This document shows positions 1 to 33,500 of a stretch of DNA of 33,500 nucleotides, piece by piece. Position 1 is the first letter of the stretch; each line of letters starts with the position of its first letter. The stretch lies in contig JALVEU010000140.1 of the NCBI GenBank assembly GCA_027030565.1, positions 1 through 33,500 on the forward strand. Reading direction: 5' to 3'. Made by a program: the position numbers and the translations under genes. This DNA comes from Gammaproteobacteria bacterium (GTDB lineage Bacteria; Pseudomonadota; Gammaproteobacteria; JAJDOJ01). The notes beneath the pieces are model-generated. The model saw only the letters and a list, made by a program, of their open reading frames with translations, was not told the DNA's origin and did not search any database.

Positions 1-62
1 TGCCCCCGTGGCCCGGCGTGGCGGCGGCTCCGCCCCCCGAATAGACGCGCGCGCAGGGACCG
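1..62 (+). other. Possible 3' tail of an upstream gene, then leader of the diguanylate cyclase gene
   Basis: A plus-strand frame opening at base 3 runs to a TAG at 42-44 and would encode a short Pro/Ala-rich tail. This could be the end of a gene lying outside the window, stopping 18 bases before the next ATG. Thirteen codons are too few to identify anything. Bases 55-59 carry an AGGGA ribosome-binding site for the gene starting at 63. Only the ribosome-binding site is firm. Confidence 0.25.
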
Positions 63-1910
63 ATGAGCCTCAGCCCCCCACGGATCAATGCCTTTCTGAC
101 CCTGCTCGCCGTAGTGTTCGCCGCCGTCGGCTGCTTTCTCCAATGGGAGCTGATTGAGAGTCAGAGCCGCGCCGACCGCAGGGCGGCCAAATTCCGACAG
201 GCCATGGAGAACTACGAGCGCGAGAACATCTACTACGATCCCCAGGCCACCATCACCTGGCTGCGCAACCGGCAAAATCCCGCCGGCTACTTCGTCCCCA
301 ACCCGGATCTCATCTTCGAGCCCTCCCAGCGCAATGCCAACACCCTGCGGGCCACGCGCTATGCCATCGCAACGCTCCGTGAACTGGACGCCCTGGACCA
401 AATCAACCGACGGGCCGTGGTGGAGTTTGTGCTGGCCAACTACGTGCCCAACGTGGCAGAGACCCAGAGCGGCCCCTACGCGGACATCTATCGCAACGGT
501 CGCTACGCAGGCTTTCGCACACTGGAAGGCAAGCCGGTGGGCGTCAGGCCGACGATGGACGCCCTGATCATCCTGGACGCTCTGAACGCGCTGGACGATC
601 CCCGCATCCGGCTCGAGGACATCCGCCGCTTCATACTCGTACACCAGAATCCGGATGGCGGGTTCTGGGACGAACACTACCCCGAAAGTGGGCAGTCCTC
701 CTGTCTGAAATGCACCTCTTTCGCATTGCGTGCCCTGGGGGTGATGCATCGCCACACCCACGCACCATTCCCGCCCGTGTTCAAGGAGCAGGTGGCGGGC
801 TTCGTCGCCCGCTGTAGGGACCCGGAAAGTGGGGGATACGGCTCGGCTCCGGGCAAGGCGGCCGAAGACCTCTACAACGTCTTTCGGGCCTTCATCACGC
901 TGTGGTGGCTCGGCGGCGGCTCGGATGCGGCAGGCCAGGCCTTTGTTCGTGCCCACATGGATGTCGGCGGCGCCCTCGACTACGCCAATCGCGAGCACTA
1001 CCTGCCGGCGGCGGGCGCATTCGCCCGCTATCGGAACCATGGCGATCCGCGCCACCCTTCCCTCAAGGCCACGCATCTCATGGTCTGGCTGGCCACGGCG
1101 CTGGGACGTGTGGACAGCCTGGACGTTCAGGCCATCGCCCGTTTCACGGCGAGCAAGGAAAGCCGTCCCGGGGAATATGGGGGCGACATCTATTCCACTT
1201 ATTCCGCCACGGGGATCTTCAAGAAGCTGGGCGTGCGAACGAGCCCGCTGCCCAAACCCGTCCGGCCGCCCCCGTATCGCCCCCCCTTTCCTGCATATCT
1301 GCCGCCGCTGTTCTTCGTCCTGGCCCTGGTCACCCTCACGCTGAGCTACTTATCGAAGCGGCAAGAGCTGGAAACCATCAATCAACTCCTCGCGCATCAG
1401 GCGGCCGTGGACGGGCTCACCGGTGCCCTGAACCGGCTGCGCTTCGAGGAGCTGCTCAGCGCGGAGATGCGACGTGCACAGCGGTATGGGTCGCCACTGT
1501 CGGTGATCCTCTTCGACGCCGACCGTTTCAAGCACATCAACGACCGCCACGGGCATCTCGCCGGGGACCGCGTACTCAGGGCGCTCGCGGAACAGGTCAC
1601 GAAGGCACTGCGGGCCCCGGACCAGCTCGCCCGGTGGGGCGGAGAGGAATTCATCGTACTGGCCCCGGGGACGGACCTGCAGGGCGCGCTGCGACTCGCC
1701 GAGAAGCTGCGCCAGCTCGTCGAACGGACCACCTTCGAGGAGGTGGGACACATCACATGCAGCTTCGGCGTGGCGCAGTACCGGCCCGGCGAGCCGAGTG
1801 AGCGCTTCCTGGAGCGGGCGGACCAGGCCTTGTATCAGGCCAAGCATGCAGGACGCAACCGGGTATGTGCGGAGCGCCGCTACGGAGATGTGGCACGGGT
1901 GTCGGCCTGA
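63..1910 (+). CDS. Membrane diguanylate cyclase with periplasmic prenyltransferase-like toroid sensor
   Basis: Residues 10-29 and about 412-431 are membrane helices enclosing a periplasmic region of about 380 residues; the C-terminal third is a cytoplasmic GGDEF domain. The GGDEF domain has GGEEF at 526-530 and an inhibitory RxxD site (RAPD, 517-520) five residues upstream, so it should make cyclic di-GMP from two GTP and be product-inhibited. The periplasmic part has four repeats of the alpha/alpha-toroid type found in protein prenyltransferase beta subunits and terpene cyclases: around 63-77 (QNPAGYF), 187-206 (QNPDGGF), 244-280 (PESGGYG...PGK...DLY) and 358-390. In farnesyltransferase the last such repeat carries a zinc-binding His in FYHT; here the matching place reads LYNV (Asn272), so catalysis is unlikely and ligand sensing more likely. 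The start is ATG with AGGGA 3 bases upstream. The cyclase call is firm; the sensor fold is inferred from motifs. Confidence 0.88.
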   Translation: MSLSPPRINAFLTLLAVVFAAVGCFLQWELIESQSRADRRAAKFRQAMENYERENIYYDPQATITWLRNRQNPAGYFVPNPDLIFEPSQRNANTLRATRYAIATLRELDALDQINRRAVVEFVLANYVPNVAETQSGPYADIYRNGRYAGFRTLEGKPVGVRPTMDALIILDALNALDDPRIRLEDIRRFILVHQNPDGGFWDEHYPESGQSSCLKCTSFALRALGVMHRHTHAPFPPVFKEQVAGFVARCRDPESGGYGSAPGKAAEDLYNVFRAFITLWWLGGGSDAAGQAFVRAHMDVGGALDYANREHYLPAAGAFARYRNHGDPRHPSLKATHLMVWLATALGRVDSLDVQAIARFTASKESRPGEYGGDIYSTYSATGIFKKLGVRTSPLPKPVRPPPYRPPFPAYLPPLFFVLALVTLTLSYLSKRQELETINQLLAHQAAVDGLTGALNRLRFEELLSAEMRRAQRYGSPLSVILFDADRFKHINDRHGHLAGDRVLRALAEQVTKALRAPDQLARWGGEEFIVLAPGTDLQGALRLAEKLRQLVERTTFEEVGHITCSFGVAQYRPGEPSERFLERADQALYQAKHAGRNRVCAERRYGDVARVSA

Positions 1911-1921
1911 CCGACGAAACC

Positions 1922-3100
1922 TCAGCTCGCTCGATCGAGCGGGGACCCGTCCGTCGTACCTGACACCTTCGGATCCAGTGTTTCACCGCCACGGGGGTGC
2001 GTCGGATCGGCCGAGCTCAGATGGCGCGAGAGGAACGCCCCCAGCTCCCGATAGACTGCGCGCGACTCCGGCGAATCGGGCACACCGATGTAGTCGCCGT
2101 GCGAGAGGCCTTCATACACATTGAGCTCGGCTGGCACACCAGCCTCTCGGAGTCGGCGGTGCACCCGAATGGTGTGACTCAGAAAGAGGTCGCGCGTCCC
2201 AGTGACCAGATAGGCGGGCGGCAGACCGGCGAAGTCCCCGTAGACCGGGGACAGCAGCGGATCTCTCAGATCATGGCCGCCGGCGTACAGCCGTGCTGCC
2301 GCGTGCAGTGGGCCGTCGTAGGTGACCAGCAGGCGATCGATCCCCTCGTTGATCCACAGGCTGTCGCCTGTCTTGGTGAGATCCGCCCAGGGCGTGCCCA
2401 GATACATGGCTCCCGGCAAAGGCAGGCCGAGCGACTTCAGCCGCTGCATCAGGGCCAAGGTCAAACCGCCCCCCGCAGAGGTGCCCCCCACCGCGAGTGT
2501 GCATGGATCCCGAGTCTCGAGCTGTGCCCGGTACACGGCCACCGCGTCTTCGAGCGCCGCCGGAAACGGGTGAGCGGGCGGCATGCGGTAGTCCACGGCG
2601 AGCACTGGGATGCCGATGCGAGCCGCGATCAGCACGGGCTCCATGAGTCCCGCCACCCCTGCATTCAGCACGTAGGCGCCACCATGGAAATAGAGCAGCA
2701 GGTGATTCTGATGTTCCCGCGCGATGGCGGGGGGCCAAACGCGGTGCACACGCGCGCCCGCAATGGTCGCAGGCTGGAGCGAAACGGAGGCGCGCCGGGC
2801 CGCCTCCCGCACCGCTCTGGCGGCCGCCCGATCATTGCGCTCGGCCTCCCGCGCCCAGTCCGCCGGCACCGCCTTGCGAGCCGCCTCGACATTGGGTACC
2901 GGCCCGCTGCGTAGCACCTCGCGCAGCTCGGGGCTGGCCGCGGCGGGCAGCGGCAGCTGCCTGCCCGGTACCCACCAGCCTTCCCGGACCTCTTGGACCA
3001 GGGCGATGGATGCGAGGCCCAGCAAGGCCACAGCCCCCAAGCCGAGCCGATATCCCCCTTTCATGTGGGTCTGTTGTTTGCTGGCCCGTCGTTTGCGCAT
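1922..3100 (-). CDS. Alpha/beta-hydrolase of the hormone-sensitive-lipase (bacterial esterase) type, membrane-anchored
   Basis: This 392-residue protein has a basic N-terminus (RKRR) and one hydrophobic helix at about 18-36, so it is probably a signal anchor with a periplasmic catalytic domain. It carries the oxyanion-hole motif HGGA (139-142), a nucleophile elbow GTSAG (206-210, Ser208), and a plausible acid Asp304 (GTRD) and base His334 (GLSHGD). This is the HSL/arylesterase pattern, with Thr in place of the usual Asp in GDSAG. The substrate is probably a short acyl ester but cannot be read from sequence. It converges on the cyclase gene with 11 bases between stops. The start has no strong ribosome-binding site; Met at 3064 is an alternative that would keep the helix. 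It lies 128 bases downstream of the rubrerythrin-like gene on the same strand, and I see no clear terminator between them. Confidence 0.8.
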   Translation of the reverse strand: MRKRRASKQQTHMKGGYRLGLGAVALLGLASIALVQEVREGWWVPGRQLPLPAAASPELREVLRSGPVPNVEAARKAVPADWAREAERNDRAAARAVREAARRASVSLQPATIAGARVHRVWPPAIAREHQNHLLLYFHGGAYVLNAGVAGLMEPVLIAARIGIPVLAVDYRMPPAHPFPAALEDAVAVYRAQLETRDPCTLAVGGTSAGGGLTLALMQRLKSLGLPLPGAMYLGTPWADLTKTGDSLWINEGIDRLLVTYDGPLHAAARLYAGGHDLRDPLLSPVYGDFAGLPPAYLVTGTRDLFLSHTIRVHRRLREAGVPAELNVYEGLSHGDYIGVPDSPESRAVYRELGAFLSRHLSSADPTHPRGGETLDPKVSGTTDGSPLDRAS

Positions 3101-3228
3101 CGCCGGCGCGTCATCACCCCCTCCGGGATCTGCGCCTCCCTACACGCCTGCTTCACACGCCGCACCCATGGCGCCGGTCCAGGGAGACCAGCCCGAGCAC
3201 CCGCACCGCGCGACCGGAGTCAGGCCAC

Positions 3229-3741
3229 TCACACGCCGCCGCTGTGGACGACCTCGTAGTAGAGCTTCTCGAGCTCGCGCTTGTGCTCAGCCTCCTCCTT
3301 GGCCAAAAAGACGAACAGGTCGCGGATGGGACCCTCCGGGGCCGACTCGGCCAGGGACTGGTACTGCTCCATGGCCGTTTTCTCGCGGCCCATGGCGTAC
3401 TGCAGGATGGACTGATCGTCGGGATGCTCGCCCAGATCCGGGATGTGGATGTGGTCGGAGAAGCGGGTGTTGCTGGGCGGCGTCTTGACCTTCTCCTTGA
3501 GCTGGTCCTCAAGGCCCGGGGTCTTGGCCAGGTTCATGAACAGGTCGTAGTGGCGCTGTTCCTCCTGGGCCAGCTCGTCCACCAGCCAGCGGATGTTCTT
3601 GCTCACCTTGGGCGCCAGGTCCCGGTAGAAGTCCCGCGCGGTGCGCTCGAACTCCGAGGCGGTCTCCAGGATCTCGGCCAACGTCGTCTTGGACTGGATG
3701 CGCGCGTAGGCGCTGGGCTGTCCCTCGGTCGGCTCGCTCAT
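3229..3741 (-). CDS. Rubrerythrin-like ferritin-family diiron protein
   Basis: This 170-residue helical protein carries the two ExxH metal motifs of the rubrerythrin/ferritin-like family: E61-x-x-H64 (EEQRH) and E150-x-x-H153 (EEAEH). Helix-1 and helix-3 carboxylates lie near E30/E32 and E120/E125. There is no C-terminal rubredoxin CxxC domain. Family members reduce peroxide or handle iron or oxygen using a diiron site and an external electron donor. Its ATG overlaps the stop of the upstream flavoprotein gene by four bases (ATGA, 3741-3738), which implies translational coupling and a role tied to that redox complex. Possible roles are protecting oxygen-sensitive Fe-S clusters or taking electrons from the flavoprotein; both are inference. 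Confidence 0.8.
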   Translation of the reverse strand: MSEPTEGQPSAYARIQSKTTLAEILETASEFERTARDFYRDLAPKVSKNIRWLVDELAQEEQRHYDLFMNLAKTPGLEDQLKEKVKTPPSNTRFSDHIHIPDLGEHPDDQSILQYAMGREKTAMEQYQSLAESAPEGPIRDLFVFLAKEEAEHKRELEKLYYEVVHSGGV

Positions 3742-5591
3742 GCCGTCTTCTCCAGTTGCGTGAGACAAGCGTCGATGCTCGCCGCCACCCGGTGGCCGTC
3801 GGCCACGGCATGGACCACATCGGGGCCGTGCACATCGTCACCGGCGGCCCACAACCAGGGCACCGCAGTGCGCCCCTCCTCGTCCACCTGCAGGCGCCCC
3901 CGCACCCATTCGAGCTGTTCGATCAGATCCTCGCCGAGCAGGCTCATGTCGGCCATCTGACCGATGGCCTCGACCACCCACTCGCCCTCGTGGAAGCGCT
4001 CGTCCTCGGGGTCCAGCTCGGGGGCGAACCGGCCCTTCTCGTCGAAGATGGACTTCACCCGCCAGGTGACCAGCCCCTTGATGCGGCCGTCCTCGATCAC
4101 CACCTCGCGGGGTCCTCGCGAATCCAGGATCTCGATGCCCTCCTCGCGCGCCTCCTTGACCTCCACCGGGTCGGCCAGGAAGTGATCGAAGTCCTCCAGC
4201 GCCACCACGGTGATGCGCACCTCGCCGTACTTCTGCATCTGGAAACGGGCCATGGTGCGGGCGATGTCCATGGCCACGTTGCCGCCGCCGATGACCACGG
4301 CGGTCTGCGGCACGTCCAGCGCGCGGCCCTCGCCCGCCTCGCGCAGCAGGTCCACCGCGCGCTTGACGTCCTCATGCTCCGAGCCCGGGATGCGCGTGGA
4401 ACGGCCCATCTGCAGGCCGATGGCCAACACCACGGCGTCGAACTCCTCACGCAGCGCCTCCATGGTCACATCCCGACCCACGCGGGTGTTGTAGCGGATC
4501 TCCACGCCCAGGGACTCGATGACCTCGACCTCCCGGTCCAGGATCTCCTCCGGCAGGCGGTAGTAGGGGATGCCGTAGCGGGTCATGCCGCCGGCCTTGG
4601 GCTGCGCCTCGAAGACCACCACCCGATGGCCCTTCTTGACCAGATCGTAGGCGGCGGTGAGCCCGGCCGGCCCCGCGCCGACGATGGCCACGGATCGGCC
4701 GGTGACGTAGTCGGCCTTGCCCTCGGCGGCGATCGCCTTGATGCGTTCGTGGGGAACCCGATCCGTGGCATAGCGCTTGAGCCAGCGGATCGCCACGGGC
4801 TCTCCGCGACGCCCGATGGAGCAGGCGGCCTCGCAGCGGTGGGTGCAGACCCGGCCGCAGACCTGGGAGAACGGATTGGTGCGGTACATCCAGCGCACCG
4901 CCTCCTCCGGCTCCCCGCGCCAGATGGCCCGGATGTACTCGGGGGCGTGCATGTGCGTGGGACAGGCGTCGTGGCACATGCCGCACTGCACGCAGCGCGA
5001 GGCCTCGATGATCGCCTGCTGATCGTCGTAGCCCAGCACCATCTCCTGGAAGTTGTCCACCCGTTCCTCGGGCGGCAGCTCCGGCATGGGCTGGCGCTCC
5101 AGGTCCAGGAGGTCGTTGGTGGGCGTCTTGGTCCAGCCCAGCGGATAGGGTGTGCCGTGGATGCCGTGCTCGTCCGGCAGCACGAAGTAGCTGTCGATCT
5201 CCTCTTGCGTGCAGGTGTGCACGTACTCGCGCGACAGCTTGATGGCGCTGGTGGGGCAGATGTCCACGCACAAGGCGCACCAGCAGCAGCGTCCGTAGTC
5301 GATGGCCGGGCGCAATGGCCGGATCCCCTTGACCGGGTCCTCCGGGGCCCCCGGCACGTGGACCATGGTGATGGCCGCGTTGTCGCAGACCTTCTGGCAG
5401 CTCCCGCAGCCGATGCAGGCGTTCCAGTCGTTGAGGTGAAAGCCCCGGTAGATCTCCGCGGCCGGCCGTGGTTCCAACGGCTCGGTCACCGGCGGCCGGA
5501 ACAGGAACTGCAGGTTCTTGAGCGGCGCCAGCAGCGAGCCGCGGTCCTCGTAACGGACCTCCGAGCGCCGTGCCTTGGGCTTACCGGTCAT
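3738..5591 (-). CDS. NuoI/MbxN-type ferredoxin fused to GltD/NfnB-type FAD-NAD(P)H oxidoreductase
   Basis: This 617-residue protein reads as two fused modules. Residues 1-120 resemble NuoI/MbhN, ending in two [4Fe-4S] motifs: C59-C62-C65-C69 and C102-C105-C108-C112. Residues 180-610 are a glutamate-synthase small-subunit type flavoprotein: Fe-S motifs C200-C203-C206-C210 and C245-C249-C253-C257, an FAD dinucleotide motif GAGPAG (305-310), a second nucleotide motif GGGNVA (435-440), and a C-terminal FAD motif around AAGDD (582-586). In NADPH-dependent GltD the strand after the second motif is followed by arginines that bind the 2'-phosphate. Here it reads VALEDFDHF, which suggests NADH preference (inference). 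It would carry electrons between NAD(P)H and the NuoB-like subunit. Its position next to the NuoD-like gene fits the N subunit of MBX. The upstream gap of 117 bases holds repeat DNA. Confidence 0.88.
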   Translation of the reverse strand: MTGKPKARRSEVRYEDRGSLLAPLKNLQFLFRPPVTEPLEPRPAAEIYRGFHLNDWNACIGCGSCQKVCDNAAITMVHVPGAPEDPVKGIRPLRPAIDYGRCCWCALCVDICPTSAIKLSREYVHTCTQEEIDSYFVLPDEHGIHGTPYPLGWTKTPTNDLLDLERQPMPELPPEERVDNFQEMVLGYDDQQAIIEASRCVQCGMCHDACPTHMHAPEYIRAIWRGEPEEAVRWMYRTNPFSQVCGRVCTHRCEAACSIGRRGEPVAIRWLKRYATDRVPHERIKAIAAEGKADYVTGRSVAIVGAGPAGLTAAYDLVKKGHRVVVFEAQPKAGGMTRYGIPYYRLPEEILDREVEVIESLGVEIRYNTRVGRDVTMEALREEFDAVVLAIGLQMGRSTRIPGSEHEDVKRAVDLLREAGEGRALDVPQTAVVIGGGNVAMDIARTMARFQMQKYGEVRITVVALEDFDHFLADPVEVKEAREEGIEILDSRGPREVVIEDGRIKGLVTWRVKSIFDEKGRFAPELDPEDERFHEGEWVVEAIGQMADMSLLGEDLIEQLEWVRGRLQVDEEGRTAVPWLWAAGDDVHGPDVVHAVADGHRVAASIDACLTQLEKTA

Positions 5592-5610
5592 GGCCGTCCC
5601 CTGGAATACG

Positions 5611-5696
5611 CACCGCGAAGGCGCGAAGCATATGTGTTTGGAGAAACGAGTACACCAATTCCATTTTCTCTTCGCGTCCTTCGCGCCTTGGCGGTG
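5611..5696. repeat. Inverted pair of an 18-bp dispersed repeat in the gap downstream of the NuoD-like gene
   Basis: CACCGCGAAGGCGCGAAG at 5611-5628 faces an inverted copy at 5679-5696 (one base different, with an extra CTTCGCGTC before it at 5670-5678). The two arms could pair around a roughly 50-base AT-richer loop. The same 18-mer occurs as another inverted pair at 6873-6890 and 7037-7054, on the other side of the NuoD-like gene. Together they occupy the two long breaks in an operon otherwise joined mostly by overlapping codons. The arms may form an mRNA hairpin affecting stability or relative expression; this is not shown by sequence. Confidence 0.7.
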
Positions 5697-5708
5697 AAAA
5701 ATATGACA

Positions 5709-6851
5709 TCACCGGTCCACCTCCGGCGGGCAGGCATCCAGCGTGAACATGATCTGGGCCACGTCCTCGATGCGGGCGCCACGGGCCAGGTGCTCCAGGA
5801 CCTGCACCGCGTGCATCATGGAGGCGCCGCGCACGTGGACCCGGTAGGGCTTCTCGCCCCCGTCGGAGACCACGTACCAGGCGAGCTCCCCCTTGGAGGA
5901 CTCCACCCGCGTGTAGGCCTCGCCGGCCGGGACCTTCCAGGCCAGGGGGTTGGGGATCGGCGCGCGCACCGGACCCGGGATCTCCGGGAGCCGCTCGATC
6001 ACCTGGCGCACGATGCGGATGCTCTGGACCAGCTCGGCACGGCGCACCAGGGTGCGGGCGTAGGCGTCGCCCGCCGACTCGGTGGGGATGTCGAACTCGA
6101 GCTGGTCGTAGACCAGATACGGGTCGTCGCGGCGCACGTCGAAGGCCAGGCCCGTGGCGCGCAGATTGGGTCCCGTCACACCCAGCTCCAAGGCGGTCTC
6201 CTGATCCAGCACCCCGACCCCCTTGGCGCGGTCCACCAGCACCTGATTGCGGAAGAACAGGTTGTCGTAGTCGGGCAGGCGCGATTCCAGATAGTCCATG
6301 GTCGCCGCCACCCGACCCAGGAAGCCGGGCGGGACGTCGCGCCGTACGCCCCCGGGGATGTTGAAGATGTGATAGACACGGCCCCCACTGAGCTCCTCGA
6401 ACAGGTCGAGAATGCGATCCCGGTCGGCCACACCCCAGAACATATTGGTGTACATGCCGGTGGTGGAGGCATGGCCGCCGAAGGTGAACAGATGCGCGGC
6501 GATGCGGGAGAGCTCGAGCTGGAGCACACGCAGCCACTGGGCCCGCTCGGGCACCTCCAGCCCGCAGAGCTCCTCCACCGCCAGGGAATAGGACACCTCC
6601 ATGGGCACCGGGTCCGGCACGCAGATCCGGGGCACCAGGGCGATGTTCTGAATCCACAGCCGCCCCTCCATGAGCTTCTCGAAACCGCGGTGCAGATAGC
6701 CGGCGTCGGCCTTGCCCTCGATCACCCGGTCGCCGTGCAGGCGCAGCTTGAAGGCGTAGTTGCCCTCGATGCCGGGGTGGTTGGGCCCGATGAAGAGCTC
6801 GTACTCGTGGCTCGGCGGATGACTCCGGGCCTGGTAGTTCTCAGGACGCAT
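5709..6851 (-). CDS. NuoD/hydrogenase-large-subunit-like protein (MbxL type) with incomplete Ni site
   Basis: This 380-residue protein is of the complex I 49-kDa / group 4 hydrogenase large-subunit family. It opens with GPNHPG (22-27) and continues with KADAGYLHRGFEKL (47-60), as in the family. NiFe hydrogenases bind the metal centre through two CxxC pairs. Here the first site reads R-I-C77-V-P-D80 and the second D-A-C374-P-P-E377, so one cysteine of each pair is kept and the partner is acidic. True complex I NuoD has no such cysteines and also lacks this C-terminal DxC..E..R ending. The pattern is therefore intermediate and argues against a hydrogenase. Together with the NuoB-like subunit it should form the catalytic head. 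Repeat-filled gaps of 117 and 211 bases lie downstream and upstream. No alternative start is needed. Confidence 0.88.
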   Translation of the reverse strand: MRPENYQARSHPPSHEYELFIGPNHPGIEGNYAFKLRLHGDRVIEGKADAGYLHRGFEKLMEGRLWIQNIALVPRICVPDPVPMEVSYSLAVEELCGLEVPERAQWLRVLQLELSRIAAHLFTFGGHASTTGMYTNMFWGVADRDRILDLFEELSGGRVYHIFNIPGGVRRDVPPGFLGRVAATMDYLESRLPDYDNLFFRNQVLVDRAKGVGVLDQETALELGVTGPNLRATGLAFDVRRDDPYLVYDQLEFDIPTESAGDAYARTLVRRAELVQSIRIVRQVIERLPEIPGPVRAPIPNPLAWKVPAGEAYTRVESSKGELAWYVVSDGGEKPYRVHVRGASMMHAVQVLEHLARGARIEDVAQIMFTLDACPPEVDR

Positions 6852-6872
6852 GGGGACTCACCATCGGTCACT

Positions 6873-7054
6873 CACCGCGAAGACGCGAAGTAGCTGTAGG
6901 CCGGATAAGCGAAGCGCATCCGGCACGCCGAGGTTCCAATCGCCCGATGCGCTGCGCTTATCGGGCCTACGGCTTGCCCTGCCCGATGTGCCACCACGAT
7001 CGGGTCCGCGAGGAAGCGCCGTTCGTTCTCGGTGCCCTTCGCGCCTTCGCGGTG
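6873..7054. repeat. Outer inverted 18-bp repeats enclosing a REP/BIME-like element in the NuoC-NuoD gap
   Basis: CACCGCGAAGACGCGAAG at 6873-6890 and an inverted copy at 7037-7054 differ at one base. They enclose the palindromic element at 6898-6972. The arrangement looks like one repeat nested inside another. It fills nearly the whole 211-base gap between the NuoC-like and NuoD-like genes, and no open frame of interest lies in it. Confidence 0.7.
6898..6972 (+). repeat. REP/BIME-like palindromic element
   Basis: Two imperfect palindromes lie in inverted orientation at about 6896-6924 and 6942-6970. Their cores read GATAAGCGAAGCGCATC and, inverted, GATGCGCTGCGCTTATC, each closed by GGCC-rich arms. 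The two halves are about 26/29 identical once one is reversed. The shape and core closely resemble enterobacterial REP sequences (GGATAAGGCG...CATCCGGC type) paired as a BIME. Such elements are usually moved by RAYT (TnpA-REP) transposases; none is in this window. A diverged second copy lies at 11130-11204, inside a coding region. Confidence 0.75.
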
Positions 7055-7062
7055 CACGCCCA

Positions 7063-7641
7063 TCAGTCCTCCCGGCGGCTGTAGCGCTGTTCGTCTGGGG
7101 GGATGGCGATACCGCCCCCCTGGGCCTCGAGCTCCTTGAGCCAATCGGGGCGGTACTCCTGCCAGTTGAAGAATTGATTGATATAGGCCTCGCTGTCGAA
7201 GTCCTTGCGCATGGGCGGAGGGCCGTCCCACTCGGTGAGGATGAACTTCTCCATGAACGGGCTGCCCTCGAAATAGACGCCGAACATCTCGTAGATGTCG
7301 CGCTCGAAGAAGGCTGCGGGCTTGTAGAGATCGTAGACCGACAGATACCTGCCAGGCTCGCGCGGGATGCGCGTGTGCGCCGAAATCAGGGACTGGGTCT
7401 CATAGGACCACACGTGGTAGATCAGCTCGAACTCGCCCTCCGCGATCCAGTCCACGCAGGTGATGGCCGACAAATGCACGTAGGAGGCCTTGCCCTTGAG
7501 GAGCTCAAGGAGGGTGGGCAGGGCGTCGGCATCCACGTCCAGACGCATGCGTCGCTCGCGTTTGCGTCGCATCTCCACCTGCTCGATCTCGGCGAGCAGG
7601 TCGTCCAGCCAGACCTGGAGCTCACGAGAGCCCTGGTTCAT
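7063..7641 (-). CDS. NuoC-like 30-kDa subunit (MbxK type)
   Basis: This is a 192-residue hydrophilic protein. Residues 113-148 match the complex I 30-kDa signature, with ERDIYEMFGVYF followed by LTEWDGPPPMRKDF. The family sits next to NuoD in the peripheral arm and has a structural role without cofactors. I chose the ATG at 7641 because GAGG lies five bases upstream; a GTG at 7647 would add two residues. It begins seven bases after the NuoB-like stop, so the two are in one operon. The long 211-base gap to the NuoD-like gene downstream is unusual, because NuoC and NuoD are normally tightly joined or even fused. Confidence 0.88.
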   Translation of the reverse strand: MNQGSRELQVWLDDLLAEIEQVEMRRKRERRMRLDVDADALPTLLELLKGKASYVHLSAITCVDWIAEGEFELIYHVWSYETQSLISAHTRIPREPGRYLSVYDLYKPAAFFERDIYEMFGVYFEGSPFMEKFILTEWDGPPPMRKDFDSEAYINQFFNWQEYRPDWLKELEAQGGGIAIPPDEQRYSRRED

Positions 7642-7648
7642 CGGCACC

Positions 7649-8341
7649 TCACTTGAGCCGCATCCGATGGGGGATCAGGGGCTGTTGCACCTGCTGCAAC
7701 AGGGCGGTGTGCTCACCCTCGGTCTCGGGCCCATGCAGGCCGTATTGCTGCGCCTCGCCCAGCACGTCCGTGGGCGTCTGCCAGCGCTCGCCGAACAGGG
7801 CCTGCTGATTGCCCAAGTAGTGGTCGTAACGCCGGTAGTAGTCCTTCCAGCTCTCGGCCTTGCCGGTCTTGATGAGGCCCATGAGCTTGCGCATGCCGGA
7901 AACCACCGCCTCGGGCCGCGGCATGCAGCCGGCGATGTAGAGGTCGACCGGCAGGTAGTCGGCCAAGACCTTGGCGGTGGCGTAGCTCTGCCAGTACATG
8001 CCCCCGTTGACCGTACACGAACAGATGCCGATGACGTACTTGGGCGCGGGCATCTGCTCGTAGGTGAGGATGATCCGTTTGAGCGTCTTGACCGAGACGT
8101 AGCCCGTCACCAGCAGGATGTCGGCCTGGCGCGGGGTGACCATGGGCTGAATCCCCAGGCGCTCCATGTCGAAGCGCGAGGTCATCGCCGGGGGCAGCTC
8201 GATGGCCCCGCACCCGGTGCAGTAGTGCAGCATGAACAGCGAGTGCGAGCGGCAGAAGCGCACGAACTCGTCGAAGACATGGGCCAACGGATTGGTCCGC
8301 TTGGCAAAGGCCCCTTCGGTCCGGACAGGCAGCTCTTTCAT
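7649..8341 (-). CDS. NuoB/hydrogenase-small-subunit-like Fe-S protein (MbxJ type)
   Basis: This 230-residue subunit of the NuoB family should hold the proximal [4Fe-4S] cluster that passes electrons to the NuoD-like site. The ligand pattern is C41-x-x-C44 (CTGCGAIEL), C107 (GIC) and C139 (AGCMPRPE). Complex I NuoB has adjacent cysteines (CC) at the first position. CxxC is the hydrogenase and MBH/MBX-like form. An additional Cys109 immediately follows in the motif GICSCTVNGG. The C-terminal 70 residues extend past the family core. Its ATG overlaps the NuoH-like stop (ATGA, 8341-8338). Confidence 0.88.
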   Translation of the reverse strand: MKELPVRTEGAFAKRTNPLAHVFDEFVRFCRSHSLFMLHYCTGCGAIELPPAMTSRFDMERLGIQPMVTPRQADILLVTGYVSVKTLKRIILTYEQMPAPKYVIGICSCTVNGGMYWQSYATAKVLADYLPVDLYIAGCMPRPEAVVSGMRKLMGLIKTGKAESWKDYYRRYDHYLGNQQALFGERWQTPTDVLGEAQQYGLHGPETEGEHTALLQQVQQPLIPHRMRLK

Positions 8342-9225
8342 GACCACATCACCACCGCTAGGCCCAGCAGACCCGCCAGGACCGGCCACTTCCACAGCGA
8401 GCCCAGCATCTGCTCGGCCCGGTAGCGCGGAAACTGAAACGCGATCGTCATGGGGATGGCCACCACCAAGAAGGCCTTGACCAGAAAATCGATCCAGGTC
8501 ACGCCACCGCCCAGGAACAGGGTGGTGTACAGGATACCGGCCGTATACAGGGAGAAACTCTGCATCACGATCAGGCTCCCCAGATACTTGCCGCCCATCT
8601 CCACCATGGGACCGGTGGCGATCTCCGCCGGGGCCACGTAGATCTCGAAGGGCTGCTTGCCCAACATGCCCTGCAGGGCGAACAGCCCCGCAAACGCCAG
8701 CAGCGGCGCCTGGAACAGCCCCCAGCCATGGGCCTGCTGGTATTCGACCATCTGCACCAGGTTGGTGGTTCCATACATCCACGACATGCCGAAGATCACG
8801 ATCACGAACGGGATGTCGTAGGCCAGCATGGCGGTGAGCGCGCGGGAGATGCCGATGGAGGCATTGGGATTGGCGCACTGGCCGGCCGCCAGCGCCATGC
8901 CCAGCGACGGCACCATCAGGAAATAGATGAGCGTGATGACGTCCGTACGGTCGGCGATTCCCGTCATCCCCGGCACGGGAATCAATGTCTCGGCGGCGAT
9001 GTAGCCCCCCACCGCCACGATGATCCCCACGTCGTGGATGAGCCCGTGGGAGATCTGGGTCTGCTTGCCGAAGAACTTCACCACGTCGTACAGGGGCTGG
9101 AAGAACGGCGGACCCACACGCCGCTGAATCTTGGCGGCGATCTTGCGCATCATGAGGAGCATGGCGAGCCCCACCACGAAGGCCACCGCGGGCATCAGCA
9201 CCAGCTCGACGATCAGCGCCATCAT
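8338..9225 (-). CDS. NuoH-like membrane subunit (MbxM type)
   Basis: This 295-residue polytopic protein of the complex I ND1/NuoH family has about eight membrane helices. Family marks include KIQRRVGPPFFQPLYDVVKF (33-52), ISRALTAMLAYDIP (126-139; complex I normally has YE where this has YD) and EIATGPMVEMGGKY (201-214). NuoH links the peripheral Fe-S arm to the ion-pumping antiporter-like subunits. The start ATG at 9225 overlaps the upstream stop (ATGA). A second ATG follows directly at 9222. At 295 residues it is shorter than bacterial NuoH (about 325-340), as hydrogenase-related homologues tend to be. Confidence 0.9.
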   Translation of the reverse strand: MMALIVELVLMPAVAFVVGLAMLLMMRKIAAKIQRRVGPPFFQPLYDVVKFFGKQTQISHGLIHDVGIIVAVGGYIAAETLIPVPGMTGIADRTDVITLIYFLMVPSLGMALAAGQCANPNASIGISRALTAMLAYDIPFVIVIFGMSWMYGTTNLVQMVEYQQAHGWGLFQAPLLAFAGLFALQGMLGKQPFEIYVAPAEIATGPMVEMGGKYLGSLIVMQSFSLYTAGILYTTLFLGGGVTWIDFLVKAFLVVAIPMTIAFQFPRYRAEQMLGSLWKWPVLAGLLGLAVVMWS

Positions 9226-11093
9226 GCCGCCACCCACCAGAGCGCCAGGACGGTCACCCCCAGGAGCCAGGCGGCAGGCTGAACCACCCGGTAGACCCCC
9301 GCGGCGGCCTGGGCCAGCAAGTCCGTGGCGGCGACCACGGAATCCTGCAGCCACTGGAAGCTGCCGCGATACCAGGGACCGATGCGGTGCATGAGCCCGG
9401 CATAGAAGTTGTCGCTGTAGTGGTAGCGCACCTCGGCGGTGAGAAAGTGGCCGCCGGCATAGTTGTCCAGTTGATGCACGGTGCGCGCCCGGCCGCCGGC
9501 CAGGAAGATCAAGGCCCCGACACCGAAGCCGGCGAACAGGATGCCCACCACCCAGAGCATGTCCAGCCCCCCGTCCGGCCTCTCCACACCCCCCAGGGTG
9601 GGCGCCAGCACGGCCAGCCCAAGCTCACGCTGCACCGTGGTCAGCCAGTCGAGGACCAGGCCCGGGGCGAGCCCCGTGACGAACACGATGAGGGAGAGGG
9701 CGAGCATGGGTGCCAACATGGACCCGGGGACCTCGCGCACCGACTCGTGCTCCACGCGCAACTGGCCCAGGAAGATGTTGTGCAGCAGCTTATAGACCGA
9801 GACGATGGTGCCCAGGGTACCCACCACCGCCGCCACGAAGAGCAGCGGCTGCCCGTCGTCGATGAGCGCCCGGTAGATGAGCCACTTGGACACGAAGCCA
9901 TTCATGGGTGGGAGCCCCGCCAGGCCGATGATCCCGACGAGCAGCACCAGGAAGGTCAGCGGCATGCGGGTGACCAGACCGCCCAGCTTGTTGAGATCGG
10001 CCGTGCCCGTGCGGTAGACCACCGCCGTGACCGCCATGAAGAGCGCCGCCTGATAGGTCGCATGGTTGAACACGTGCATCAAGCCCCCAGCGCTCGCCAG
10101 GGCATCCCCCATGGCCACCCCCATGAGCATGTAGCCGCCCTGCCCGATGCCGTGCCAGGCGAGGAGCCAGCGCGCATCGTTCTGCTTGAGCGCCGTGAAG
10201 GTCGGCAGGACGATGGTGAAGGCGGCGATCCAGGCCAGCAGCTCGTGGGCCTCCAATGGTGTCCACGGAATGCTGAGGGCCTTGAGCGTCCCCAGCCCCA
10301 GCACCCCGAACAGGGTGAGCAGCATGGCATACAGGCCCATGCGCGAAGAGATGGCCCCCAGGAACGCCGATCCGGGTCCCGGCGTCTCGGCGTAGGCGCC
10401 CGCCTGCCAGAGGTGGAAGGGCAACAGGCCCATCTTCACGCCGAAGCCACCGGACAACAGGATCACCAGGGACCACAAAGTCCCGGCAGAGAGGTCCGGC
10501 ACCACCGCCGCCAATGCGCCAAACTCGAACGAACCGGTGAGCGCATGGGACAACACCATCGCCGCCATGACCGCCATGGCCCCCCCGATGGCATACACCA
10601 GGTACCGCAGCGCCCAGCGCACCCCCACGCCCCCGGCTGCGAGCATCAGCACGAAGCTCGCCCAGCTCACCAGTTCCCAGCCCACGAACAGGGAGAGGAA
10701 GTCGCGGGAGGCCAGGAGCACGTACATGGTCGAGGGGTTCAGGGCCAGGGCGAGCTGCAGCAGGCGCAGATCACCACCTTGCTCGGCGTAGTGCCGCCCC
10801 CAGGCGCCACTCATGAACCACGCCGCCGCCAGCGCGGCACCCGCCGTGATCACGGCGAAGAACCACGACAGGGCCGTGAACTGCCAGCTCAGGCCGTACC
10901 CCAGAACGCTGAATGCGGGGGAGGCCGGCACCGGATCCGCCCCGTAGGCCAGCGGACCCATGAACGCCACCAGCAGGAACTGCACTCCATACAACGCAGT
11001 GAGCCACGGCCCAGCCGAGGGCGAGCGCCCGAAGAGCCCCGCGGCCAGGGCGGTCAGGGCAGAGGCCAACCAGAGCCCGTCCAGCAGCGTCAC
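9222..11093 (-). CDS. NuoL/MrpA-N-like antiporter subunit (MbxH' type)
   Basis: This 623-residue protein is of the proton-conducting antiporter family (complex I NuoL/M/N, MrpA/D), with about 14 membrane helices plus a hydrophilic stretch (about 534-600) and a final helix at 604-622. The TM5 glutamate (FVGWE140) and TM7 lysine (GVK220) are present, as is Lys303. The HAxxK lysine of the broken TM12 helix is replaced: it reads HATYQ (Gln348). The start is GTG at 11093, forming a GTGA overlap with the mrpD-like stop and preceded by GAGGGG at seven bases. An in-frame GTG at 11129 is possible but poorer. It lies beside the NuoH-like gene, where H' lies in archaeal MBX, and is the second of two antiporter-type subunits in the operon. 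Confidence 0.87.
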   Translation of the reverse strand: MTLLDGLWLASALTALAAGLFGRSPSAGPWLTALYGVQFLLVAFMGPLAYGADPVPASPAFSVLGYGLSWQFTALSWFFAVITAGAALAAAWFMSGAWGRHYAEQGGDLRLLQLALALNPSTMYVLLASRDFLSLFVGWELVSWASFVLMLAAGGVGVRWALRYLVYAIGGAMAVMAAMVLSHALTGSFEFGALAAVVPDLSAGTLWSLVILLSGGFGVKMGLLPFHLWQAGAYAETPGPGSAFLGAISSRMGLYAMLLTLFGVLGLGTLKALSIPWTPLEAHELLAWIAAFTIVLPTFTALKQNDARWLLAWHGIGQGGYMLMGVAMGDALASAGGLMHVFNHATYQAALFMAVTAVVYRTGTADLNKLGGLVTRMPLTFLVLLVGIIGLAGLPPMNGFVSKWLIYRALIDDGQPLLFVAAVVGTLGTIVSVYKLLHNIFLGQLRVEHESVREVPGSMLAPMLALSLIVFVTGLAPGLVLDWLTTVQRELGLAVLAPTLGGVERPDGGLDMLWVVGILFAGFGVGALIFLAGGRARTVHQLDNYAGGHFLTAEVRYHYSDNFYAGLMHRIGPWYRGSFQWLQDSVVAATDLLAQAAAGVYRVVQPAAWLLGVTVLALWWVAA

Positions 11094-12667
11094 GAGCGTG
11101 CCCCTCGAGTCGGCGACCCCGCCGGCCACCCATAGGCCCGATCAGCACGGCCCATCGGGCGATCGGAACCTCTGGAGGCGGGATGCGCTTCGCTGATGCG
11201 GTCTTCGCGCTGCCCGCGCCGGGCTACCGCGCGATCACCGAGCACGGTGCGTATATAGCCCTGGACGTCGGCCGCTTGCGCGGCCATGGCCTTCAGACCA
11301 TCGCCCAGCGGGTGCAGGGCGAATACGGAACCCACGAGCACCAGGCCGGCGAGGGAGGCCGTCACCAAGTCCAGCCCCCGATGCGGCCCGGGACTCGTGT
11401 AGCCGGCTTCACGCGCCAGTAGCACCGACAAGGTGCGAAACAGATAGGCCGCCTCCACAACCGTGGCCGCCATGACGGTCAGAGCGCCGAGCCACGCCAG
11501 TCCGGTGCCCAACCCCATCAGGCCCATCACGGTGAGGAGCTTGGCCCAGAAGCCCGGCAGGGGCGGCAACCCCACCAGCGACAGCGCGAACAGGATGAAC
11601 AGCCCGCTGGCCAGCCAGTGGCCGCGACCGGCGCCGCGCAGGCCTTCGATGGACCCGCCCCAACGCTCCGCCAACAGGAACAGCGCGGGCTTCACCAGCA
11701 GATGGTGCAGGGCCACGGCGAGCCCGGCGACGATGCCCGCCTCGCCCGGCACCGAGAAGGCGACGAACACGATGCCGAGCTGCCCGATGGACGAGAATGC
11801 GAACTGGCGCCGGAGGTCACGGGCCCGCCAGGCGGCCAGCTCGCCGGCCACGATGCCCAGCATGCCCAGCACCAGCATGAGTTGGGCCGCCTCGGGTTGC
11901 GGAAAGATCAACACCAAGATCCGCACCACCACCAGAACCGCGAGCTTGGACACCAGCCCCGCCAACAGCCCAGCCAGACGCCCGGATACGCTGCCATACA
12001 CCTCCGGCACCCAGCCGTTGACCGGGAACAGCTCGCCCTTGACCCCGAGGCCGATGAGCATGAGGGCAAAGGCCGCCAGCCCCACCGGGTCCTGGAGCCG
12101 CTCCGGGGCGAGTGTGGCCAGATGGGCCAGGTTCAACGTGCCGGTGCGCAGGTAGACGATGGTGATCCCGGCCAGCAGCAGCACCGAGCCCGCCGCGCTC
12201 AGCAGCAGGTAGCGCAGCGCGGCCCCCTGCGCCGCACCGGTACCGCGGCCGGCGATGAGCCCGAAGGAGGCCGCCGCCGTGAGCTCGTAGAAGACGTACA
12301 GGTTGAAGATGTCGCCGGAGAGCGCCAGACCGGTGGCCGAAGCGGTGAGCACCAGCGTGAGCGCGAACTGCTGCGGCGTGCCCTCGCGCGGCCACAACAG
12401 CAACGCCATGAGAGGCACCGCCAGCCCGAACAGCAGGGCCACGGCATCCAGATAGAAGACGATCCCCAGCGGGGGGCGGAAGCCGCCGATGGCAATGGCC
12501 ACCGTGCCACCGTCCAGGCGCGCCCATGCGACCCACAGGACGCCGATGCAGACGGCCAGCGTCCCCCAGCCCAGCCACTGTGCCAGGGCGCGCGAACTGC
12601 GCCCCAACGCTGGAGTCAGGAAGCCAGCGAGCAGGGGCAGGGCCACGGCCAGGACCACGAAGTTCAT
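11090..12667 (-). CDS. mrpD: MrpD-like antiporter subunit (MbxH type) with repeat-derived C-terminal tail
   Basis: This 525-residue, roughly 14-helix antiporter subunit resembles MrpD closely. TM5 carries NLYVFYE128 and TM7 carries GLGVK210, the Glu/Lys pair needed for ion transport in Mrp. Lys241, HHLLVK326 and FWAK376 are also present. The membrane domain ends near residue 475. From about 484 to 513 the sequence is hydrophilic and Arg-rich, and it is encoded by a diverged copy of the palindromic repeat seen at 6898-6972. The tail is therefore probably a late acquisition that moved the stop codon (inference). The ATG at 12667 overlaps the mrpC stop (ATGA). Confidence 0.9.
   Translation of the reverse strand: MNFVVLAVALPLLAGFLTPALGRSSRALAQWLGWGTLAVCIGVLWVAWARLDGGTVAIAIGGFRPPLGIVFYLDAVALLFGLAVPLMALLLWPREGTPQQFALTLVLTASATGLALSGDIFNLYVFYELTAAASFGLIAGRGTGAAQGAALRYLLLSAAGSVLLLAGITIVYLRTGTLNLAHLATLAPERLQDPVGLAAFALMLIGLGVKGELFPVNGWVPEVYGSVSGRLAGLLAGLVSKLAVLVVVRILVLIFPQPEAAQLMLVLGMLGIVAGELAAWRARDLRRQFAFSSIGQLGIVFVAFSVPGEAGIVAGLAVALHHLLVKPALFLLAERWGGSIEGLRGAGRGHWLASGLFILFALSLVGLPPLPGFWAKLLTVMGLMGLGTGLAWLGALTVMAATVVEAAYLFRTLSVLLAREAGYTSPGPHRGLDLVTASLAGLVLVGSVFALHPLGDGLKAMAAQAADVQGYIRTVLGDRAVARRGQREDRISEAHPASRGSDRPMGRADRAYGWPAGSPTRGARS
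11130..11204 (-). repeat. Diverged copy of the REP/BIME-like element inside the mrpD coding region
   Basis: Read in the opposite orientation, bases 11130-11204 align without gaps to 6972-6898 over 75 bases, with 61 matches by my hand count (about 81%). Shared blocks include GCGAAGCGCATCC, GAGGTTCC and ATCGCCCGATG. The copy is translated as part of the MrpD-like C-terminus. It ends one base before an in-frame GTG (11129) of the next gene and 38 bases before the mrpD stop. Confidence 0.75.
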
Positions 12668-13095
12668 GCCGGACGCTCCACGGCCGGCGCGTTGCGGCTG
12701 GTCTCCGGCGGCAGGCCGGCGGCCGCGTCCAGGTCCTCGTGCAAGCGCGCCCGCAGGGTGCGCATCTCCACCGTCCCATAGGCGCGGCGCACGCGCAGCA
12801 CCAGGGCCAGGGCCAGGGCCTGCACGCCCACCCCGATGACGATGGCGGTGAGCACCAGGGCCTGGGGAATCGGGTCCACCATGGGCCCGGGAACCCGACC
12901 CTCCAGTAGAATGGGGGCGAACGCACCCTGACGAAAACCGGACAGCACCAGCAGCAGATTCACCCCAGCCTCGGCCACCGCCAGGGCCAGGACCAGACGC
13001 ACCAGATTGTCCCCCATCACCAGTCCGGCCAACCCGATGATGAGCAGGCTCACCGCACCCGTATACAGGACGATCTCCAGTGGGGGCAGGGTCAC
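12664..13095 (-). CDS. mrpC: MrpC/NuoK-like subunit (MbxG type)
   Basis: This 143-residue protein has three membrane helices (about 8-28, 32-54 and 77-100) and a hydrophilic tail, as in MrpC/MnhC and complex I NuoK. Family-like features are NLVRLVLALAVAEAGVNLLL (30-49) with the in-membrane Glu43, and DPIPQALVLTAIVIG (74-88). The GTG start at 13095 overlaps the upstream stop (GTGA). The order of this gene directly before mrpD is the usual Mrp order. The roughly 40-residue tail is longer than in minimal NuoK. Confidence 0.9.
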   Translation of the reverse strand: MTLPPLEIVLYTGAVSLLIIGLAGLVMGDNLVRLVLALAVAEAGVNLLLVLSGFRQGAFAPILLEGRVPGPMVDPIPQALVLTAIVIGVGVQALALALVLRVRRAYGTVEMRTLRARLHEDLDAAAGLPPETSRNAPAVERPA

Positions 13096-13787
13096 GGCTC
13101 AGCGGCCTCCGTCTCCTGCAGGGTGCTCATCAGGCCCGCGATCTCGGCGCCCACCTTGAGCCCTACGGCGATGTAGAGCAGCGGCAGGGTGCCGGCCGAA
13201 AACAGGCTGCCCAAGGCGCCCTTGCCCAGCATCGGTGCGAGGAAGTCGCCCTTCACCGCCAGTGCCCACAGGCCGATCAACACGAACGCCCCACCCGCCA
13301 GCCCCTCGACCCAGTTCACCACAGCGTGGTTCAGGCTGTCCCCAGGGCGGCCCAGCAGCGGCAGGAAGAAGGCGGCGGCGAGGATCACGCCCCCCTGGAA
13401 ACCGCCACCCGGAGTCAAATGGCCGTGCAGGACGATGTACAAACCCACGATCACCAGAAGCGGAAACAGGAGATCGGCCGCCGCCAGCAGGATGAACCCG
13501 CCCTCGGGATCGGGCCGCTGGTCGGCACGTCGTCTCATGCCCGAAAGGATCAGTCCCACGCCGGCGGCCGCCGCGAACAGGATTGAGAGCTCACCCAGGG
13601 TGTCGATACCGCGATAGGCCAGCACCACGGCGGTCACCAGGTTTGCCGCCCCAACGGCCTCGGGACCCTGGCCGAGGATCCCCTCTCCCGCGACCATGGG
13701 CGCCGCCCCCACCGGCAGATCCGCTGCGAGCACGAGCAGGAAGAAACCGAGGCCACCGGCAAACAGCAGCGAAGTGAAGTTACGCAT
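13092..13787 (-). CDS. mrpB: MbhE-MrpB fusion subunit (MbxF type)
   Basis: This 231-residue membrane protein has two joined domains. Residues 1-85 match the short MbhE-like domain that forms the far C-terminus of MrpA in Bacillus-type Mrp (GPEAVGAANLVTAVVLAYRG, 41-60). Residues 98-225 are the MrpB domain, with VLHGHLTPGGGFQGG (119-133) as the signature. In Mrp antiporters MrpB helps form the ion path beside MrpA/D. The ATG at 13787 overlaps the preceding stop by eight bases. No separate large MrpA is present; its pieces are distributed between this gene, the small gene upstream and the NuoL-like gene. Confidence 0.88.
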   Translation of the reverse strand: MRNFTSLLFAGGLGFFLLVLAADLPVGAAPMVAGEGILGQGPEAVGAANLVTAVVLAYRGIDTLGELSILFAAAAGVGLILSGMRRRADQRPDPEGGFILLAAADLLFPLLVIVGLYIVLHGHLTPGGGFQGGVILAAAFFLPLLGRPGDSLNHAVVNWVEGLAGGAFVLIGLWALAVKGDFLAPMLGKGALGSLFSAGTLPLLYIAVGLKVGAEIAGLMSTLQETEAAEP

Positions 13788-14076
13788 CGTCGCCCGACCC
13801 CTGCAGGGAATCCCCCGGCCGCGGGTGGTTGTCGTCGCCGAGCCCCCAGAGGCCGAGGCGGCGCAGCGCCAACACCAGGATCACTCCGCTGAGACCCGCC
13901 CCCACCGCAGCCTCGGTCATGGCCACGTCCGGCGCGCGGATGATGACGAACACCACGGAGAGGGCCAACGAGACCACCGAAGAGGCCGCCACGGCGGCCA
14001 GCAGATTGGGCAGCAGCAATACCGCCAGGGCCGAGAGGATCATGATCGCCACCACCAGGACCGTGATCCAGTACAT
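13780..14076 (-). CDS. MbhD-like (DUF4040) small membrane subunit (MbxD type)
   Basis: This 98-residue protein has three membrane helices. The stretch RAPDVAMTEAAVGAGLSGVI (51-70) is the characteristic motif of the MbhD domain otherwise found inside MrpA. An upstream frame extension exists, but the ATG at 14076 has GGAGG nine bases before it and overlaps the mrpG stop by one base (TGATG), which fixes the start. As a free-standing subunit it follows the archaeal MBH/MBX layout, not the fused bacterial MrpA layout. Confidence 0.87.
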   Translation of the reverse strand: MYWITVLVVAIMILSALAVLLLPNLLAAVAASSVVSLALSVVFVIIRAPDVAMTEAAVGAGLSGVILVLALRRLGLWGLGDDNHPRPGDSLQGSGDDA

Positions 14077-14396
14077 CAGCCCTCCTCCCGGGCCGGCGCT
14101 TCCCGGTCTTCCGGCGCCCGCCAGGGGCGCACGCCCGCGATGAGGAAGGCACGGGCCAGCGCCGACGAGCTCACCGGGCTCGTCACCAGGATGAAGCCGC
14201 CGATACAGACCAGCTTGGTCCACCACTCGGGGTGCAGGAAACCGATGCCGAGCAGAAACGACAGCGCGCCGAGGGTCACCGCCTTGGTGCCCGTCTGGAT
14301 GCGGTTGAATACGTCCGGCATGCGCACGAGCCCCAGTGCGCCCAGGAAGGAGAACGCCGCCCCGATCAGCAGGAACACGTCACCGACCCAGCGCAT
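14076..14396 (-). CDS. mrpG: MrpG-like subunit (MbxC type)
   Basis: This 106-residue protein has three membrane helices. The motif GALGLVRMPDVFNRIQTGTKAVTLG (18-42, key residues GLxRMPD and TKxxTLG) is the MrpG/PhaG signature. I chose ATG 14396, preceded by GAGG eight bases upstream, over a longer frame beginning at 14432. It is a small accessory subunit of the antiporter module. It lies 72 bases after mrpF, one of the few non-overlapping junctions in the first half of the operon; I see no repeat or promoter in that gap. Confidence 0.9.
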   Translation of the reverse strand: MRWVGDVFLLIGAAFSFLGALGLVRMPDVFNRIQTGTKAVTLGALSFLLGIGFLHPEWWTKLVCIGGFILVTSPVSSSALARAFLIAGVRPWRAPEDREAPAREEG

Positions 14397-14468
14397 GCAC
14401 CACACCTCTGCTGCGGCCCACCGCGCCGGCACCAGACCGGACCGAGCCGGCAGCCGCGGGCAGTGCTC

Positions 14469-14729
14469 TCACGAACGATTCCCTTCCACCACACGGGCCA
14501 GGGCCACCATGCCCACAAAGGAGAGCACGCCGTAGATCATGGCCACGTCGAGGTAGAGGGGGCTTTCGAACACCGCGGCAAAACCGGCCAGCGCCACGGT
14601 GGTCACCACCGAGACCATGTCGGCGCTCACAAAGCGGTCCGGGTTGGTGGGACCCACCACCAGGCGCCCCAGCCCCAGCAGCACGGCTGCACACAAGAGT
14701 ACGGTGGCGACGATCTCGACGGCGGTCAT
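14469..14729 (-). CDS. mrpF: MrpF-like subunit (MbxB type)
   Basis: This 86-residue protein has three membrane helices. It carries RLVVGPTNPDRFVSADMV (21-38), the MrpF/MnhF signature with GP...DR...D. The ATG at 14729 has GGGAGA four bases upstream; the longer frame from 14771 lacks a ribosome-binding site. It is a small membrane subunit of Mrp-type ion transporters, and in Bacillus Mrp all small subunits are needed for transport. The gap of 90 bases to mrpE upstream shows nothing I can name. Confidence 0.9.
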   Translation of the reverse strand: MTAVEIVATVLLCAAVLLGLGRLVVGPTNPDRFVSADMVSVVTTVALAGFAAVFESPLYLDVAMIYGVLSFVGMVALARVVEGNRS

Positions 14730-14819
14730 CGTATCTCCCTGGACGGCGACCCGTCCCCAGCTTGCCCGCAATCTACACCGATCGGGCGGCCCGCTACTGA
14801 TCTGGATCAGACCCGATGT

Positions 14820-15332
14820 CTACTGGAGAAAACCCCGAATGTGGCGTTCGAAGCCCGCAGCGATCCGCCGGGTGGCCGACTCCAGATCGGTACCGGGTGA
14901 GGCGTCGATCCAATGGACCAGTATCCGGTCCCCACGCACGTCCACCGACAACGTACCCGGCGTCAGTGTAATGCTGTTGGCCAGTAAGAGCCGCCCAAGA
15001 CGTGATTTCAGCCCGGTCCGCACCTCCACCACCGCCGGCCGGATGGGCAACGACGGCGACAAGACACGTCTGGCCACGTCCAGATTGGCGCGCACCAGGG
15101 CGTAGAAGAAATAGCCGAGATAGGCGACCAGGGCAACGGCTGCCGAAGGCACCAGGCGCACCCCGCCGAGGATGGCGAGCCGCGGCCCTGCGACCGCCAT
15201 GGTCGCCGCCACCACCAGCACCCCGGCGAGCAGTTCCTGTCCGTCGGACGTGCCGGTGAGCAGGACCCAGAGCAGCATGCCCGCAGCAAAACCGACCACG
15301 TACTGGGACAGACGGGGCGAGACTTCGGTCAT
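14820..15332 (-). CDS. mrpE: MrpE-like subunit (MbxA type), first gene of the operon
   Basis: This 170-residue protein of the MrpE/MnhE family has two or three N-terminal helices (about 14-75) and a cytoplasmic domain. FYALVRANLDVARRVLSP (76-93) and NSITLTPGTLSVDV (118-131) are family-typical. I chose ATG 15332, preceded by GGGGAG at seven bases; the ATG at 15347 has no such site. As the first gene of the 12-kb unit it sits 196 bases downstream of dapB on the same strand, with a possible promoter between. In many gammaproteobacteria carA follows dapB, so the operon may occupy a breakpoint. Confidence 0.9.
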   Translation of the reverse strand: MTEVSPRLSQYVVGFAAGMLLWVLLTGTSDGQELLAGVLVVAATMAVAGPRLAILGGVRLVPSAAVALVAYLGYFFYALVRANLDVARRVLSPSLPIRPAVVEVRTGLKSRLGRLLLANSITLTPGTLSVDVRGDRILVHWIDASPGTDLESATRRIAAGFERHIRGFLQ

Positions 15333-15373
15333 GGATCCACTCCCCATAGTGGTCGCCCGGCCACTGAGGACCG

Positions 15374-15389
15374 GGCCTTCCGGAAGGCC
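15374..15389. promoter_or_regulatory. 16-bp perfect palindrome in the leader of the Mrp/Nuo-like operon
   Basis: GGCCTTCCGGAAGGCC is a perfect inverted repeat without spacer. It starts one base downstream (minus strand) of the proposed -10 box at 15390-15395. A repressor bound here would block transcription start, so it is an operator candidate. It could also be part of a weak hairpin after dapB, but no T-run follows. No binding protein can be named. Confidence 0.35.
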
Positions 15390-15417
15390 AGTCTAGGCCT
15401 TTCTTTCCCGATTGCAA
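15390..15417 (-). promoter_or_regulatory. Candidate sigma-70 promoter for the Mrp/Nuo-like operon
   Basis: On the minus strand TTGCAA (15417-15412) and TAGACT (15395-15390) are separated by 16 bases. Each box matches four of six consensus positions. The distance to the mrpE ATG is 57 bases. It is the best-looking promoter in the dapB-mrpE gap, but in GC-rich DNA such matches are only suggestive. Confidence 0.35.
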
Positions 15418-15528
15418 GGTCGGGTCCCGGCCTGGTCCATCGGAGACATCCGGGCGCGACGGGTTGCACACCGGATGCCACGTCCCACCCGCCGCCGGGC
15501 ACCCAGACCCTTGGCCCATGAGCGAGGC

Positions 15529-16362
<834 letters not shown>

Positions 16363-16466
16363 TCACAACGGGGACGCAGCAGACCTGCAGCGCGGGCCAG
16401 GCACCGATGCAGGATGCATCTCCCCATTTATGCCAACGGCTCCGCGTTCTGCGTGCGAAATCCCCC

Positions 16467-17612
16467 TCAGCCCGAGATGCGCTGCTTGATTTCGTCGAAG
16501 AAATGTTTCACGCCGTCCAGCCACCCGTGGGCTCGGGGGCTGTGGCGCCTGCCACCCCGGCGCATGGTCTCGTCCAGTTCTTCCAGGAGCTCGCGCTGGC
16601 GGCGGGTCAGGTTCACCGGCGTCTCCACGACCACCGTGCAGATGAGATCTCCTGCCGGCCCACCACGCACCGGCCGTACACCCTTGCCTCGCATACGGAA
16701 CTGCTTGCCGGACTGGGTTCCCTCGGGGATCTTGAGCAACACCCGACCCTCCAGTGTGGGAACCTCCACCTCCCCGCCCAGGGCGGCCGTGGTGATGGAA
16801 ACCGGCACCTCACAGAGCAGATCGTTGCCCTCGCGGTGGAACAGCGGATGCGGCCTGACCCGCACCTGTACGTACAGGTCTCCCGGCGGACCGCCATTCT
16901 CTCCGGGCTCCCCTTCGCCGGCCAGGCGTACACGGTCACCGCTGTCCACGCCCGGCGGGATGCGCACGGCCAGGGTCCGCTCCTCACGCACGTAGCCGCT
17001 GCCCCGGCAGGCGCGACACGGCTCCCGCACGACCCGTCCAGAACCACCGCAGTGCGGGCAGGTCTGCTGCACCGAGAAGAACCCCTGCTGCATGCGCACC
17101 TGTCCCACCCCACCGCAGGTGGGGCAGGCCTCCGGCGCGGTGCCCGGGGCCGCACCCGTTCCGTGGCACACCTCACACACCGCCTTGGAAGGGACCCGGA
17201 TCTTGACCTCGGTACCGAAGACGGCCTCCTCCAGGCTCAGCTCCACGGTGAACTGCAGGTCCGAACCGCGGCGCGCACGGCGCGTGCTCCCACGCGCACC
17301 ACCGCCGAAGATGTCTCCGAAGATGTCCTCGAAGATGTCTCCGAAACCGCCGCGGAATCCACCGCCACCGAAGCCCCCGCCCGCCCCCGGAGCCTCCGTA
17401 TGGCCGAACTGGTCGTAGGCGGCGCGTTTCCGGGAGTCGGACAGGCAGGCATACGCCTCCTGGATCTCTTTGAAGCGTGCCTCGGCTTCGGGGTTATCGG
17501 GATTGCGGTCGGGGTGATACTTCATGGCCAGCCGGCGATAGGCCTTCTTGATCTCGGCCTCGCTGGCCGTGCGCGACACGCCCAGAATCTCGTAGTAGTC
17601 CTTCTTCGCCAT
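16467..17612 (-). CDS. dnaJ: Chaperone protein DnaJ
   Basis: DnaJ is the Hsp40 co-chaperone that delivers substrates to DnaK and stimulates its ATPase. This 381-residue protein has the J domain with the HPD motif (33-35), a Gly/Phe-rich linker (about 75-110), four CxxCxGxG zinc repeats ([32 protein letters not shown]) and the C-terminal substrate domains. It is a full-length class I DnaJ. It follows dnaK after 121 bases that contain a probable terminator, so its expression may be lower than dnaK's or depend on read-through. I see no heat-shock promoter directly before it. Confidence 0.98.
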
Positions 17613-17632
17613 AATGGTCCGTCAGACACACC

Positions 17633-17663
17633 AAAAGGCCCGGCCCCTCACCGGGGCCGGACC
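17633..17663 (-). terminator. Probable intrinsic terminator between dnaK and dnaJ
   Basis: On the minus strand GGTCCGGCCCC pairs with GGGGCCGGGCC (one mismatch, five-base loop; eight perfect central pairs at 17640-17647/17653-17660). TTTT follows at 17636-17633. A smaller hairpin (17680-17686/17690-17696) lies just before it. The T-run is short, so it may be a partial terminator letting some transcription into dnaJ. Confidence 0.6.
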
Positions 17664-17733
17664 ACACGTAGCCCGCTCTGCCCGCCAGAGGCGGGCGCTG
17701 CGGTGGGAACATCCGGCGCCGGCCGGAGACCCG

Positions 17734-19686
<1,953 letters not shown>

Positions 19687-19740
19687 CGTTGTTCTCCACG
19701 CCTCTCGAATCTGAAAAATTTTCCGAAAATCTGCTTGCAG

Positions 19741-19769
19741 ACATGGGGGCGCGACCGCCCCCTTTCAAC
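19741..19769 (-). promoter_or_regulatory. RpoH (sigma-32) heat-shock promoter before dnaK
   Basis: On the minus strand GTTGAAA (19769-19763) and CCCCATGT (19748-19741) are separated by 14 bases. The sigma-32 consensus is CTTGAAA-N11-16-CCCCATnT, so only the first -35 base differs. The spacing is identical to the promoter before grpE. The dnaK ATG is 55 bases downstream. Confidence 0.78.
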
Positions 19770-19805
19770 CAGTGCCGCTCTGTCCTCGCCCGGGGATCCC
19801 GCCGC

Positions 19806-20387
19806 TCACCCCGTCTCGGGGGGCTTGGAGACGATCACCATGGCCGGACGCAGCAGACGGTCGTTCAGCCGATAGCCCTTCTGCACCACCGTGAGCACCG
19901 TGTTGGGGGGCAGTTCGGCGTTCTCCTGGATGGACATGGCCTGATGCAGCTCCGGATCGAAGGGTTCCCCGAGTGGGTTGACCTCCTGCACGTTGAACTT
20001 TTGCAACACCTGCCCGAGCATCTTCAGGGTCAGCTCCATGCCCTCGCGCAATTTCTCCGCATCCACGTGCTCTGTGGCATGCCCCAGGCCCAGTTCCAGG
20101 CTGTCGACCACCGGCAGGAGCTCGCCGATGAACTTCTCCAGACCGTACTTGTGTGCCTGGGCCACATCACGCTCGCTGCGCTTGCGCAGATTGTCCAGGT
20201 CGGCCTGGGCACGCACCAGCTGGTTCCAGGTCTCCTCGGCCCGCCTGCGCGCGGCCTCGAGCTCCTCGCGCAACCGCTCAATCTCCTGGACCTCCGTCTC
20301 CTCTGTGCCCGTGCCGCTCTCGGCCGCCGGCGAGGCTCCGGCCTGCACTTCTTCGGCGATACGCTCGTTCTCGTGCTGTTGACTCAT
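19806..20387 (-). CDS. grpE: Nucleotide exchange factor GrpE
   Basis: GrpE releases ADP from DnaK and acts as a thermosensor. The 193-residue protein has a variable acidic N-terminus, a long coiled coil (about 30-75, rich in Glu/Arg/Leu) and the conserved C-terminal beta domain, including GEPFDPELHQAM and the near-terminal VVQKGYRLNDRLLRPAMVIVSK. ATG 20387 is chosen because GGAG lies five bases upstream and the family N-terminus fits; the longer frame to 20489 would run through the heat-shock promoter. The gene lies 174 bases downstream of hrcA. Confidence 0.97.
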   Translation of the reverse strand: MSQQHENERIAEEVQAGASPAAESGTGTEETEVQEIERLREELEAARRRAEETWNQLVRAQADLDNLRKRSERDVAQAHKYGLEKFIGELLPVVDSLELGLGHATEHVDAEKLREGMELTLKMLGQVLQKFNVQEVNPLGEPFDPELHQAMSIQENAELPPNTVLTVVQKGYRLNDRLLRPAMVIVSKPPETG

Positions 20388-20466
20388 GGTCGCTCCATAG
20401 CGCAACTGGGTTGAATCCGTAAACCGACCCCGCCGGTTGTACGGGGTGCCCGAATGCATTCGAGCG

Positions 20467-20495
20467 ACATGGGGCTGGACCGACGGCATTTCAAG
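20467..20495 (-). promoter_or_regulatory. RpoH (sigma-32) heat-shock promoter before grpE
   Basis: On the minus strand CTTGAAA (20495-20489) and CCCCATGT (20474-20467) are 14 bases apart, a full match to the sigma-32 consensus at the specified positions. The grpE start is about 80 bases downstream. No CIRCE lies here, so grpE is probably under RpoH while hrcA is under HrcA. Confidence 0.87.
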
Positions 20496-20561
20496 GGATG
20501 TGCGGCCCGCCCGACGCCGTGCTCATCGATCGTGCCCCGCCCCTGCCCATACCGTTCCGGT

Positions 20562-21623
20562 TCACGCGCTGAGCGCCTCGCCCAGCAACCGTGCCGTGGC
20601 GTCCACCACGGGGATGACGCGTTCGTAGTGCATGCGCGTCGGTCCGATCACACCGAGCACCCCCACGATATCACCTCCGACACGGTAGGGCGCGGAGACC
20701 ACGCTGCAGCCGGCCAGCGCGTCGTACCCCGACTCCTGACCGATGAAGATCTGTACACCCTCGGCCTCGATGCACTTGTCCAGCAGTTCCAGGATCTCGC
20801 GCTTCTCCGTGAACGCCTCGAACAGCTGGCGGAGCTTCTCCACATCGGAGAGCTCGGCGTAACGCATGAGATGGGTCTGCCCCATCATCACGAAGTCCTC
20901 CGGATCGCGCAGGGTCTCCGCGAAGACCTTGTCCCCGAGCTCGGCAGCCGTACAGGCGAGCCGGTCCATGTCGCGACGCATGCAGTCCAGATCCTCCACG
21001 ATGCGGGCCCGCACCGCCTGCAGGTCCATGCCCGAGAAACGCTCGTTGAGGAACGCCGCCGCACGCTCCAGTGCCTCGCGCGAATAGGGCCGCTCCAGCT
21101 CGATAATGAGGTTCTGTACTTCGTGGGGTTCCAGCACCAGCACCACCAGGACCTTGCCACCGCTCAGCTCCAGGAACTCGATGCGGCGCAGAACGGCGTG
21201 CTCGGCCCGTGGCACCGTCACCAGACCCGCCAGCTGCGTGACCCGTGACAGCAGGGTCGAAGCCCGCTCCACCAGCTCATGGGGACCCTGTCCCGGACCG
21301 AGCACGTCCCGGAACTCCTCCATCAGCGCTTCGTCCAGGGGACGCACCTCGATCATGCGATCGACGAACAGACGGTATCCCAGCACCGTGGGCACACGGC
21401 CGGCCGAGGTGTGCGGCGAACGCACCAACCCCATCTCCTCCAGATCGGCCATGACGTTGCGTACCGTGGCCGGGCTGAGATCCAGCCCCGAGGCTCGCGC
21501 GAGTGTCCGCGAGCCCACCGGCAGTCCCTCACGGATATATTGCTCGACCAGCACGCGGAGCAGATGCTCGGCACGCTGCGTCAATTCGATCTGGAGTGCC
21601 CGTTCCTCCATGGGGGAAACCAT
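20562..21623 (-). CDS. hrcA: Heat-inducible transcription repressor HrcA
   Basis: HrcA represses heat-shock genes by binding CIRCE operators; its folding depends on GroEL. The 353-residue protein has the N-terminal winged-helix region (about 5-80, with LDLSPATVRNVMADLEEMGLV and SPHTSAGRVPT) followed by the GAF-like core and the C-terminal IGPTRMHYERVIPVV region typical of the family. Its own CIRCE lies 25 bases upstream of the start, so autorepression is expected. The ATG at 21623 is used; Met at 21611 is a possible alternative, and neither has a strong ribosome-binding site. Confidence 0.96.
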   Translation of the reverse strand: MVSPMEERALQIELTQRAEHLLRVLVEQYIREGLPVGSRTLARASGLDLSPATVRNVMADLEEMGLVRSPHTSAGRVPTVLGYRLFVDRMIEVRPLDEALMEEFRDVLGPGQGPHELVERASTLLSRVTQLAGLVTVPRAEHAVLRRIEFLELSGGKVLVVLVLEPHEVQNLIIELERPYSREALERAAAFLNERFSGMDLQAVRARIVEDLDCMRRDMDRLACTAAELGDKVFAETLRDPEDFVMMGQTHLMRYAELSDVEKLRQLFEAFTEKREILELLDKCIEAEGVQIFIGQESGYDALAGCSVVSAPYRVGGDIVGVLGVIGPTRMHYERVIPVVDATARLLGEALSA

Positions 21624-21647
21624 CGTCCGTCGGCGACATCCGCTAAT

Positions 21648-21674
21648 TTAGCACTCAAAAACCACAAGTGCTAA
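21648..21674 (-). promoter_or_regulatory. CIRCE operator (HrcA binding site) upstream of hrcA
   Basis: On the plus strand the arms are TTAGCACTC (21648-21656) and AAGTGCTAA (21666-21674) with a nine-base spacer. The consensus is TTAGCACTC-N9-GAGTGCTAA, so 17 of 18 arm bases match. On the minus strand a weak promoter pair overlaps it (TTAGCA, 18 bases, TAAATT), which would let bound HrcA block transcription. It sits between divergent hrcA and nadK and could also affect nadK. Confidence 0.93.
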
Positions 21675-21760
21675 CGATCTCATAATGAGGGTGCTCAACC
21701 CGTGACACAAGCCCAGTCAGGGGCGGTCGGTGCGCTTCCCCCGACACGCCGTGTTCAGAG

Positions 21761-21766
21761 TAGAAT
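21761..21766 (+). promoter_or_regulatory. -10 box immediately before nadK; possibly leaderless transcript
   Basis: TAGAAT ends six bases before the A of the nadK ATG, so transcription would start at or next to the start codon. No ribosome-binding site is visible between the box and the ATG. The -35 region is poor. This combination suggests a leaderless mRNA, but the box is a single six-base match. Confidence 0.35.
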
Positions 21767-21772
21767 CAGCGG

Positions 21773-22645
21773 ATGCCCGTCTTCCGCACGATACTCCTCG
21801 TCAGTAAACCGGGCGATCCTACCCTGCGTTCAACCTTGGAAACCCTGTGGTCTTTTCTCGAGCGCCGGGGCTGCCGCGTGTTGCTCGACCCGTCGGCCTG
21901 CACCCTGCTGCAGGCGCAGGGTCGCGCCCCTTGTACCCATGGCGAGACACCCCCTCCCGATCTCGTGCTGGCCGTGGGCGGCGACGGCACCCTGCTCCAC
22001 GCCGCACGTCGTTTCGTGGACCGAGGCGTCCCCCTGGCGGGTGTCAACCGGGGCCGGCTGGGCTTCCTGGCCGACATCTCCCCGGATGAGATGCTGGAAC
22101 GCCTGGAGGAAATCCTCTCCGGTCAGTATCAAGAGGATCAGCGCACCATGCTCTGCGGCCGCGTGTTGCGAGACGGCACGGAGATCCTGAGCAACTCCGC
22201 CCTCAACGACGTCGTGCTCCATGCACGCCGCAGCGTGCGCATGATCAGTTTCGACGTCTACGTGGGCGGCCGGCTCCTGGCGCGCCAGAACGCCGACGGC
22301 ATCGTGGTCGCCACCCCCACCGGATCCACCGCCTATGCCCTGTCGGGCGGGGGCCCCATCCTGCATCCCGACGTGGCGGCCTTGACCCTGGTACCCATCT
22401 GCCCACACACCCTGAGCAACCGGCCGATCGTCATCGACGACCGTTCTCGACTGGGACTGACCCTATGTCCCGACAACACCGTGCCGGCGGTGGTGTCCTT
22501 CGACGGGCAGGTGGACTGCGACCTGGAACCAGGGGACTGCGTCGAGGTGTGGCTCAAGGAGGCCCGGCTGCGACTCATCCAACCGCTGAACCTGGATTAC
22601 TTCGAGATCCTGCGCGCCAAGCTCAAGTGGAGCGAGCTGCCCTAG
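21773..22645 (+). CDS. nadK: NAD kinase
   Basis: NadK phosphorylates NAD to NADP using ATP. The 290-residue protein has the catalytic GGDGT motif (69-73, in LAVGGDGTLLHAAR), the LND-VLH region, the glycine-rich ATPTGSTAYALSGGGPI segment and the usual C-terminal SFDGQ. The length is normal. It is divergent from hrcA, with the CIRCE between, and is followed by recN after 19 bases, so the two are likely co-transcribed. The nadK-recN-fur neighbourhood is common in gammaproteobacteria. Confidence 0.96.
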   Translation: MPVFRTILLVSKPGDPTLRSTLETLWSFLERRGCRVLLDPSACTLLQAQGRAPCTHGETPPPDLVLAVGGDGTLLHAARRFVDRGVPLAGVNRGRLGFLADISPDEMLERLEEILSGQYQEDQRTMLCGRVLRDGTEILSNSALNDVVLHARRSVRMISFDVYVGGRLLARQNADGIVVATPTGSTAYALSGGGPILHPDVAALTLVPICPHTLSNRPIVIDDRSRLGLTLCPDNTVPAVVSFDGQVDCDLEPGDCVEVWLKEARLRLIQPLNLDYFEILRAKLKWSELP

Positions 22646-22664
22646 CGCCCGGCTTCCCACGGCC

Positions 22665-24329
22665 ATGCTCACCCGGATCACGCTACGCGACTTCGCCATC
22701 TTCCAGGCCCTGGAGCTGGAGCCCGGGGCGGGGATGAACGTGTTCACCGGCGAGACCGGTGCGGGCAAGTCTCTGGTGGTGACGGCCCTGGGACTGGTGC
22801 TGGGCGATCGCGCCACACGCGGCACCGTGCGCGCCGGTGCCGCCCGCGCCGACCTGGCCGTGGAGTTCACGCTGGAGGCCGCCCCCGGAGCCCGCCGCTG
22901 GCTGGCCGAGCGCGATCTCGACCAGGAGGACACCTGCCTGTTGCGCCGGGTGATCACCCGTGAAGGTCGCTCCCGAGCCTACATCAACGGCGTCCCCATG
23001 CCGCTGCAGGCCGTGCGCGAGCTGGGAGAACAACTCGTGGACATCCAGGGACAACACGCCCATCAGGCCCTGCTGCGGCCCGGCATGCAACGCCGCCTGC
23101 TGGACGAGTTCGCCGGTCATGACACCCTCTTGGAAGAAGCGGGTGCCCGCTATGCGCAATGGCGCCGGCTGCACGACCGGCTCCAGGATACGGACCGTCG
23201 AGCCGGTGAGATCCGCGACCGCAAGGCACTGCTCGGCTTCCAGATCCGCGAACTGGAGACCCTGGGGCTGCGCGCAGGGGAGTATGCCGAGCTGGACGCC
23301 GAGCAGACGCGGCTCGCCAACGCCGAGTCGGTGCGCGAACAGACCTGGGAGGCGGCCCAGGCACTGTACGACGCCGACAGGGACACCCTCTACGAGCGAC
23401 TGGCCCACATCGCCTCCGGGCTGCGTGAGGCGGCAACGTCCCATCCCGCACTGGGTGACTCGGCCGAGGTCGCCGAAGGTCTGGCTATCCAGGCCCAGGA
23501 ACTGGCCGCTGCGCTGCGCCAGTACGCCGAGACGCTGGAGAGCGATCCGGAACGCCTGGCACAGGTGGACGAACGCCTTCGGGCCATTCACGACCTTGCT
23601 CGCAAGTACGCGGTGGAGCCCGAGGCCCTACCGGAACTGCACCACCGGCTCAAGCGTGAGCTGGCGGAACTGGAATCGCCGGAGTACGACGTCGACACAC
23701 TGCGCACCGCCCTGCGCGAGGCCGAAGAACGCCTGGACGAGACCTGCGAACGCCTATCGCGGGCGCGCCGAGCAGCGGCACAGCGGCTCGCCGAGCAGGC
23801 CGCCGGACATCTGGCCGCGCTGGGGATGCCCGAAACTGAGCTGGAGATCCGCGTCACACCGCGGGGCCCCGAAGGCCGCGGCCCCCAGGGCTGGGACGAA
23901 GTACGAATGTACATCCGCACCAACCCGGGGCAGCCCCCGGGCCCGCTGGAGACAGTGGCCTCGGGGGGCGAGCTCTCGCGCATCAGTCTGGCGGTGCGGC
24001 TGGCGGCCGTGGACGCCTTGCCTCTGCCCACGCTGGTGTTCGACGAGGTGGACACTGGTATCGGGGGCGCGGTGGCCGAGGCGGTGGGCCAGCGCCTGAA
24101 ACAGCTCGCCGGCTCGCGTCAGGTCCTGTGCGTCACGCACCTGCCGCAGGTGGCCGCGCAGGGTGACCACCACTTCCGCGTCCGCAAGGAAAAGGCCGAG
24201 CAGGGCGTGGCCACCCGTGTGGAGCATCTGGACCCCGATGGGCGGGTCCAGGAGATCGCCCGCATGCTTGGAGGCCGTCGGGTCACGCAGCGCGCCCTGG
24301 AGCATGCACGCGAGATGCTCGGCCGCTGA
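22665..24329 (+). CDS. recN: DNA repair protein RecN
   Basis: RecN is an SMC-like ATPase acting at double-strand breaks. The 554-residue length is normal. The N-terminal Walker A is GETGAGKS (29-36), the middle is a long coiled-coil region (about 150-370), and the C-terminus carries the ABC signature SGGELSRISLAVRL and the Walker B LVFDEVDTGIGG. RecN is often SOS-induced, but I see no LexA box in the short gap to nadK, and it is probably transcribed with nadK. It converges with fur, leaving 50 bases between stops without a clear terminator. Confidence 0.97.
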   Translation: MLTRITLRDFAIFQALELEPGAGMNVFTGETGAGKSLVVTALGLVLGDRATRGTVRAGAARADLAVEFTLEAAPGARRWLAERDLDQEDTCLLRRVITREGRSRAYINGVPMPLQAVRELGEQLVDIQGQHAHQALLRPGMQRRLLDEFAGHDTLLEEAGARYAQWRRLHDRLQDTDRRAGEIRDRKALLGFQIRELETLGLRAGEYAELDAEQTRLANAESVREQTWEAAQALYDADRDTLYERLAHIASGLREAATSHPALGDSAEVAEGLAIQAQELAAALRQYAETLESDPERLAQVDERLRAIHDLARKYAVEPEALPELHHRLKRELAELESPEYDVDTLRTALREAEERLDETCERLSRARRAAAQRLAEQAAGHLAALGMPETELEIRVTPRGPEGRGPQGWDEVRMYIRTNPGQPPGPLETVASGGELSRISLAVRLAAVDALPLPTLVFDEVDTGIGGAVAEAVGQRLKQLAGSRQVLCVTHLPQVAAQGDHHFRVRKEKAEQGVATRVEHLDPDGRVQEIARMLGGRRVTQRALEHAREMLGR

Positions 24330-24379
24330 GATGCAGGCTCACCCGCCGGCCCAGGGCGTCCACCCCCGGAGGGAGGGCC

Positions 24380-24802
24380 TCAACTCTCGCTTGCCGATTC
24401 GTCGTCGATGAACTCGCCGTACAGGATCAGGGAGTGATCGCGGATCCGGAAGCCGTGCGCCTTGGCGATCTCCTGCTGGCGCTTTTCGATGATCTCGTCG
24501 TAGAACTCGACGACACGGCCGGTGCGGCTGCAGACCATGTGGTCGTGGTGGGTTCCCCGGTCGAGTTCAAACACCGCTTGCCCACCCTCGAAGTGCAGCC
24601 GATTGACCAGGCCGGCAGCCTCGAACTGGGTGAGCACCCGGTAGATGGTGGCCAGACCGATCTGTTCACCCTCCTCGAGCAGCTTCCGGTAGATGTCCTC
24701 GGCGGTCAGGTGGTGCTCCGGGGCTCGCTCCAGGATCTCGAGGATCTTCATCCTCGGATGTGTCACCTTCAAGCCCGCCTTCTTCAGGTCTTGTGTCTCC
24801 AT
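24380..24802 (-). CDS. fur: Ferric uptake regulator Fur
   Basis: Fur is the iron-responsive repressor. The 140-residue protein has the winged-helix DNA-binding domain (1-80, with THPRMKILEIL and IGLATIYRVLTQFEAAGLV) and the metal-binding HHDHMVC segment. The usual CxxC zinc pair is reduced to a single cysteine (CSRTG), as in Pseudomonas-type Fur. ATG 24802 is preceded by GGGAG at seven bases; the longer frame to 25300 is not credible. It is divergent from bamE, the classic fur-omlA arrangement of this group. Confidence 0.96.
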   Translation of the reverse strand: METQDLKKAGLKVTHPRMKILEILERAPEHHLTAEDIYRKLLEEGEQIGLATIYRVLTQFEAAGLVNRLHFEGGQAVFELDRGTHHDHMVCSRTGRVVEFYDEIIEKRQQEIAKAHGFRIRDHSLILYGEFIDDESASES

Positions 24803-24946
24803 GAGACGGCTCCCGATCCTCAGACTCTGCCGGCCGATACGCAGGCCACCGATACGGATAGAATGGCGTCGGCATCGCCCCGGGGCTGATACGCGCAGCC
24901 CCGCCCGGCGAAACCGCCACCGCTCACATGACTTCCGCATGCGATT

Positions 24947-25330
24947 ATGAGAAAGATTCTCAATTTTTTCATCCCCGTATGGGTGGGGGTCACCTGCGCT
25001 GGCTGCAGCTGGTCCTGGGACTATGCGCGGGATCTGTTCAGCATCCACCGCATCGACGTCCAGCAGGGCAACGCGCTGGAGGAGGACGAGATCGCCCTGC
25101 TGCGCGAGGGCATGACCCCGGAGCAGGTCCGTTTCCTCCTGGGCACGCCGCTGGTGACCGATCCGTTTCGTCCCCAACGCTGGGACTATGTGTACTACTT
25201 CCGTCCCGGGAGCCGCAAGCCGGTCCTGCGCCGGGTCACGGTGTTCTTCGAAGGTGGCGAGGTGGTGCGGATCGAAAAGCAGGGACTGGACGAAATGCAC
25301 CCTGCACAGGGCGCGTCGCCCGAAGGCTGA
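24947..25330 (+). CDS. bamE: Outer membrane assembly lipoprotein BamE (SmpA/OmlA)
   Basis: BamE is the small lipoprotein of the BAM complex that inserts beta-barrels into the outer membrane. The 127-residue precursor has a signal peptide ending in CAGC, with Cys20 as the lipidated residue, and the SmpA/OmlA domain (LREGMTPEQVRFLLGTPL, then WDYVYYFRPG). The ATG at 24947 starts at the edge of a Fur-box-like repeat. A possible -10 (TAGAAT) lies at 24859-24864. The gene ends two bases before the convergent rnfH stop. Confidence 0.94.
   Translation: MRKILNFFIPVWVGVTCAGCSWSWDYARDLFSIHRIDVQQGNALEEDEIALLREGMTPEQVRFLLGTPLVTDPFRPQRWDYVYYFRPGSRKPVLRRVTVFFEGGEVVRIEKQGLDEMHPAQGASPEG
24948..24962. promoter_or_regulatory. 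Fur-box-like inverted repeat overlapping the bamE start
   Basis: TGAGAAAGATTCTCA matches the 7-1-7 Fur-box form TGATAATGATTATCA at 12 of 15 positions, and its arms are complementary at six of seven. It lies between divergent fur and bamE, but it overlaps the first five codons of bamE instead of a recognisable promoter. If bound, it could obstruct bamE or act as part of a fur autoregulatory site. Confidence 0.4.
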
Positions 25331-25332
25331 AC

Positions 25333-25683
25333 TCAGCGCCCTCCGGCGCCTTTCTTCATGGGCTTGCCGGCGGCGGCACGTTTGCGGCGGATCTCCTTGG
25401 GGTCGGCGATGAGCGGCCGATAGATCTCCACCCGATCATGGGCACGCAACGCGCGGTTCAAAGGCACCACCTTGCCGAAGATTCCCACCTTGTTGGTGCG
25501 TCCCAGGTCGATTTCGGGAAACTCACCGAGGATGCCCGAGGCGCGAATCGCCTGCTCGACGGTGGTCCCCTCGGGTACGTCCAGCTCCACGATCAGCTGG
25601 CGCTCGGGCTTCGCGTAGGCGACCTCCACCGGGATCATTCGAGGCGGCGGCCGCCGGGTCGGAGAATGCTCAGGACTTTCCAT
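25333..25683 (-). CDS. rnfH: RnfH/RatB family ubiquitin-like protein
   Basis: This is a small protein of the RnfH (UPF0125) family with a ubiquitin-like beta-grasp fold, of uncertain function. It is recognised by VEVAYAKPERQ, VEQAIRASGIL, IDLGRTNKVGIFGK and DRVEIYRPLIADPKEIRRKRA, which match the family through to the basic tail. I use ATG 25683, which overlaps the ratA stop by 14 bases. The ATG at 25638 starts right at the conserved core and would give a protein nearer the usual 95-100 residues, so the start is uncertain. The ratA-rnfH pairing is standard. Confidence 0.9.
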   Translation of the reverse strand: MESPEHSPTRRPPPRMIPVEVAYAKPERQLIVELDVPEGTTVEQAIRASGILGEFPEIDLGRTNKVGIFGKVVPLNRALRAHDRVEIYRPLIADPKEIRRKRAAAGKPMKKGAGGR

Positions 25684-26107
25684 ACACCTCACGGGCCCGC
25701 TTGACGAAGGCGTCCACCAGGGAATTGGTGATCTGTGTGAACAGGGGCCCCAGGGTCATGCGCAGCACCGGATTGGCGATCTCGAAGTCCAGATCCAACG
25801 AGACCCGGCTGGCGCCCTCGCCCAGCGACTCGAAACGCCAGAAACCCTGAAGATGCTTGAAAGGGCCGTCGACCAGTCGCATCTCGATCATCTTTCCGGG
25901 CTGGAGACGGTTCAGGGTGGTGAAACTGGTGCGAATGGCGCCTTTCTCGAAATGGAGGCGGGCCTTCAGCTCGTCCTCTCCTTCATGGAGCACCTCGGCC
26001 CGCGTACACCAAGGCACGAACTCGGGGTAGCGCCGCACATCGTTGACCAGGCGGAACATGGCCGAGGCCTCATAAGGCACCAGGGCACTGCGCCGGACGA
26101 CCGTCAT
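25670..26107 (-). CDS. ratA: RatA/Coq10-like START-domain protein
   Basis: This 145-residue protein is of the RatA / Coq10 START-like (polyketide-cyclase fold) family. Family-typical stretches are SALVPYEASAMFRLVNDVRRYPEFVPWC near the N-terminus (key residues VxDVxxYPxFxPWC) and FEIANPVLRMTLGPLF with VDAFVKRAREVYG at the C-terminus. E. coli RatA is reported to block ribosome subunit joining, while the eukaryotic relative binds ubiquinone; the role here is open. The ATG overlaps the stop of the upstream transporter gene (ATGA, 26107-26104). Confidence 0.93.
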   Translation of the reverse strand: MTVVRRSALVPYEASAMFRLVNDVRRYPEFVPWCTRAEVLHEGEDELKARLHFEKGAIRTSFTTLNRLQPGKMIEMRLVDGPFKHLQGFWRFESLGEGASRVSLDLDFEIANPVLRMTLGPLFTQITNSLVDAFVKRAREVYGKS

Positions 26108-27465
26108 ATCACCTCGATCACGTTGAGGAACACCAGACCCACCCCGACGGGCGTGATATAGCGCACCAGGAAACGCCACAGCCGATAGCCGAGGGAGTCG
26201 TCCATCTTGAGTTCCTCCTTGACCGAGCGTTCCTTCATCAGCCAGCCGGCGAAGATGGCGATGAGCAGTCCGCCGATGGGCAGCATGATGTTGGAGGTGA
26301 GGTAGTCGAGCAGATCGAAGAACGTGCGTCCGAACAGCCGGTAGTCCGACCACAGGTTGAACGAGAACACGGTGCCCAGCCCCACGAACCAGGTGAGCAT
26401 GCCGCAGACCACGGCCGCATAGACCCGAGTGTGACCCCGGTTCTCCACCAGCCAAGCCACTGCAGGCTCCACCAGCGAGATCGCCGAGGTCCACGCGGCG
26501 AACACCAACAGAATGAAGAACAAGGTGCCGAAGAACGCCCCACCCGGCATCTGCCCGAAGGCGATGGGCAGGGTCTGGAAGATCAGGCCCGGGCCCGCGT
26601 TGGGCTGCAGGCCGTATTCGAACACGACGGGAAAGATGGCCAGCCCGGCGATCAGGGCCACCAGGGTGTCGGCGCTGGCCACGGCGATGCTCGTGCGCGC
26701 GATGGAGGCGTCGTGGGGCAGATACGAGCCGTAGATCATGATCGCCCCCATGCCCAGACTGAGACTGAAGAAGGCCTGCCCCATGGCCATGAGGATCACC
26801 TCGGGCGTCACCTTGCCGAAATCCGGGGCGAAGAGGAACTGCAGACCATGGACGAACTGGCCCTCCGCCATGGCATAGCCGACCAGCAGCAGCAACAGGA
26901 CGAACAGGCCCGGCATGAGAAACCGCACCGCCGTCTCCAGGCCTGCCGCCACCCCGCGCGCCACCACCACCATGGTCATGATCAGGAACAGCGTATGCCA
27001 GGCGATGAGCTTTTCCGGATCGGAGATCAGATTGGAGAACACCTGTGCGGTGAAATCCGCCGTCGCCCCGTCGAACAGACCCGCGGCGGTGCGAAACACG
27101 TAGGCCAGCGCCCAGCCGGCGATCACGCTGTAGAACGACAGGATCAGGAACCCGGCCAGTACGCCCATCCAGCCGAGCAGACCCCAGCGCGGCGAGCGAC
27201 CCTCCTCGGCGGCCAGGGTGCGCATGGTGTTGATGGGGCTCTGCCGGCCACGCCGACCCAGCATGACCTCCGCCATCATGATGGGTACGCCGATGATCGC
27301 CACGCAGGCCACGTAGATGAGCACGAACGCACCGCCGCCGTTCTGGCCGGCCACATAGGGAAACTTCCAGATGTTTCCGAGTCCGACCGCCGATCCCGTG
27401 GCAGCGAGCACGAAGGCCAGCTTGCTGGACCACTCACCGTGGATCGATGTGCGCACACCGGCCAT
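26104..27465 (-). CDS. SLC6-type sodium-dependent symporter (NSS family)
   Basis: This 453-residue protein is of the neurotransmitter:sodium symporter family (LeuT fold, about 11-12 helices). The helix-1 signature AATGSAVGLGNIWKFPYVAG (key residues GNxWKFPY, around 22-40) carries Na+ and substrate contacts. Substrates in bacteria are usually amino acids; the specific one cannot be read here. ATG 27465 has GGGGGA five bases upstream. The longer frame to 27624 would overlap smpB and is rejected. It is divergent from smpB and coupled to ratA. A Na+-driven importer would use the sodium gradient that the Mrp-like operon could help maintain, but this link is only circumstantial. Confidence 0.93.
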   Translation of the reverse strand: MAGVRTSIHGEWSSKLAFVLAATGSAVGLGNIWKFPYVAGQNGGGAFVLIYVACVAIIGVPIMMAEVMLGRRGRQSPINTMRTLAAEEGRSPRWGLLGWMGVLAGFLILSFYSVIAGWALAYVFRTAAGLFDGATADFTAQVFSNLISDPEKLIAWHTLFLIMTMVVVARGVAAGLETAVRFLMPGLFVLLLLLVGYAMAEGQFVHGLQFLFAPDFGKVTPEVILMAMGQAFFSLSLGMGAIMIYGSYLPHDASIARTSIAVASADTLVALIAGLAIFPVVFEYGLQPNAGPGLIFQTLPIAFGQMPGGAFFGTLFFILLVFAAWTSAISLVEPAVAWLVENRGHTRVYAAVVCGMLTWFVGLGTVFSFNLWSDYRLFGRTFFDLLDYLTSNIMLPIGGLLIAIFAGWLMKERSVKEELKMDDSLGYRLWRFLVRYITPVGVGLVFLNVIEVI

Positions 27466-27502
27466 CTCCGTCCCCCTGTCAGGCCCTGCACGAGGCCGCG
27501 GT

Positions 27503-27531
27503 ATTCTGTGGGATTCGCCGCCACCCGGCAA
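27503..27531 (-). promoter_or_regulatory. Candidate sigma-70 promoter for the SLC6 transporter-ratA-rnfH unit
   Basis: On the minus strand TTGCCG (27531-27526) and CAGAAT (27508-27503) are separated by 17 bases, each matching four of six positions. The transporter ATG is 37 bases downstream. It is moderate evidence only. Confidence 0.35.
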
Positions 27532-27551
27532 CCTGGCCCGAGAGCCCTGCG

Positions 27552-27557
27552 TATAAT
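27552..27557 (+). promoter_or_regulatory. Consensus -10 box directly before smpB
   Basis: TATAAT ends eight bases before the smpB ATG. No good -35 or ribosome-binding site is visible, so the transcript would have almost no leader. The same arrangement is seen at nadK. Confidence 0.45.
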
Positions 27558-27565
27558 GCCCCGCC

Positions 27566-28048
27566 ATGGGAAAGGCGAAGAAAAAGAAAAAGTCCGACGG
27601 CGGCGCCCTCATCGCCGTCAACAAGAAGGCCCGCCACGACTACTTCATCGAAGAGACCCTCGAGGCAGGTCTGGCCCTGCAGGGCTGGGAGGTCAAGAGC
27701 CTGCGCGAGAAGCGGGTGCAGCTCAAAGAGGCCTACGTACTGATCAAGGACGGCGAGGCCTGGCTGTTCGGCGCCCACATCTCGCCCCTGCCCACCGTCT
27801 CGACCCACTACGTGGCCGATCCCCTGCGCACGCGCAAGCTCCTCCTTCACCGGCGCGAGATCGACCGCTTGACCGGCGCCGTGGAGCGGCGGGGCTACAC
27901 CCTCGTGCCGCTGTCCCTGTACTGGAAACACGGTCGGGTCAAACTGGAGATCGGGTTGGCCAAGGGCAAGAAGCTCCACGACAAACGTGCGGCACAGAAG
28001 GAGCGGGACTGGCGGCGCGAGCAACAGCGGATCCTGAAGCACGGCTGA
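27566..28048 (+). CDS. smpB: SsrA-binding protein SmpB
   Basis: SmpB brings tmRNA (SsrA) to stalled ribosomes for trans-translation. The 160-residue protein starts with a basic Lys-rich segment (MGKAKKKKK), contains [20 protein letters not shown] and GWEVKSLRE early in the sequence, and has the basic C-terminal tail ([21 protein letters not shown]) that enters the decoding centre. The length is normal. The ssrA gene, sometimes adjacent, is not in this window. The gene converges with the protease gene. Confidence 0.97.
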
Positions 28049-28092
28049 GGCCGGTCTCCACATGCCCGCTCCGGCCCGGTGCCGGCCCGTCA

Positions 28093-28125
28093 CGGGTGGA
28101 CCGGTCCCACACCACGGTCCACCCG
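28093..28125. terminator. Hairpin between convergent smpB and protease genes, possible bidirectional terminator
   Basis: CGGGTGGACC (28093-28102) and GGTCCACCCG (28116-28125) form a perfect 10-base-pair stem with a 13-base loop. It lies in the 99-base gap between two convergent stops. No T-run follows on either strand, so it is a hairpin of terminator position but not of full terminator form. Confidence 0.45.
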
Positions 28126-28147
28126 CCATCTAGGCTGGGCGGGAAAC

Positions 28148-30970
28148 TCAGCCCGGGTTGCGGCGACGGCGTGCCGCCCAGCCGGCCGCCGCCAGACCGA
28201 GCAGCGTCCATGGGCCCAGCGCGCCACCACCACTGGCGCCCTCCACCCGCACCGCCACGGTATCCGTCGCGCTGGCGCCGCTGTCGTCGCTCACCGTCAG
28301 CTCGAAGACCAGGGTGCCATTCTCGTTGGGCGCCTGGAAGCTGGGCGTGGCCGTATCCGCGCCATGCAGCACCACGGCCGGACCGGAGACCTGGGTCCAG
28401 CGATAGCTGAGCGGATCCCCCTCCGGATCCGTACTGGCACTCCCGTCCAGTCGGACCGTCGTCTTGGCCTGCACCGTCTGGTCTGCACCGGCATCGGCAC
28501 GGGGCTTGAGGTTGATCTCCAGGGTCACGGTATCGGTCTCGGACGCGCCGAAGCGGTCCACCACCGTGAGCTGGAACGCCAGGATGCCGTCCTCGCCGGG
28601 GACCGTGAAGCTGGGCGTCTTGCTGTCCGGATCACTCAACTGGACGGCCGGGCCGAGGGTCTGCACCCAGGTATAGGTGGCGCCGTCGCCCTGGCTGCGG
28701 CTGCCATCCAGGGTCACCCGCTCGCCCTCGGTGACCTTGCCGCCGGGACCCGCGTCGGCGATCAGCGCCGTCTTGCAGATGTAGAGCCGCACGTCGTCCA
28801 GATACCAGCCCCGCGCCCCCACGTTGGGGTCCGTGGAGATCCGCCACCGGAACCGCACGTGCTGGCCCGCCAGCGGCCCCAGATCCAGGCGCGTCGACAC
28901 GTAGCCATGGCTCAGGCGCGTGAACGCCGCGTGGCCAGGGTTGGGATTGCCCTGGTTGGGATCCAGCGCCCCGTTGTAGCCCTGGCCGGAGTCGATGAGG
29001 TGACCCGCGTCGAACCAGGTCTTCCCGTTGTCGGTGCTGTACTCGAGAAACCCGCCGTCGAAGGTGCGCGTACCCGACTGCCCGAACTCGAACTCGAAGG
29101 CATGACGGAAGTGCAGATAGGCCTTGGCGGGGACGCCCACCGCCGGCACCATCTCCGCCACCGAATCGGTGGTCTCAGGCAGATCGGGCGCACTGAGCAT
29201 GGACCGGCCGGAGGTGGCGTAACCCTGCGCGTAGGCCCAGGCCACCGGCCCGCTGAACGTCTTGAAGGCCCAGTATCCGCGACTCGGATCCTCCATGTCG
29301 TCGAAGAACAGGTGGTGCGGCACCAACCCGGCCGGACACAGGGCCGCCTCGGGATTGAATCCCGGCTGCGGCTGCTCGTTCATCTCCACCGCTTCGGTGG
29401 CAGCGCGGACCTGGTCACAGTCGTCGGCGGTGATGCCCCGGGTCCCCACCAGATTGAGGCAGGCCTGATGCAGATCGTAATACAAGTCCAGATAGTCGCT
29501 GCCCGAGGTGAGCAGATTGGTCAGGGCCTCGTAATAGATGGCGGCCACCTTGTCGATGCCGAGTCCGCGGACAGTGACACCGTTGAAGGTGTCGCCATCG
29601 GTCATCAGGTAGGCGGCCTTGTTGTTGATGCCACTGTTGATGTGCACCCCGCCGTTGTCGGTGGCGGCCCGGTGGTAGAGGGGGCTGCTCATACGGTCCG
29701 GCTGCACGGTCCCGAAGGGCCCCAGGCGTTGATCGCTGGCGGGGTTGCGCATGTCGCGCACGGCACCGGAGAAGGCGATGGCATCCTCGCCGAGCAGCCA
29801 GCGAACCTCGGGAGAGTCGTCTCCAGCCCCGTCGGTCAGGTCGATGAACTCACCGAAGATGTCCGACAGCGACTCGTTGATGGCCCCAGACTGGAAGTAG
29901 TAGAAGAGGTTGGCCTCGAACTGGGTGATGCCGTGCACCATCTCGTGGCCAGCGATGTCGTCGGTGACCGCGCCGTCGCAGTACGTCATTTCGTCACCGT
30001 CCCAGAAGGCGTTGGGGCAAGACACCCCATCGTTCCAATGCACGGTGGAGATCAAGGGCGAGCCCAGGTCGTCGATTCCATCGCGACCGAATCGCTGGAA
30101 AAAGAAATCATAGGTATGGCCCGCGAAGCGGTGGGCGTCGTCGCCCTCTGGGTCGAGCCCCCCCGTGCAGTCCGGCTGCGCCTCGGTGCACAGGAGGGTC
30201 TTGCGCTGGACCGCGGTCCCGTCCGCCGAGTAGGTCAGCCGGTCCCGGGCGGCGTGGATCTGATTGAAATGCAGCGCGACCGAACCGTCGTGGGCATCGA
30301 TCAGGACCAATTCACGTACGGGGAGGCCAGTGGCCTTCACTTCCAATTTCCAGACCAGGCGCGCAGGTCCATCGCCGGGTTGCAGCAGGCGGGGGACGTA
30401 GACGAACAGCTGCGCCTCACCGGCCTGGAGTGCCGAAGGGTCCAGCCCATGCCATTTGGCCACTGCGGACAGGGCGGTGGCCCGGGCCTGCGCTGCGTCG
30501 ACCAGGGGCTGCGTGTCCACCGCTGGGCTTGCCCCCTCCCCGTTGATGGCCAGCACCGCCCCATCGGGCGACAGGTGCACCCGAAGCTCGCCGCCCAGCA
30601 CTGGGACACCGCCCACCTCCTGGCGGTAGCCCACCACGGCGCGCCCCCCATCCAGCACCCGTTTCCATACGGGCCGCAGCTGCGCGGCGGGGTCCCGCAC
30701 CCCGAACAGCGGCGCATACTGCTGGAGTGCGGCCGAGGCACGTGCCTTCACGGAGGCCCGGGCATTGAGGGGTGCGTCCACAGGCAGGGCGCCACCCGGC
30801 GGGGCACCCACGAACCGCACCTGCTGGGTGGCCGTGTCGGTGCCTACCCGCACCCCCTGCTTCTCCAGAGCGGTGACCGAAAGCGAGGCTTCGGCCCCGG
30901 TCGAGGTCCAGAGTGTCACCCCCAATGCCGCGCCCACACACCAGCGCAATCGTTCCCCGGTCGTCCACAT
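28148..30970 (-). CDS. Secreted M4 (thermolysin-family) metalloprotease with Ig-like repeats and GlyGly-CTERM
   Basis: This 940-residue preproprotein has a signal peptide (1-28, ending AEA) and an N-terminal propeptide of the FTP/PepSY kind (about 30-235). The M4 catalytic domain (about 240-530) holds zinc motif HEMVH (342-346), third ligand Glu366 in GAINESLSDIFG, and the catalytic His443 in GGVHINSG. A beta-rich MAM/immune-inhibitor-A-like region follows (about 555-732), then two PKD-type domains (about 738-820 and 823-910). The C-terminus (913-940) is a Gly-rich GGGALGP, a hydrophobic helix and RRRR, the GlyGly-CTERM signal processed by rhombosortase in type II secretion. Zinc and catalytic residues are intact. 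ATG 30970 is chosen because the signal peptide begins there. The gene next to it encodes a possible inhibitor. Confidence 0.94.
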   Translation of the reverse strand: MWTTGERLRWCVGAALGVTLWTSTGAEASLSVTALEKQGVRVGTDTATQQVRFVGAPPGGALPVDAPLNARASVKARASAALQQYAPLFGVRDPAAQLRPVWKRVLDGGRAVVGYRQEVGGVPVLGGELRVHLSPDGAVLAINGEGASPAVDTQPLVDAAQARATALSAVAKWHGLDPSALQAGEAQLFVYVPRLLQPGDGPARLVWKLEVKATGLPVRELVLIDAHDGSVALHFNQIHAARDRLTYSADGTAVQRKTLLCTEAQPDCTGGLDPEGDDAHRFAGHTYDFFFQRFGRDGIDDLGSPLISTVHWNDGVSCPNAFWDGDEMTYCDGAVTDDIAGHEMVHGITQFEANLFYYFQSGAINESLSDIFGEFIDLTDGAGDDSPEVRWLLGEDAIAFSGAVRDMRNPASDQRLGPFGTVQPDRMSSPLYHRAATDNGGVHINSGINNKAAYLMTDGDTFNGVTVRGLGIDKVAAIYYEALTNLLTSGSDYLDLYYDLHQACLNLVGTRGITADDCDQVRAATEAVEMNEQPQPGFNPEAALCPAGLVPHHLFFDDMEDPSRGYWAFKTFSGPVAWAYAQGYATSGRSMLSAPDLPETTDSVAEMVPAVGVPAKAYLHFRHAFEFEFGQSGTRTFDGGFLEYSTDNGKTWFDAGHLIDSGQGYNGALDPNQGNPNPGHAAFTRLSHGYVSTRLDLGPLAGQHVRFRWRISTDPNVGARGWYLDDVRLYICKTALIADAGPGGKVTEGERVTLDGSRSQGDGATYTWVQTLGPAVQLSDPDSKTPSFTVPGEDGILAFQLTVVDRFGASETDTVTLEINLKPRADAGADQTVQAKTTVRLDGSASTDPEGDPLSYRWTQVSGPAVVLHGADTATPSFQAPNENGTLVFELTVSDDSGASATDTVAVRVEGASGGGALGPWTLLGLAAAGWAARRRRNPG

Positions 30971-31163
30971 GATTTGTTGTCCTCGCTGCCTTTCCAGCCC
31001 TTCCGACTTCTTTCTGTCTGCGACCCCGCGCACCGCGCGGTCTGCAAGCAATGGTCCTGCGGCAAGTGCTCGCAAGCCTGTGACCGCAGGCCGCAGTACA
31101 CCCTCGCCCGCACAGCCGGGCCGGCCTCGGGTCGCGGCCCCGGCGGCGGAGCGCCGGTCACAT

Positions 31164-31679
31164 TCACTCTTCGGGCACTTGCCCCAGGCAGTCCTTGCGC
31201 GAACCGGCCGACTCGAGAAGCGCGAAATAGCCGGCCAGCTTCCTGATGAGCGCCTGACGGGGATCCGATTCCGGAAGCGGCCCCACCCAGGCGGTCCGGT
31301 GCACGCCGCGCGCATCGATCAACGTGAGATCGTAGTCCAGGCAGTCACGACACGCTGTGGACAAGGCGGCAGACGGTGCCGTTTTCCGGTCGAACTCCAC
31401 CCTCGCGGCCATCGCCGCCAGCGCGTCCAGCTCCTGCCGCGTGGCCGCGCCACGGGCGCAACGTCCCCGACGGCGGTCCGCGACCCACACCACACCATCG
31501 CCCCGCACGCGGAGCACTCGCACGAGTCCCGTCAGGCCACCGGAGACCTGGAGGCGCAGCTCCTCGAAGTCCGCACGTGTTCCTCCGGAGTCGGGGTGGG
31601 TGACGGCACAACCGAGCAGGAACAGGGAGAGCAGGGCCATGGCCGCCGTGCGGGCGCCGAGCCTACTATGTGGAGCCAT
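31164..31679 (-). CDS. Lipoprotein resembling emfourin-type M4 protease inhibitors
   Basis: This 171-residue lipoprotein precursor has lipobox LLGC (21-24), with Cys24 lipidated. The mature part begins with a strand and the motif LRLQVSGGLTGLVRVLRV (41-58) and later has LDYDLTLIDARGVHRTAW (114-131) and a predicted final helix DPRQALIRKLAGY. This strand-SGG(x)xGL...YxLTxxDxxGxHxT pattern resembles emfourin, the inhibitor encoded beside protealysin-type M4 proteases. The adjacency to an M4 protease gene supports this. Unlike known emfourins it has a signal peptide and lipid anchor and an inserted Arg/Cys-containing region (C74, C110, C113). Its ATG overlaps the lptE stop by 14 bases; Met at 31640 would also keep the lipobox. 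The family assignment is from memory of motifs and is not certain. Confidence 0.62.
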   Translation of the reverse strand: MAPHSRLGARTAAMALLSLFLLGCAVTHPDSGGTRADFEELRLQVSGGLTGLVRVLRVRGDGVVWVADRRRGRCARGAATRQELDALAAMAARVEFDRKTAPSAALSTACRDCLDYDLTLIDARGVHRTAWVGPLPESDPRQALIRKLAGYFALLESAGSRKDCLGQVPEE

Positions 31680-32214
31680 GGCCGGCGCCCTGCGATGGGT
31701 TCTGGGTGGGCGAGTGCATCGTCTGCAGTCGATACAGGATGAGTCGCACGGCCTCACGCTCCATGTCCTCGCGTCGGGCCGCCGCTTCGGCGTCGACGGC
31801 CAACACCTGGTTGGGGTCGAACAACAAGGTGCGGGTCAGGTGAAGCTGCGCCGGCCGGAGCAGGGTCCGTCCCCGGCGATCCACCACATCGTAGCGCACG
31901 TCCATGAACAGTGCATATTCTTGCGCCTTGCCGCTGGGGGCCACGGAAACCACACGCAGGCCGGAACGGTTGTGCAGGATGCGCAGGACCGCATCGGCCG
32001 GCTCCCCGGGTCCCGCCACCCGCACCCCATGGGCCTGGAGCCGCCGGCGCAGCTCGGCGCCGAGCACGGTGAAACCCGGCGCTCCCCGGATCTCGATCCG
32101 CTCGAGTCCCTGGGGCACGGCGATCTGCCCCCGCGGGTGGAAGCCGCAACCCGCGCCGACCAGCAGGCAGACCACGATCCCCCAGCCCCAAGGGTGTACC
32201 CGCCCGCCGCTCAT
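31666..32214 (-). CDS. lptE: LPS assembly lipoprotein LptE
   Basis: LptE plugs the LptD barrel and inserts lipopolysaccharide into the outer leaflet. The 182-residue precursor has a signal peptide with lipobox GAGC (Cys23), then [17 protein letters not shown], the typical start of mature LptE. Further support comes from [24 protein letters not shown] (key residues YxVxDxxGxxL) and from a C-terminal [10 protein letters not shown] helix. The ATG overlaps the leuS stop (ATGA, 32214-32211), the standard leuS-lptE arrangement. The usual next gene, holA, is missing; a protease-inhibitor-like lipoprotein takes its place. Confidence 0.93.
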
Positions 32215-33500
32215 GCCACCACGAAGTTGACCAGCCGGCCGGGCACCACGACGACCTTGCGCACGGTCCTGCCCTCCAGATGGCGGGCCACGTTGGGCTG
32301 CGCCCGGGCCAGGGTCTCGAGGGTCCCGCGGTCCGCATCGGCCGGCACCACGATGCGCGCGCGCAACTTACCGTTGACCTGCACCCCGATCTCCACCGTG
32401 GCCGAGACCAGCGCGGCCTCGTCCACCTGCGGCCAACCCGCCTCGAGCACATCCTCACCCAGACCGAGTGCACGCCACAAGGCGTGGGTGATGTGCGGTG
32501 CGATGGGGGCCAGCAGGCGCAGCACGATGGACAGTCCTTCGCGCAGCACGGCATCGGCATCACGGCCGGACCCGAGCCGCGTCAAGACGTTTACCATGGT
32601 CATGGCCGCCGAGACTACCGTGTTGAACTGCTGGCGTTCGTAGTCGTAGAGTGCCTTCTTCAAGGCCGCGTGGATTTCGCGCCGGGCGTCACGCAGCGTC
32701 TCGTCCAGCCCGGCGGGATCCACTTGTGCGGCCTCCCGCACCGATGCTGCACGCTCCTGCGCCAGATTCCACAGACGGCGCAGGAAGCGGTGCGCCCCTT
32801 CGACCCCCTCGTCCGACCACTCCAAGGTCTGATCCGGGGGTGCGGCGAACATGACGAACAGGCGCACGGTATCGGCCCCGAACCGGTCGATGAGCGCCTG
32901 CGGGTCCACGCCGTTGTTCTTGGACTTGGACATCTTCTCGAGGCCACCGGGGGTGACCGGTTGCCCGTCGTGCCGCCACACCGCGCGCAGCACCCGGCCC
33001 TTCTCGTCGCGTTCCACCTCCACCTCGGCCGGATTGAACCACTCGATGCGCCCGTCCTCGTGCCTGCGATAATAGGTCTCGGCGACCACCATGCCCTGGG
33101 TGAGCAGCCGCGTGAACGGCTCGTCACAGTGCACGAGTCCCTCGTCACGCATCACCTTGTGGAAGAACCGGGCGTAGAGCAGATGCAGGATGGCATGCTC
33201 GATGCCCCCCACGTACTGATCCACCGGCATCCAGTAGTCGACCCGTTCGTCCACCATGGCGGTGGCACAGTCGTGGGAGCAATACCGCGCGAAATACCAA
33301 GAGGACTCCACGAAGGTGTCGAAGGTGTCGGTCTCCCGCCGCCGGCCGTCGCCCAGGTCGTAGAACTCGGGCATCCGTGCCAGGGGCGAGCCGGTGCCGT
33401 CCACCACCACGTCCTCGGGCAACACCACGGGGAGCTCGGGGGCAGGCTCGGGGGTACCGTCAGGAGCGTAGACCACGGGGATGGGACAGCCCCAGTAGCG
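32211..33500 (-). CDS. leuS: Leucyl-tRNA synthetase, C-terminal part (5' end outside window)
   Basis: LeuRS charges tRNA-Leu. The visible 429 residues begin at RYWGCPIP, the conserved point after the editing domain. They contain the class I signature [12 protein letters not shown] and the region [28 protein letters not shown], and end with the anticodon-binding and C-terminal domains ([12 protein letters not shown]). The frame is open to the window edge; the catalytic HIGH region and editing domain are outside. The gene is translationally coupled to lptE downstream. Confidence 0.97.

Follow-up and report, generated by a model that had tools for sequence, protein, structure and literature searches.

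Diguanylate cyclases that are held in the membrane by two transmembrane (TM) helices and that sense through a periplasmic domain, such as those of the Cache, CHASE and GAPES types, follow one layout, in which a TM helix, the periplasmic sensor, a second TM helix and a helical linker lead to the GGDEF domain with its RxxD inhibitory site, and the protein described here is built alike. For most diguanylate cyclases the input signal is not known. In the protein prenyltransferases, to which the sensor of this protein is related by fold, the active site lies at the N-terminal end of the inner helices of the toroid and the lining at the positions considered below is largely aromatic. The initial annotation had stated that no described signalling protein with such a sensor is known, and none was found in the literature, although this covers open-licence papers and an absence of this kind is not proof. 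A census of sensors in cyclic di-GMP (c-di-GMP) signalling lists nothing under prenyl, terpene or toroid, and according to it a sensor domain for lipids has yet to be identified (PMC8846402). Both domains of the protein come from known families, and as far as found it is the combination of toroid and GGDEF domain that is undescribed.

The window, i.e., the whole analysed stretch of 33,500 nucleotides, carries the complete gene at 63-1910 on the + strand, adjoining the contig start. It opens with an ATG, is closely preceded by an in-frame stop at 42-44 and encodes 615 amino acids; all features of the gene given below lie on the same strand. The protein is ordered into TM1, a periplasmic domain, TM2 and a GGEEF diguanylate cyclase domain. 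TM1 (75-224) has its hydrophobic core at residues 8-26 and belongs to one predicted helix, residues 5-54, that runs to the toroid. This periplasmic (alpha/alpha)6 toroid (225-1238, residues ~55-392) is joined by a proline-rich stalk (1239-1286) to TM2 (1287-1412), which has its core at residues 409-427 and continues as a predicted helix, residues 413-450, the link to the GGDEF domain (1401-1862, residues 447-600). The placement of the sensor between two membrane helices, as initially annotated, is therefore borne out both by the hydrophobic segments flanking the toroid and by the full-length model (pLDDT 89.6, pTM 0.65), in which the two long helices connect toroid, membrane and GGDEF domain. 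Pfam assigns PF00990 (GGDEF) to the output domain with E 1e-43 and PF00432 (Prenyltrans) to the N-terminal part with E 6e-12 and 46 bits against a cut-off of 26.5, and PF00432 is also matched in 11 of 11 aligned relatives. Within residues 1-440, PF00432 is the sole Pfam family to pass its cut-off, with no Cache, CHASE, GAPES or similar sensor family; NCBIfam gives no match above cut-off ahead of the GGDEF domain, and matches to PHROGs are confined to the GGDEF part.

Structure prediction with AlphaFold2 for residues 35-406, using 11 natural sequences as input, gave a confident toroid (pLDDT 93.8, pTM 0.91) built of six helices on the outside and six on the inside. The "four repeats" reported initially have to be revised accordingly, since the model contains six helical hairpins and hence a complete (alpha/alpha)6 toroid, whereas the two motifs noted at that time are both present, QNPDGGF at residues 195-201 and PGKAAEDLYN at residues 263-272. 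A Foldseek search against the PDB returned as best matches the beta chains of Rab geranylgeranyltransferase and farnesyltransferase (E 2.5e-9, probability 1.00, target-normalised TM about 0.7). Terpene cyclases ranked lower, and MstE was also among the fold matches; the beta subunit of geranylgeranyltransferase II (GGTase-II) was matched by a sequence-profile search as well (E 2e-6). A viral fold search gave no match at E <= 0.001. The assignment to the prenyltransferase/terpene-cyclase type of toroid was thus upheld by prediction and fold search. Since the region is modelled as a toroid and belongs to no named sensor family, neither of the two outcomes that the initial annotation had named as speaking against it, a different fold or an already named sensor family, was found.

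The survey of the architecture across genomes that had been proposed with the annotation showed that toroid and GGDEF domain recur together in several Gammaproteobacteria genera. The same sensor was found in 17 homologues, 16 of them with the GGDEF domain and the seventeenth (L058) cut by a contig end; toroid and GGEEF are combined in 17 of 17 full-length sequences, the window's included, and L058 is the eighteenth sequence. Because such homologues exist and the fold is matched, a chance origin of the protein is excluded. The window protein, searched once against about 85,000 species genomes, yielded 10 homologues, in MAGs and isolates of the window's own genus, Kangiella, another member of the Kangiellaceae, Sedimenticola and a bacterium of the Thiotrichales, the homologue searches being a coarse first look by which distant versions may be missed. 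Sampling of whole genomes detected the toroid cyclase in 4 of 369 genomes of the class and in 7 of 195 in one further order, and in a sample of 399 genomes of the phylum the window's toroid cyclase itself was the only one found. Among the further PF00432 matches whose loci were read in the 369 sampled genomes of the class, none is joined to a GGDEF domain, and these proteins are mostly of squalene-hopene-cyclase-like length and motifs. Two loci of the class with PF00432-type proteins without toroid-GGDEF, L053 and L044, hold a 478-aa frame and an open frame of about 6,200 aa with QNSDGGW repeats. Plasmid-borne copies of the toroid cyclase were not found.

The gene neighbourhood gives no partner that is conserved across genera, the neighbours being housekeeping or unrelated genes, and a conserved operon partner was rejected because the neighbours differ between genera. 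In Kangiella the toroid-cyclase gene stands between hemL, which is preceded by an aspartate carbamoyltransferase gene, and a short-chain dehydrogenase gene; in Sedimenticola it is found near HdrA-like genes, and in the window it adjoins a lipase-like gene. At the Kangiella loci (L015-L020) the position of the gene is fixed, yet the gene itself (about 42-94% identity) diverges much faster than most of its neighbours. Elsewhere in the window, a gene cluster at 3738-12667 on the - strand resembles a Nuo-like or hydrogenase-related complex; its complex I-like genes encode the 49 kDa, 30 kDa and NADHdh subunits and two subunits of the Proton_antipo_M type, and they are accompanied by a PRK13984-like oxidoreductase, a fused iron-sulfur and NAD(P)-binding protein. 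A rubrerythrin-like protein (3229-3768, - strand) follows directly after this oxidoreductase cluster, and a 1055-aa protein with an M4 (thermolysin-like) metallopeptidase and PKD domains is encoded at 28148-31315 on the - strand.

The residues by which related toroids perform their chemistry are missing from the sensor. When the sensor is aligned by HMMER with the farnesyltransferase beta subunit, N272 takes the place of the zinc-binding His of the DFYH motif; 18 of 18 sequences have Asn or Asp there, so that the replacement of this His in the LYNV segment, proposed initially, holds in every homologue. The ungapped alignment to GGTase-II beta places the same His on Y271, a position that is never His in the sensor homologues. 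The repeat register, assigned by hand, puts the zinc Asp on L215 (Leu or Met) and the zinc Cys on C217 (Ala in four members). The Asp/Cys/His zinc triad of protein prenyltransferases is not kept in the 18 sequences, and none of them has DxDD or DxDTT in its sensor region. With the zinc triad lost and the terpene-cyclase DxDD lacking, catalysis of a known kind by the toroid is unlikely as judged from these motifs, and an active prenyltransferase or class II cyclase was rejected on the same grounds.

Conservation is densest at the position of the prenyltransferase active site. The sensor has 74 invariant residues; with the cavity lining placed from predicted helix boundaries and alignment register, 31 of the 60 positions that form the mouth, at the N-terminal ends of the inner helices, are invariant, compared with 43 of 292 elsewhere (p 4e-9), while the outer helices are depleted in such positions (4/63). 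Most of the residues invariant at the mouth are charged or polar, with Arg, Lys, His and Asp abundant; they include R99, R162, D166, R275, K335, H338 and D375, and R96 and K216 are near-invariant. Invariant residues are found along the inner helices as follows: helix 1 (342-383, residues 94-107) has invariant T98, R99 and A101, helix 2 (543-581, residues 161-173) the invariant stretch RPTMDA at residues 162-167, and helix 3 (705-758, residues 215-232), which follows the QNPDGGFWD motif (645-671, residues 195-203, invariant save P197), carries K216, replaced by Arg in one member, and invariant S219, F220 and A221. Helix 4 (873-914, residues 271-284) combines N272, at the farnesyltransferase zinc His position, with invariant F274, R275 and A276; helix 5 (1062-1100, residues 334-346) has invariant K335, H338 and W342, and helix 6 (1188-1229, residues 376-389), with invariant Y377 and Y380, is preceded by an invariant GGD at residues 373-375. 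Over the 17 full-length sequences, the window's included, mean pairwise identity amounts to 51.6% for the sensor and 51.9% for the GGDEF domain. When the window genome is compared with a congener, identity reaches 69% for the toroid and 68% for its own GGDEF domain, whereas the control for this genome pair, which consists of just two other two-TM cyclases, gave 27% and 51% for the sensors and 82% and 78% for the GGDEF domains. These identities point to strong selection on the sensor.

Taken together with its position between membrane helices, this conservation suggests a receptor role for the toroid. The explanation we favour, and which we consider probable, is that of a transmembrane diguanylate cyclase in which a periplasmic (alpha/alpha)6 toroid was turned from an enzyme into a receptor whose charge-rich pocket binds a polar or anionic ligand. 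Given the abundance of Arg, Lys, His and Asp among the invariant residues at the inner-helix mouth, we infer from the alignment a specific ligand that is polar or anionic, possibly amphipathic, rather than purely hydrophobic. The initial annotation had assumed an isoprenoid, lipid or other hydrophobic ligand. Such a toroid would keep a hydrophobic cavity and sense an isoprenoid, a hopanoid or another lipid without turning it over; the closest folds bind prenyl diphosphates or squalene, the domain adjoins the membrane and has lost the known catalytic residues, and the window genome has a squalene-hopene cyclase. We nevertheless regard this proposal as unlikely, since the mouth is charged, no lipid-gene neighbour is conserved and just 2 of the 9 carrier genomes searched, the window genome and its congener, showed a squalene-hopene cyclase. 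As the enzyme was undetected in the other 7, hopanoids are an unlikely common ligand, and hopanoid or squalene was rejected as the ligand on this basis. An amphipathic, phosphorylated isoprenoid is a possible ligand. In a specific form of this idea, which we hold to be rather improbable, the toroid would be a receptor for a periplasm-exposed phosphorylated isoprenoid, e.g., the carrier undecaprenyl (di)phosphate, its phosphate held by the charged mouth and its prenyl chain by the barrel.

Conservation of this strength would also fit an enzyme that is not recognised as such, or a protein partner. An active periplasmic enzyme of unrecognised chemistry, acting for instance on a phosphorylated or glycan substrate with occupancy or turnover as the signal, would explain why the toroid is conserved to the degree seen in a catalytic domain and why Arg, Lys, His and Asp are so frequent among the invariant residues in the active-site position, and other six-hairpin toroids are glycosidases (weak viral matches only); however, no known catalytic motif is matched, and the placement between two membrane helices and the fusion to a GGDEF domain favour sensing, which leaves this explanation with little probability. 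Least probable is that the toroid docks a protein partner in the periplasm, the conserved residues being the interface: prenyltransferase beta toroids do pair with an alpha subunit, and a complement TED-like toroid is marginally matched by Pfam in one member, but invariant positions are concentrated on the inner helices and scarce on the outer ones, opposite to what an external docking surface would show, and no gene neighbour is conserved across genera.

For the favoured receptor, the output domain appears competent. The GGEEF active-site signature (1638-1652, residues 526-530) is invariant in all homologues covering it, as are D485, D487, F489, K490, N493, D502 and K594, and an RxxD inhibitory-site motif, RAPD, is found at 1611-1622 (residues 517-520). 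The GGEEF domain therefore looks active, as the initial annotation had it, and cyclase activity would be expected from its residues. In the proposed mechanism, a toroid of the prenyltransferase/terpene-cyclase superfamily would have passed from enzyme to receptor by losing the zinc triad, lacking the DxDD acid and keeping a charge-rich mouth. A specific polar or anionic periplasmic ligand, possibly amphipathic and phosphorylated, would bind at the inner-helix mouth and shift TM1 and TM2, which flank the toroid, relative to each other. Since TM2 continues as a helix to the GGDEF domain, this shift would pass via helix 413-450 to the geometry of the GGDEF dimer and change the c-di-GMP output, and the RxxD site would provide product inhibition.

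A prenyltransferase/terpene-cyclase toroid as periplasmic receptor would be a sensor fold that we did not find described for c-di-GMP signalling, and it would exemplify the recruitment of an enzyme fold as a receptor. The defined invariant pocket residues make a ligand search and mutagenesis direct. If undecaprenyl (di)phosphate were indeed sensed, the status of cell-envelope synthesis would be coupled to c-di-GMP.

In comparison with known systems, the sensor shares with the beta subunits of GGTase-II and farnesyltransferase (PF00432) the (alpha/alpha)6 toroid, QNPDGGF-type motifs and, at the N-terminal ends of the inner helices, a conserved site. It differs from them by its periplasmic location and its fusion between two membrane helices to a GGDEF domain, by Asn/Asp, Leu/Met and Cys or Ala in place of the zinc ligands His, Asp and Cys, respectively, and by a lining that is charged instead of aromatic, and identity in the structural matches is about 12-18%. 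With squalene-hopene cyclase and other class II terpene cyclases it has the toroid fold and QxxDGGF/W motifs in common, but it lacks DxDD or DxDTT and is fused to GGDEF; moreover, squalene-hopene cyclase has two toroids and the sensor one, and the sensor is present also in genomes in which that cyclase was not detected. Compared with the periplasmic-sensor diguanylate cyclases of the Cache, CHASE and GAPES types, whose overall layout it follows, the prenyltransferase toroid is the only Pfam family above cut-off ahead of the GGDEF domain, and its conservation equals that of the catalytic domain to which it is fused, which is not the case for the sensors of the two further two-TM cyclases compared in this pair of genomes.
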